A program made the position numbers and the translations under genes. A stretch of DNA of 64,000 bases, taken from the NCBI GenBank assembly GCA_021234155.1, contig JAJEKV010000112.1, positions 2,098,282-2,162,281 of the forward strand, written 5' to 3'. The notes beneath the pieces were generated by a model. The model saw nothing but the letters and a program-made list of their open reading frames with translations, had not been told where the DNA came from and did not search any database. Each line of letters starts with the position of its first letter. Within the stretch, counting starts at the first letter, position 1. The DNA comes from Isoetes taiwanensis (lineage: Eukaryota; Streptophyta; Lycopodiopsida; Isoetales; Isoetaceae). Below are positions 1 through 64,000 of this stretch, piece by piece.

Positions 1-210
1 CACATTGTCCACCTCACCATCAAATAATGCCACATCACCACCACATGACATCCATCTCACCCCCATTTCACAAAACTTTTTGACTAGGAAAAATATTGGT
101 TGTCACTTCACCTGCCACATCATCATCCGACTTGTGCAATGTCATCACTTTTACGCCAAATCACTAACCATTTTTTGCCACTTCATCAAACTTTGGCCAC
201 CTATGCCCTA
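1..210. repeat. Diverged copy of the GCCACATCA dispersed repeat
   Basis: This AT-rich stretch carries scattered GCCACATCA-like and TTTTTGACTAGG motifs. The same motifs, mostly reverse-complemented (GATGTGGCA, TTTTGACTAGGCC), recur near 22.03, 60.85, 61.51 and 61.82 kb. I read it as an old, degraded copy of that family. The short ORF that spans it has no recognisable domain. Confidence 0.35.
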
Positions 211-466
211 AAAAACAAAGATGCTTATTCTCCAAAAGTTAATTTTACATGTGAAAAATCACAAAAAAATAAATATTAGGGCTTTGAAATTTTGTAAAAA
301 GACTTTGTCTTGACCTTCAAAACTCATTTCTTGGGAAATGTGCCCATTAAAAAAAAGGGACAAACAATTTGCCCATGTACACGCCTTTGTCTCTTCGTCT
401 TTTTCCTCCAATATCCTCCTGCCATGTGGAACTCCATACATACACATTATTATTTATTAAGTAATA

Positions 467-496
467 CTAGAAACATGTGCCCGGCGATGCTGGGCA
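467..496 (-). mobile_element. Helitron 3' terminus (minus orientation)
   Basis: On the minus strand the sequence is a stem-loop (TGCCCAGC, loop ATC, GCCGGGCA), then about seven bases, then CTAG at the very end, followed by T. A hairpin close to a terminal CTRR, inserted between A and T, is the hallmark of a Helitron 3' end. The element body would run toward higher coordinates. I could not place its 5' TC end. A near-identical terminus lies at 49979-50008. No Rep/helicase coding was recognised nearby, so this looks non-autonomous. Confidence 0.65.
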
Positions 497-519
497 TTAA
501 TTGTGGATGAGCAGAATGG

Positions 520-3250
520 ATAGATGCAAGAAAATGCATAGGTGAAATGGAATGGACTGTTGGTAGAATGCAATAAGTAGTATACCAAGGAATGGAATGG
601 AACAGATACGTGGAATGGAATAGGTCAACATGACGGAGTATGTGGATCGAATATACCATATACCGTAGGTTTGGGGTATTAGTCAATTATGGTAGTAGTA
701 AGAATCTCCAGAATGCCAAAATGCCAAGTTGTGAATAATTTACCAATTTTGCATTTATTGTGTGTAGTTGGGAGATGAAGATGTAGAGTGTACGGCATGC
801 AATGGTTCTAGCAATAAGGATGAGAAGGATACATTATTGTACAAACCTAGATGTTAACTGGCTATAGCTCCACAGGCGAGGGCTGCAAGCAAGTAGACAT
901 TGTCGCGGAAATCTTTAACGATGCAAACAAAGGCAGCATGTTAATCACTCACTTCTTTTATAGGAAAGTTATGTTGTTTACAAAGAGATACAGTAGTCTA
1001 TGATGATGAAAGAGCTTTTACAACCACAAAAGAAAGCGTCGCGGGGTTTTTTTTCCGGGGAAGGGGGGCGCAAATGGCATTTTCATTTCAAGGTTTAAAT
1101 AGTGCATAGGCTTGCTTGGCGAAATTAACCATACCCCTAGAGATTCTTCTAGGCTAGTAGTGGCATGTGACTTGCCTAAACCCTATGTCTAGTAGTGGGT
1201 TGTATTTGAGTAAGGTCAAAAGAGAAGTGCTACTATCAAAGACATGTTATCAAAAAGCAATGGGCATCATGGCATCATATTGCCTTCAACTCACATAGCA
1301 AAATTTGTATTAATATAGCATACTTTAAAAAAGCAATGCACATCATGGTATCATATACCTTCAAATCATATGACAAAGTTGTATTATAAGTAGCATATAT
1401 AAGACGTCATATTGCTAAAAGTTGATGCAACAAAAACCATAAGGCAGACACATGCAAAGTTGTGTTTTGTTACACAATTACTGAAACTGAACATGGAGAT
1501 TAACATTGAAGATCAAATAGTTCTATAGACATTGTAAATTCTAGTGGGCATATAGTACATTATAATTGCAAGGCTCTACCTTTTCAACATGTAGCATTTG
1601 AATCTTTCTTATGCTCAAATAGCAATGGTGTTGTAAAAATAAGCAAAATATCCCATGGTTTAACTGATATAAAAAATAGCTACTGCTAAAGTTATACTAC
1701 ATTGCAAATAAAACTTTAATGTTTTAAGTTACTAAATATAAATTGAGCCAATGTAGAATAATGTGTATGGTTGGTTCATAAAAATTGAAACAAAAACATG
1801 TTTTCTATTAAGGGGGGACAATGGCATTAAGTACACATCTGAAAGGACATCATTTTATTCACTCTTGAAAATGATGGTTTTCCAATCTCTTCGGATAGTC
1901 TTTATATTGTCCGACCATATCCAGTCTCTAACAGTGTATAGCAAAAAGGGAATTAGATTTTCCTTAGTGTATCTTTATCAATTTCAAAACATGGCAATAA
2001 TCTGGAGCAGATGACTTTGACTAACCACTCCGAGATATCATCCTATTATTCTATTCATAAAAGCACTGTTCAAAATCATTATATCGACTGCATGTCTTGG
2101 CAATTCTGCACGAACGTTTATGCTGGTCTGGCCTTGAATTCTCCCAAAAAAAAACAACTTGTCTTCCAATTGGATGGTGTCAATGAATGGATATAACACA
2201 ATATAGTTGCAAGTAGACGAATTTAGATTGTCTGAGACTTCTAACAATTGAGCTCAATGAAACCTATTTCAACTAAAACAAATTCGACTTGATCTTAGCT
2301 GTCTTCGTGCGATGCCAGCTTCACCTCATCCCAGCTGCAGCCTCCTAGCAGCTTGCCTTCCAGATTTGTTTGAGTCTACACATTCCTGCAAACCTACAAA
2401 GTTGTTGCTCTACTATATGATGCATATTGTAATGGTATCTATAACTCTGTCACTTACATGTAAATTGTCTTGTGTCAAAACTGGTTGATCCTCAGGCCTA
2501 CAAAGTCATTACTTTGCTACAATAGGAATGTGCTTTTAACTGGCTTTCTTGACAGCATCTGCAAAAATTTTAACATGTAAAATGTAGCAGTTTGACTTTT
2601 GAAATTTGCTTCAGAGACCCAGGTGGATAAAGCTCTCTATTATAATGTATATGTACTCTTAGTTGTCTTTTTTTGATGGCATCTACTGTCTATGAAAAGT
2701 ACATAGCTTGCAAGTGAGATGATCCCGATTTATAAACAGAGGTAGAGCAAATACGACAATGTAACACATTGAAAAGAAATGCAAATAACTACCAAATTAG
2801 ACAATTAATTAAAATGATGTAAAATCTAAGATCCAACTTCATGCCCTTATCAGTGTGGTGCTGGAGGAAAGGGCGGATCACCTTTGGCACTACCAACATG
2901 TAATTCCGAAGTACTAATGGCATTATAGCAGTACCTGACAAAAAACATTAAGTTTAGGTTTGCTAGATCAATAAAGTTACAAAATGCATTAATTTAACCA
3001 TAAGGCAAAAGAAAATTACACCAACAATTTGTTGTTGAAAGAAATGTTCCTATTCTTGCACTGCGACTCGCATGAAACCAACAAAGCGCCCGATAGATAG
3101 GCTTCTCATTCATCTCAGCAGATTTGCTACAATGGTGGACAGTGGATAGCCACACACATGCGAACTATCCACACAAAAAAGGGAAAAATCCAATTATATC
3201 ATTTGGACCCCAAAACAAATACAATGCTAATAGATGAGTGGCTGATGTAC
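520..3250. other. AT-rich intergenic DNA, probably including a Helitron body
   Basis: No convincing gene is visible. ORFs are short and low in complexity. Positions 540-640 hold several GGAATGG repeats. The first part is presumably the interior of the Helitron whose 3' end is at 467. The rest looks like ordinary intergenic sequence. Confidence 0.5.
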
Positions 3251-3251
3251 C

Positions 3252-3326
3252 TGTTGAAAGCTTATCACCAGGATTAAAAAACCCCGCCCTTTTGGGTTTT
3301 CGAGGAAAAACCCTAGTGATAAGCCT
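3252..3326 (-). repeat. LINE-like 3'-region hairpin segment
   Basis: The segment contains AGGATTAAAAAACCCCGCCC, a short loop, then GGGTTTTCG and AAAAACCCTAG. A near copy lies at 63364-63412, inside a block that ends in a pentanucleotide tail typical of a non-LTR retrotransposon. Here the hairpin is bracketed by inverted arms (GCTTATCAC and GTGATAAGC). No tail is visible at this copy. Confidence 0.4.
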
Positions 3327-3562
3327 TCGACAAGGGGCTTAGACAAACGTAAGGCATAAAATCGCTCCCAAACCCGCGCATGGAGAAGTCAAAACGGATG
3401 GCGCTCGCCAACCTGTACCTGCACATCACCAACAACAAACGAGAAATATACCAAAGAATAGCATCACCCAGTGGGTGGAAAAAAAGCATCACCCACCGGG
3501 TGGAAAAACATGATAAACAGAACTTGTACAAAATAGAATAAACAAAGAAGGGGGAGGGTGGG

Positions 3563-4089
3563 TTCCAAGAGAATAAGGTATTGCTGAGAGAAGAGGAAGC
3601 GCCGATGAAACGTCGATGAAGAATTCCGCAATAAGTAGCAAACGCCCAACCTGACAAACGGCCCAAAACGCATGCGATGCATGCAATGCATGCATGCTTT
3701 CGTCTTGAGCAAATGCCTTTCGCTACGCCGACGGCGACATTCTTGCATTGCACTTCGCATGAAACCAACAAAGCGCCGAATACCAAAGGACTTCCTTAAC
3801 AAACTAGGATCGAGGACGAAGGTCACAGGATGAAGGCTAAAGGCCGGAAAAGACAGCAGGAAAGCAACGCCAAATTGGCCAAACCAGGCAGGAAGAAGCC
3901 CCTCCCCCGCCTGGAAACAATTCCAAGAGAATAAGGTACTACTGAGAGAAGAGGAAGCGCCGATGAAACGTCGATGAAGAATTCCGCAATAAGTAGCAAA
4001 CGCCCAACCTGACAAACGGCCCAAAACGCATGCGATGCATGCATGCGATGCATGCAATGCATGCATGCTCGTCTTGAGCAAGAATGCCG
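3563..4089. repeat. Two direct copies of a ~160-bp segment, offset 358 bp
   Basis: The block from TTCCAAGAGAATAAGG through the GCATGCGATGCATGC cluster to GTCTTGAGCAA occurs at about 3563-3722 and again at about 3921-4089, nearly identical. Both copies end in TGCATGCA-type palindromic repeats, expanded in the second copy. Overlapping minus-strand ORFs of up to 205 residues run through both, but they simply repeat the same reading and show no known domain. I treat them as repeat artefacts. Confidence 0.75.
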
Positions 4090-7000
4090 ATTCGCTACGC
4101 GAATCGACGACATTGATTGGCCTTAAGTAAAATGCTCAAATTTATCCATTATACACCATTATTTTACAGAACTTCATGACATGAGCTGGCTAGTAGATGC
4201 ATGGTAGATGCATCAGATGATATAAAAGAACATTTAAGGTTAACATTAATGAAGACAATAAGTAAAATGAAATCTTACTCTAAATGTTGTTTCTCAAGCA
4301 TGGAGTGGTTTTCCAGGGGATTGGTTCTCATAATAGTTGAAAGTTCATCTGGAACTGTGCAAAAGAATTAGGGAGAACTTTTAGTCCTAATAATGCATGT
4401 TAGGCAGAATCTTCCTGTACCATGCTTTGTATCAATCTTCACTACAGTCCTAATCTTGATATAAAAGATGTGAAGGAAAAATGCGTGTGTTGCTTGCATC
4501 AGAAAGCAAAGCCAAAGCTTGCAAAGAAGACTGTAACTCCTGGACATTACGTTAGAAAATTAGGAAGGCAGGATAATCATAATGTCTATGGAGAAACACA
4601 ACAAAGATCTGTTGCAGGCAGCTAAGGATCACTACATATCTCCTGGGATAAGGCAGTAGAAGATAAAAAAGCAAACTAAAAATATTCCAATAGCAGAAGT
4701 AAGCTTGTCTAGATGGGCATCTTCAATTTATGAAAAAGGAACACATCAGCAAATAGCTTTTACTGATACACTTGCAACAAAGGAAAAAATGAAAGTCACA
4801 CTTTTGGCAATATCAAACACTTAAATTGCTTCACATTTGGAGACATACATTAGGTATACCTTAATGCTGCATTCTTGTTGGCTGGAAAGCAATATTAGAA
4901 GCGAATGTTGATGAAGAGCTGCTCATAAAGAACATCTGCGCGCAAACACTGGCATACATATATGTAAACTTGAGAAACACATAATAGAAAAATGCATAAA
5001 TTAAAATGTAAAACATATTGCACTTACTTTCCATGTCGATAAATGGAAATGATTGCAAAGGCATCTCGCACTCTAAAGATTTGAGATTTAAATGAGTTGC
5101 TCCTGAGACAACAAATTAAAAATAAAACAATGAATGACATTGAAAGCACATGCAAACTACTTTTCAGTCTGTCTTAATAGCATTGGGGAAACATGTCAAC
5201 TTTTTCATTATGGAGAACTTTATGCATGTGCAGACATCACTGAATATTATGTGCAGACAAATCTCATTGTGCACGTCCTATTCACATGTTTCAGCTCCAA
5301 AATGCCAAATACTGAAATAGAGATTTGAAGACATAACAATACATGTGAATGATGTAACAAATTTCTACATGTAACAAATCCAATATATTCTGATGCAGAT
5401 CTGAGTCAATGAGAAAGAATAAACTCATAAATCTGATATCATGTTGAAAGCAAAATAGTGAGAAGCATTTATGCAACAAACGTCTAGTTTGTGCAGTCTA
5501 AAGATTTCAGATTTAAATGTATTCCAATTGTAGACTTCCGCGATCCAGCCTATTTATTTATGGGCAGACATAAATCTATTCAATCAGTGAGCTGTCTAAC
5601 CTGTTTGCCTATCCTGGTTCCCTTATTTTCAAGCTTAGCAGCCAAAAGAATTAGATAAGCCTTCGAAATGTTGCCCTGTGCCCATCCTTCTCTTTTTGTT
5701 AAACTAAAGGATGAAGCAATTAGGCTATAAGCTGAGAATAAACAACACAACCACGACATTTCTATACCTCCAAATATGCTTCCTGCCTCACGCTGGACAG
5801 TAGTAAAGTTCTCTTACAGTAGCGCATTTTTTGAACAATGGAACATTCTTAGACAGTAACACATTCTTAGACAATAGCAAAATTGTTCAATGGAGGCATA
5901 TTCAAGAAGCATAAATGAGGAGGCTCATGCAAAGACATTCTGGCACCCATCTAAACCCACTGCGAAAAATCATAATACCTGGAAAAGAAAACAGTTCTTT
6001 GAGTCCAAGCTGAGGGAAGCCGTTTAAAAGCTTTAAATCTGGAAAACAAAAGCAGTTTAAATCCAGAAATTAGTTGTTCAGCATTAAATGGAAGCATGAC
6101 CACATCTCAAAATAAAAAACGAATCAACTCACGGTGTTATGTCTTCTTGTCGTGGCTACTTTCTATTGTTGAAGCATGGAATCCTTTGTACCCATTGATA
6201 ATCGCATTCCAAGATACTTCCAAATCTATTGCTTGCTACAGAAATAGTTTGAAAATAGAGGCTAAACGCCCTTGCTGCTGGGAAGATGATTCAGCCATCA
6301 GAGCAAAAGAAAATATAAATCTGAAAGAAAAAGAATGTGAAATGCTACCTAAGACAATGCCAGAGGCATGAACAACTGCTTATGAAAAGCTCTTAACCTA
6401 GATAAGGAAGTTTGTTTTTATAATAGACATTGTAAAGATGGGTCGCTAATGCTGAAACCTGGCAAGAGATGGACTTTTGAAAGACCTTGCAAGCATTGAA
6501 GCATATTGACACTTCCGATGCACCAAATCATATGTAGCTGACTTCACTACCTCTGTTACAATGTCATACAACATATTCCCTTTCCCGGTCTGTATACAAC
6601 ATATTCCGGTGTGCACAAATCATTTTCCAAACTGAGAAAAGTCGTGATGCATAGGCAAAATCAAAAGGCAAGAGCCTGAAAATCGTGCTTCTAGAAATGA
6701 AGAAGACAGAACACAAAATGATTGCAGCAAATTTGTCTCCAATTCAAAGAAAATGTCGCAGGCTCACATCCAACAATCAGCAGGTAACAAAAGTCTTGCA
6801 TCATTAGGAATTAAGTAAGAGCGCTTCAAGAAAAAAACTTAAACACAGGGATAGAGAAGAAACAAAATGGCCAAATGCCATTCTTAGCTGGGAAAGAATC
6901 CGAATCAGAATCTGTGGGAGAAAGCTTCAAGTGTCACTCCAAGTCTCAGACCGTGGCGCGAGGAATGATGCCTTCCAAAGGTAGGAAAGGGAGGGCTGAG

Positions 7001-8280
7001 AGAATTTGAAATTCGTATGAACGCCATAGTCCCGTCCGGCAAGGGGGAAAGGGAACGCCGCATGTGGTGTAACATGCGACGTTCCAGGCACGAAAACCAA
7101 CACATTGTCTTTTTAATAAAGAAGATATTTATATCTTAGGTTTCTTTTTTTCTTTCTGCATGTAGGATATTTCTCTCTATCCTAAAGAACCCTAAAAAAC
7201 AGAAAATGCCAAGAAACAGATTTTTCTCAGATTTGAGAGGTTAATCGTAGCTTAAAGGTCTCATGTTTACAAGAATCATGCCAAGAAACCTTAAGATGTC
7301 ACAAAACACAAACTTAAACCACGGATTTTGGCAGGATTGAACAAAAAGGGGGATTTTTGAAAAGGGGCCTTTGTTATCAGATACTTTGGGGAAGCTTGGA
7401 GCATGAAGAACAAGTCGATTTGGCTCTGGAGGGATTGAGGACTCCTACTTGAAGAATAGCTTCTATATTTCATTTTTTCGACATGCCTTGACCAAAAAAA
7501 TTCAAATTTTTGATGTATTTTCATATTTCCTTTGAGATTCTGATATAATACTATCCTTGACATTGTTATGAAGCTCAAATAGATGCTATTTTATTTGTTA
7601 CATGCAAATTTTCTGATTTTTTAGCAAAATCCCTGCCATAAACATTAAAATTTTACTGTCTCAAGTCTGCAAGTTTAGCCATGCCCTATATGCAAATTAT
7701 AGCTCCAAATGTTCTGATTGTAATTTCTATGATTCTCTTGCTATTCATCTTTCATTCAAAATAAATTTCATGATTTTAGCATCCAGAAATCCATAGTTAT
7801 GGCTTTGCAAAGTTGGCCATTCAAAAACTGTAAAAATTTTTGATACAGTCATTGAAATTTCCTCTTCCAAGTATGCCTTTTCAAAAATCCATGGATCTCA
7901 AACTGATAAGCCAAAAATCCTGAAATTTTGTCACTTGCATACTTTCCTATACATCTTTCCTTAGTCCAAGTTTCATGATTTTAGGACATCTCAAGTTACA
8001 GATTCCCAACGTTGGCTGTCTCAAAACAGTCAAAATTTCTGATACACTCATGGAAAATTGACTGTTTCAGGTCTGCTTGTTCAAAAATCCATAGTAAAAA
8101 AAGGAAGCATTTGAAAATCTTGAAATTAAATTCCAATCATCCTTGCCTACTCTTCTCTCACTATTCCAAAGTTAAAAAGATTTCACTGCACGGATTTCAA
8201 GATACGCCTATGCAAACTTGGTACTTCCAAATTGTCAAAATTTCAGGTATAGTTAAACTTTTTGCAGTTTGCTCCAGTCT
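4090..8280. other. AT-rich intergenic DNA
   Basis: Only short ORFs are present, with no recognisable domains, RNA genes or transposon ends. Between about 7.6 and 8.25 kb the sequence is a loose series of similar phrases such as TCAAAAATCCATAG and CCTGAAATTTTG. That may be a very old tandem repeat, but I could not define a period. Confidence 0.45.
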
Positions 8281-8283
8281 AAT

Positions 8284-8883
8284 TCATCTTTTGCTTTGAG
8301 GATTGATCACCCTCAGTGATCTAGAGGTCCTGACCGCCCCGGTGGTAGGCACTTTCATGAGGTTGGCTTGGTAGTCAGGATTCAAGTCAACATCTAGAGC
8401 TTTCCGCATCTCACTAATGGCAAGTCGACCCTGGAGATCTTGGGGAGCTAAATACTGGCTAGTTACATTGTGGAGCATTAGAGGGAAATATTCTATCTCC
8501 TAGACTGTCATTCCAAGACATTTTGGCGAAGAGTACTAAGGATTTGCAGCCTAAAAACCATCACTTCCGAGCAATGGGTACAATACTTGCATCAGCTATG
8601 ATCCTCTTGAGGTTCGAGTAGCAATATCCCTATAGATAGGTCCAGCGCTAGTAATCACATAGGCAGGGGTCTTCTAGGGCTTGCAGCGTCTCACCAATGG
8701 CAAGGCAACAGGCTTGAGTGGCATGCAAACAGAACTGCTCAAACGGGCAAGGCCACTGGTAGTGCCCATCCTAACTGCATTGTTTAACAAGGCATTACAG
8801 GAAGGCTTCTCCCATAGTAGACCACTAAGAAGGTAGTTCCCATCTACAAGGCAGGCGACCCCCACAGCCAAGCTAATTATCAA
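8284..8883 (-). pseudogene. Decayed coding-like region, unidentified
   Basis: Two open stretches on the minus strand (8674-8883 and 8284-8478) have a G+C and codon texture unlike the flanking AT-rich DNA. Between them the frame is interrupted by several stops, yet readable pieces such as VITSAGPIYRDIATRTSRGS continue. That pattern suggests an eroded gene or transposon ORF. The downstream piece reads LQGRLAISEMRKALDVDLNP. I do not recognise the family. Confidence 0.3.
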
Positions 8884-10440
8884 ACAATCATGCCCAGTTC
8901 GCTCTTTGCAAAATTGCTAGCGAGCATAAGCATGCTACCTATCACTTTTAGAACCTGCCAAAGTAACTATACTAAGTACTTTTAGAATGGATATTGTTTT
9001 CTTGTTCTTTTGATCAAAACGAACTCAAAAGTTCAAAATAAAAGTCAAAAGCATGTTAATATTCAATGTTAAGATAAAGACAATACAATTGGAGGTCAAA
9101 AGGAATGCATCCAATTTAACACTTAATAGTTATTGAGACATTATAAAAGTACCCAGTACCCAGTACCCAGCCTTGGGCACTCTTTAAGTTTTCTTGAATA
9201 ATACTTATTGTGATAGAGTACATGCGACAAAGTCCTCGGTGCTTCATAGAGTTTTGGTTCAAAAAATGATTTTTTGATTCATTTAAAAAATAGTAGGATA
9301 TATGGCTGGTAAAAAAAGAGGCATTTCAAGTCTTTATCCGATTCATTTTTATATAGGTAGAATTTTTTCTGGTACGAAATAGCTACATGATTTAATTTAT
9401 ACGATTAGTTAATTTTTTTTTTTTAATAAGCCTACTACACTACCTTTAATTATATTTATGCATGCAACGAATGCCCCAAGACTAGGCCAAAGTAAAAAAA
9501 GAAAAAATCAAAATTTCCTTTCAGGCCAAAGAAAAAAAATTCAAAATTATCTTTCCTTCCTAAGCCATAAACAGATTCTCTTTTTGCTCTTTCTTGCTGT
9601 TTTCTATGTCATATTTTGCGGTTGCAGACATGCGATCAAAACTAATGAAGATAAGTGGAAACAGACTTTTTCAAGAAGGAAAATGTACTGGCAATAGCTC
9701 CGCATTTGAAAAGAATTGAAGGCCAAAAAAAGCATTTCCATTAGCTACATCATTTGAAAGGTTTATGGGTTATATTTCCACAAGGTTTTCAGCTAATCCC
9801 GACTCTATACAATTGGGTATAATGCATATACTATGTCTTGTATGAGATCAAATGTGACCTAATGTGGTAGATATGCTTCTGCAAGAAACTGTTATCAGAG
9901 CATTGTTGCTAGGAATAAATGGCCAATGTACCTTCTCTTCTAAACCCAAACAGTAAAAATGGATTGCTGCCTACTTCAACAAGCCATCTTCAAAAATTGG
10001 GCAATATGGTACAATTGAAAATCATAATTTCGGGAGTGATACAGTAACCTAACATTTTCTTGTAGGCTACAAATTTGTTTTAATATCCTTTTGTTTTTTA
10101 GATTCAAAGGAAATTTTTCGAACCACTAGGATAAGTCCCGTCCAAATTAGCAAGTGCCTGTTCATCCTAAGGCTAGAAGCATTCTATTCATTTCCAAACT
10201 TTGCCATACACTGGCTATAGCATGCTTATGTCTTGACCAGCATTCTCGAGCATCACTTGACGGACAGAGGAAGCAGAGATATGAGCCCTCACACATGCAA
10301 GATTCAAGCCCCGACCTTGGTTGGAGATATCAAGAATCGCCGGTATGACGTACTTAGAAAACGATTGAGGTAGTTGGGGACCCTATGAATTTGCAAAATG
10401 CGGTATAAGTGACATGCTCATGACGACCAACACCGTCAGG
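8884..10440. other. Intergenic DNA
   Basis: AT-rich sequence with a short AGTACCC tandem repeat near 9160-9180 and T-rich runs near 9410. No gene is supported. The ORF at 9458-9697 is A-rich and shows no domain. Confidence 0.45.
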
Positions 10441-10470
10441 ACAACTTGTCAATAATAGTTTGGAGTCCAT

Positions 10471-10719
10471 CGGAGATGCCCAGTCTCTCCAATGCTATTT
10501 CGTTTCTATATTGATCAGTTGGACGGATGGCTTGTTGAACACGAGGGTGATGGAGCTTAGCTTGTGCACTAGATCATTAGGCAACTCATATTAAGCCGAT
10601 GATGTGGAACTACACTCCAGATGACATGCACTGCCATCTAGTTGCCCTGGATACTTTTTGCTGGGCTACTGGGATACGAGTTAATTTGGCCAAGACCAAG
10701 CTACTACTAATCTCATTCT
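10471..10719 (+). pseudogene. LINE (non-LTR) reverse transcriptase fragment
   Basis: On the plus strand 10471-10557 reads RRCPVSPMLFRFYIDQLDGW and continues to a stop. This matches the GCPLSPxLFxLYID block of LINE reverse transcriptases. Past the stop, 10596-10610 encodes ADDV, the YADD catalytic region. After another stop, 10623-10715 gives an LDTFCWATGIRVNLAKTK block, the usual segment after YADD. The order and spacing of the three blocks fit a LINE RT, with at least two stops. No endonuclease or RNase H region was recognised, so this is a dead, partial copy. Confidence 0.75.
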
Positions 10720-11189
10720 CACAGCATCCAAGGCCTCCCACCGTCACTTATTAGGTCAAAATATGGAGGCACCCACCTACAAGTAGTTCAATCTTGATTA
10801 TTTAAATCTACAATAGGGTATTTGAGTAATTCATACCAACTATAGATAGTACCATATTTCGTGGGCTATATGTACCTAATTATTTTGAAGAAAAGTACAT
10901 GCAATATCTCATACCAAGAGCTTTTAAGCCATGCATTTTGTTTCTTTCTCTACATTCTTAAGTGGTCCACTATCGGTACACCCTCCCTACTAAGTTTTGA
11001 ATGAACTTAATTAATCATCCTACCATTTTCAAAGCTTATGTTCCAGATGGTTTTCTCTAATTTAAATTTATTATCATATGTAAATCTAACTAACACGTGT
11101 CATGGTAAGATCCTAATCCAACCATGCGTTTCTTCCTATTGAGGATGAGTATTATCTTAATTGCCTGTCCATGAAATAGATCTTTTATT

Positions 11190-13021
11190 TCAACCCTCAT
11201 AAGCTTTTATTATGTTTTGTATTGCCTGTATAACAGAATTTGCTGAGTTTTCTGATGAATTTTTTGGAGCAGTCCACTGTTGATAATGATGGAGGCTTCC
11301 AGTAAAGTCAGTGAAGAGACCATCTATTCCAATCTTGTTTATCCAATAATCATATTCTTGATATGCATCTTGGTGGAAGTCAAAGTGCAGGAAAGGTGCT
11401 TCGTTGCGATAAGTGTAAGGATGTACCTGAAAGTTGCACAAGTTAGAATCCCAAATTCAGTCATACAAATTCATCTGTCTGGTTACCTGAAGATTATGTG
11501 CATGCGCCTTTGCGACCAAATCAGTGGGGGTAGTTAAATAGTTTTGAAGATTTGAAGGCACTATTGTGTCCTTCCAAGGTCCAATCCCCACAACATATTT
11601 CCTAATGAAACTTAGATATGTATCAGACGTGATTTCTGCATATGACTGAAGAAAGAAATTGGTGAGAAGAACTACAATCCAAGCATATGGGAGTCTAGGA
11701 CAGATTAAGAAGCCACTTTTACCTGATTAGTGTCCTGAGTGCGAACTGTAATGTCATCAATGAGAAAAATCTTAGGGGAATTTGTGAGATTTGAAGTGTA
11801 AATGAGAGAACTTGGAGCAAATGATTGTATAAAAACAGGCTGATTGAGCCATTCTTTTGAAAGGTATTCTCCATTATACCCATATTTTAATAATGTCTCA
11901 ATAAATACATCTTCAAGTATTTTTCCTTTTGGCCACTTAACCTAAAAAGCACGGAGCAAATCAGTGAGCTCCAAGTCACTGATCAACAGAAAGAAATCAA
12001 GGTATAAAGCTCACTTACATGTTTGTTAATAAATACTGGGCTCTTGATCTCAGGATAAATGCCAACAATACGTGGAGCATCTAGTGCAATTGAAATAAAC
12101 TCCTCAAATGTAATAATAGGGAACATTCCTGATGTCAATCATGGTGATGAATTAGTTTTAAAACACGCCAAAGAAGGTAGCAATTAATTGTCTAACCATT
12201 ATAGGATGAATCTCGAAAATGGAAACGCTGAACAGTTCTGAGTTTGCTAATCTCCTCAAATGTAAAATCCACTGCAAGCAGCCATAATATGAATTATAAA
12301 AACTCTACAAAATATAATTACAAAAAATGTCATGAAATGCACCTGTAAAAAATCCTGTTACATTAACACCTTCACATTCATATGTTCTGCGACGATTAGC
12401 AAATTGCTTATGTTTTGCAATATCAGTAGTATCATCCAAAATAACGTCATGGAAACATATGAGAACACCATCCTTTGTGGCGGTTATATCAGACTCAATA
12501 AAATCAGCACCTTCTTCTATAGCTCTCTGTAATCACCAAACAAACTAAAGCTAATCCAAGGGCTGACATGATTCAAAGTAGAATAAAAAAGGTGAGGCCA
12601 AAATGAAAAATGCTTGCATAGCAGGTAAGCAGGTCCACCAGAAAAACTAAATCTAATCCAAGGGCTGACATGGCACAAAGTAAAAAAAAAAGGAGAGATG
12701 AGGCAACAAGGAAGAGGGCATTACATACCAGGTAGGCAGGTCCAGTTTCCTCAGGCAATTCGCCATTTGATCCTCGATGAGCAATGTTAAAGGGGCGCCA
12801 TGTCTGCAAGGGCTGCATAATATGCCCATTAGGCTTGCTAGGAAGCGGATTAGGGTAATGCCGGGATGCCCATGCTGTTACTGCAAACTGCGCAAGAAAG
12901 AACAGCAACAGCAGCAATACTGCAAAAAAAAAACCATAGAAATTAAGCGAACTGACAGAGAAGTTTACAATGTGCAATCTGGAATAATGAAGTAACAGAA
13001 AAGCTTACAATGAGCTAGCAT
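11190..13021 (-). CDS. GDPD: Secreted glycerophosphodiester phosphodiesterase, eight exons
   Basis: Hydrolyses glycerophosphodiesters to glycerol-3-phosphate and an alcohol; plant members of this type act in phospholipid turnover, often under phosphate limitation. Coding exons on the minus strand are 13009-13021, 12729-12919, 12343-12526, 12197-12271, 12019-12128, 11723-11941, 11487-11645 and 11190-11426. All introns are GT-AG, and the total of 1188 nt gives 395 residues in one frame. The protein opens with MLAHL and a leucine-rich hydrophobic signal segment. Catalytic features follow: AHRGSNGELPEET (metal and active-site residues), FIESDITATKDG and CFHD. The C-terminal HPYTYRNE and GLFTDFTGS blocks resemble the Arabidopsis GDPD5/6 class (established knowledge). 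The 13-nt first exon is chosen because it supplies an in-frame ATG and completes the signal peptide. No breaks are seen. Confidence 0.92.
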
Positions 13022-13315
13022 GGTGTAGATATCCTCACTAAATCGGGGAGTTTAATCCATAGCTAGAACAGGCACGCAGCTCCCCTTTGGCCAGTTACGT
13101 GCACCTTTTTTCAATCCTGTCATTTTCTGAATAGAATAGGACTTTTAAAATAGATTTTCCTAAGATATCCTAGAATACAGAATATGCGCACTTGGAATAT
13201 GCTAGTACAGTACCTTGTTGCCAAAAACTCTCCTATCTTACCATGGGTGAAAATATCCTTACCCTGGTTTTGGTTGATTCCATCGCGGTGAAACTCTCCC
13301 GCGGAATCACTAACC
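13022..13315 (-). promoter_or_regulatory. Presumed 5' flank / promoter of the GDPD gene
   Basis: This is the sequence immediately 5' of the GDPD start codon on the minus strand. It is mixed in composition. I could not fix a TATA box or transcription start, so promoter function is inferred from position only. Confidence 0.35.
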
Positions 13316-13665
13316 CTCCTGCCCCGTTATCCGTACCCTCTTGCCCCGTTATCCGTACCTGCCCCGTTATCCGTACCTGACAGGCTCCATTTTATACCTT
13401 CCGGCGGAATCACGTCTGCGAAATACTGCCGGATGGAATCACCAACCTTTTATTCTACGCGACGGAATCACATGGAATTGATCCTGCGGGGTGGAATCAC
13501 CGCATACTGTAATATTCTTCCCCGTGGAATCACCGCGTACGATAATATTCTCCCCTGTGGAATCACCACGTAAATATTCTCCCCCGTGGAATCACCGCGG
13601 TAATATTCTCCGCCGTGGAATCACCTCGTACTATTCCTCGAGAAGGAATCACCTGGAGACCTTTA
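13316..13665. repeat. GGAATCAC degenerate tandem array upstream of GDPD
   Basis: At least nine copies of GGAATCAC occur, many as GTGGAATCACCGCG followed by TAATATTCTCCCC, with spacings of roughly 25-40 bp. Just before them CCCGTTATCCGTACC is repeated three times (about 13320-13378). The array starts some 300 bp from the GDPD start codon. It is far more regular than the surrounding DNA and CpG-rich. Confidence 0.7.
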
Positions 13666-14090
13666 AGTATGTAATAACTACAGGCAGGGAGGAAAAATTG
13701 GCAGATAGTCCAATCCCAGAAGAAGGTTATGCCCGATTCCATAAAAAATGGTTGAGGATGGTTTAAGGAAGCCTACGTTACTTGAAGATCCTGAATGAAA
13801 TTAATACTAAACCAATGGTGAAAAAAAAACAAGCTGTGTGTGTGCATGTCCATTGTTATGTTCTGCACTGCCCATAACATTTCTGGTTGAGGATTTGAAC
13901 CCCTTGCCAATATCGGCAATGCCATGGGCTGCTTCAAAACAAGAAGAGGAAACAAGAAACAAATCTGCTTCAAACCCTGTGCTTCTGATGTCGATGACCT
14001 AACCTTGCTCAAATTATGTAACAAAATGAAAGAACCTGCGGAATGGAGCTAAGAAACAGGAGTTAGTTCGTATGTCAAAAAGATGAGAGG

Positions 14091-14112
14091 CTCTTGTATT
14101 CGAATACAAGAG
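14091..14112. repeat. Perfect 22-bp palindrome
   Basis: The two 11-bp arms CTCTTGTATTC and GAATACAAGAG are exactly complementary with no loop. It lies about 30 bp beyond the stop codon of the minus-strand gene at 14141-14940, so it could form a hairpin in that gene's 3' transcript. Function is unknown. Confidence 0.6.
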
Positions 14113-14140
14113 ATTGAGATGATTTGGAATGAGGTAGCTG

Positions 14141-14940
14141 TCAGAAAGAATTGAATCCCTTCACTCGGCGCCAGAAACAGAAACCTCTGCAATCAAAAGC
14201 CTGCAACACTTCATTTTCTTCATATTTCCATGCATCTCGAAGGGAGGCCTCAAGATCTGTGGCATCAACAGCAGAAGGCAAAAAGCTAGAAAGATCATCC
14301 CTGGCCCCAAAACCCCCTGCACGAATTAGGTCTTCATCCGTTATGGGAGCTTCCATATTAAAATCAACTCCTGATTTTGGTTCTTCAGCTGGGCGAGGAG
14401 AATGAAGAGGCGATTTTGCATGATATGCAGGAGTCTTTGCATCTTTATCTAGGGCTTCAACAGGTCTGCTACCGTTATTCATGCTCATTCTAAAAAGTAT
14501 AATAAGAAATGAATGCTTGAACCTTACTCGAAACAGGGAAATGTTAAAGCGGTTGGGTCTTACCGGACTGAAGCTTGAAATGGGGCCGGTGCAGATAAGG
14601 AACCCAAATGTAGAAGAGGATTTAGCGGCCCAAGCTCGCCGTTGAAGAGGTCTCCGTCCCAGTGGTTTGCTTCTCCTTCTGGGGATTCTTCGCTGGATTT
14701 GGGAGAGGGCATAACCCAGTGGGAAAACAGAGGAAAACAGAGGAAACAGAGAAACAGAAACCTCATTGCACCAGAAGAAACCTCCGCAATCAAAGCCTGC
14801 AACAGAAACTCTGCCTCCTGCATCACGCCTTCCCCTTCGTCGTCCGGAGTTATGAATCCAAAGCCTTTCCAGCTATTGAACCACCTCACCTTTCCGGTCT
14901 TCTTCGCCTCGCCGGATCCTGCTGAGCCTGAATCCGCCAT
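14141..14940 (-). CDS. Truncated cold-shock domain joined to GGFGARDD-motif protein
   Basis: Two exons, 14564-14940 and 14141-14489, have a GT donor (GTAAGACC) and a CTTTTTAG-type acceptor. They keep one frame and total 726 nt (241 residues). Residues about 15-34 read GKVRWFNSWKGFGFITPDD, the first half of a cold-shock domain with its RNP1 motif. The RNP2 half (usually LFVHQ-like) is missing and replaced by unrelated sequence. The second exon contains DEDLIRAGGFGARDD and FLPSAVDATDLEASLRDA, which look like a conserved plant domain I cannot name. A ~40-bp segment (TGTTGCAGGCTTT...GATTGC) occurs at about 14165-14210 and 14758-14805, close to where each domain breaks off. Start ATG at 14940 is chosen for its AP-rich hydrophilic lead; an ATG at 15021 is also in frame. 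An extra intron inside exon 1 is possible. Confidence 0.5.
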
Positions 14941-15959
14941 TGCAAAGCTTGGCGCAACTAGGGTAGATTCGAGCAGCAGAAAAAAAGGGTTAGAATAAAA
15001 AGGAGCCAAATCTGACCTCATACTAAAAGATTTAATCTGGATTAAAGCTCCATTGATGGGCGATTTTTCTATCTAGACGCACGGATTAGGTGCCGAAATT
15101 AGTGTTTCCGATGATTTGGCTAATGGTTTGGCGAAAATGGGGGGTTCAGATTTTTTGTTTGCTTTTTCAGTGGTTCTAATTGGAGCAGTTTTTTTGGTTT
15201 TTCCTTTAACTCTTTCTAATAGTTCCAGTTTAGAATTCAGTGTGGGCTTCTTTTTTAGGCTAGGTCATCTACAAATCCGGCGGCTGTTGCTGTGTTTCTT
15301 GGGCTGGAGAAATTTGGAGGCAGAAACTTCGGCTTAAGTAGGAATCTGCCACTCCTCTAAAGGCTCTGTTTGATCATGATGGTGTTAAGACTCTTGCAAG
15401 AGGCCGTTGTATTTCTTTGTGCAAAAAGAATGTATAGGCTATTGGTTGTGGGCTTCTGTTTCTGAAGCAGGGCTCCGGCCTGACGGACTACAGATCCGGC
15501 CCTTGTTTTGTAGGGCGGATCCAGCCGTGCTGGACTTTGCGAGCTTTAGAAGCTCTGTTTCAGATTGTGCAGCACCAATTCGGCCTTGCTGCACCAGTTT
15601 CTTAGATTCTTAGACTGTGCCGCCGTAGAGGCTCCGAAGAGGTTCACAGGTTCCCGAGAGTTTCGAGGAGAGGTACTGCGAGCTTTTGTTCTAATTGTAA
15701 AAGCATTTTCTTCCCTTTCCAATGGTTTGTGGCACTGTATTTTTTATTCGCATCATAGTTACGAAACACGGCCACGGGAAACGCAACGGCTCCCCAAATT
15801 TTAGAAAACGAAAACGGCAACGGAACACGAATAACACGGGAATATTCTTCAAAATACTTAAACTTTTTAAAATATGTAAAAAAAATACAAAATTTAGCAA
15901 AATTCAAAAAGATATAGATGCATGTATATTTATGGATGGAGGAAATAATAAATTAACAA

Positions 15960-16140
15960 TGTTTAAAAAGCAATGGTTAGTTGCAATAAATTGAAGCCAT
16001 AACAAGTTAACAACGTTTAAAAAGCAATGGTTAGGCATTGTAGTTTATGGTTAAAGAAGCAATGGTTATGGTTATGCATTGTAGTTTATTGTACGTTTAA
16101 AGAAGCAATGGTTAATATGGTTATGCATTGTAGTTTCTAA
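15960..16140. repeat. AAGCAATGGTTA tandem repeat inside the hAT element
   Basis: About four diverged units carry AAAGAAGCAATGGTTA followed by GGTTATGCATTGTAGTTT, spaced roughly 45-55 bp apart. They lie wholly inside the 1.05-kb hAT-type element. They may be an internal expansion. Confidence 0.6.
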
Positions 16141-16179
16141 CTGTAGAAGAACAGAGCACCAAAGAACCGCGTGGGGTCG

Positions 16180-16335
16180 ATCACAGATGCGGGCTGATGG
16201 CGATCCGGGCGGAGACATCTCGGGGCCGGCATCTCGGGGCAACATCTCGGACCGGTCTCTAGGGCGGACATCTCAAGGCATCTCGGGGCATCCCGGCGGA
16301 CATCTCGTGGCAGGTCTCTGTGGCGAAGCGGGACT
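16180..16335. repeat. GC-rich CATCTCGGGGC short repeats in the hAT element
   Basis: CATCTC followed by GGGGC, GGACC or AAGGC recurs at short irregular intervals, giving a CpG-rich block in an otherwise AT-rich neighbourhood. The ORFs across it on both strands are by-products of the repeat. Confidence 0.5.
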
Positions 16336-17020
16336 TCCTGGTCTTGGTGAAAGCAAAAGATGTGGCCCCTAATCCGTGAATCCGTAAGAACAGAAAATAG
16401 GGGAATCCAGAAGAACAGGAAAACAGGCGAAAGCAAAAGGCATCAAAATCCGAGAACTGCAGGCCGTTGCATGTATCAATGGAATCCGAGATAGAATCCG
16501 AGAAGTGCAGGCCGTTTAACACGCAGGTTTTTCAGGTTTTTCAGGCTCTCTGGAAAACAAAAGTGGGCGCATACCATACCCAGGGCTGAAAGCCAGCTCT
16601 CTGGAAAACAAATTTGTTACAGTTGCAGCAATTTTTGAAAACCACGACCGTTGTTCTGCCAGAACACGGTCGTTCCAGTCCAAACCACGTCGTGGTTCGT
16701 GTCGAACAAAAAGCCACGCGGCCGTTCGCCGTGTTCGCCACCTGACCGCCTCCAAAAACGTTGTTCTTGTGGGCCCCGAAACGGGCCGTGTTTCAGAATA
16801 ACTATGATTCGCATACATATTTTCGTAGGTATCTATACAGGCAAGGGAGCACTCTAGTATAGGGGGTGTGGTGTATATTTATGCACCTTAGATCTTGCAT
16901 AGTTTTTACAATATGCCAAGATCCAATGGACCAAAAAAAACATTAACACTTGAGCTGATAGAAGCTCATGACATGATCTCTCAATGCTAACCACGGTGCT
17001 TGGTACCCACATTTTATAAA

Positions 17021-17159
17021 GGGAAAATTACCAAAATGCCCTTAAAAATAGGGTGCTTGGCTAAAATGATAACTTTTTTAGGATTGAAGGGAAAATTACC
17101 AAAATGCCCTTAAAAATAGGGTGCTTGGCTAAAATGATAATAACTTTTTTAGGATTGAT
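17021..17159. repeat. Tandem duplication, 68-bp unit, two copies
   Basis: The unit beginning GGGAAAATTACCAAAATGCC and ending in TTTTTTAGGATTGA occurs twice in direct succession (from 17021 and from 17089). The second copy has an extra TAA. The near-identity implies a recent event. Confidence 0.85.
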
Positions 17160-17373
17160 CAACAATATGATATTTGGGTCACGATTATTTGCCTTGGATT
17201 AATTTCGTGATGCCACGTGGCAAACAATTCCATTGCATTGCAGAATGGTCCGCGTCTTCAATTTCTAGCCGGTCAACAATCCTCTATTTCTTGCCATCCT
17301 CTATTTTTTGCCAGTTATTCCTCTGTTTCCAGCAAAGCTTGAATTGGACCTTGTTGAGAAAGACAGTGCCAGA

Positions 17374-17487
17374 CCTTGAATTCATAGGTTGAATCCATAG
17401 CCTAATAGAAAGACACCTTATCATGAGCATCCTTGAATTCATAGGTTGAATCCATAGCCTAATAGAAAGACACCTTATCATGAGCAT
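17374..17487. repeat. Tandem duplication, 57-bp unit, two copies
   Basis: CCTTGAATTCATAGGTTGAA starts the unit at 17374 and again at 17431. The copies appear identical through CATGAGCATC. Because 57 is a multiple of three, the minus-strand ORF across it contains the same 19-residue peptide twice; nothing else suggests that it is coding. Confidence 0.9.
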
Positions 17488-19100
17488 CCTGCATGAATTT
17501 GCCACATTTATGCCTCAAAAATCCGTAAAGAAGCTAAAATTTTGCCCTTTTCAATGCTTATCATGGCCGTAGCGCCCCTATCATATAGCGCAAATGTAGT
17601 GAACCAGCTTGGTGCTAGCAAGGAATTCGGCAGAGGCTTTTGAAGAATTTGAAGAATTAGGGATTGTGGAAGCCAAACCTTGAAGCAAAATCAGGGCAGT
17701 TTTCTGGATTTTCTGGTAAGCCACTAACGTAAGCAATATGTCTTTGCTTCAAGAGGTGAGATGAGGCATTCTTCATGCTTACTTTCTTATTTCTTTTGAT
17801 CAAAGACATACTGAAAAGGCACAAGTGCCTATAAAGTGGAATAGATTTGTATGAAAATCTAGTTTATGACACAAGGCATCCAAAAGCAAAACACCACATG
17901 GTTTTTCCCATGGTTATGACTAAAAAACCATTCCACAAAACCAATGGGTTTTTGTGGGTTAATTTCATTAAAAACCATATGAGGCTAAACTACTTGGTTT
18001 TCTTGTAAGGTTCACTAGGGTGGTATTATGGCATGGAAATTGCTAATGGCTCCTTCCTAGTGTTTGTCAAAGTGGTATTTTATGTTGGTAAATAGATGTG
18101 ATATATTATAATGTTTTAAAGGTAGGGTTTCCCAACGTGGTATAATATAGTGGTTGTGGATGTGGTTTGATGTCGCGGCTCTATTTATGTGATTTTATAA
18201 TGTGGTTAGTTATGGTGGTAAAATGTCATGGCTAATTTTCATGGTAAATGCACACGGCTCACAATGTGTTATATGCAGTAAATCACCATTATTTAATCAG
18301 TGGAAGTGTTTAGGTTATTGTATTAAAACACTATGTTTATCAAACTTAGATGTAATTGTTAGTTGTAGAAATGCATGGTTTTGTAGTACACTAGATTCAT
18401 GGTTATCATTTATAAACAAGTATTGCTATATAGTCTAAAGCATTTCAAACTACTAGACTAAACTATTAAAAATTGTGGATGGTTTCTTATGTATTGTAGT
18501 ACTTATTAAGGTTGGTAATCCACACAACACATGTTTTTTTCTAGTATAGTTTTAAACAACAATGTGTGGATATTAAACAAAACAACATAAGAAACCTAAC
18601 AGCATTGTTTTCAATTGTCATGAGGAAAGAGAATTACACTGCAATGGTAACAAAAAAATTCTTGCATTGTCTAATGAGTATACATTTCCCATTTGAATTT
18701 TTTAGTACATAATCACATATTGTTCATTTCAAAAGTATCATCTCATTTTCAACTAATAGATTCCAAACTTTACAATCTCAAAATGAGCAATCTATTATGC
18801 ATTATATTCCACAGTGTGTGAAATGTGATGTTTCAAAGAACAATATAATGTAATCGACAATTACAATTAGCTTTATTTTTTAAAAATAGGGGGCGTCCAT
18901 ATCTGCAATGCCAAAACACGCATATAAGTGAGAATATTTGGAAGCAAAAGGACAAATATGCTCCAGATTCTGAAACCTACAAGAAGATTCCTGTGTTACA
19001 TGTTTGCAACATAAACATGAATGTTCTCTGCTGTCCTCTAAAATTTGAAGAACCAACAAGTGAGATGCAAATACTAAATCGATAAGCACACCAGCTATAC
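17488..19100. other. AT-rich intergenic DNA
   Basis: No gene is supported. From about 17.96 to 18.45 kb the sequence is rich in GTGGT and GGTTAT phrases, a low-complexity texture seen again at 33.14-33.43 and 40.4-41.16 kb. Confidence 0.45.
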
Positions 19101-19641
19101 CTGGAACACGGTAATCTTGAAGCCGCTAGTGAGATCCTTTATTGTTGGCAAAATTGCAAGTGCTTGCTGTCAAAAGACCTGGTTTTCAGATTCCAGATTG
19201 GGGTCTTTCTTCTAATCTGGGCTGAAGCAATAACAATAATTAAATCATCTCCCTTTGGCCAATCAAAGTTCTTGACAACAGAAGACAGGAAAAGAAGAAC
19301 AAAAGATATTAAAAGCATAACAAACAGGCAAAAACAGGTTTGTTAGAGAGGCAGAGACATCTCAGTTCCATTACTGATAGCACATCAAATACCTTTACAA
19401 TGTGGCTGCGTATTGGAATTACAATCTTGAATGCGATCAGATCAGAAATTAGAGGTGTAAAAGGAAATCATTCAAGACGTGTATACATAAATATCATTGC
19501 ACAACTTTTTGTACGTTCTCAAAGTACCAAATTTTGTGGATTCCCTCTTTCTCATCAGAACTCACTGCAAGTGCTCTGCGCCATTTGCCCTTGCTTCAAG
19601 AGTAATAACCAAACCCTGATCGTATCCCACACAAACATTTC
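19101..19641 (-). CDS. Possible exons of an unidentified gene
   Basis: Several minus-strand pieces look like exons. 19566-19641 reads GLVITLEARANGAEHLQ with an AAG acceptor and a GTGAGT donor. About 19399-19431 reads IVIPIRSHIVK. A piece ending at 19270 reads NFDWPKGDDLIIVIASAQ. 19101-19166 begins QALAILPTIKDLTSGFKI and has a CAG acceptor and GTATAG donor. Peptide texture and splice sites fit an ordinary gene. However, I could not join the first two pieces in one frame, and I do not recognise the family. A pseudogene is equally possible. A 128-bp tandem duplication adjoins it. Confidence 0.3.
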
Positions 19642-19654
19642 CTTGCACAAGTCA

Positions 19655-19865
19655 CCAAGGAAACATGATATTATAAAAGCAAAGGTGATGAATTATCATG
19701 GCTAAGACTGCCTTATGGCAGCATAATAGAGGTGAATGGCAACGCCATCTGGTTCAATAAGAGTTTCCTTACCCAAAGAAACTCCAAGGAACATGACATT
19801 ACAAAAGCAAAAGTGATGAATTAAATTGGCTAAGACAACTTATTAGACAACATAAAAGAGGTGCT
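19655..19865. repeat. Diverged tandem duplication, ~128-bp period
   Basis: The segment with CAAGGAAACATGATATTATA and GTGATGAATTATCATGGCTA (from about 19655) is repeated with changes from about 19783, each copy ending near CATAA(T/A)AGAGGTG. Confidence 0.7.
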
Positions 19866-19982
19866 GGATTCGTACTAAGATGACCAAAGACAGTTCGCAT
19901 ATACGAGCTCTTTGCAGCAAGAGAAATGTTTTTTTTTTTTTTGAAGAACATGCATTTATTGTGTGATATAGGAATTCAGTAC

Positions 19983-20270
19983 TTAGGCCACAAAAAGCGT
20001 TTTCTGGATCATATGCTGGAAAGAGAGGGATTTTACTCCCTTAGAGGCTGCAGATTCTGTACAAAAGGTGCATATTGATGCCATAATTTGAAAACTTCCG
20101 TACTTGGCATAGATATCAAGAAGGGCACTTACCATGGTGTCTAATTCAATAATCCGCTCATGGAAGCAAATACCTCGCCTTTTTCGCCAACAAAGAGCAC
20201 CACATGCCTTCAAAATACTTGGGATATATGCATAAGATCGGCCATTCTTCGTCCAGATATATTTCGGCAT
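19983..20270 (-). pseudogene. PPR (pentatricopeptide repeat) fragment
   Basis: The minus-strand ORF includes YIPSILKACGALCWRKR, then CFHERIIELDTMVSALL and LDIYAKYGSF. These match the plant PPR layout of SxLKACG, followed by G..H..I, followed by the aLvdmYaKcG motif. Only about two repeats are recognisable. The usual start, organelle targeting peptide and repeat run are missing, and after LDIYAKYG the frame passes into unrelated sequence. PPR proteins bind organellar RNA; this 95-residue piece is a relic or captured fragment. Confidence 0.7.
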
Positions 20271-20599
20271 TAAAAATCAAGTGGCTTGGCTACATCCATC
20301 CCTTTCGGAGAAAGTAGTTGATTGCCCTTGAAGCTGCAATATAATTTTGATATCTTGTTTGATTTACTATGATTGTACAACTGCAAGAGTGATATCAAGT
20401 CCTCCACCTGCTTTATTTGAACAATTTAAGATAGAAAACCAAAACAAAATTAGCATTTACTGACAAAATAGGCATTTGTTTTGAAAACAAGAACAAAATA
20501 ACTTAGTGCATTCCACCTATCATTTAAGCTGGAGAAAGTTCCTTTTTTACACCAATCACTGCTAAAAAATTTCTACTAGTAACTTGAAAAATTCCAAAC

Positions 20600-20758
20600 A
20601 AAAAAAGGGCCATGGAGATACCAGAGGGGTGCCAATATGGAGCCCGATCTTCTTCCTGTATCCAAAGGTAATCCCTTGAGCTCTGCCATTGCTGTTGTTT
20701 GCTGCCAGAGCTTGTCATTGCACTGCACCTTCGCTCCTGAATCCCTGTTTGCCTCCAT
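20600..20758 (-). CDS. Candidate first exon, unidentified
   Basis: Two overlapping minus-strand frames start at ATGs at 20758 and 20718. The second reads DYLWIQEEDRAPYWHPS and runs to a CTG|GTATCTCC that could be a donor. It precedes the possible exons at 19.1-19.6 kb on the same strand, so it might be their 5' exon. No domain is recognised and the frame choice is uncertain. Confidence 0.2.
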
Positions 20759-21122
20759 CCTCCCTATTCCGGTGCCTCCATTACTTCCTATTTGCCTTCC
20801 AATCTGACAAAAGAAAATAGGGAAGATTTAGATCCTTCAAATCTGACAACAGAAAACAATGAAACGCAAAGACAGGAAGACCGCTCGACCTCCAAGGGCG
20901 GAGTGCTCAGGATCTTACGCTGGAATGGCCGGAGTTGGATCCATCAGGGGGCCGGAATAGGAGGCCGCTGCATGCACAGTAAGTCTCCTGAATAGGGTTT
21001 TGAATGCAGAGTATGCTGAATATGGTGTCGAATGTGGCATTTGAAATTATCCTGCCCATTGTTGGGAGGGCGGGATAATTAATTGAATTATTGCACACTC
21101 ATATTTTTTTGTCCAATGGATC

Positions 21123-21148
21123 CTGGCATATTCTAAAAAATATGCCAG
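21123..21148. repeat. Short hairpin
   Basis: The arms CTGGCATATT and AATATGCCAG are perfectly complementary around a six-base loop. No poly-T run or gene end is adjacent, so its role is unknown. Confidence 0.45.
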
Positions 21149-21489
21149 ATCTGGGGTGGGAAAAATTACACCTCAGACCCACATATTGAAGAATGCTCCC
21201 CATATGCAAGTAATCAGTATAAAAATATGTGTCAAAAAGATAAATACATGGCCCTAGACCATTGCAAGTAAAGGAAATTTTTTGAGGCGACACCCAAGCG
21301 GCGAACCTGCAGTGCCGCCGAGTCTGGCAGGCTGCCGAGGGAATATTTTTGAGGCAATGGACTTTTCCTTATATAATGCACAGTTGGGCGAATTACACTC
21401 CGCCATGTGGTAAGTGTGGAAATCTTATTCCTTACTCTGTTTCGGCGGCAAACATTCTTCCGGAATTTCACAGAGATTCAAGTCACAGA

Positions 21490-21749
21490 GTCGTATTTCG
21501 CATAGATACAAGGTGATTTAAGCAAAATGCTATAGTTTTGCGACCTTTGGAAGTTATGGCGAAGGTGGCTTTATCTTCTGTTGCGCCGCATATAGATTCC
21601 CATAAGCCCCTTCTCATCCTCTTTTTTGTCAGATTTTTACCTGAGTAGGCGGTTCCAGCAGGTTCAATCTCTATGGGCCTGTTTCCTGCCTTCCTTCCAC
21701 TCTTCCTAATTCTTGCACAAGTTAATCTACGGATATGGCCATCGGACAA
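21490..21749 (-). CDS. Weak candidate first exon, unidentified
   Basis: An 88-residue minus-strand ORF starts MSDGHIRRLTCARIRKSGRK. Its first 37 or so residues end at a CAG|GTAAAAATC that could be a splice donor. The peptide is basic. No domain is recognised and no downstream exon was found, so it may be chance. Confidence 0.15.
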
Positions 21750-22019
21750 AAGAATGACAAGTGTGCATTACGTATGGTTAGTGATAAATTAGGTTAAATG
21801 ATAGTGTTTGCAATTTTGAAGTAACCATTGGATTATAAACCATTGAATTGTCAAATATAAAAAATAAATACTTGAAAATGTACAAATACATCCCCGACTC
21901 ACTGGTTTACCAAGGCTTCACTGCTGAACTCCGGTGAAACTGATGCAAGCCGAAAGACTCCACGAATCACTTGTCCAAAACATGTGTGACTGTTAGTTCA
22001 AAAAGTAAAGATTCGCTTC

Positions 22020-22200
22020 AAATTGACATGGAATATGATGAGGTGGCAACTAGGTGACATATCATGCCAAGTAAGGAAGGCCAACCAAGTATGAAGTACA
22101 ACCTTGGTTTTTCATGGCATGGTGTGGCAACGTTTCGCGACATGGTAAGATATAGATGGTGTGGACATGATGACTAAGGATTTTTATAAGAAATAGATGT
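22020..22200 (+). repeat. Copy of the GATGTGGCA dispersed repeat
   Basis: The sequence ATGGAATATGATGAGGTGGC, then GGTGACATATCATGCCAAGT, then a TATAGATGGTGTGGACATGA phrase, matches in order the units at 60.84-62.0 kb. It is a solitary, diverged copy outside that array. Confidence 0.6.
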
Positions 22201-22354
22201 TTCGTGAAGGGACTGCCAAGGGAATATTGGGGCACTAAGAAAAACCTACTGATCCCACTCAAAGCAACCATTTCAAAAAATTGGCCTAGTCATTTTCTAT
22301 TTAAAGTGCATAAAATGCGTGGTCATCATGTGACATGCCACACCATTCAAAGAA

Positions 22355-22978
22355 ATGCCATGCCGCCATGGAAAAATATGCATGCTGAAACAAATGTGTA
22401 TTTTGCAGCAGACTATTATTAGATACCAGCTATTAAATTCTAGTATTGATTTTGATGATGCAACTGGAATGCCCATCTTGGCTGAAGGAATGGAGCCTTT
22501 CAATTATGAGTCTATCTTGCCAGTCCGCTACATACTTCGAGAAATATGCATTTTGCCCATGAGGACAGCTAGGGATACAAGGACTATTGCACTTGAGACC
22601 AAGACTATGACATTGCCAAATAGGCTACTTCTATTGCATAAGCCTGGAAATATTCCTATTTGGCCCTTGGAGGAGGATGTTGTTGTACAAGCTATCAAGC
22701 ATGGTTCTGCAGCCCATTTGACCTCATCTGATGGTTGTTGGTATGCTCTTGTTAATGTAGTAATTGAAAAAAACAGGAAAGTGAAGATTACGTGGTTGAA
22801 TTTAACAAACAAGAGAGGAGCACAGTGCTTGGTGCCATCTTATGAGGAAAAGAGGTGGCAATCTTGGGATTGTCTTCTTAAAGTGTTGACTGTCAGAAAA
22901 AGTGGCATTGGACGACATGCTTTTTACTATCTATTGGATTTAGGAAACGCTATTGGATTTAGGAAATGCTTTGGCTAG
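22355..22978 (+). CDS. Unidentified 207-residue ORF
   Basis: This is the longest uninterrupted frame in an otherwise stop-rich region, and its composition is protein-like from about residue 30: SIDFDDATGMPILAEGM, FNYESILPVRYILREI, then WPLEEDVVVQAIKHGS and SSDGCWYALVNVVIEK. The C-terminus ends on a short tandem repeat (CTATTGGATTTAGGAAA twice). The true start is unclear; a CAG just before residue 20 could be a splice acceptor, making this an internal or last exon. I recognise no domain. It could be a plant gene exon or a transposon ORF. Confidence 0.4.
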   Translation: MPCRHGKICMLKQMCILQQTIIRYQLLNSSIDFDDATGMPILAEGMEPFNYESILPVRYILREICILPMRTARDTRTIALETKTMTLPNRLLLLHKPGNIPIWPLEEDVVVQAIKHGSAAHLTSSDGCWYALVNVVIEKNRKVKITWLNLTNKRGAQCLVPSYEEKRWQSWDCLLKVLTVRKSGIGRHAFYYLLDLGNAIGFRKCFG

Positions 22979-23940
22979 TTGCAGATTAAGCATCAATTCT
23001 TTGACAGGTGTTAGCAGCTGCTCCTTTATTTGTTATGTATGTCATTTCAAGTTATTTTATTTGTTGATTGAATGACATCATTTTCCAGCAGTCGTAGAAT
23101 ATGAAAAGAAAGCGTGTAATTGGCAGAAAGTTTGTTGTACTCAATGCTCTGGTAATAAATCTATTTGATTCAAAAGAAATTGTGTCTATGTTATTTCCAG
23201 GTTTTTTTATGTCTCATGTATACTGATGGAATCACTGTTTGTGTTATCAGTTATAAGCAGCTTGCTCAGTTGTTACCTATGCAATATGATCATCTAATAT
23301 TCAACATTCTTTCGAAATATTCAAAACAGAAAAACATTATTATGAAGGTTCATATCAATGGCATTCAATGGTTGCATTTGAATTTAGTATGTAACATGTG
23401 TTAGAGTATGCAACTTATCTGGCAAACACTGCTCAAACACTGCTAATTCGATATGTAAAGTCCTGTTGTAAAGCAAGCTTTGTCAAATACCACCATCTGA
23501 ATTTTGAATTATTTGCGAAGCTCCAAATGAATAACACTGTTCATTTGGTATTTGACTGGATCAATATTCATTAGTTGGCTGGCAATGCATCATTCACAAA
23601 TTTAACCTTTTCTCTTCTTCGATCATCATGCCGAGAGATTAAGCATCAGATGCGGCTACTGCAACTTTGATTCTCTAACAAATTACAGATCTCGATGCCA
23701 TTATCCATCAATGGTCTCCTGCAATATAGCTTGAAACTTTCTAAAAGAACCATGTATTCGACCTCCAGGTAGAAATCCTGTACCACCAAATTCAACCTCC
23801 CTGTAGAAATCTTGTACCACCTCGTATATGATAACGGTAGGCTAATTTGAGTGCAAGCCACAATTCCCATGTGCATATGATCATAAGATATAGAAATCAT
23901 TCAAAAACATGTGGTTGTTAAAGGGTTAAATCTATGTGAA
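22979..23940. other. Intergenic DNA
   Basis: AT-rich with short ORFs only. Near 23.77-23.82 kb GTAGAAATCCTGTACCACC-like phrases repeat. No gene or terminus is supported. Confidence 0.4.
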
Positions 23941-23941
23941 C

Positions 23942-24060
23942 ACAATAGTAGAATAGAATAGAATAGAATTGTTTTTATCGTCCACGGAGACCAATCGGCC
24001 TATGGGACCCAATACAAAAAGCGCAGCAGTCATAGTAGAAATTGACAAAAAATGATATGC
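23942..24060 (-). mobile_element. LINE-type 3' end with pentanucleotide tail, minus orientation
   Basis: Read on the minus strand, GGCCGATTGGTCTCCGTGG and ACGATAAAAA are followed by repeats of ATTCT, a short-unit tail like those of plant LINEs. The same sequence recurs at 63268-63350 with a similar tail, and at 52089-52125 in the opposite orientation without one. The upstream part (higher coordinates) diverges quickly, so this copy is 5'-truncated. Assignment to a LINE is inference from the tail and truncation. Confidence 0.55.
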
Positions 24061-24760
24061 CCCCGGATCACATGAAATCCTTTAAACGGGACCAGTACAA
24101 TTTTTAACTAAGCATTGTGGAGATCAATGGAGCTAATCCTGCCGAAGCTTGAACTGTCGGGGTTATAAATACCTAGGGTCAATGCTCAAGCAATATTATG
24201 GTCAATGCTTTTAAAATTATGTTTCTACTAAAGTGTTTTGCATGGTTGTAAAGGTGAGAAGTTAAATAAGAAAAGTGACATAACAATTTGCATAAAGTCT
24301 CTATCGAAATGAAAATTGCCCTCATTTGTTTCTTTCTCAACATCAAAGTGATCTAGAAGTCGTATTTAATTAAAGTGGGATTCATTCCATTCCCATTTTT
24401 TTTCGGAACCCTGTTAATTTACATAAAAAGGAGCACCTCGACCCGAAAACTATCCTTAATTCGAATTTTTGAATAAAACTCTGCATTCCAGCTTTGCTGC
24501 AGTTTTCCCTGGTTAGCGAGTCGAGAACAAGAACAATGCAACTGAAACAAAGGAAATTCATTAAAGATTGAAACCAAAGAACTAGTTGAAAAAGAATTTT
24601 TATTAATAAATTGAATAGGTACAATGTATTTTACATCGGACGCTTGAGACCATGGCGATCTTCTTTGTCACCACAGATTATCATCTTGGTAGGTGGTCCA
24701 CCTTAGGGGATTAACTAGCGCGCTTCTTCACGCCGATTTGTAAGCCTTGGGGGCAACCTT
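24061..24760. other. Intergenic DNA up to the GC-rich island
   Basis: AT-rich sequence without a supported gene. Base composition rises sharply after about 24.64 kb, which I take as the left edge of the GC-rich island. Confidence 0.4.
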
Positions 24761-24779
24761 GAAGAGTGTGGAATGCCTC

Positions 24780-25163
24780 ACGTGGAGGTGCCTCTGCAGC
24801 CTTCTGCGGCCGACCTGTCCACCCGACTTCTCCACTCGCCTCCCGCATCTTTCATCGAATATGCTCCTTCCCCAACCTCGTGGATGTTATGCAATGCTTG
24901 CAAGATGCTTTGAGCTTCCTGGACTTTCTCTTTGTTCTTCGCTGTTCTTTATCCCGTGGTGTAGCGAGCAACCTCTCGAATTCGCGAGCAACCTTATCCT
25001 GCAGGGCAAGAGTGTAGCGTGACCGGGTCCGTGCCGGAATCGGTATTTCTTTAAGCCTTGAGCGGGATCTGTGCCCGGCTCGGCGGTCTCTGATGCCCGC
25101 GGGCTCTGTGCTCGTGGTCGGATCGTGCCCCGAACCACCGAGCAAGGAGAGTATGATTAACAA
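24780..25163 (-). pseudogene. Decayed coding segment 3' of the FCP1-domain gene
   Basis: On the minus strand one frame reads LQDKVAREFERLLATPRDKE. After a frame change it continues as QALHNIHEVGEGAYSMKDAG. Both are protein-like and hydrophilic, and the switch lies near 24.95 kb. No family is recognised. It follows the FCP1-domain stop by about 400 bp on the same strand, with two of the island's palindromes in between. It may be part of the same element or a neighbouring broken gene. Confidence 0.35.
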
Positions 25164-25270
25164 TTACGGTGCCATTAGTCAAAAAACGAAGAAAAGAATG
25201 TTGAAATCAAATTACAATGGAGAACATTCATTCCATACAACCGCATCCAATGACGTGGGAAGTAGTGTCT

Positions 25271-25477
25271 TTCTCGACTTCATGAGTCGAAAAGGCCCAT
25301 AAAAGTGAAACTACAACCATTCTCATTAGAATATGGTTGCATCCAATCACACACGGAAGCATACAAATGGTTTCGTCAACGAGACAACCAGTGCCTTTCT
25401 CGACTCGCGAGTCGAGAAAGGCCCAGGAAACGCAATGTACAAGCATGCCTTTCTCGACTCGTGAGTCGAGAAAGGCA
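25271..25477. repeat. Palindromic repeat cluster 1 (three copies)
   Basis: Copies lie at 25271-25293, 25393-25422 and 25446-25477. The second is a perfect 30-bp palindrome around the core TCTCGACTCGCGAGTCGAGA. The third has one central T and is otherwise symmetric out to TGCC/GGCA. The first is asymmetric (CTTCATGAGTCGA). They sit between the FCP1-domain stop and the decayed segment at 24.8-25.16 kb. Confidence 0.9.
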
Positions 25478-25578
25478 GCGAAAACTCAATATACAAGTAT
25501 ATTCATTACAAAATGTTCAATACATGTGTTCACGTTTGTTTACAATATTCACAAAATTTGACTATCTGAAAGCAGAGG

Positions 25579-26425
25579 TCACTCTTCTTGTTCACCAAAA
25601 TATTTGTCGTCCATAGCTTTCATGATCGCCTTGCTCTCTGGATCGGGTTCCGTGAGGCTCGGATAGTTCAGAAGCACATCGGCGACAAGAATGGCAAAGC
25701 GGGATTCTGCCAAGACAGGACACAGTCCGAAGGACAACCACCTATCCGTCTCATATTCTTCAGGTCGATATGGCTTAGCAATGATTGTATTTTGCGCGTT
25801 ATGATAGCACTTGTAGGCGGAGTCGTCTATGATCAGCGTGTTGTGTTTGCCATAGTCCTGGAATTGCTCATAAACCCTGTCCAGCCTTTTCACCATTATA
25901 TGCTTCCCCTTTGTGACGGCTGGATCGAGGTCCGACACATGCTCGACCCTTTCGTTTCCCCAAACGAACTTGAACTTCAAAACTGAAATGCCGAGAACAC
26001 CAAGAACATTGACAATATTTTTCTTTGCCATACAAGACCATACGGCCACTTTGAATCCCCGTTCCAGGCACCATTCAACAATTTCCTTAGCTCTAGGCCT
26101 CGGATACACTATTTTATGCTCCGTTTTGGTCGGGATCTGCGAGGTGTTAATCTCGGGGACGTCTTTATCGTGGTATACTGCAGCTAATACTCCATTGACG
26201 TCAAATATTACAAGCTTGGCGGGACCAGCTGGATCCCAGTTGGAGTTTGGCTCTGACCATATATCCGGTTCATCGGGATCCAAATGCGGGATCATTATCT
26301 TTTTTGATCCTTTAATCGGGCCGTGGAGCGATGTCTTGCTCGGATTGTCTTTGTCCTTTTCATTCTCCTCCTCGCGGCGTGAACCGCTGCCCAATGACAA
26401 TGATCCGAGTCGTTGACTGAATTCC
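25579..26425 (-). CDS. FCP1-like (HAD family) phosphatase domain, last exon
   Basis: The minus-strand ORF runs to 26526, but its first ~33 residues read through palindromic repeats. A TTTCAG acceptor at 26426 followed by EFSQRLGSLSLG marks the likely exon start. FCP1/SCP domains dephosphorylate proteins such as the RNA polymerase II tail. Motif I is FDVNGVL (ORF residues 108-114). The nucleophile Asp is kept, but the usual second Asp is Asn, as I recall for a plant subgroup written DVNGLL. Motif II is VAVWSC (160-165), and the motif III acid pair is IIDDS (232-236). So the fold is convincing but catalysis is uncertain. A donor GTGAGT at 26563 defines a 138-bp upstream intron holding two palindromes. 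The 5' exons are less certain. Confidence 0.72.
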
Positions 26426-26458
26426 CTGAAATGATGACATCCGTCGAAAAGGAACGAG

Positions 26459-26537
26459 TTTTTCGACTTCGCGAGTCGAGAATGAAAAGAAAAGGTATTG
26501 AAAGGAACGAGTTTTCTCGACTTCATGAGTCGAGAAA
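26459..26537. repeat. Palindromic repeat cluster 2, inside the FCP1 intron
   Basis: Copies lie at about 26459-26482 and 26513-26537 (forms CGACTTCGCGAGTCG and CGACTTCATGAGTCG). Both fall within the predicted intron 26426-26563 of the FCP1-domain gene, so the primary transcript would carry two adjacent hairpins. Confidence 0.85.
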
Positions 26538-26563
26538 CACCGATAGAGCAAAAGTAAACTCAC

Positions 26564-27117
26564 CTCAATCTCGGGTTTTCAAGAATGTGTTCGGCAAAGA
26601 TTCGTCCAAACCTTCGACATTCTCGCCTCCGTCGGCTTTGTCTCCCTCGTCCCCTCGCCGTCTTTCATTGCTTCCATTTGTCTTCCTCCCCTTGAAATGC
26701 TCATGAAGCGGATCCGGTATGACCGAATGGTTTCAACCATGTCCTTATTTCCAACCACGGATATAGGTTTCATTCCAAACAACATAGCCCCCTGAGAGAA
26801 CAGGCCATTCATGTACCACTCGCATACAATTTGATCTTCCTCGACCAAGCTGGTTATGAAGTACTTGATAACTCTTGGCCGGATAAGAATTCTATGTATA
26901 GGACCTGTCGCACCATCTTTGCTGACCTTGTCCATCGATGGAACATCCTCCATAAATCTGCCCCCTTCCGTGGTTCCATCCGCTCTTGAGAGATCATGAA
27001 CTTGTCGAGATAATAATGCTCGCTAGACCACCACTTATCCAGGTCGACCACCGATCTTGAAATCAAAACCAAAACTATGTTGGCAAAGCTTGGTGCCTTG
27101 ACAAGCCAAGTCTGCAC
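26564..27117 (-). CDS. Upstream exon region of the FCP1-domain gene
   Basis: Two overlapping minus-strand frames are open: 26579-26953 (includes GPIHRILIRPRVIKYFITSL, EEDQIVCEWYMNGLFSQGAM and GNKDMVETIRSYRIRFMS) and 26854-27117 (includes SVVDLDKWWSSEHYYLDKFM). A third frame reads RIFAEHILENPRL into a GTGAGT donor at 26563 and splices in phase to the FCP1 exon. I cannot join all of these without a frame change, so there are either undetected small introns, indels or pseudogenisation. No domain is recognised. Confidence 0.4.
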
Positions 27118-27700
27118 TCATGATCAAGTTCAGATATGGAGTGCATGATCTTGTTGGTGAAGTTAATATCACCTGCCCATTGGGAGACAGCAGTTGTCCG
27201 ATTGCCCCTAAGCATGCAAAAAGACAAGGAAACCGAAAGTATCCAGTCGGTCATGTCCGCATACCGCCTTGTACCAACGCTCTATGTCAGCTTTGTCATA
27301 AAAAAAAAAAGGGTGGGGTCTTCGATCATATTGATGGCAAATAGTGCCACGGGTCCAGTGCCGCCCGGACCACCAAATCCCTTGTGTCCCAAAGTTACCA
27401 AAATGGGGGGCTATATCGTCACTTTAAATGGGACCACCCCGAATCCAAGCTTCCTCTTCGTAATTGCCATAGCACGCTCGGAAAAGGAAGGGTTTTGACG
27501 CTACGCTTCAGCTTGGTGTTGATGTAGGGTTGACATAGACGGTTCAATTCCTTCATGTCTTCCTCATCAAGGGCAGCCTTTTCCTTGTAATAATCAAAAT
27601 CATGGTATTCATTAGATGCAACGTTGCGTAACTCCGTGATGCCTTCTTCTAACGCGACGCCGCTTTAGGACTGTGGCATAATCCTTTAAATCCCCGCATT
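27118..27700 (-). pseudogene. Broken coding-like sequence
   Basis: Short readable minus-strand pieces, such as NEYHDFDYYKEKAALDEED and AMAITKRKLGFGVVPFK, are separated by stops and frame changes. They continue the texture of the flanking exons, so they are probably part of the same gene or element in decay. No family is recognised. Confidence 0.3.
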
Positions 27701-27795
27701 TTAGAACTCATGGTCTTCCTTAGTAGGATTGTTCCTTCCAAGATTTTGCCTTGTAGGTCAAGCGTTTCTTTTGTCCGTCAGGCCCCAGATCCTCT

Positions 27796-28167
27796 TCATG
27801 AACCGCTTGTCAAACAACTTGGGGTCCGCCCGCTTGAAATTCTCCATTGCTGTCCTTCCGACTTGCCTCTTGTCCATTGAGCCCATATCTCAGTCCATTT
27901 CTCCCGCACCTCGGTGCTAAGAATGAGGTCATATTGGTCCGAGAGACTCCCCGCCTTTCCTTGGTGTTCTCTTCTTCTTCTCCTCTTCTTCCTCTCCCTC
28001 ATCATCTTCCCCGTCCCTCCAGTGAGAACATATCCGCATAGTTTCTCAAAGGTCTTCCACTTATCCGAGGGAGCCCTGTTTCCTTTAGGATGCTGAGGAC
28101 AACCCAATGCTTTCCATTGTTGCCTAGCGTGTATGATCTGGTCAGGATAAGGGCTGCATTCAGTCAT
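27796..28167 (-). CDS. Coding piece of the GC-rich island, unidentified
   Basis: A 123-residue minus-strand ORF reads IIHARQQWKALGCPQHPKGN, KWKTFEKLCGYVLTGG, then a basic stretch (RERKKRRRRRE) that could be a nuclear localisation signal, then DLILSTEVREKWTEIWAQW. It is protein-like and lies on the same strand as its neighbours. No domain is recognised. Palindrome cluster 3 lies between it and the next coding piece, which fits an intron. Confidence 0.4.
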   Translation of the reverse strand: MTECSPYPDQIIHARQQWKALGCPQHPKGNRAPSDKWKTFEKLCGYVLTGGTGKMMRERKKRRRRREHQGKAGSLSDQYDLILSTEVREKWTEIWAQWTRGKSEGQQWRISSGRTPSCLTSGS

Positions 28168-28230
28168 GTACCAATGTCAGAGCATGAAAGTATCTACAAA
28201 CACCTTAATAAACAAGAAATAGTAGCCGGG

Positions 28231-28536
28231 TTTTCTCGACTCATGAAATCGAAAAGTCCCCTTCTTTTACTTATTCGGGTTTTCTCGACCATGAAGTCGA
28301 AAGCTCTGCATCCTTTGATTTTCTTTGTTACCCCCCGGCTCCCTTGACTCGAAATGAAAACCCCAGTGATAATCGGGAAAACGTTAAGATGGTAGGGCTT
28401 TCTCGACTCGCGAGTCGAGAAATTCCCTTGAATGTCTAACTTTCTTTTACTTCTCTGGGTTTTCTCGACTCGCGAGTCGAAAAGCTCGCAACCTTTGGTT
28501 TTACGTGTTACCACGCTTTCGACTCGCGAGTCGAAA
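28231..28536. repeat. Palindromic repeat cluster 3 (five copies in ~300 bp)
   Basis: Copies lie at about 28231-28255, 28280-28302, 28399-28422, 28460-28483 and 28517-28536. The last is a perfect 20-bp TTTCGACTCGCGAGTCGAAA. The first two are degenerate (TCATGAAATCGA, CCATGAAGTCGA). The cluster lies in the gap between two minus-strand coding pieces, probably an intron. Confidence 0.9.
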
Positions 28537-28622
28537 CCCCCAAGATAATCGGCAAATGTTAGGATTCGAGAGTTATTTACCTTCACGTAGCTCGCGACTC
28601 GCCGCTATTGTGTTCGCGGTGG

Positions 28623-29278
28623 CTAATCTTGCCGCTTTCGTTCTTGGCGTCTCCGTAGAAAGAACTCGCACTCTCGCTTGGCATATCTATCCTTGATCCT
28701 TTGCGGCACCTCCTTCTCCGTCAATCCCGCAATACTTGCGCCCGCCCTAATCATCGTTGACCGGTACAACCCGTAACCGGACGCCCTTTCCCTTGGATCT
28801 TCCTCGGACTTCCAAAAACAACTCACCGGTCGATGCGCTAAAAGGTATGACATCCGCAGCATTGGATCTGCAACGGATGTCGCACCATCGTTGAGAATCT
28901 CCAAAGATGTGTGTCGGATTAAATTCCAATGGTTGAACAAGACGGCATCTCCCCGGTAAACCTTCAGTGCCTAATGTCCAGAAGCAGCTTGTGTGATATT
29001 CCCAACGGATAATACCGAGCGGCCCGCTCCATTTTACATGCCCCTCTGTGAAATCCTGATCCGATCATCCGATCCATTATTGGGGAGTCGACCATATCTT
29101 CGCCTCCTTCGCATCCGATTCCTCCCGTGGTGTCATCTTCCCCATCTTTGTTTTTTGGTGGACTTTTTTGTGTATGAACCACAACTTGATTCCCCACTGC
29201 AGAGTGTTGTAGAGTCTTCAGCACAGTAGAAGTGAAGCTCCCCGTATTGAACAGTTTTTCCCGACTGAAAATCTCCAT
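28623..29278 (-). CDS. Coding pieces of the GC-rich island, unidentified
   Basis: Two minus-strand frames adjoin: 28964-29278 (ends with CKMERAARYYPLGISHKLLL) and 28623-28940 (FNHWNLIRHTSLEILNDGAT, then SYLLAHRPVSCFWKSEED, RASGYGLYRSTMIRAG and KEVPQRIKDRYAKRECEFF). The second frame continues the first if one or two bases near 28950 are ignored (VYRGDAVLFNHWN), so there is a frameshift or an assembly indel. The peptide is convincingly protein-like. I recognise no family. Confidence 0.45.
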
Positions 29279-29486
29279 TCCAAGCTCCCCGATGTTAGGG
29301 TTCCGCCTCCTTCATCCCTTCCGGATCCTTCCACCCAAGGTTCTCGACAATTTAAAGGCGCTGCCTTTTTTTCGTGCCCTTCGCCTTGCTCATGGAAGAG
29401 TGAGAATAATTTGAAACCGCTAATTTTCTGGTGTGATAGAACTTACTCTTCCGGCGGTCCTCGACATGTAGTGTTAAATGCTTCAA

Positions 29487-29840
29487 TCATGGCGAGACGG
29501 AGAGCACAACACCGATTTTCTTGTACTTGTCTCCTGAGCTCTTCTTGTCCCTTTGGTGGAGAAACAGATCTTTCTCCTTCCCACTTGTTGATACCTCGAC
29601 ATACCACCAAGAATCTGGCTGGTGTGTCAAGAAGCTCTTCTCCGGTCCCTCGATGACGAAGAACGGAGTTCGCCGCTGATCACTAGTGAGTCCGAGGTGA
29701 ATGCCGCAAGAAGAAAGGATGGATCGCTTAAGGTATTCCGACAAAAGAAAAACCTCGAGCTCACCCGGGGTGTTAGTCTTCTTCTTCTTGCCGCCGCTAG
29801 AACTAGCATCCCCTCCCGGCCGCTTCTTGGGAGTCGCCAT
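29487..29840 (-). CDS. Probable first exon of the island gene
   Basis: The 117-residue minus-strand ORF begins MATPKKRPGGDASSSGGKKK, a typical basic, nuclear-type N-terminus. It continues with ELEVFLLSEYLKRSILSSCG, TPFFVIEGPEKSFLTHQPDS and WWYVEVSTSGKEKDLFLHQR. It is the 5'-most coding piece on this strand, so I infer that it starts the gene whose later pieces run down to the FCP1 domain at 25.58 kb. That linkage is unproven. No known domain is recognised. Confidence 0.45.
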   Translation of the reverse strand: MATPKKRPGGDASSSGGKKKKTNTPGELEVFLLSEYLKRSILSSCGIHLGLTSDQRRTPFFVIEGPEKSFLTHQPDSWWYVEVSTSGKEKDLFLHQRDKKSSGDKYKKIGVVLSVSP

Positions 29841-29929
29841 GTCTGATGCCCTCTCATCCTCTTCTTCGACCCCTCTCAGAATTAAGTCTCCTCCGCGTTG
29901 TGAGTTTTAGGACTGCATGTAAAAAGATC

Positions 29930-30700
29930 GGGCGTGTTCTTTAGTTTGAATTTAAGGACATGCAATCATTTATGAAAAAAAGCGGGCTAAGGGTACAAAG
30001 ACGGTCGGCTTTAGCCCGCCCAAACACCAAGCTTCAAATTTAATCACATCAAGGGACTTAGTGAGCTGAGCGAAGTTTATCTTCAACTGCGGCATTGGCG
30101 ACCTCTCGAAGTTCGAGAAAGAGCATCGAATCGTAGTTTATCTACCGGAATGGCGCCGCGACGCTGTAAGCCGCTAACAACGCTTTGAATGTGTTTTTCC
30201 TGGTCGCGCCCCTATTGCAAGCAGTTGATTTGATCGATGAGCACGAGCTAAGGTGGGAAGCGGAGAGGAGCCGCCGCATTACCTGAACTCTACACCGCGG
30301 CGCCATGGAACGGGATACGAGAATCGCAGCGATACAAGTATTAGATGAGAGTGCACTCTTGATGAGACCGGCGTAAGAAGCAAAGACTCTCGAGGTCATG
30401 GATCCGCGATACAAAGGCCCAAGGAATTTCTCGTGAAGAGGTGAGTTTCGTGAGATGCCTCGTATTATTTTGGCGGTAGAACATGCCGCCCTGTTTTAAA
30501 TCATGGAACTGCTCATAAGCTCGACGGGTTTATTGTTTCCTTGTCCAGCATTTTTCAGCTTCGAGAGATGATTTACTCTCTGGGTTGAGAGATGCTCGGC
30601 AAGGAAACAATGGATCGGGGGTAAACTTGAACAGATCCATTTTAGGTGTATTTTTTCTTGGAATGTTTTCTTGGAATGTTGTATATAGATCAGGCTAGGT
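29930..30700. other. GC-richer DNA without a supported gene
   Basis: A 90-residue minus-strand ORF (30142-30414) has no recognisable domain. The sequence TTCGAGAAAGAGC and similar phrases hint at degraded versions of the island repeats. Otherwise I see nothing. Confidence 0.35.
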
Positions 30701-30730
30701 CTAAGGCCCAGGAGATGCGGTTCAAATGCA

Positions 30731-31870
30731 TCCTCCTGTGGTTAGTCAGAGAGGCCTCCACCCAGTCGGAACCACTCCTCTTCGCAATATTCGAGGAAGA
30801 TGGTTCGAAGGAGAGTGGCTCAGACAGGCTAGAGGCACCTGGGACTACAAACAGGAGAATACAGTGCTTGGTTGTAGAGACCTATGCTAAGACCCAAAGG
30901 CCTGCAGACAGTCAGGGCCACTTCCCTTCGCAATATTCGAGCAGTATAGTTTGAAGGAGAGTGGCTCAGACTGTCTGCAGGCACCCGGAGAATGCACGGG
31001 AGCGGGTATTGCTATGTGGGATTGGGCTAAGGGATTCTCGACTTGCGAGTCGAGAATGTGAGCCTTAGCTTCCTCTCTGCAATCTCGATTTGGGATGATG
31101 TTTGAGTTAGTTTTATTCGCACAAAGGAAAAATATGTGGTTTGGCCGTGGTTTTTAGGATAAATGTCGAGGTTTACTAAAGTCATTACGTAATAAAATAT
31201 CCTTAGTAATTTATTCCACAGTTGAAGATGGTTCCAAGGAGAGTGGCTCCCCCGGTATTCGGATGGTTTGACACTCGGTGCTAAGAGGCCACACACAAGA
31301 GAATTGGTTGGCTAGAGGATTCTCACTAAGCGAAATGGTAAAATCGACATTGTTGGTTTCTCATGCCTACATTCTCGACTAAGAAGTCGAATGCCTTTAG
31401 CCATCGAGAACTCCGATGGTACACATGGAGGCCAGTTAGGTAAGGCATTCCCACCGCGAGCCGAATGCATCCAAAGAAAACTTCAGGGTTTCCCTGTGGT
31501 TGGTTGTAGGGTATCCACCCGCCGAGCCCACCCTCCATATTCACAAGATGGTTCAAGGAGACGGCTCTTTGACCGGTAGAGGCCATCGCTACCACAATAA
31601 TGTGAGAATTGGTTGTTAGAGTTAGCTCACAGACAAATAAAACCACTTCCCTTCGCAATATCCGAGGAAGATAGTTTGAAGGAGAGTGGTTAAGACTGCC
31701 TCGCAGCCAGCCAGCGTAATCCACTAGAGTTTCGGCCGACTCACGAAATCGAAAACCGCCAGCACCTTCGGTGGTTAGTCGCCGAGGTCTCCACCCGCCG
31801 GAGCCCCCTCTTCGCAATATTCGGCGAGCATGGTTCAAGGAGAGTGGCTCGACCGGGTGGAGGCACCCGC
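30731..31870. repeat. Foldback module repeat, about six copies
   Basis: The phrase TTCGCAATATTCGAGGAAGA, then TGGTTCGAAGGAGAGTGGCT, occurs in varying completeness near 30.78, 30.93, 31.22, 31.55, 31.65 and 31.81 kb. Fuller copies are preceded by GAGGCCTCCACCC and followed by GGGTGGAGGCACC. The two are reverse complements, so each module is an imperfect foldback of about 100 bp centred on AATATT. Spacing is irregular. Confidence 0.75.
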
Positions 31871-32075
31871 GACCGCACAAAGGGCTATTGATTAGAGGAT
31901 ATTCTCGACTCACGAAGTCGAGAAGGCCGCAGCAGCTTAAAAAGAATGTGAAGACGCTGGTAGCCGTGTGTAATCCGATCGCGAAGTCGAGAATCCTCAC
32001 CAGCCAAATTCCAGTAGTGTACACTCCCTCTTCTCACCCAAGAAGTCGAGAAGTTCTCGACTCGCGAGTCGAGAA
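31034..32075. repeat. Palindromic repeat cluster 4 (about six copies)
   Basis: Copies lie at 31034-31057, 31371-31392, 31731-31756 (degenerate), 31901-31924, 31976-31994 (half-site) and 32054-32075 (perfect 22-bp). They are interleaved with the foldback modules. Just before the last copy is an extra half-site, AGAAGTCGAGAAG. I found no clear copy of this palindrome outside 25.27-32.08 kb. Confidence 0.85.
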
Positions 32076-32414
32076 GAAGGCCTGTACTTCCCGGATGGCA
32101 AGCCGAGGTATTCTCAACTCGCCACTCCCTTCCCGCATGTCTCCTGCAGTGGGAGGATATGTTGTGAGTTAGAAATGCATTCTCGTGAAGTAATTCCTAT
32201 TCTTAGTTCTCGGGGGAGAAAACATTCCTAGTTATGTTCTATTATGAAACATTCTTAGACAGTTTAGCTATATCTTTTGTGAATCTCTCCTAGTAATGTT
32301 CTGTTAATGCTCTGCAATATCTTACTTACTAACACCTATCTCTGATGATTTCTATCTCGGTTGCTTGCTACTACTTTACCACTACTCTCACTTGTGCCCG
32401 CATAATGTATTCAA

Positions 32415-32555
32415 TTCAACAGAGAGACTAGTGAGATTAATGAGAAAACAGATAACGTAGAGACTAGTGAGATTAATGAGAAAAAGAGAACAAAGGAGAC
32501 AAAATGAGATTAATGAGAAAACAGAGAACAGTAGAGAGAAATGAGATTAAAAAGG
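32415..32555. repeat. GAGATTAATGAGAAAA tandem repeat
   Basis: Four copies of GAGATTAATGAGAAAA (the last degenerate), some with AGAGACTAGT in front, are spaced about 35-45 bp apart. No coding is supported. Confidence 0.75.
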
Positions 32556-32599
32556 GTATGAAATTACAAAAACATACCGAAGATTTGCCGGATGAGGAG

Positions 32600-33136
32600 G
32601 AAGCTCCCGTGGTTCGATTCCATGTGGGTACGTCGTTAGCAAAGCGTGAATAAGGATTTGTCGGGTCAGAAATTGTATCGTGGATTAATAAGAACCTCTA
32701 ACAACGTAATATAAGTAAATATGCAGTAAAGGACTTACAGAAAACTAAAAAGCAGCAGTAAAAAAGGCCTCACTTTCTTCTCGTGCAAGAACGCTCGCCG
32801 AACACTCAATCAAGCGCGAGAACTTCGGCCATGGAAGCTGCCTCGATCCGTCGACCAAGCCGCCGGCCATAAGATGGCCTTGGAATGGCTCGGTTCGATC
32901 GATCGCCCGATCGAAGACCGGGCTTAAGGAAAATACATAGCCAAAGAGTGATCGTGAGAGAAAACAGGGAGGAAGAATGGTTTGGGGAGAGGAAGAGGGT
33001 GCAAGCACTCGGGCCGCACCCTCAACCCTCGTGAAAAGTGCAATAATAAACTGTCACGCGTGGGCCATGCCCTCCATGACGTGGCGGTCTTGAGTTCTTG
33101 ACATGGCCACGCTTTCAGCCTCTGAGGAGGCGCCAC
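32600..33136. other. GC-rich right margin of the island
   Basis: Minus-strand ORFs of 70-87 residues lack recognisable domains. The phrase GGCCACGTGGC-like sequence near 33.13 kb and TCGATCGATCGCC near 32.89 kb are palindromic. Base composition falls abruptly after about 33.14 kb. Confidence 0.35.
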
Positions 33137-33139
33137 GTG

Positions 33140-33435
33140 GCCATGACAAGATATTAAAGGTTATGTTATATGTTTATATATGTTATCTTATGTTATATAT
33201 TTAATATGGTTTCAATGGTTGAATAGTATTAAAGGTTATATATGGTTACAATGTTTACATATGGTTTACAATGAATATGGTTGTATGGTTTAATATGGTT
33301 ATATGATTTTAGTTAATATGGTTGTATGATTTAATATGGTTTAATATGGTTATATTTAATATGTTTGTATGGTTTTATATGGTTCATATGGTCATATTTG
33401 TGGTGTTTGGGGCTATATGGTTTTAATGTGAGCTT
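33140..33435. repeat. TATGGTT low-complexity block
   Basis: Irregular repeats of TTAATATGGTT, TATATGGTT and GTATGGTT fill about 300 bp directly before the DUF7869-type pseudogene. The block could be a degenerate microsatellite. Confidence 0.7.
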
Positions 33436-33439
33436 TTTC

Positions 33440-36329
33440 ATTCAGGGAGCATGTGAGAGGAGTAAAATGGAGCCAAGGAAGTCCAGCAGAGAGCATTGCC
33501 CTAGGCTCCAATGGAGGAAGATGGGTTGCCTTTTGTTGCACCCTTGCAGCCAGACGGTATTTGCAGAGGGCATAATAACTGCAGTTGATCCATTTGATAG
33601 TGTGAATGATGAAAGGCTGGGAGATGAACATCTTGGAGTTGGCATTGTGAAGCTTCTTATCGAAGTTGATACAATCATGTCCCAGGGAAGCTCTAGTGAT
33701 TGCATTGTGTGCTCAGGGCTCTGGAGTCCCAAGCTCGCTTGAGATGGCCAATTAGATATATTACACACAAGAATGGTGATACTCTAGAATGCCCTACTGA
33801 ACTACACACCCCAAGGCCCACCCAAGACCATGTGGAAGATTTGGTGGTCGATGAGCATCCTTTGATCACAAGGAAGAGACGCTATGTTTTTCATAAAAGG
33901 CAGCCAAGGGTGCCCAAGAGGCCTAGAAGTGACAAATATTTAGAAAGGGTGGAAAGTATGGCACCAACCAAAGAAAACCTAGAGGCAATTAGGGGTCAAG
34001 AGTGTTGCAACCTAGATTGCACAGTGCAGTACAATGTGGATGACCTCGTGCAGATAAGGTCCCAATACATTGGACAGCTTCAAAAAGATAGGATTAATTT
34101 CATTTACTCCTTGTGTAGGAATTCCAGCTATGATGAAAACACAGGAAGGCTACTATATCAATTGAGGGGCATGAAGGTATGTATGAGAGCATTGAGATGG
34201 ATTCTTGGGGTGAGCAAGTCTTCATTTTACGTTTAATCGAGCAGTTAGAAAAGGGCACAGTTTGTTCCAACATGGTAATGCACTCACTTTGAAACCTAGA
34301 GCAAATACTCTCAAGGCCATTGCAGTCTTCGAGAGCTTTGTGAGATACATGTCTCAATCTATGCCCCACAAGTCGAAGGTGAACGAGCACGGTGTGCGAG
34401 TGGTGCAAAGAGTGTTGCCACAACACTATATCCAAAAGGAGTGCCTTAAGGAGGTCAACTCCATCCCGAAACCACCGGAGGTAGGCCTCTTTCTCAATCA
34501 CATTTCAGCAAGTTATGGAGCACTCACTTCTCGACGCGTGAGTGTCCTACAACACATGCCATTCTCAAAGTGCAACACTTGCATTCAACTCAAGGATACA
34601 CTTGCATCAACCGCAATAGAGAAAGAAAGAATGGCAATTAGGGAGCAATTTGCGGATCACCAAAGGGACCAAATATCATGTAGACAGTTGTATTGGCAAA
34701 GGAGAACATTTTCCTCGAGATGCACCCGGACAAATTTTTGTGTATAATTCATGATAAGATGGACCAACACAAGACTTTCTTGCCAAAGCTAGATCCTTTA
34801 CCCAAGCGTTGTCAAAAACGCCGTATGAAAGTAAGTCCGGCATGGTGTCTTAACACATGGTCATGGAACCGAACATATGGTCATTTTGTGCTTGATCTAT
34901 GGAGGGATGATCCAAACTTCCATGTGAGCTCTATTTTCAAGTGTTTGAGAACACTAGAGAAAGGAACAATAGAAGGGAGGAGGTATTCCCCTTCAAAGAC
35001 CCATTTTGAGGCTTTGATGGATGATCAACCGCTTTGTTACCAAAGGCGGATAAAAAGGGCTCACATCCAAGGTGTCTAGTGAATCAAGGAGGACTTGGGA
35101 TGATTTCCCCTTACTTGAGAAACCACCGCCCGAGGAGCTATGTGTTCAATTGGACAACCTGTTGGAAAGAAAACAAGAATAGATGGATGTTTGGGGCAAT
35201 GTCATACTTGGACAAAGAAGGGGAGTATTCAAAGTTGTGAAAGTGGGATTCATGATGGTTGGGCATACGCATGATGATATAGATGGGTTCTTTGGAACCT
35301 TCTCCGCCAAGCTCAAGAGAGAAAAACGTGACTAGTCTACCTGAACTAATGGATGTGTTTGAGAGCTGCATTGACCCCAACCCAATGGCATTCTTGATGG
35401 ATGAGGTTGCAGATTGGAAATCATTTGTAGAGGGATACTTGCTAGATGGTAAGGACCAGTTGACAGACACACAAAGCCACTTCGGTTCAAGTTTTGGGTT
35501 AGGGATGGAATACCAATCAATCATGCAATATAAGTGGAGACCAGGTGACAAGTTGTGGATGCCCGTACAAGGAATCGAGTTGTGGCGCAGGGGTGTTTCC
35601 GGGTGAAATTCTCATTCCTAAAGGGCAGCCAAAACCACTACCTCCCTTCAAGACTGTCAAAGACTCTAGCCAACTAGTGAAGGGCATCAAGGATTACATA
35701 ACGCACTGGGATGATGTTCGAAATGGAAAGCACACCTCCATTCTTAAGAAAAATCAAATGGACTCCCTAATCAAGTACTGGGAGAAAGTTGTGACATGCT
35801 TAGAAACTGAACAACCATGTGGGAGGAAGCTAAGAGACGGGTTCTTGCCAGAGTCAAGATGGGAGGGTTCTCAAGGAGCAAGCACGTCTTGGGTCCTAAC
35901 AAGGGTTCCAAGTGGTTTGTGGGAAGTAAGACCTCAAAGCCAAAGTGGTTTGATCTCATCAAGGAAGGATACTTTGTGCTAGTAAGGCCTGATGATGAGG
36001 ATTGTCCAATATGGTTAGGGGTGGCACTCTCTGATGTAACCATCACTATGCCTGATGGAGAGGAGTTACGTCCTGGATTCCAAATTCAATATTGGGAGCC
36101 CATTGGGAGACACAAGAAAGGCAACTTGAAGGAGCAATACACCGACTGCTGGGAGAAGAAGTGGAGGGCAAATTATGCTGATCCTCAAAGGAGGGAATTG
36201 GTGGAGTGTGTGGTATGGTCATATCCAAGTTCTCACACTGCAAAGGAGAACACACGCAAGATCCCAAAAAGGAAGATGGACAAAGCCATGAGCAACCTCC
36301 ATGCTATATCATTGTATGAGGGTAGATAA
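33440..36329 (+). pseudogene. Frameshifted DUF7869-type transposon gene
   Basis: Consecutive plus-strand frames form one protein-like series. 33.47-33.75 kb (FAEGIITAVDPFDSVNDERL, then RWPIRYI) resembles the segment found in plant En/Spm-like transposon proteins. 33.75-34.23 kb ends GMKVCMRALRWILGVSKSSF. 34.23-34.65 kb reads FNRAVRKGHSLFQHGNA onward. 34.72-35.07 kb has IIHDKMDQHKTFLPKL and FVLDLWRDDPNFHV. Near 35.25 kb is VGHTHDDIDGFFGTF, the signature I associate with DUF7869 proteins. The last frame, 35817-36329, reads LIKEGYFVLVRPDDEDCPIW to a stop. At least four frame changes and a stop after GTFSAKLKREKRD make it non-functional. Assignment is by motif, from memory. Confidence 0.65.
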
Positions 36330-37830
36330 TATTGAGAAGCCTGAGAACTTTCTCAACTAGTGGTTTGTAAAATTTATGAGGAAAACAAGTAACCCAATTC
36401 TTTGTGTGTGATGTGTAATTCTATTCAAGCAATGAATTCAGAAATTTTTTTGTCCCATTTTCAGTCCGAGTCCCAAAATTCAAGATTTGTCCCACTTTAA
36501 TTAAATACGACTTATCACCTCTTTATGTAGCTTACCTTATTTTCCAATGAAAATTGGCTGTGTTTTCATCTGCAAACGTAGTTATACAGTCCTAAATGCT
36601 GTTGTTTAAGATCAATTGGTTTAATATATTAGATGAGATTTGGCTTAACCACTAATTTTGCTAACCACAAGGTGTCATATTGACATAACTATAGTCCACA
36701 TATGATCCCCACATAACTGTAATCCACATATGATCCACAACAGTCTAAAAGTCCACATGGGGGCATCGTCACAATCACTTAATCCACCATATGTTTGTTA
36801 TTAGGTATAAGAACATACACTATAATGTGAATTAGTTGCTCCCTATAATGTGTTCGCAATCAAAAACAGTATTTTTCTAACATATGATTGTGGAAGATTA
36901 AATGTGGTGTTTGTATTGAAATACGTATTGGATGATGGTGGCACCTCGGTTTTGTTTGGAAACCGACGTGGAATTGTGTTAGAGAAGGTGCAGGCTTTTT
37001 CTTTTCAGATTTGGATTGGGTCGCGCGTGCATTGCTGTAGGTGTCGAACACTCAGGCGGATGCTAATTCGGCTGCATTAGGTGTCAATTTGCTTGCGTGG
37101 CGCCTATGCCACATGTACATTTTCTAAGCCTATGAATATGTAATGTTTTGTTCCTTGATGTTGTGTGTTGTTCATGCTTTGTTGATTGCACTTCGTTACT
37201 AACATCTGCAAACTTTCAGAGGGCTTTGGCCCCTGGGCATAAGGGAGACCCCCTCTACTGGGATCTCCCTTATGCTCGGATGAGCATTGGCATTGCGTTG
37301 GGGTACAGTTCCCCAAGCTCACCAATAAATTGTGTTCGTTGGCTTCCAGCCATTCAAGGAAACCACGCATAGGATCATCAAATGCATGCCATTGATAGCT
37401 GGAGCTTGGAATGGCAGCCAATGGCATGTGATTGATGGCTCCTATGCATGATCTGAGCGCATCGTCCAGGTAAGCCATGAGCTTTGGATTCATTTGGGGT
37501 TTGATTCCCCAGGCTCATGTGATTGTGTAATGTTCTTCATGTTGTTGGGTCATGGAGTGTTGTCATGCAGTAGTCTTTTATGTTGTTTTCATATTATATT
37601 GTATTAAAGCGAAAATACTATTTTATCCAATGGTCTGTGCTCTAAAAATGCCCCCCTCAAAGTTGGGTCAACAAGGGGCAGTTTGACTTGGAAAAGACTT
37701 GCTTTGGACGTTGTAGATTTGTGGAGAGGGAATATGTTGCCAGATATGCTGTTATCTAATGGTTGAGAAGCCATAATACAAGGTTTAGCCATAATACATG
37801 CTACCTATAATGTGAATTAGTTGCTCCCTA
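36330..37830. repeat. Segment bracketed by a ~25-bp direct repeat
   Basis: TATAATGTGAATTAGTTGCT followed by CCCTAT occurs near 36819 and again near 37804, about 985 bp apart. Inside is a hairpin (GCATAAGGGAGA at 37237-37248 and TCTCCCTTATGC at 37264-37275). The first ~490 bp of this entry (3' of the pseudogene) is plain AT-rich DNA. No transposon termini were found next to the direct repeats. Confidence 0.5.
37104..37493 (-). CDS. Unidentified 129-residue ORF
   Basis: The ORF starts MNPKLMAYLDDALRSCIGAI and continues SSSYQWHAFDDPMRGFLEWL and EANEHNLLVSLGNCTPTQ, which reads like real protein for about 70 residues. The rest crosses the hairpin at 37237-37275 and is poorer. No domain is recognised. 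It lies between the two direct repeats described above, so it may be a captured gene fragment. Confidence 0.3.
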   Translation of the reverse strand: MNPKLMAYLDDALRSCIGAINHMPLAAIPSSSYQWHAFDDPMRGFLEWLEANEHNLLVSLGNCTPTQCQCSSEHKGDPSRGGLPYAQGPKPSESLQMLVTKCNQQSMNNTQHQGTKHYIFIGLENVHVA

Positions 37831-39480
37831 TTAAGTTTGCACAATTTGTTTGGTATTGTGGGAGGGCATTCTCGCAGTGGTTGGGAATATGATTCCCATA
37901 TTGTATTGTATGCAAAATCATAGATTTTGCAAGATTTGTTGGATGTAGTTGCAAAGTTTCTATTTGAGGCTAGGGTTGAGGGGTATTCTTACAATGGTTT
38001 GGAAAAGGGAAGTCAATCTTTCAAAATTGGGAGAGATTTGGTTCCAGTGGAATGGCATGCCGAGAGAAACGACCAGCGTCGCTACCTGAGTTGAAGCATT
38101 GGTCGTGGCATGGAGTGCATAGATTGTTGCTTATGTTTCTCTTGCTTTTTTAGTAGATTGGCCACAGAGGAGCCGTTGAGGCGTGCAAGTTTTGTTTGTG
38201 TAAATTTCCAAAGAAACCGACAAATTGCATTGCCATGTTCAAAAAGTTTCTATAACGTAAGCTTTGTGCGATGTCTAGTGTTTGATTCTCGAAATTTCTT
38301 ATCCCGTACTTGCTATATTGCCATTTTGTTGTGTTGCTATTGCATCAAGAATTTCTTACCCTATTTTTGCGAAATGGAAAAGTGCATAGCCACGACCCGT
38401 AAGCTTTTTGTGGATTTGAATGGTTCGATGTGTTGTTGGGCTCGATGAGGTCGCTATGACACGGAGGTTGAATCCTCCGCCCTAGATTCTCTTGGTCAAA
38501 GGTTTTGTTTCTTGCTTTCTTTCTTTGACACATGGGATCTTCACACAAGGCTTGTTTCTTCGCGAAAAAAGAAAGGTATGATGACTTGCCTTGAAGGACA
38601 TGTTTGGATCCAATGATTTAATTTGCACCATTGAAGGTTTCATTGGACCGATGTTTTGGTTTCAACGCCAAATCCAAATGCACCCGTGGCTACACAGGGT
38701 CCTTCTTTTACGGCCCCAAATTGCGTGGCTCTTCAATTGAGCTGGAAGCTTTGATTTGCAGCAGAGGAATGCCCTGAAGCCGACATGAAGCTTCGATTTG
38801 CAGGTTGGATTTACCCTTAAAAATGCCCTGGTAAAGAGATTAAAGGGAGCAGGGGCAGCGACAACTGACGTGGTTACGGATTCTCCAGGTGCACAAGTCC
38901 TCGGTGCACAAGTCCTCCGGCATTGGATCACGGGCGTGGCCTTCATGCTCTGTTACCTGGGTTTTTCTTTCCAGACCTCATGTGTTAGAGTGGATTTTCA
39001 TATTCACTCTTCTTGGTTTAATTTGCATCATTGGAATTGGAAGTGTCGTTAGGGTGTAAGGACAAAAAATATCCTAGGCTCTTGATCTAGCACTAAGCGA
39101 GCCCATCATTGGTCGGCAATAAAAGATGAAAACATCCCATTATATATCATCATATATATCCCATTATATATTCCATTAAATATCCCATTATTATATATCC
39201 CATCATATATCCATTTTGAGGTAAAACGAGACTTTTGTATAAGATAAAAAAAAAAATATCACGCTAAATAATTGCAAAGTTCTATGAAGTCACAATATAA
39301 TTCTTTCTTTTATGGTAGTGGTTATTATGGCTTAATGGAGATAATTTTTTAGGAATTGAATTAATACCAATAGGTCCATGAGCTCCTTTTATTTTTAGGA
39401 ACGAAAACTAACATCGTTTTATCTTTATCATTCATATATAAGTCATGTTCCTTTTCTATTTGTTTTCTATTTTGTTCGAT

Positions 39481-39517
<37 letters not shown>

Positions 39518-39990
39518 ATGCTTGACACCTAGAAAAAAAGCTGATGTAAGCATGTGACATCATGGTTCCCTTTCTTCTACCCTTTTTTTTTTAGGGTATG
39601 AATTTTTTTTATATATATTATATAATAATAAGAGGTACAATGTTTCATTGCAAGTAGATAATTACTACATGAGTAATCTCTACATCTTCATCCTCTACTT
39701 ACAGAAATTTATTGAGAGCTCTAAAAGCAAATATTCAGACTGTCATAACCAATCTGAAGCATATGAAGCACATAAAATCCTTCCACCTGGTAACTAGAGA
39801 ATATGTGATGACACAAGAATAAGCCAGATAGGCTTCCGAATGATACAACCAGTCCAGATGACAATAAATCTTCCTGCAATTTGAAAATAAGAAGAGAAAT
39901 TCTATCCTGCTTGAAGCAAGATTTAGCACCATTTCTGTATGAGGTACCAGACAGGAATTAGAATCAGGCATATCAGTACCTGAAGAAAGC
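37831..39990. other. Intergenic DNA with a 32-base poly-A run
   Basis: No gene is supported; ORFs are short or low in complexity. Uninterrupted A occupies 39483-39514. It could be a retroposon tail, but I saw no matching body or target duplication. ATATATCCCATTATAT phrases repeat near 39.14-39.22 kb. Confidence 0.45.
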
Positions 39991-40010
39991 TCTCACTCAA
40001 ATGTAAAGAT

Positions 40011-40190
40011 TTTAGCACAACTATACAAGCATATTAGTACTTGCATGATTATGAGGTTCTTGGCATAGCAGTACCAAAGAATCGAGTGCTTAAAAAATCC
40101 ATCATTTGAGCACAACCATACAAGTATATCAGTACTTGCATGATTATGAGGTTCTTGGAATAGCAGTACTAAAAAACCGAGTGCTAGGAT
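40011..40190. repeat. Tandem duplication, ~94-bp period
   Basis: TTTAGCACAACTATACAAGC, then AGTACTTGCATGATTATGAG and a TCGAGTGCT end, repeats from about 40105 with scattered differences. Confidence 0.8.
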
Positions 40191-40399
40191 AACCTATCTA
40201 TCTGCATCATACAATCTGTTTGCTCTGCACTTTCAATTCCAGTTTCCAAAAATCTGTACTAATTCATATTATCCAAGATCCCAGACGTATCTTTCTAATC
40301 ATCCAAAGCACATTATTCTAGGCCTTTCTGCTAGAAAGAAAGGGCGGAAGAAAGAAGAAACTCAGCCTGAAACTGCATCACACAAGACGCCCAAAAATT

Positions 40400-41160
40400 T
40401 AACCATTATAAATAACCACTACAAAACCACTATGATAGTGGTTTTCTAAGCAAAAATACTTTTTCTCAATAAAATCCACATATTAAAGTGGTTTTTAAAA
40501 TGTGAATGTGGTTTTATAGGCTAGTTTATACTCTAATATGGTTATTTGAAAGTGATAAAGGTTCTTATCAAGGTTTTTGGTACTGGTTTGACATGTCATG
40601 ATGGTTAATCATGCAGTTTGCAACACTAAGAGTAAGAAAGAGATGTTTACTGGTTTTTTAACATGTGTAGATGGTTTTGGGAGCGGATTTAACTGGTAAT
40701 ACTTCAAGGTTTTTTATATAGTTTAATAACATGTTTTTGTTTGTGGTTTTTCATCCTAGTTTTGCAAGAAAACACGACATGCCAAAATGTTAGTGTTTTT
40801 TGACCATAAATACTTTGATGGTTCTAGACATAGCATTTTTCATGTGAGGTTTTCCATAGTAATTTCTAAGCTAACATGACTTGCCAAATTGTTACTAATT
40901 TTTTAATATAGTTTATTGATTGACTTTTGCAATTTCTTATTCAGAAAGAATGCTAGTGATTTTTGTTACGGAACATTTAAGTCATTGTGTGGTTTTACAT
41001 CTATTTTCCTAAGTTATTATGACTTTAAATTACTTGTGGTTTTTAACATGGTTTTGCTGGTCAATCTTTGTAAGATGGAAGCTAACGTAGTCTATATAGT
41101 CGAATCTTTCATGGTTTTTTCTTTATCGTTGATGATATTTTATAGTGGTTTTATCTAAAC
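40400..41160. repeat. GGTTTT-rich low-complexity block
   Basis: Phrases such as GTGGTTTT, ATGGTTTT and AAGGTTTTT recur at irregular short intervals. No coding is supported; ORFs here are F/L/V-rich by-products. Confidence 0.45.
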
Positions 41161-41952
41161 TTAACAAACATAATTTGAGATATTAATTACAGTCCCAATT
41201 TCTAGGGTGGAAATGATCTCAAGGTTTGTAATGTCAGGTCCTACAAGTGGACAGGATTGTGATGTTGAGGTTATAGAAACCTTGAATATTCAAGTAGTAC
41301 ATTAACTTGTGAATATTTCTTGTGGATTCGAAGTTTTAGGATCCCAATGCCGAAGATAGAACTTATTCTAGAACACTTAATCTGTGCATCTCTATAGAAT
41401 AGTTGTGATATCAGGATTATGGAATAGACAAATGATCAACTTAGAACTTTATATGTGAAGATGACAAACTTAGTTTGTAGTTGTGGATGTACACATATTA
41501 TGCTTCCACATTATTATTTGATAGAAACCAACATTTAAAATGCAATACATCAAATAATAATGTGATATGTACTTTCAACCCTAAAACAAAAGCCACATGT
41601 CACTTATAGGAGGTTTACTAATCTTCTCAAACAGTAATTATATCCAATGCCTAAGTCTTGAATAATTGAAATTCTAAACTAGCATAGGGTTGTGACCAAA
41701 AACTGAAAACTCAGATCAGCACTTTAATCTTACATGATCTTAGAAGACAGAAGTTGATGGAAGGGAACAAATAATGTCTGCAAAAACACACAATACCAGC
41801 CATTGCCATATACCAAAGATCTTTATTCCTAAATTTGAAGCTCAAAACGCTACTGTCTGACTCATATGAAAATAGTCTCCATAGAATTGCCTGTATTTCC
41901 TTCTTACCCATATACTTGTGAAACACAAAAAAATGAAGTCCCTACGCTCCAT
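41161..41952. other. AT-rich DNA 3' of the small membrane-protein gene
   Basis: No gene is supported. The part nearest 41.95 kb may be the 3' untranslated region of the minus-strand gene next door. Confidence 0.4.
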
Positions 41953-42202
41953 TTAGCTTGCTTTATAACGTTCTGAATGCTCATGAGTTGGCTTCTCAGT
42001 TGCAACTCTAAATATCCAGTAAACCTTGGATACTTTAAGGAAGTATTTTATCAGCATAAAAGAACTTGTACAACCAAGAATCAAAGCATGTAAGATATTG
42101 AGGATACAAAGGCAAAAAGATGAGCAACGATAAGTCCTGCAACTGCAAATGGTACAAACTCAGCAAACGTGCTCTTGCTGCTTCCCTGCATTTCTGCCAT
42201 AC
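41953..42202 (-). CDS. 54-residue single-pass membrane protein, two coding exons
   Basis: Coding exons are 42108-42200 (31 codons) and 41953-42024 (23 codons plus stop), joined across an 83-bp intron (donor TTT|GTATCC, acceptor AAG|GTTTAC). The protein starts MAEMQGSSKSTFAEF. It has one hydrophobic helix (VPFAVAGLIVAHLFAF, running on into VYWIFRVA) and ends in a hydrophilic KPTHEHSERYKAS tail. The layout matches small plant proteins I recall ending in HxLALVYWIYRLA; their function is unknown to me. A further intron lies 5' (acceptor GAGACAG|GT ATG; donor CTTAG|GTAAAT at about 42407), with a 5' untranslated exon above 42408. All splice sites are GT-AG. Without splicing only a 39-residue frame from the same ATG is visible. 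Confidence 0.78.
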
Positions 42203-42407
42203 CTGTCTCTGAATTTAGAGGAATTAGTAGAGGATAGATAATTAAGAAGAAGAAAGCAGACACACTTTTCCTCTTCTAGAGGTTTTTAAGGTATAATCCC
42301 TTTTAGACCTATCAGTCAGAGGATTCAACAGCAAATTATCCGTCAAAATGAAACAAGATCTGACATTCTAGAGAAAAAGAACTCCGTCGCCATGAGATTG
42401 AATTTAC

Positions 42408-42600
42408 CTAAGGAAATTGTGCGGAGTCTGGCTGCTGGGAAATCCTTGGATCGAACTCGAACCCTAGTTTGTTGCTTTTGGCCGGCCAGCTCAGCTCCGA
42501 AAAATCTACGTCAACTAGGGCTGAAAAAATATGCTTTAGACCGAGATTCCAATGCCGTCATTTTAGTGAATGGCTTTTAGCAACCAACCAATCAAATGGC
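42408..42600 (-). other. Probable 5' untranslated exon of the 54-residue protein gene
   Basis: The sequence ends at a GTAAATTC donor two bases 5' of 42408 and lies directly upstream of the coding exons. Its upper boundary is not fixed. The plus-strand ORF across it (42392-42580) is probably incidental. Confidence 0.45.
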
Positions 42601-43711
42601 GCGATTTAATAGCCGGTTCCTTTGAAGCGATTCCACTTCAGACGACAGTTTAGGTTTGGATGGGGGGATGGGATGGATGCCCATATTCCGTGCACTTAAG
42701 GGGCGAAAGCATCTGGAAGAAGCTTGCCGCCACTAAAACTATACCAACGCAAAGCTGGAGAGCAGTGCTCCAATTTGATGTATCTTACATGCTCAGCAGA
42801 AAATCAGGTTGAAATTTATGGGCTTACAAAGACAAGGGGGTCCAAAGACCATTGGCGTCACCTATCTGCACACAAACCGTGCACTATCTGCCCACAAACC
42901 GTGCACTAAATGCCACAAACTGTGCAGGTTAATCCATTAACTGTGCATTTGCTTTCTAAGTTTAAACTAATTGCTGGCCCATCAATCGTGCATGCAATTT
43001 CCATTATCAAACTGCTGTGAAGACCAACAAGCGTGCACCTACTACAGAGTTCAATATGGAGTTCGATTTTTATGAAATGGAGTTGCAAAAGATGTAACAG
43101 ATTATCACATGAAATTGCATGATGGACAGAAGTAATTTATGACAGTAGTGTATCACACAAAGACATCAAACTGTCCTTGTTCATTGAACGCTGTTTCAGC
43201 ACATAAGGCATATCACTGTTTGGAGGCCATGCAAATTACACAGGGAAACCTGCTGTGATTTTTATGAGCTGCATAAGAAAGTGAGCTCTGACATGGCATT
43301 CAATACATTTTAGTCCATTTTATGCCAACTTCATCTTGTGTGAAATAGTGACGCGAAGCTGCATAAGTCTGTTAATTTTATTGCAGGATATCTCTCCTCG
43401 TGCTGCTTCGACAAAAAAGAAATTCACACGAAGTGTCCTCTTCTTACAAGTAGCACATCCCCCCTTTAAACATGTTGAATAATATACATCTCATGAACTA
43501 CCTCCGGACCTTCCCTGGTAATCATCAGTATCTACACATATTGGGTTGAGTAACATTTCCCAAGTTTCATTTGCCTAATTTCATGCGGTGAACAACTCCA
43601 TTCCACTGGATAATTTCAAGCATTGCTTCCTGCCTTTACTTTGCTTTACCTGCAAAACAGATCCTTGTGCTCTTGATCAAACATGTATGCATGTACCACA
43701 TGTTCACAAAC
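42601..43711. other. Intergenic DNA
   Basis: Short repeats of ACAAACCGTGCACTA type occur near 42.87-42.95 kb. No gene is supported. Confidence 0.4.
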
Positions 43712-43945
43712 TCATTGTTGTGGGAGTGTAAGATCTTGAATAGCATGAAACATTTTCCTGCAGGCTCCAACAGCCCCAATGCCCATCTCTCTAAGGTCAT
43801 TCATGGTTAACAATGGTTGCACATCATTATTCACCTCATGAAGTTCAAATATGTCTGCATACTTACCCAATCCAAGCCCGTCAAGCCATCTTTGCACATT
43901 ATATTTATGACAGTAATGTTTGAATTTATGATTGTAATGTATCAA
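43712..43945 (-). pseudogene. SAM (sterile alpha motif) domain fragment
   Basis: The minus-strand frame reads VQRWLDGLGLGKYADIFELH, then LLTMNDLREMGIGAVGAC and RKMFHAIQDLTLPQQ before a stop. This is a nearly complete SAM domain of the plant type (WLxxLGLxxYxxxFxxxEv...LxxLtxxDLkxmGI...GxRrKi), a protein-interaction module. Upstream of VQRW the frame reads poor, AT-rich sequence and there is no AG acceptor at the boundary. So it looks like a 5'-truncated or captured last exon rather than a full gene. Confidence 0.65.
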
Positions 43946-44576
43946 ACAGAGAAATCAAATTGTCTTCCTTCTTAGTTCTTACGATTTGAGTGTACTTCCA
44001 TGCAATCTGCACATAATATAATAGACCAACAATCTGCACATAATAATGAATCCTAACAGACCAACAATACAACACATGAATAAGTGAAAGCTGCTCCTTG
44101 CTTTGCATGATCATGAGACAAGCATTTTGTTTCGAGAACTTCTTTTAAAGGGTATTACAAGCTAAAAATTGGATATAACTTCACTAAAAGCATAGCTTGC
44201 CATAGCTGCAAACTGAAATTTGCATTGCTAAAACTGAAAATTACATTGCTAAAAGGATTGCTCCTCTCAAACTGCAAATTAAAAGGATTGGTCCTTGGAC
44301 TCCCAAAATGGACAATGACGTAAATACGTACTCTTAGGCCTCTTACTTACAAAAATTTGTACTCGTACTGACAGAAATATGTACTCTTACTCATTCTTAC
44401 ATATCTACACACTTGAGCAATCCTGTGTCTCAGAATCAGAATTTACATCTTCCTGCACATAAACAGATCCAAAATTAGTGACACATAAGGAATTCACAAA
44501 ATCTTCAACAACTCAAGGAATTTACAACTTTCAATAGCAACTATCACTTGCCTTATCCATTTCTTCTCTCCATCTC

Positions 44577-47386
44577 CTAGTTGCATCCTCTCTCATAGCC
44601 TTTACTTTCTCCGTTACATCCCCTAATTATCCTTGCCTTATGTATACCTTGAACTTCATTACCTGCTGGCCCTGTATGCATATCTGCATATCTAACCCAT
44701 CCCTGAGTATCCATTTTTAGTTGGCTGCCCACATTAACATGTTCATTGCCATCTTGTCCATGCAAACTCCATCGTTGTAACTGCAATGTGATTTCTACAG
44801 GTCTGCTAGGCATTGGTCTACAAACAGGAATGTATCCATCAATTGACACTCTATATGCATCATGATCTTCAGAGCATAGGTGTGTATCCTCACGACTGCA
44901 ACCAATATAAGGTGATCCAGGCAACAAAGAACGATCCTCTGGGATTTGACTATCCTGAAACATATTTGGTGTCTCATCTTCTTGCTCGTCTACAACATGC
45001 TCTCCAAGAAAAACAGGTATAAATTGAGAGGCAGGGTCTTCTGCAGCACATGCATGCATTGCAACTTCATTAACATTATCATTTAGAAGAGCAAGTGGTG
45101 GAAGACCTTGCCTAGATCTCAGTCTATTCTTCACAGCCAATCTCTTATGCCTAGCAGCAACATCAAGGGGTCTCTGCTCTCTAAAAATTTCAGCAACTCT
45201 GGATTTGCCTTGTGGATAAAGAAAGAGTCTCAGCTTACGAGTGTTGGCCTCAAAATCCTCTTCAGCTCTCTTCCTTGACTCTCTCTCTTCCCTCCTCTGA
45301 CGAGTTCTCATAGCAGCAACCTCTTTCTCTACTTTCTTCCTTTGCTGCTGAAGCTTTTTAATGGCTACTTGCTCCTCCCGTTGCTTATCGGCCTTCTGCT
45401 CTCTTTGCTTTTTCCTCCAATAGTGCTTGGCAAAACTCCCTAGATGTGACATGACATCTGCCACCCAAATCCAGTATAATCTGCTTGCTTTTTCCTCTTG
45501 ATCGAGCTTCCTCCTGAATTGGGGCTGCCACACGTGCATGTTCAGGCAGTGGTAGTTGTGTTCTTCTTGCAGTGACCATAGTTTGAGCAGGAGCCAAAAC
45601 TCTAGAGGTACTAGCCTCATTACATAGAGGGAATTGTGTTCTTGCAGTAATCAGATTGCGTATGGGAGCCACATTATGTAGAGGCTGGTGTATTCTTGCA
45701 GTAAATACATTTTGGATGGGAGCCACATCATGTAAAGATATTTGACCTTCATCTTCAACAATTAAGGAATCTTCTACAAACCCAACACCTATCCAAAACA
45801 CTACAAAGATTAGTGTGCAACCACAATAAAATGAACTGAAATATGCCATTAAACAGGAGTATTACCCATTAACAAAAGAAATGAGATTAAAGGGGCAGCA
45901 TAAGCAAATTCTAAAGAGATATACCTGCAACCTCGCAGCCTTCTTCATGATAATCATTGTCCCATTCCTCATATTCATGTTCATGCATGGACATATTGAC
46001 ATCTTGTAGACCTTCATCATTCTCTGGATCATCATCATTCTCTTGCTCATTGTTTGGAACATGTGGACTAGCTGCAATCTCATCAGGAAGTTCATGAGGC
46101 TTCACTGCCATGGGTTTAAAAGGCCATATGCCTGTAGCTCTAAATCCGGAAATAATATTACTTGGAATCAAAGACACTTGAATTGCATCACATATCAATG
46201 ATGCAATATCTTCCTTCTTAGGCTCCACATTTCCTTTGACCTCCATATACTTTGCTCGGGCTTTCTTGAATGCTTGCTTGAATGGACCAAAGCAGGCCAC
46301 GTTCAAAGGCTGCAATTTATGTGATGTATGGGCAGGCAATATAACAAGATGGATTCCCATATCTCTCGCAGTTAAAATAACATCACATTCTACGTGGCTG
46401 CCATGTCCATCAATGATAAGAAGGTGAGGGCAATCAGTGCTAACTCCATCAGGCACTCTTGCTCTAAAATGTTGGAGCCATGCTAAGAAACATTCTGTTG
46501 TCATCCAAGCTTGTGGTTGCACTGCTTGTATTGCACCTTCTTCACACCCTGATATGTAATCAGCTCGCATCCTACTGGCCTTGAAAATGTAAAGGTTTGG
46601 TAGCCTATAACCCTCTGTATTTACACAAGCAAGTATAGTCACCCATTCTCGATTCTTCATGATAATTTCATGCACATTTTGTTGTCCCTTCCTTGCAATA
46701 ATCTTCATTCCACTTACTTTTCCAGCTTGAATGCCAGTCTCATCTGCATTCCATATTCTACTTGGTGGAAATTGGTACTGCTCATAGACTGCTCCCAAAC
46801 CAGCATAGAAGTTTGACAAATTCATGGAGTTAAGAGCTTTTGCACGAGATATGTCCAATGTTTCACAACTCCTTAATGCCACCTCAGGATGCCTGCCCTT
46901 AAACAAGCGCCACCATTTATATCCAGGTAGTCCATCCTTGCAATTTGTGGCCCTAGATCTGCAAAATTCTCCAGCTTTCTGCCTCATGACATCTAATGTC
47001 ACTCCCATTCCAGTGTCAACACTCTTCAAAGCCCATTCAACAAGCTCTTCTTCCTCATGTTTTGTTAGTAATTTTGGATGCTTTTGTTGTTTATAAGAAG
47101 CCCTGCCATAATGCTAATCTCTAATGGTAGATGCAGCAATACCATATCTACTACTTGCTCCACGAATTGAAATTAGGTTCTCACCTACCATGTCCAACAC
47201 CTCCATCATTTGATCTTCACTCCATGTTCCTCTTTGACCTTGAGTTGTTGTAGATGCATTGCTCCTCTTTGTTCTCTTGAATTTTCTCATAGAGGTAGGA
47301 GCTCTTACTCTCTTACTAGCTGGGTGCACCTTACTTGTGGTTGGATTGTCAATGCTCAAAGATACTCCTGATCTTGTGGTGACCAT
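44577..47386 (-). pseudogene. Pogo/Tigger-like DDE transposase gene, inactivated
   Basis: Start MVTTRSG at 47386; a helix-turn-helix (WSEDQMMEVLDMVGENL, then GIAASTIRD) is followed by a TAG at about 47114-47116. The same frame then continues EEEELVEWALKSVD into the DDE core. Catalytic positions: D in WNADETGIQAG, D in IIDGHGSHVE, and in LQPLNVACFGPF the expected third Asp (PLDV) is Asn. The frame passes a GTATAT donor at 45925 and rejoins at 45788 (136-bp intron), reading GVGFVEDSLIVEDEG. Next come about four repeats of a PLHNVAPIRNLITARTQ-type unit. Near 45.39 kb a one-base shift leads into a K/R/E-rich coiled coil and EIFREQRPLDVAARHKRL, to 44577. One stop, one frameshift and the D-to-N change argue that it is dead. 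TIRs were not found. Confidence 0.8.
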
Positions 47387-47708
47387 GGCTTCGATCTCAA
47401 GCAAAGATGAGTGCTTGGAAGCTTTGGGAGAGTTTGAATGCTGCAAGATTGTAGGATAGAACAGAGAGGAGGATAGAGAGGAGGCAATATAGACAAGGAA
47501 TTCCCTCCCATAATCTGAATTCAAATTTAACCCTATACACTTTGAATTCGAATCCATTCCTATGAGCATAGGTAAGATTATGGTACGTGATGAATTTTTC
47601 CATTGGTGCTCCTTCAAGAAATCCAGCATTTCTGTGAGAAAAAAGAGTAGAATTTTGGCGGCAAATCACAACGGATTTAGGGTAGTAGGATATTAGGTTA
47701 ATGAGGGA

Positions 47709-47740
47709 GAGCTCACACATGGGCGCTCGCGTGTGAGCTC
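47709..47740. repeat. Hairpin with 10-bp arms
   Basis: GAGCTCACAC (47709-47718) and GTGTGAGCTC (47731-47740) are exact complements around a 12-base loop. It is about 320 bp beyond the transposase start, on its 5' side, and could belong to the element's terminal region. Confidence 0.55.
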
Positions 47741-47878
47741 ATGCACGGTTGCTGGCACCAGATGCTCGAAATCTTGGCGCTGGTGTAAACTGTTAGATGG
47801 ACGGTTTGAAACGAAACGTGGACAAAGGCACGGAATATGGGCACCCACCCCAGGGTCGGGAAGGCATGACTTAGCAGC

Positions 47879-48144
47879 TAAGGGTGCTTTCCCATGGGCC
47901 CAAAACCTTGAGATTTTCTTGGCCAGGCATACAGATGCCATATTCCCATGAAGATCTGACCTTGAATTTTTTTCTGGCCAGGCATCCAGATGCCATGATC
48001 CCATGAAGATCCGACCTTGCTTGGTTCAGGTTTTCGACCTTAATGAAAGTAATCAGTCCGCAATTCTTTTTTGCCCAGGTCACGACCTGGGTACAGTAAT
48101 CCAAGTCCGGCAATCCAGGTCGAACCCATGGGAAAGCACCCTAA
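47879..48144. mobile_element. Harbinger/Tourist-type MITE, 260 bp
   Basis: The target duplication TAA flanks the element (47879-47881 and 48142-48144). The element 47882-48141 starts GGGTGCTTTCCCATGGG and ends with its exact reverse complement. Three-base TWA duplications with short G-rich TIRs are typical of PIF/Harbinger MITEs (established knowledge). Inside, GGCCAGGCATMCAGATGCCA followed by a CCCATGAAGATC phrase is duplicated. No coding. Confidence 0.85.
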
Positions 48145-48332
48145 TTGCATGCTAGTTGTTGTTCGGAACCCCCCGACATTTTGGGAGCAAGAAAAGACAG
48201 TGCACAAGATCTTGACACCCAACCCACTAGATCCACAGATTTGCTCCACAGTTTTTTTTATATAGAAGCTGCTCTATGCTACTAGAATACCAAGAGCGGC
48301 AATTACTTTGTTCTAATCGTTGCAGTTCTGGC

Positions 48333-48748
48333 TAAAGGTGAGATTCCAATGCAGCAAGTGGCAGTTCTCTGTTTCATGCGAACTGCCTCCTTCAAACAAA
48401 TGAAGCTATCGTTGCTTGATTCCACTGCATCAATGTCCTCGATTTGAAATCAAATCATGGAGTAAATCCATCGATGTGTAAAGATCTCGATGCCGACAAT
48501 TTCTTCCCACCAAATTGTCAGGTTCAATTTCTTGATAGTTGTCCCACAGTTTATTTATTTCGTAGCCTCTCCCTAATTCTCCACATCATCTCCCCAAATC
48601 TAAACTACCTATGTTAGTGGCTCCACGTCGTCTCCCCAAACCTAAACTACCCATCATCTTGCAACTCCGGTGGTTTGCAATCGGTCTATTTCATTGACTT
48701 GCTACTAAACGTCAAGCACTAACATCTGCCAGTGGAATCTCACCCTAA
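48333..48748. mobile_element. Second Harbinger-type MITE, 410 bp
   Basis: TAA occurs at 48333-48335 and 48746-48748. The element 48336-48745 begins AGGTGAGATTCCA and ends TGGAATCTCACCC, an inverted repeat with one terminal mismatch. It lies about 190 bp from the first MITE and shares the GGTG start. Just outside the right end the phrase GTGGAATCTCAGCCTTA (about 48771) resembles an additional terminus. Confidence 0.75.
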
Positions 48749-49390
48749 GTAAAGAAGTGCCACAATCGTAAGTGGAATCTCAGCCTTATCACAATAGCAC
48801 CAAGATATATTATATTGACACTATGGAAAAAGCCCCACTTAAAGAGCTTAGATAGTCGAAATGGACTGCCTAGACAGGGACAAGATGCCAAAGCTTGTAA
48901 TTTCTCCTGATAGGGACCTGGCAAGCCCTTAAGAAGCTTAGACAACCAACATGAACTACCTACACTCTCGCCTAATAAGGACCTAGCAAGCCTGTTAGGG
49001 TGAGCCAGGTCCAATCCAGTCGGGCTTGCCTCCTTCGCCACATATTCCAATGTAAAGTTGCCACATGGCATTATTAATGACCACAAAATGAAGAAAATGT
49101 TGCGCAACCCTATAACACTACAAAAAGAAAGATTACATGTTGTAATCTAGGCTTGTAATTCATGGCAAGGGCGAGTTACTGATAGAGATAGAAGACAGGG
49201 TGGAAATCAATGCCAAGGGCGAGTTACTGATAGAGATATGCACGACAGCAGAGGTCATTATAGCCACGGGGTACAAAAATGGAGTGGATATCAGGGGAAT
49301 TCACGAGCCAGAATACGCATGGGAAAAGCATAGTCGATTATGTAATCTTAAATGACAACGCAAATGGATGATATTTTGAGCTTTGTGCTA
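48749..49390. other. Intergenic DNA with a short duplication
   Basis: GGGCGAGTTACTGATAGAGA and neighbouring bases occur at about 49164-49190 and 49212-49238 (48-bp period). No gene is supported before the ORF at 49396. Confidence 0.45.
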
Positions 49391-49395
49391 GCAAA

Positions 49396-49947
49396 TTGGC
49401 CGAATCGAAGAGGGAAAGCCACGCACCCATCCAATTGGCAACAAGTAGGAGGAGCAAGTACGCACGAGATATCGACAAGAAAAAAACCATGAACATGAAA
49501 ATACACTTCCAGAATAAACATGCAGAAACCTTCACTGAAAATGTCAGATCAGAAATGGAGAAGTGGACATGGGAGAAGCATGGAGCGTATCGAGAATGGG
49601 AACATGTCAATGACACTTTATCGGGACAACATGGGAGGCCACACCGGGAAGCTATCAACAATCACAATCACCGACCTGCCAAGTCACACATCATCACAGA
49701 TAGCGGATGGTTCAGGGAAGTAGCAGTATGGACTAGAGAGATGGGGTTAAATCTGAGCGATCTAGTAAGTGAAGGAAAATGGAATGAAGACTGGGTCGAC
49801 AGAGCGACAAGAGCATGGCTGCAAAAATACAGCAGTCCCAAAACACTCTGGTTAACAGAAGTCTTCGACCTGGACCAACAGATAGGACAACAGATGTACA
49901 GAGACAATCTATTAGGAAAGACAAGGGACACTTGGCAAGATTCATGA
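49396..49947 (+). CDS. Unidentified 183-residue ORF
   Basis: This uninterrupted frame is protein-like throughout and rich in charged residues and Trp: YARDIDKKKTMNMKIHFQ, WTWEKHGAYREWEHVND, DSGWFREVAVWTREMGLNLS, KWNEDWVDRATRAWLQKY and WLTEVFDLDQQIGQQMY. I recognise no domain. It ends 32 bp before a Helitron terminus that points away from it, so it is probably in the sequence flanking the insertion. It could be an orphan gene, an exon or a transposon ORF. Confidence 0.4.
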   Translation: MAESKRESHAPIQLATSRRSKYARDIDKKKTMNMKIHFQNKHAETFTENVRSEMEKWTWEKHGAYREWEHVNDTLSGQHGRPHREAINNHNHRPAKSHIITDSGWFREVAVWTREMGLNLSDLVSEGKWNEDWVDRATRAWLQKYSSPKTLWLTEVFDLDQQIGQQMYRDNLLGKTRDTWQDS

Positions 49948-49978
49948 TGGGAAGCCACGATTTAAGAATTAAAAAGGA

Positions 49979-50008
49979 CTAGAAACGTGTGCCCGGCGAT
50001 GCCGGGCA
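49979..50008 (-). mobile_element. Second Helitron 3' terminus (minus orientation)
   Basis: On the minus strand a perfect stem-loop (TGCCCGGC, loop ATC, GCCGGGCA) is followed by ACGTTT and terminal CTAG, then T. It matches the terminus at 467-496 at nearly every base. The body would extend to higher coordinates; the 5' TC end is not identified. Confidence 0.7.
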
Positions 50009-50029
50009 TTTGTCATGGACGTATGAAAT

Positions 50030-50490
50030 AGAATATGTAATGAGAGTTTGTAAGGCATTAGATGCAATGTCAGGCATTAGTCGAGGATGTGCAGGATGCA
50101 GGCGCTGCCCAGCTTCTTAAATTACTTGAATATAACAATAGGTGGTTTTGACAATTCATGTTGTTTTTTTACATTTACAAAATTGGCATGTCTACATTGA
50201 AATTGTTCTATAATTAATCATGTCAAGGACCAATTGTGTGTCACGTTGGGTGCATAAAAACCCACCCTAGTCACATTAGTTCAGAGTCATACATAGGTCA
50301 TTTCCAAAACCAAGTTAAAGTAGTTACAGAACTATCTTTCTCTAGAGGTGTTTTTGAGAATAAATACAAATACTACAACCTATGTTCATTGTTGTACTTA
50401 GAAATGCATGTGTGAGGAACAAACACAACTTGAAACCCAGTTATACTACATACTAAGACAAACTCGTAATCATTTTCACTCAAGGACAAT
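50030..50490. other. AT-rich DNA, probably Helitron interior
   Basis: No coding is supported. It follows the Helitron terminus in the direction of its body. Confidence 0.35.
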
Positions 50491-50498
50491 TCTATACC

Positions 50499-51075
50499 TC
50501 AAGCACATGCTATAATCAGTTCCCAATGAACAAATTTATTGATAAATAATATGATCCTCTCTTTGTTTTTTGAAGCAAGAAATAGCATGATATTAAGAAA
50601 CAGAGATGAATAAGAATAACGTGATGAATTTTAGTATAGACGCTCTCATTCCTTTTATTTTGCAAAGGTCTAACAATGCCTCAGAAGACATGAAACAAAG
50701 ATAAGGCCGAGAAGAGTGCATATTTCCTATTGCATAATAAAACTGCTTCATAATAAAACCGCCTAAAACCGGGTTTATAAGTCGATTGAGTTCCCAAGGG
50801 ATGAATTTACTAATAAATAATAGAAATCTAAATTAATACGATCCTCTTTTTATTTTTTGAAGCAATGCCAAACTAAGAATAGAGATGAATAAAAGTAGCT
50901 AAATGACATTTTAATATTGATGGGTCAATGCATTTTTAGTATAGATGGATCAAAGCATTTTACCTCTAGTGCATTTTTACCTCTATCCATGATGATTTTG
51001 CAAAACTCTAACAATGCCTTAGAAGACATGAAAGAGAGAGAAATTTGAGAAGAGTGCATCGATGCTAGCCACAAC
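50499..51075. repeat. Dispersed repeat, two adjacent copies
   Basis: A unit starting GTTCCCAA, then AAATTTATTGATAAATAAT, CTTTGTTTTTTGAAGCAA and a TAACAATGCCT...GAAGACATGAAA end occurs at about 50518-50720 and again, with an insertion, at about 50790-51060. A third copy is at 63068-63265. The first and third copies also share a lead-in with AAGCACATGCTATA. No coding; class unknown. Confidence 0.75.
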
Positions 51076-52088
51076 TTGGCCTATTGCACAATAAAAATGC
51101 ATAAAATTGAAGCCAATTAGGATCCCTAAGTAATAGAATCACGCCGCCGCTGTTGATCTCACAAACTCGACATGTAAGGATAGGATCTGGTTTCAAGGCA
51201 TATGTAAAAGAATATGCCCACATCCAAGGGTCCAGCCTTAATAATAGAGGGGTACAACATATTAGCTGAGAATAGTAGCAAAAAAAGCAACTTTGGTCTT
51301 TATTACTTGTATGTATAACGATTGTTTGAGCTTGTATCTTAATTTAGAAATGATATATGTTAACAAAAATCCCTCACAGATTGTGCCTCGAGCAATTTGC
51401 TTCTTTCCAATCCATATCATTGCATTTGGCTTGGATGCTTTCAATGTTGTTAAATACTTTGCATACCATACGGGTACCATACGTTTTTTAAGTTTTTTTT
51501 AAGTTTTTTATTTTTGGTTTTTAAAATCTTAGAATACGTTTTTATAACATTAAAAACGTTGCAAACGTTAAAAACGTTAAAAACGTAAAAAAAAACTTTA
51601 AAAACCCCAAATTGCCCCTTTGAAACAGATTATATAACATTTTTTAATACCAGCACCATATTTGGGTTCCAATCAAATCACAAAAATGTGTATTCAATTC
51701 AAAGGTTTAACTTAATAATACAAAAGACGGCCTTGGCGGCCTTAGCGCCACATTTCTTTCTCTCCAACCCACCAAAAAAGAAGTTTTGTGCTAAGTCGAA
51801 TAGATCTCAATTCTGGACATCTTTGAGCTGCGAGGATAGATATGTATGTTGATTGCAGTTCACATATTGTGAGGCAAGTCAAGACATGCCTGTTCGACCC
51901 CATATTCTTTGCAGGAATGGTCTAGAGTGCCCAACATAGAATATTCCCCATAAACTACTGCAATCTAATGGCCTCGAAAAAATTTAGAACATGTGAAATG
52001 ATAATACACCCTACAAATAATGGAATATTACAAACTGCCTATATGTAGAGATGAGACAAAAAGTAAGTAGTTTTCAAAGTTAGTATGT

Positions 52089-52125
52089 CCCATAGGCCGA
52101 TTGGCCATCGTGGACAATAAAAATC
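52089..52125 (+). mobile_element. Short LINE-type 3'-end fragment nested in the hAT element
   Basis: CATAGGCCGATTGGCC followed by ATCGTGGACAATAAAAA matches, in opposite orientation, the 3' ends at 23.97 and 63.29 kb. It lacks the pentanucleotide tail. Confidence 0.5.
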
Positions 52126-53231
52126 GTTCAATAACCATAACAAACCATCCATATTTTATCTCGAAATTTGCCCAACGTTCCATGACGAACAACCACAAAT
52201 AGAAAGGGAATTTCCAATATTATAGAAATTGGGTCTCTTTTTTGCCGTGGTTGTAATTTTATGCTGCCACATGGCACTCTTCTACAATGTGGAATGGAAG
52301 TTGGGTAGCCACATTCTCGCATGACAAAGCTCTCCTGCTACCATTTATCGTGGCTCGTTCTAGACCCAAAGCACCAAGTTTGTGGTCTAGACCCAAAGCA
52401 CCAGGATTTTGGAGTGACCACAGTTTGAATCCTTAATCGCAGTTTTGAATGCTTAATTCATAGTTTTGAATGCGTAAGTGAAATTTGTTAGAAGACTCTG
52501 TTGTATTTGTCTTGCTATACGCCACAATGGTATTTCAAAAGGTTTGTTAACCCTAGAAGTAGTATGATTAACCTATAATTTGTTAACATCAAGAGTTCAT
52601 ATTGATATGGTTATTCTTGCTAGTTGAAATTGGTTGTTTCACGAACACAAAATTCTAACATTTGCATAGCATAGGCACCATATGCAACCATCTAACCAAG
52701 ATGTGAAGCAATGACGGGTCTACAAAATTACATATGCAATGTGACACATCTGAAAGTGCATCAATTGGAATCCGGTGACACTAAGTTCCAAAATGCACAA
52801 ACTTCACAAAATAACCAGTAATATAGACATGGCATTGCAGACTATTACTGAGCTGCAAAATGTAACTCTCCTACACGGATTCATGTTATTTCTAATTGAA
52901 TACTTTGGCATAAACACGAAGTTTAATATCCTATGATAAACGTTGTTTGCAAAAATGATTATCGTGATGAATTCAAGTTTTCTTGATGGTACCGCAAATA
53001 TCATAGCCATGCATGTTTAACACTAGTCAAGATTGACCACCTCCATGCCGACCAATGTAATACGATTGTATTCCGGTGTTGGAAGCTTGCAAATAGTTCA
53101 TTAAAATATGAGCTATGTGGCACGCCCCCCCCAGATCATTGTTACACTTCATGCCTCATGAGATTCCGTGGGTTACATCTCCCATGATATGCATTGGCAT
53201 GCTCTTCTACGCTTTGCATGGCGGTGGAAGA

Positions 53232-53596
53232 TCATGACCGCACAAATGCCTTTAGATTATTTACACTTGTGAGTACACCTAAGACCCGCACGCTGCCTCC
53301 GTGATGCATCCCTTGCACTTCGTAAGCAGCGAGAATGTATGGGGAAATATTGATCCCGGCCTCCTTTTGCACTTCTTGGAGAAAAACAACAATTATGTCA
53401 CCAAGTTCTTGTAGGCTAGGGTAACCGGATACCGTAAACATATGTTACGTAAAGAAGGAGAAGCTCCTTGCGTGGGATATGTTACGACAATCCCTTTTTC
53501 TGTGAAGCTACTCCAAAGAAATCTCCATAGCCGCAATTTCAAGCGCTCAAGCTCCATAGCTCGCAATCTTTGAAGCTCAATTGAAAAATCTCTCAA
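53232..53596 (-). CDS. Unidentified overlapping ORFs inside the hAT element
   Basis: Two overlapping minus-strand frames are open: 53393-53596 and 53232-53441. The second reads GYPSLQELGDIIVVFLQEVQ, then INISPYILAAYEVQGMHHGG, which looks protein-like. It could be a captured gene piece or a transposase remnant; no motif decides this. Confidence 0.25.
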
Positions 53597-54858
53597 TCTC
53601 TACAGAAAAACCTTGTCCGCAGATTCATAGCTCGGAATCTAATAGCTCGCAATCTCTAATCTCTGCAGAAAAATTCCAACCTCGATTTTCCTTCTAGATG
53701 TTGAAGGAAAATTATGCGTAATGGATGCCAGCCATAGCTTAGCACGACGCCACGCTTGGATCACAAGAAACTACAGCCTAGTAATTTTTGAACACATCGT
53801 CCGGCCAATTGCATGCAAAGGTCACCAAATTTAGATGGGAGCTTCGCGAGGGCTTGGAAGCTAAGATCCGGGCGGAATTGATGAGAATGCCCTCTCAATG
53901 GCCACCGGTGGTGCCCCTCGTTTCCAAATGCCCCTTTGGCTAAGTAATTCTGTGCGTGTGCGGAGGCTTCGCCCCCAAATGCCCCCTTTGCCCCACTCGT
54001 GCCGGAGGCTTCTCGCCCGCCATGATTTTTCTTCTGGATGGGAATGAGCTCTTCTTCTACGCCTTAAATAAGCTCGAACTCTTTATTTTTGTTAATAACG
54101 CCATCGTCCAAACGCCGCACCACCGTGATTAAGCCCACTAGCTAGCCATAGCCAATGCTCGTAACAACGTAATGTGGTCGCCAAAGGCCCTTCATTTTTC
54201 ATCCTTTTTTTAAGAGCCCCTATTTTTTCCTTCCGGAAATACGTGGCGTGAATCAACCGAATATGCCAAAGGCATCTTGCCCCTAATAATTATATATGTT
54301 AAGATAACAACTAACATAAATGTTTAGCTTATTATCATACTAGAGGTAGATAGAAGAGAAATGAATATAGGTAAAAAAGAATTATTTGAAGCAAAATATA
54401 TACCTTTGAACGATTTTGGGTCACTTCCTGCTTCTATTTGTCACTTATGGCAGTCAGATCTTCAGAAGCAATATAGAAAAAAATGAATCGAAATAAAATT
54501 AGTTGTAAAAGAAGAAGAATGGAAAAGTTACCTTGGTCGACTGGTCTTGGATTGGCGCAAGAACGGTTTCCTGGTTTGCATGGTGAAGTAAAAACCTTTC
54601 TTTCATTGAGAAAAAAACTAAAATCCTGGTTCTACATGCATTCGGCATGTTTCTACATGCATGCGGCCGCTCATAGTTCCAAAATCTTGTTTGCTAGTCT
54701 AGAAAATCTAAATGAAAGTCATTCAAGAGATTAGTAATGGTTTTTTTTTTCTACATTTTTTGATAACCCCCGATGGTTGCAAACGTTTAGAAAACGTAGG
54801 GGTTTTTTAAGAAGTACTCTATGGTTAAAAACGGTTTTTTAACAACACTGGATGCTTT

Positions 54859-57480
54859 ACATATTGACACAGTATTTATCACAGTAACAAAAGATGAAAA
54901 TATCAATTCGTCATACATTGTCTCTGAGTTACCTTTCATTTCTTGTAGGCCTCCATAAGCAATATTGGCTTTAGATGGAAGAGATCTCTGCTTTGGGCTT
55001 CCTTCCAAACCATAGGCTGGGTTGCATAAACCATTGCATAAACCGTAGGCTGCTTATCTTGGTCACGGGCTCTACTAAATTAAAAGTTTCATGCAGCAAA
55101 CTTATAGTCCAGCTCTAATTTGTTCCAAGGCTTCTGAATAAGTGCTGCTTTCTTTGTTGCATTACTAACCAAGAGAATTATCATTGTTGAGTACCGCTTA
55201 GCACAGCCTACAACTTAATAGAATTCTCCAGCACTGCCAAACAGCTAATTTCGGCCAGTCCTGCTTTATGCAAAGCTGCACAAGCTGCGAGCCATGGTTT
55301 AGAACCCGTAACAATTCGCCACCAGTAGCTGCAACATATAGTTACATAACAAAACACACCATTGCATTATAGCTTCACATTATGTGATACCATATCTTCC
55401 AGGGATGTTGGTACAACATATTGCTTACCATTTATCATATTGATTTATCATGTTGATGCTGCTACCGCTTGCAATATAACAGTTTGTATTAGACTATGGC
55501 ACTGGACCCTACACACTGACCCCGAATTTTGGTCCACAGTTGTTTTTTTCTTGTACGGAAGTGTTGTTTTATGCCAAAAACAACACCGAAATGACACCAA
55601 AAGTCCACGTGGGTCTGCTTATCCGGATTTGCACAAAAGAGACAAGGTTTTTTTGGCAAAAAAATCCCACGGGTTTTTCCGCACTTTTTGTTTTTTGTCA
55701 ACGTGTCCTTTTTGTCGTTGTTGTTTTTACCAACTTTTTCGACGGTGGTTTTTTTTCCTTTGATCGTTGTTTTTTAAGGAGTGACGTGTTGTTTGTCTTC
55801 CAAATAACACGTGTAGGTTTAAATATTAGTACTCGTGGAAAAGTGATAAAGACCGTTATTTTTCCCTTTTCTATGTGTGTGTTTTTTTTTTATCTACTTG
55901 TAGTTTTTAGCGAAACCATGAATTGTTTTGCTTCAGGTTTAGATATTACTACATGTAAAAAATAAAATTACAACATCAAAGTAACATGGTTTTATAAAAA
56001 TGTACATGTTATTTAACGAAATAATATATGTGTTACTTAAATCCAGCTATTGCTTTTAATGCTCCTAACTATTGTTTTTCTAAAGTAAGGACATATAGAA
56101 AAGAATGATTATAACACATAGAAAAATCTAAGTGTTGTTTCTAATGCGTATTTTGACCAATTAAATATCGACACGTGGCATAATTTTAAAATAAAAAAAA
56201 CTATTATTTTAACCAATCATATACTAACACGTGGCATACATTTAAACAAAAAAAACATGCCTTCCAAATTTAATTTAAAATAAGAAAGCCTTTGGGAATC
56301 GAACCCAAACAAGTCCATACAGCAATCCAAATACCAACCTTGGATTAAAACATTGAATATTGAATGATTGCGTTCAAAACATTAAAGTAATCGTTAAGAC
56401 TCAAACAATTAAATTTCTTGTATAAGGTTCAAAGCATGAAGTAAAACAAGTAAATTTAATGTTTAAGGTTCAACACATTAAATTAATGTGATTTCAATGG
56501 TAGTTGAAAACAATGTAGCCACCGTATTCGTCAGGTTACTGTAGCACAGTTGTGGTAATGGGCTTAGGGTAATGCAACCACCGGCTTCTTTGTTTTTTCG
56601 GTTCCAAGAGCCCTGAAAATCCAATTTAAAAAGGATGAGAAATGCACGTGATAAAGAAAAGGGAAAAAAATAGATTTCGTTGCTTACTTCATTTCACGGC
56701 ATCAATTGTTCATGTAAATAATTTGAAACATAAAATGAGAAGTAAAACTATAATCCGAAATTTAGAGAGGGTATTTTACCTCATCCATCAGTGTTTGCTT
56801 AAAATTATCTGGAAGAATCACATCAATATGAGGTCAATATTGAGGCCAGGAACAGGAGTTTCAGGAATCTGGCACAGCAGATGCATAGATAAAATAGATA
56901 AGGATTTATCAGGAGCTGAGGGGCAATGGCCATCTCCTACTGCTCCTCAGGTTGAAATTGATAGTGATGAGAAAGGCACAGAAACTGGTAAACAAAGATG
57001 GGGTTGGGTCTGGGGCCTTAGGTTTTGATATGGGGGCATGCTAGGGGGAGTGGTCCAGGAAGAAAAGAAACTAAGGCAATGGGGTATTTGGAAAACAAAA
57101 ACAATGGTTACAAGGGCAAGATATCATGGAAAAAGGGGCAAGATATTATCCTAAGCAACCATTTGACGTATAAGAAAGGGAAACGTTCTATCTTAAGGAA
57201 AAAGGGAAATATCAGGAATAGACATCATGCAAAATAAGCTACCAAAAGGCGTGGAGCGAGAGATGGTCGAAATAGCAAAAGCAACGACCTTTTAGCCAAC
57301 AAAAAGGCCCGATTGGGCTATAACTGAAGACAACGGCCAGTTCTAGAATTACAGCGGAATCTCAGACTTCGTTTGCGGCTCCTGCAGAATCCGGCAGCCT
57401 ACAGATCTTTGACTTTGGCTTCAATAAACCGGTTCCTGATTGCCGTTGCTAAGACCGATCTGCTTGTCTTTGAGTTAGCC
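54859..57480. other. Intergenic DNA
   Basis: No gene is supported. ORFs at 55.36-55.97 kb are F/V/T-rich by-products of T-rich DNA. The 128-residue ORF at 56642-57028 has no recognised domain, and neither has the basic one that follows at 57025-57237. Confidence 0.4.
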
Positions 57481-57595
57481 GAAGATCTTGCAAGCAGGGT
57501 TTTGGGTTTGCTTATTGCTGGTTTTAGCCTGCGATAAAAAAGCCAGTAAGCACTACACAAAGCTTAAAAATAATATAAAGCAATCTTGTATTTAC

Positions 57596-57700
57596 CTGGA
57601 TGCCATGCTCGAGACAATAAAGCTCCCAACAAGCTTTGCCGACCACCCATTTCTGCTTTTTGGCGAAGCTTCGTCTTCTACGGTGACAGATTTCAGCGCA
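57596..57700 (-). pseudogene. Alpha-tubulin first-exon fragment
   Basis: The minus strand encodes VVGKACWELYCLEHGIQ and then a splice donor (CAG|GTAAATA) at 57596. This matches the alpha-tubulin N-terminus (VGNACWELYCLEHGIQ) with one change, N to K. The intron position after GIQ is also where I recall plant alpha-tubulin genes being split. Upstream, the tubulin start (MREC..IHIGQAGIQ) is not readable: the frame gives CHRRRRSFAKKQKW instead. I found no later tubulin exon downstream. It is therefore a captured or decayed piece. Confidence 0.75.
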
Positions 57701-58135
57701 AATAGATGCAAGGTCGGGCTGAGCTGCTTCGTTTCTGACAAATTGATAGGTTTTTTCTGTGCAGGGCTTGAAATGAAGGGTCAAAAGGAATCGATTGATC
57801 AGATCTAAAGGAGGAGATGAGGAAAAGTACAAACACCAAGGGAGCTTTGGTTTGGGGAATCAAGGAATGCTGCCAGATTCGCCGCTGAGCTTCGTCGTCG
57901 CCATAGCCATAGAAAGAATAACATGGGAAACGACCATCGGCATAGCTGCCGATCGCCATAGCCGTAGCACAAGGAAAGCGGCGCAAGGAAAGGGGCCAGG
58001 CGGGAAAGAAGGGAAAGAAACACAAGCTGGCCCCAACCAATAGGATGATACGACCTGGATCAAAATCCAGGCCGTTCATCTCGGCCCATCTCGGCCATTG
58101 AATAGTTTTTACATTTATCAAATTATTAATTTGTT
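57701..58135. other. GC-richer DNA beside the tubulin fragment
   Basis: Overlapping minus-strand ORFs (up to 142 residues) have no recognised domain. The block could be the 5' region carried along with the tubulin fragment. Confidence 0.3.
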
Positions 58136-58556
58136 ACACAATTAACATTATTAACACAAACCATTGCATTTGACACATTTAAATTAAAATCCCCCTTAAA
58201 CCCCCTTTGGTTTGGGTGCATATTCACACGGGGGGTTACGTAGGGCAGCGAGAGCCTTAAAAAATTTACAATACATGTACAAAATTAACACCATTAAGTA
58301 CATTCTCTCAAATCTTATAGTATTTTGCAAACCTTAATATACAGTATACAAAAACTTGTACATGCATACCCCACAAACGAGGATCGCTATGTACAGTCCA
58401 GATCTTGGAATAAAGGGCAAATATGCCCATCCGACAGCTCTCGTTGCCCGAAGTAACCCCCCGTGTGAATATGCACCCAAACCAAAGGGGGTTTAAGGGG
58501 GATTTTAATTTAAATGTGTCAAATGCAATGGTTTGTGTTAATAATGTTAATTGTGT
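58136..58556. mobile_element. 421-bp foldback (long inverted repeat) element
   Basis: The left arm (58136 to about 58256, starting ACACAATTAACATTATTAAC) and the right arm (about 58437 to 58556) are reverse complements with few differences over about 120 bp. Both include TTTGGTTTGGGTGCATATTC and TCACACGGGGGGTTAC. The 180-bp middle is AT-rich and non-coding. Arms that make up over half the length suggest a foldback-type MITE; I could not settle the target duplication. Confidence 0.8.
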
Positions 58557-58569
58557 GTTAATGGTTTGT

Positions 58570-60224
58570 GTTAACTAAAAAAATTTTTGGCCCCTTCGGG
58601 GCCTTAAGGATGGTGTAGGGGATATTACCTAATACTCTAATGATGGATGGTATATCTTTCAAGGCTCTGCAAAAATATACCTTATATATGGGCAACGAGT
58701 TCATAGAGGAGTAGATTGCTATAACCACAGAAGGTTTGGATAAATTTCTATATTTTTCATAGCACCTATTGCTATGATATTTTGCAATTTTCACCAACAA
58801 TAACCACTAGATACATAGCAAGTTTTTGCATCATTCCATAGATAACATCTCATGGACATATGAACAAAGAAGAGATGTGACAAATTTCTCTGCATTTTGG
58901 AACCAGAGTTCGGATTACCATCATTCCACTTTGTATCTATGCTTGTTTCTATCTCAAATGCCCATCTTCCTAAACCATTTAGGCAAATCATAAGTCATAT
59001 TGGCTGCAGCCGTTGCCCAGAACCTGATAGATGTGTTGAGGTGAGCATTCCAAGTAAAGCACGAAGATATAATACGAAAGGGAAGCAAAAGAGTTCTCAA
59101 CTTCTATTTCTTATGACAGCCCAACTCTGTCACTCCGAGTATTGGTTTTATATGTGTCTCTGCCACTCAGAATATTGGTTCTGTCCATGTGTGCATTGCA
59201 GGGAAAAATGACCACATCATATTCTTCTTCGAGTGGTTTTATTCTCTTAGAAGAAACCAGTAACACATCTCCACCATAAAACATTCCTGTGGCAGGCAAA
59301 ATATTCAAGTCTGCTAAGTCAGATGCAGCAGACGAAGTTGATGCTTAAGAAAAGTATCTAACACAATACAAGAATCACGGACTGGGAAGGCAGGCTTGAA
59401 TTACCTCAAGTTTGTAGCCCATTTTTCTTGGACTTTCCATAGACGTCATCCAGACATCCAGAGCCTACTACAGATCTGTGCCAGTTGGATTCCTACAGTC
59501 GGCATGCAGAGACAGTGTTACATGTAGTGTTACAAAAAACCCAAAAATAAGTTGTCCGGCTCTACTCTAATATCCAGTCTGATTCATCTGTATACTATGC
59601 TCTACTTATGCCGGATCCACAAATATCCTATGTCTCATTGCGATCTGTAAATATGAGAAAAAGCATAGATGAGAAAATATGAGATAGATATTCAAGTTAA
59701 TAGTTAATCCGCAATCCTGTTCAAAAACTCTATGAATCCCCTGTCGGATGCTAAAACCCTCAGTATACGAAGAGAAGCTGGGCCCAGATCAAGCTACATC
59801 AAACCAAGAAATGCGTGGAACTGGGATGCAACCTATCCTGGACTGGGCTGCGCTTCAACAATCGAACTCCAGATTCCCAACTTCATCTGAACTTCGGCCT
59901 CAGTTCTACAAGGCCTCTTCAACCTGCAATCGCAAAATTTTATGCACCAAATGAATCCCAGACTCACCTTGTGATCCCTTTGAAATAAGATCAGCTGGAT
60001 TCACCACTACAGTCCCATTCAAACAAGATCAGCTGGCTTCCTGCCTAGGTTATGCACGTCTCCATTTTTTTAACATAATGAAACACAGGAGCACGTCCAG
60101 GCCCTATCTATGTTTGCCCAAATTAGCGCTTGAAGCCACATCCAGAGTTTGATAAAGAAATTTCTAACCCTAAAATTAAGACCTTCGAGGCCTGCATGCC
60201 ATGTAGACCACTAATATACCACCA

Positions 60225-60260
<36 letters not shown>

Positions 60261-60830
60261 ATGGGTGCCCACCATTGAAAGAAAACATGAAAATCACTAT
60301 CTGTGTATGCGCGCTCTAGATGTACGCATTAGTACATCAATTGAAATACACCACAAAATCATAGCAAAACCTTAGTGAAAAGCGTACAAAAATACAAAAG
60401 TAACCCCCTGTTATTATGCTACATATTGTACACATAATTTTTTTGAGGAGGGCCATTGCAGGGGATAATGGTGAGGCGGTGCTTCCAGTTGAGGCAGAGG
60501 ACCGAGAGCCCTTTGTGGTGGCACCATCGGAGCATTTGAGGCATATAAATTATGGCTTTTTTTTTTGACAAACATAAAAAGGGATAGGTGAAGTAACTTC
60601 AGTTGACCACTATGTTTTCGGTGGCAGTCGCCTCTGTTGGAACAATTGCTCCCATCTGGCTCACTAATATTCCACAAAATTTTGTAAATATAGGTATAAT
60701 GATCTATATAACCCGCCAAATTTCAAGCACTTGATCTGCCGAAAACTTTATTGGGATACATCACTCCACAAGGGTTCACTATTTTATAGTCAAATCTGGG
60801 ATCTCGGATAGTAAGCATCCCACAATCTGC
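58570..60830. other. Intergenic DNA with a 29-base poly-A run
   Basis: A short tandem repeat (CACT(C)CGAGTATTGGTT-like, ~32-bp period) lies near 59.13-59.18 kb. Uninterrupted A occupies 60228-60256. ORFs are short and unrecognised. Confidence 0.45.
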
Positions 60831-60839
60831 AAATGTTGG

Positions 60840-62010
60840 CATGGAATATGATGATGTGGCACTTCAACCGTTGACATGTCATGTCGAGAGTAAGCAAGAC
60901 CAACTAGGCTCCAAAATGCCACGCGGACTCCAACCCTGCACTGCAAGTAGCACAACCGCATGCCAAGGACCAGCAGAAAGCAGCTTTGCAAGTTCCATTA
61001 ATAATGTAACCTTCCAGTCACCACTACAGCCATTCTTCAGTCATACTCTACAACGTTTCTTTTGCAAGTTCCATTAATAATGTAACCTTCCAGTCACCAC
61101 TACAGCCATTCTTCAGTCATACTCTACAACGTTTCTGGGGTCTATACAAGTGATTTTCCTAGAAATCCTTTAACTACATATGACTACACTAGTTTATAGC
61201 TTGACATCTCTAGTTTGGCATATGTAAATCGTACCAAGGTCACAAAAATCCCTTATGGATCTAATGTTCAGATTGTAATCTTAGAAACCATCAATTTCCA
61301 AGTTAAAGCCCACCCCTTTCGCTTGCGTGGTCATGACTTTTATGGGGTGATATGACAATGTTTGGGCAACAAGTCAAGATATGAGGCATTTTTGCAAGAA
61401 ATGGATAACATAAGAAATAGGACAACTTTTTAGGGTTTTTGTATAGGAATTTTGCAAGGACAAAACAAAGGAAACTTTAAGAACTTAGAGCAATTTTTTG
61501 TTACCTTTTATTGACATGCGCATGATGATGTGGCATGCCATTGGTGACATGTCATGCCAAGTAAGCAATGCCAACTTTTGACTAGGCCAAAAATAAAATA
61601 AAAAATGTGCAACTCGTTTTCCCATGGGTTGATGTGGTTGTGACATGGCAAGATATGGGTGATGTGGACATGATGATGACCCTATGCACACTCCTCGGCA
61701 TGTTTGTCTCCATCCCGATGCAAAAATATAGGGTTCACGTTATGGGTCGCCGCCTTGCCACAAGTGGTCGATTTGGCAAACAGATGTCGTTTTCCCTTAT
61801 GGCACCAAAAATAGCATGGACAAGCTGATGTGGCACTCCAAGTGGTGACATCGCATGCCAAGCAAGCAAGTTCAAGTTTTGACTAGGCCAAAAATGAATA
61901 GATGTACATCTTTTATCTTTTCATTGGGTGGTGTTGGCAAATTTTGGATGACATGGCGAGATGTTGGTGGCGACGGGACGTGATGGCTAGGACTTTATGC
62001 AAGAAATATG
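60840..62010 (+). repeat. Diverged ~300-bp repeat units
   Basis: GATGTGGCA, then GTGACATGTCATGCCAAGTA and AGCAA, then TTTTGACTAGGCCAAAAAT, GATGTGGACATGATG and GCAAGAAATATGACAACnTT follow one another at about 61510 and again from about 61815 (305-bp spacing). Partial units start near 60840 and 61320. A lone copy is at 22.02 kb. Confidence 0.65.
60985..61136. repeat. Exact tandem duplication, 76-bp unit
   Basis: TTTGCAAGTTCCATTAATAA starts at 60985 and at 61061, and the two copies appear identical to ACAACGTTTCT. The lack of differences implies a recent event. Confidence 0.9.
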
Positions 62011-62054
62011 ACAACCTTTGGATTTTTTGGTAGAGGAGTTTGGCAAGGAGCCTA

Positions 62055-62965
62055 GGTGGCATGTTGGAGCCACCTTGGCATGTTGGAGCCTAGGTGGCAT
62101 GTTGGAGCCAACTTGACATGTTGGAGCCTAGGTGGCATGTTAGAGCCCACGTGGCATGTTGGAGCCCGTGTGGCATGTTGCGACCCACGTGGCATGTTGG
62201 AGCTGATGGTGGCATATTTGAGCCACCTTGGCATGCTTGAGCCTAGTTGGCATGTTGGAGCCACCTTGGCATGTTGGAGCCTAGGTGGCATGTTGGAGCC
62301 TAGGTGGCACGCGTTGGAGCCTAGGTGGCATGCTAGAGCTCACGGGCATGTTGGAGCTCACGTGGCATGTTGGAGCCACGTTGGCATGTAGGAGCCCGTG
62401 GCATGTTGGGCGTGGGTGGCATGTTTGACCCATGGAGCCTACGTGGCATGTTGAAGCCATGGTGGCATGTTGGAGCCTAGATGGCATATTTGAGCCACCT
62501 TGGCATGCTTGAGCCTAGGTGGCACGTTGGAGCCAACTTGGCATGTTGGAGCTCACGTGGTACGCTTGAGCCTAGGTGGCATGTTGGAGCCTAGGTGGCA
62601 TGCTAGGTGGCATGTTGGAGCCCACGTGGCATGTTGGAGCATAGGTGGCATGTTGGAGCCTAGGTGGCATGTTGGAGCCTAGGTGGCATGTTGAAGCCCT
62701 AGGTGGCATGTTGGAGCCCACGTGGCATGTCGGAGCGTAGGTGGCATGTTGGAGCCTACGTGGCATGTTGGAGCCTAGGTGGCATGTTGGAGCCTAGGTG
62801 GCATATTTGAGCCACCTTGGCACGCTTGAGCCTAGGTGGCATGTTGGAGCCTAGGTGGCATGTTGGAGCCTAGGTGGCACGTTGGAGCCTAGGTGGCATG
62901 CTAGAGCTCAGGAGGCATGTTGGAGCCTATGTGGCATGTTGGAGCTCACGTGGCATGTTGGAGAG
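62055..62965. repeat. Minisatellite, 19-bp unit TTGGAGCCTAGGTGGCATG
   Basis: About 45 imperfect copies run head to tail. Common variants replace CTAG with CCACG or CAAC, and some units gain or lose one to a few bases. Blocks beginning GGCATATTTGAGCCACCTTG recur at about 62.21, 62.48 and 62.80 kb, so the array also has a higher-order pattern. Several ORFs on both strands (for example repeats of MLEPRWHVGA) are by-products of the repeat, because three units make 19 codons. Confidence 0.95.
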
Positions 62966-63067
62966 GCCAGACCCCAGGAGACGGACATCACAAAGGTTAC
63001 CGAGGCAGGCTTTCCTACTACCTGCAACACATGAAGAATATCAAAACAACAAGCACATGCTATACTG

Positions 63068-63265
63068 AGTTCCCAAGAAACGAATTTAGTGATAAATAAT
63101 ATGATCCGCTCTTTGTTTTTTGAAGCAAGAAATAGTGTGGCATTAAGAAACAGAGATCAATAAGAATAACATGATAAACTTTTAGTATAGACGGATCATT
63201 GCATGTTATCTGCACGATTTTGTAAAGGTCTAATAATGCCTTAGAAGATATGAAACGGAGATAAA
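63068..63265. repeat. Third copy of the 50.5-kb dispersed repeat
   Basis: AATTTAGTGATAAATAATAT, CTTTGTTTTTTGAAGCAA and CTTAGAAGATATGAAACGGA match the unit at 50.52-50.72 kb in order. The lead-in AAGCACATGCTATA is shared. Confidence 0.8.
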
Positions 63266-63267
63266 GC

Positions 63268-63420
63268 TGAGAATAGAATAGAATATGATTTTATCGTCCA
63301 CGGAGACCAACTGGCCTATGGGACCCAAGTACAAAGAGAGAGCAACAGGCATATTACTAGCAGGATTAAAAAACCCCCGCCCCGAAGGGTTTTCGGGGGA
63401 AAAACCTTAGTAGCAATAAG
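63268..63420 (-). mobile_element. LINE-type 3' end with pentanucleotide tail and hairpin
   Basis: Read on the minus strand, the segment has a hairpin (TTTTTCCCCCGAAAACCC and GGGGCGGGGGTTTTTTAATC), then GGCCAGTTGGTCTCCGTGG, then ACGATAAAAT and ATTCT-type repeats. It is the fullest of the related copies (24.0, 52.1 and the 3.27-kb hairpin). The body would lie at higher coordinates and may run off the window. Confidence 0.55.
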
Positions 63421-64000
63421 GATGCTGACATACTGCACAGTTATATACATAATCACAAGTACAGCTGAGGTTAATGTCGGACAGGGGGGCATAACTGAGT
63501 CCGCGTATCCATTACCTCCCGGAGGTACGATCCCAACAAGCCTACAGAGGCCGTGCTCGTGCTCATGCAAGGCCCGATGGGGCACAACTAACCGAGCCTA
63601 CCTAGCCCGGATATCTTTACGCCGGGACAGTCCGGAGGGCGTGACTTTCATCCTCAATGGCACCTGTTGACAAAGATCGACAGACTCTGTCTCACGCTGC
63701 TCCCCCCAATCCATCTCCCTGTCTCAATGCGGAGGTGGTGTGCACCCTCGCGAATGGAAGCAATCACTGCACTTTTTCATGGGTAGATGGGTGCGCAGTA
63801 GTGGTGTGGGCCCCTCGTGAGCATGGGATTAACCCGCTGTCGATAATTTGCCACCTTGACATGTGAGAGGGCCTGCATCCCAAAGCTTGGCCATGAAGCA
63901 AGCATCCAAGTACTTCGCTTCAAGGCGCAGCGTTCCTTCGTTGTATGCACCGGTCCACATCTCTGTGCCTCACATTCCATAGCGAGAACCACTGGGCTTG
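63421..64000. other. GC-richer sequence at the window edge
   Basis: Minus-strand ORFs of 71-89 residues and a plus-strand ORF of 82 residues show no recognised domain. Position suggests that it could be the upstream part of the minus-orientation LINE-type element, but I saw no reverse transcriptase or endonuclease motif. Confidence 0.3.

Follow-up and report, generated by a model that had tools for sequence, protein, structure and literature searches.

Family-specific palindrome arrays in DUF7869 transposons of Isoetes taiwanensis: candidate recognition sites for an element-encoded protein

Introduction

A stretch of 64,000 nucleotides from the lycophyte Isoetes taiwanensis (assembly GCA_021234155.1, contig JAJEKV010000112.1, positions 2,098,282 to 2,162,281; hereafter the window) contains a dense group of near-identical palindromes, which raises the question of what DNA they belong to and what they might do. 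A sequence-only reading had described about 16 copies in 6.8 kb of a GC-rich island and had offered protein-binding sites, RNA hairpins or a very small foldback element as explanations. That first reading of the island missed that it lies in one transposon, that the motif occurs genome-wide and that sister families carry different palindromes. Here we report the element that holds the palindromes, its relatives in the same genome and the explanations that the evidence favours. The published Isoetes assembly is nanopore-based; if the one used here is the same, single-base indels, broken frames and some variants at palindrome centres may be errors.

Results

The 20-mer core of the palindrome occurs in the window in seven near-exact copies (at most 3 mismatches), all in 25398–32074, compared with none in 100 shuffled sequences. 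Two-armed sites number 15 between 25272 and 32074 when one arm mismatch and a centre of 4–5 bases are permitted, so that the earlier figure of about 16 stands if degenerate sites count and fails for near-exact copies. A candidate sixteenth row at 24824 looks like chance and was dropped. Unpaired half-sites also occur (e.g. at 24519, 31985 and 32044). The sites form four clusters, as had been described (25.27–25.47, 26.46–26.54, 28.23–28.54 and 31.04–32.07 kb), and the claim that the rest of the window is free of them is borne out by the 14-mer core (at most 1 mismatch), which has no copy in the other 51.9 kb. The two-armed sites, all strandless, are:

25272–25292: palindrome, imperfect
25398–25417: palindrome, exact core; perfect over 30 bp (25393–25422)
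25452–25471: palindrome, 1 mismatch
26461–26481: palindrome in predicted intron A
26515–26535: palindrome in predicted intron A
28234–28254: palindrome, degenerate, in predicted intron B
28283–28302: palindrome, degenerate, in predicted intron B
28401–28420: palindrome, exact, in predicted intron B
28463–28482: palindrome, 1 mismatch, in predicted intron B
28517–28536: palindrome, symmetric variant TTTCGACTCGCGAGTCGAAA, in predicted intron B
31036–31055: palindrome, intergenic between divergent genes
31373–31392: palindrome, degenerate, intergenic
31734–31754: palindrome, degenerate, intergenic
31903–31923: palindrome with 5-base centre, intergenic
32055–32074: palindrome, exact, intergenic

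The "GC-rich island" is part of one 12.2-kb DNA transposon, which belongs to a family designated F1 and is delimited as follows:

24357–36513, strandless: DNA transposon, family F1, 12,157 bp, with perfect 24-bp inverted ends; contains all window palindromes
24357–24380, plus strand: left terminal inverted repeat, AAGTCGTATTTAATTAAAGTGGGA
36490–36513, minus strand: right terminal inverted repeat

The left edge at 24357 is common to five other copies with unrelated flanks (L001, L004, L005, L007, L008), while L009 deviates from other F1 copies at the left tip; long blocks of F1 align to paralogs at about 78–95%. The first 23 bases of the left repeat have 4130 matches in the genome (at most 3 mismatches, both strands), compared with 8 for the control. 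A 4-bp target duplication was found in 10 of 14 F1 copies (mispaired control, 3/182) and was not visible among these 14 for the window copy, C16, L005/L012 and L009/L011. The Sola superfamily is described as having a 4-bp target site duplication and terminal inverted repeats of 11–1124 bp (PMC10741241); the duplications of F1 and the repeats of the window copy agree with both.

The element contains two divergent genes, whose annotation is as follows:

25579–26425, minus strand: leftward gene, NLI-interacting-factor-like (NIF) phosphatase domain (PF03031; Pfam E 8.1e-10)
26426–26563, minus strand: predicted intron A of leftward gene, GTGAGT...CAG (splice consensus only)
26564–29906, minus strand: remainder of leftward gene, frames broken, no family found
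28154–28580, minus strand: predicted intron B of leftward gene, GTAAAT...CAG (splice consensus only)
33461–36329, plus strand: rightward gene, presumed transposase, frames broken
35183–35332, plus strand: DUF7869 (PF25273) piece of rightward gene (Pfam E 7.1e-12)

The PF03031 frame is open in the F1 paralog L009 (E 4.8e-10). The DUF7869 protein is presumed to be the transposase; it has conserved Asp positions, judged by eye, and its fold model is of too low confidence to be informative (mean pLDDT 36.7). Some of the palindromes are placed in the predicted introns, others between the two divergent genes and others past the leftward gene, in its flank. The sequence-only reading that they fall between coding pieces agrees with the predicted gene model, and it extends to other DUF7869 families, in which supported coding sequence holds 4 of 126 palindrome sites against 75.1 expected.

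A genome search for the 20-bp core at up to 3 mismatches, which the reading had proposed, returned 12735 matches, compared with 28 for the reversed control. With 3786 exact copies of the F1 motif genome-wide, confinement to a GC-rich island holds only inside the window. There, G + C is 0.44–0.49 at 24–33 kb, above the 0.34–0.41 of most of the first 24 kb; other parts of the window are GC-rich too, at 12–18 kb (0.41–0.45) and 61–64 kb (0.49–0.52). The listed palindromes on C1, C6, C10, C33, C35 (28.6–28.9 kb), C53, C60 and C76 are flanked by facing exact inverted ends. Nine listed clusters have no exact inverted end nearby; five of them have a degenerate end (L024, L050, L051, L052, L054) and four are tied to the element by family similarity alone (L019, L023, L053, L055). 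Four relatives of about 4 kb, fetched whole (L015–L018), have little in common with the 12-kb form beyond the ends, and palindromes are present in each: L017 has one perfect 20-mer variant, and the other three have several. At every locus inspected, the palindromes belong to a single transposon group. A distant-DNA search of plasmids gave no match, which was expected.

Other DUF7869 loci carry palindromes of their own. In a non-random choice of 14 loci from 150 listed (9907 candidates in total), 12 contain three or more copies of a perfect palindrome: all four loci chosen by domain match and long frame, and 8 of 10 further loci (controls: 0/9 window tiles sized as the 10 further loci, 0/100 Markov sequences). 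The sequence differs by family (GTATTCCGGAATAC, GTATGAATTCATAC or GTATAAATTTATAC), and 14 of 15 DUF7869 elements contain a single palindrome type at up to 1 mismatch (F1, F2 or F3/F4); the remaining locus, L061, has none and no repeated palindrome. The F1 locus L019 also contains two F2-type sites, probably because F2 sequence adjoins it. Across families the palindromes span 14–32 bp. The half-sites of F2, F3 and F4 have GTAT in common, followed by TCC, GAA or AAA, a pattern that would be expected if their readers were related proteins whose specificity had shifted.

Families F2–F4 encode, opposite the transposase gene, an N4/N6 DNA methylase (PF01555; E 2.7e-16 in L046, 5.4e-15 in L049) and a protein with a predicted ParB fold. 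At least 17 of 150 listed methylase matches sit 4.7–5.6 kb from a listed DUF7869 match on the opposite strand, as judged by eye. The top fold matches of the F2 protein model from L067 are ParB N-domains with Z of 8.8–8.0 (best match: rmsd 3.1 over 103 residues), values near 8 being at the edge of the range that the fold-comparison tool calls telling; lower matches are Noc (7.7), KorB (6.6) and sulfiredoxin (6.2). Model confidence is modest, with a mean pLDDT of 52 and values of 70–86 only at residues 251–290, 321–350 and 371–390, and Foldseek alone gave an E of 0.028. A PDB sequence search with the alignment of the ParB-like proteins found no ParB and only three weak, unrelated matches. The F2 protein of L067 is assigned a ParB/sulfiredoxin-type fold with moderate confidence in the model. 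Gene and palindromes are not always paired: L069 has the ParB-like gene and only 2 weak palindrome copies, and L063 has palindromes and no ParB-like match below 1e-4. ParB-like and methylase genes were not detected in F1, where Pfam gave no such match and hhalign comparison of nine F1 segments with profiles of the methylase, the ParB-like domain and the N-terminal domain did not exceed 6.3% probability. A possible methylase relic at 26.6–27.4 kb, which resembled methylase motifs by eye, was rejected because of this hhalign result.

In an alignment of 28 rows, made up of the window and 27 paralogs, palindromes and element are inherited together, and no clean empty site was found at three palindromes; L009, L025 and L034 miss part of one palindrome through ragged deletions. 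The arrays follow tandem units of about 49, 68 and 127 bp (range about 42–127 bp). Mirrored departures of the two arms were scored at 43, 30 and 76 deduplicated sites (from 178, 62 and 105), the core conservation of which is biased because sites were preselected at up to 2 core mismatches. Overall, 71 of 275 departures were mirrored in F1 (55.1 expected), 43 of 224 in F2 (43.4 expected, no excess) and 157 of 657 in F3/F4 (135.4 expected). The excess in F1 and F3/F4 is thus mild and due mainly to a few positions. Mirrored arm changes, for which the sequence-only reading had proposed a test, appear at F1 positions 1 (4 vs 1.5 expected), 9 (8 vs 3.9) and 12 (11 vs 4.0) and are lacking at core positions 2–8 (0/16). 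In young copies, identity is equal overall (palindromes 98.1%, flanks 97.8%). CpG cells in an alignment anchored on the flanks read TG, CA or TA in 6 of 300 cases in palindromes versus 65 of 357 in flanks, a contrast of unpolarised changes that leans on four flank sites (57 of the 65 cells) and on related rows.

Discussion

Bacterial ParB proteins bind palindromes, and the ParB-parS, Noc-NBS and KorB-OB systems use palindromic sites of 13–16 bp, several per replicon. Families F2–F4 likewise pair a predicted ParB-fold protein with palindromic candidate sites, whereas here the carrier is a eukaryotic transposon, the gene is linked to a methylase and the sites vary by element family. The subterminal TNPA sites of CACTA/En-Spm elements are short, repeated and partly in inverted pairs, and serve an element-encoded binding protein. 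The sites described here resemble them in being short, repeated, partly in inverted pairs and putatively bound by such a protein; they differ in being true palindromes that are not concentrated at the two ends and belong to a different transposase group. In the VANDAL elements of Arabidopsis, the element-encoded VANC protein reads short motifs in introns, intergenic parts and ends, which have been multiplied as tandem repeats and differ between related families; the motifs are 8–9 bp long, and the main text of the report does not mention palindromes (PMC5735166). The motifs of F1–F4 are also non-coding, tandem-multiplied and family-specific, a likeness at the level of the motifs, but they are palindromes of 14–32 bp in a different transposon group. 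In the alga Ectocarpus, the large DNA transposon Sola1-1_Ec32 carries a ParB-like and N4/N6 methylase gene opposite the transposase; such algal genes have been suggested to act on the DNA of their own element by binding and modifying it, and the main text mentions no palindrome, nor do its passages on these genes name target sites (PMC12477816). Families F2–F4 carry corresponding opposite-strand genes together with family-specific palindromes; F1 differs in having the NIF-phosphatase gene in that position. DUF7869 is not named in any paper of the literature searched, nor is there an earlier report of such palindromes in it (listings and the beginnings of abstracts, with most subscription papers outside the scope).

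These patterns suggest that the palindromes are probably transposon-borne, cis-acting recognition sites for a sequence-specific dimeric DNA-binding protein of the same transposon family. They would have multiplied along with the short tandem repeats, and we propose that protein and site evolve together, so that the palindromes come to differ from family to family. The smaller share of TG, CA or TA cells in palindromes counts for this reading, the equal overall identity in young copies against it. In F2–F4, the prime candidate for the binding protein is the ParB-fold protein encoded beside the bacterial-type DNA methylase; by docking on the palindromes, it may enable the element to mark or shield its DNA or to regulate it. 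The proposal leaves out the window's own element, because the corresponding genes were not found in F1; there, the role could fall to the leftward protein or to the DUF7869 protein.

Of the three roles proposed from the sequence, protein-binding sites fit best, and the binding could also be that of the transposase itself, assembling the ends for excision as it does at the clustered subterminal motifs of CACTA or hAT elements. The ends of F1 start with AAGTCG and its half-site includes AGTCG, one F2 end contains GGAATATTCC, built of F2 half-sites, the F3 end contains AAATTTATA, and in three of the 4-kb relatives (L015, L016, L018) most palindromes lie about 0.75–1.4 kb from one end. We nevertheless regard this as unlikely, since the window palindromes occupy predicted introns and intergenic DNA at distances of 0.9–7.7 kb from the left end and do not gather near both ends, and since the overlap with the ends amounts to 5–9 bases, was spotted post hoc and carries no statistics; as inverted-repeat tips, the half-sites fit the F2 and F3 ends only loosely. 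Insertion of every palindrome as a very small mobile foldback element of its own would account for the high copy number and dispersed positions, but is scarcely credible given the restriction of the palindromes to one transposon group in all inspected loci and the lack of a clean empty site in the 28 aligned rows.

Structured RNA, with hairpins in introns or untranslated regions serving transcript processing or small RNAs, would suit the position of sites in predicted introns and intergenic regions, the perfect stems of up to 38 bp in F2 and the overall mirrored excess in F1 and F3/F4. It is very improbable in view of F1 positions 2–8 and of F2, where mirrored changes are absent or not in excess, and of a single motif that is strandless and family-specific and recurs in introns, the promoter region and past the 3' end. 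It is also quite improbable that the palindromes are functionless by-products of hairpin-prone sequence, expanded by slippage and symmetrised. The arrays do track tandem units, symmetric variants exist, as at F1 positions 1, 9 and 12, and the palindromes are not extra conserved in young copies; against this, several families have different motifs at the same genic positions, the F2–F4 half-sites share GTATnnn, palindromes persist in 4-kb elements with hardly anything in common except the ends, and coding sequence is nearly devoid of them.

Beyond recognition sites as such, a broader model is conceivable, though we hold it to be rather doubtful: DUF7869 (Sola1-like) plant transposons may possess a system of bacterial origin for recognising self, in which an element-encoded ParB-fold protein and an adenine/N4-cytosine methylase would recognise family-specific, parS-like palindromes in non-coding DNA, coat or mark the element and separate self from host and rival families, F1 having kept the arrays and replaced or reshaped the binding protein.

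The family-specific palindrome arrays beside ParB-methylase genes provide concrete, testable candidate target sites for such proteins. They also carry the VANC idea, in which docking motifs and their reader diverge together, over to another transposon group, in a lycophyte; if bound, the sites would illustrate how related elements that share a genome escape cross-regulation.

Results

The sequence-only reading had described about 16 near-identical palindromes confined to a GC-rich island at 25271-32075. The 20-mer TCTCGACTCGCGAGTCGAGA has seven copies in the window at up to three mismatches, all within 25398-32074 (100 shuffles gave none), and 15 two-armed sites lie at 25272-32074 when one arm mismatch and a centre of 4-5 bases are allowed (a chance-like row at 24824 was left out), besides a few lone half-sites. 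The 14-base core of the motif has no copy at up to one mismatch in the other 51.9 kb of the window, and on these counts the observation is therefore sound. Genome-wide (1,658,258,908 bases in 1110 contigs), exact matches to the 20-mer number 3786 and those to the reversed pattern 0; at up to three mismatches there are 12735 copies versus 28 of the reversed pattern. The cluster is thus real in the window, and the motif is found beyond it as well. The F1 motif is CGACTCGCGAGTCG. If the assembly is the published one, which PMC8566536 describes as nanopore-based, small indels in the sites may be errors.

The GC-rich island is part of one DNA transposon of 12,157 bp, the F1 element (24357-36513). 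Its left edge matches the very base at which five other copies end (L001, L004, L005, L007, L008), with unrelated flanks. The 24-base end AAGTCGTATTTAATTAAAGTGGGA at 24357 recurs inverted at 36513, and a 23-base end has 4130 matches genome-wide at up to three mismatches on both strands (control, 8), from which we estimate about two thousand element copies. A 4-bp target duplication was seen in 10 of the 14 F1 copies with both ends read (mispaired controls, 3/182); the window's copy is among the four without a visible one. The rightward gene (+ strand), a presumed transposase, encodes a DUF7869 domain (E 7.1e-12), and the leftward gene (- strand) the following:
25579-26425, - strand: NIF/FCP1-type phosphatase domain (E 8.1e-10), open in the paralog L009
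Outside this domain the leftward gene is sequence of no recognised family, and both genes of the window copy appear broken. The window also holds a long open frame for a Tc5/pogo-like transposase (45911-47665, - strand; DDE_1 E 3.8e-23, HTH_Tnp_Tc5 E 1e-5), which is unrelated to the palindromes.

Relatives of about 4 kb have their ends in common with the 12-kb form and little else. The four that were fetched whole (L015-L018) are alike over about 1.2 kb at one end and no more than 0.2 kb at the other, and their interiors are largely divergent and non-coding in look; capture of varied DNA is possible. Several palindromes are present in each of L015, L016 and L018; L017 has a single perfect variant, TCTCGACTCATGAGTCGAGA, alongside a few degenerate palindromes, with no CGCG-core copy at up to one mismatch.

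On contigs C1, C6, C10, C33, C35 (28.6-28.9 kb), C53, C60 and C76, the listed palindromes are bracketed by exact ends that face each other. An exact end is missing near nine listed clusters; the fetched pieces of five (L024, L050, L051, L052, L054) contain a degenerate end with 1 to 4 mismatches in 20. The remaining four, with no end in the fetched piece, aligned to family copies over 2752/3001 bases (L053), 1705/4001 (L055), 1088/3401 (L019) and 559/3001 (L023), the last two largely via arrays. No palindrome was found in clearly unrelated sequence within the inspected copies, a small part of the 3786.

Other DUF7869 elements carry other palindromes. Four loci with long open frames (L046-L049) were sampled from 150 listed of 9907 candidates, and all lack the F1 palindrome at up to four mismatches; GTATTCCGGAATAC has five copies in L046 and four each in L047 and L048, and GTATGAATTCATAC has five in L049. 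Among ten further loci from the same 150 (5.4 kb each), eight contain three or more copies of a perfect 12-base palindrome; in L061 and L069 none reaches three copies. Repeated palindromes were absent from nine window tiles outside the element and from 100 second-order Markov sequences. The family motifs are GTATTCCGGAATAC (F2), GTATGAATTCATAC (F3) and GTATAAATTTATAC (F4, as many as 22 copies within 5.4 kb); GTAT is common to their half-sites, and the inner three bases vary. The F1, F2 and F3/F4 types are mixed in none of 15 DUF7869 elements (window plus 14 loci, up to one mismatch); the F3 loci L049 and L060 have four F4-like sites besides. Genome-wide, the F2 20-mer has 1925 copies and the F4 18-mer 4415 (controls, 0).

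L063 has a second repeated palindrome, GCGCAGCTGCGC (three copies, 612-707), and three F4 sites. L019, picked for its F1 palindromes, also has two F2-type sites, which lie with an F2-like open frame (71-1000) beside the F1 array; this frame looks like the N-terminal part of the DUF7869 proteins of F2, so that an F2 element probably adjoins the array, by nesting or adjacency. At L001 (C1:1353011-1358475), F2 palindromes and an F2 N-terminal domain lie just outside an F1-type element of about 4 kb, which appears to be inserted in an F2-type element.

According to the predicted gene model of the window, three F1 sites follow the leftward gene past its 3' end, two lie in a 138-bp intron, five in a 427-bp intron, five between the divergent genes and none in predicted exons; both introns are based on splice consensus alone, and the frame is open across the 138-bp intron with its two sites. 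In F2-F4, 4 of 126 sites overlap profile-supported coding sequence (75.1 expected from the coding share). The arrays track tandem repeats whose units measure about 49, 68 or 127 bp. At site 25269-25296, the variants in the otherwise similar paralogs L004, L027 and L036 depart from one another at several bases together and have centres of unequal length, which looks like exchange or miscalling of half-sites.

Opposite the DUF7869 strand, F2 and F3 encode a DNA methylase (PF01555; E 2.7e-16 in L046, 5.4e-15 in L049), whose nearest NCBI models are adenine-specific, with scores far under their cut-offs. Among 150 listed methylase matches, a count by eye gave at least 17 with a listed DUF7869 match 4.7-5.6 kb away on the opposite strand. 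The protein upstream of the methylase weakly matches DUF6551 in L046 (E 0.0086) and an NCBI ParB model in L067 (E 0.039). In structural alignment, the L067 protein model (mean pLDDT 52; 70-86 at residues 251-290, 321-350 and 371-390) is closest to ParB N-domains (Z 8.8 to 8.0), Noc (7.7) and KorB (6.6), followed by sulfiredoxin, of the same fold (6.2); Foldseek alone placed the ParB-like PadC first (E 0.028). Our own profiles of the ParB-like protein or its N-terminal domain matched 12 of the 14 sampled DUF7869 loci at E <1e-4, seed loci counted, and gave no match at this threshold in L061 and L063. The palindromes bound by bacterial ParB, Noc and KorB are 13-16 bp long.

Discussion

Hairpins in unspliced RNA had been among the suggested roles, with compensatory arm substitutions as the check. 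Compensation was found only in part. At F1 positions 2-8 none of 16 left-arm departures is mirrored, whereas mirroring exceeds expectation at positions 1 (4 vs 1.5), 9 (8 vs 3.9) and 12 (11 vs 4.0); mirroring of 6 of 9 departures at F3/F4 position 3 is simply what distinguishes F3 from F4. Overall, 71/275 are mirrored in F1 (55.1 expected), 43/224 in F2 (43.4) and 157/657 in F3/F4 (135.4). Most core changes thus fall on single arms and some subfamily differences are symmetric, a pattern that suits a symmetric dimer contacting two half-sites more than it does a paired RNA stem and is also compatible with symmetrising conversion. Conservation drops beyond a half-site of about 7-10 bases, partly by construction because sites were picked by core; of the two measures, mirroring is the more telling. 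When 28 rows were aligned with the flanks as anchors, conservation was the same in palindromes as in flanks (98.1% vs 97.8%); CpG positions read TG/CA/TA in 6/300 palindrome and 65/357 flank cells, a contrast that is only suggestive since the rows have common ancestry, 57 of the 65 cells come from four flank sites and the change may have gone in either direction.

The 4-bp duplications and inverted ends recall Sola elements, and on these two features the element is a putative member. A similar arrangement is reported in PMC12477816 for Sola1-1_Ec32 of Ectocarpus, and such algal proteins are suggested there to bind and modify their own transposon. F2-F4 resemble it in having ParB-like and methylase genes opposite the presumed transposase, whereas profile comparison demonstrated no such gene in F1. 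Parts of a family's half-site seem to recur in its element ends (AAGTCG at the F1 tips, 24357-24380 and 36490-36513; F2 right end GGAATATTCC and F3 end AAATTTATA, from L046/L056, L048/L057 and L049/L059), a likeness spotted after the fact and without statistics.

The palindromes are probably docking sites for a dimeric protein encoded by the element, multiplying in non-coding DNA and diverging family by family, as PMC5735166 describes for the VANC motifs of VANDAL elements. Docking could lead to anti-silencing, self-methylation, autoregulation or help in transposition; anti-silencing or self-marking seems most likely, because the sites lie throughout the element and not at its ends. The element may work like a VANDAL-type self-recognition system.
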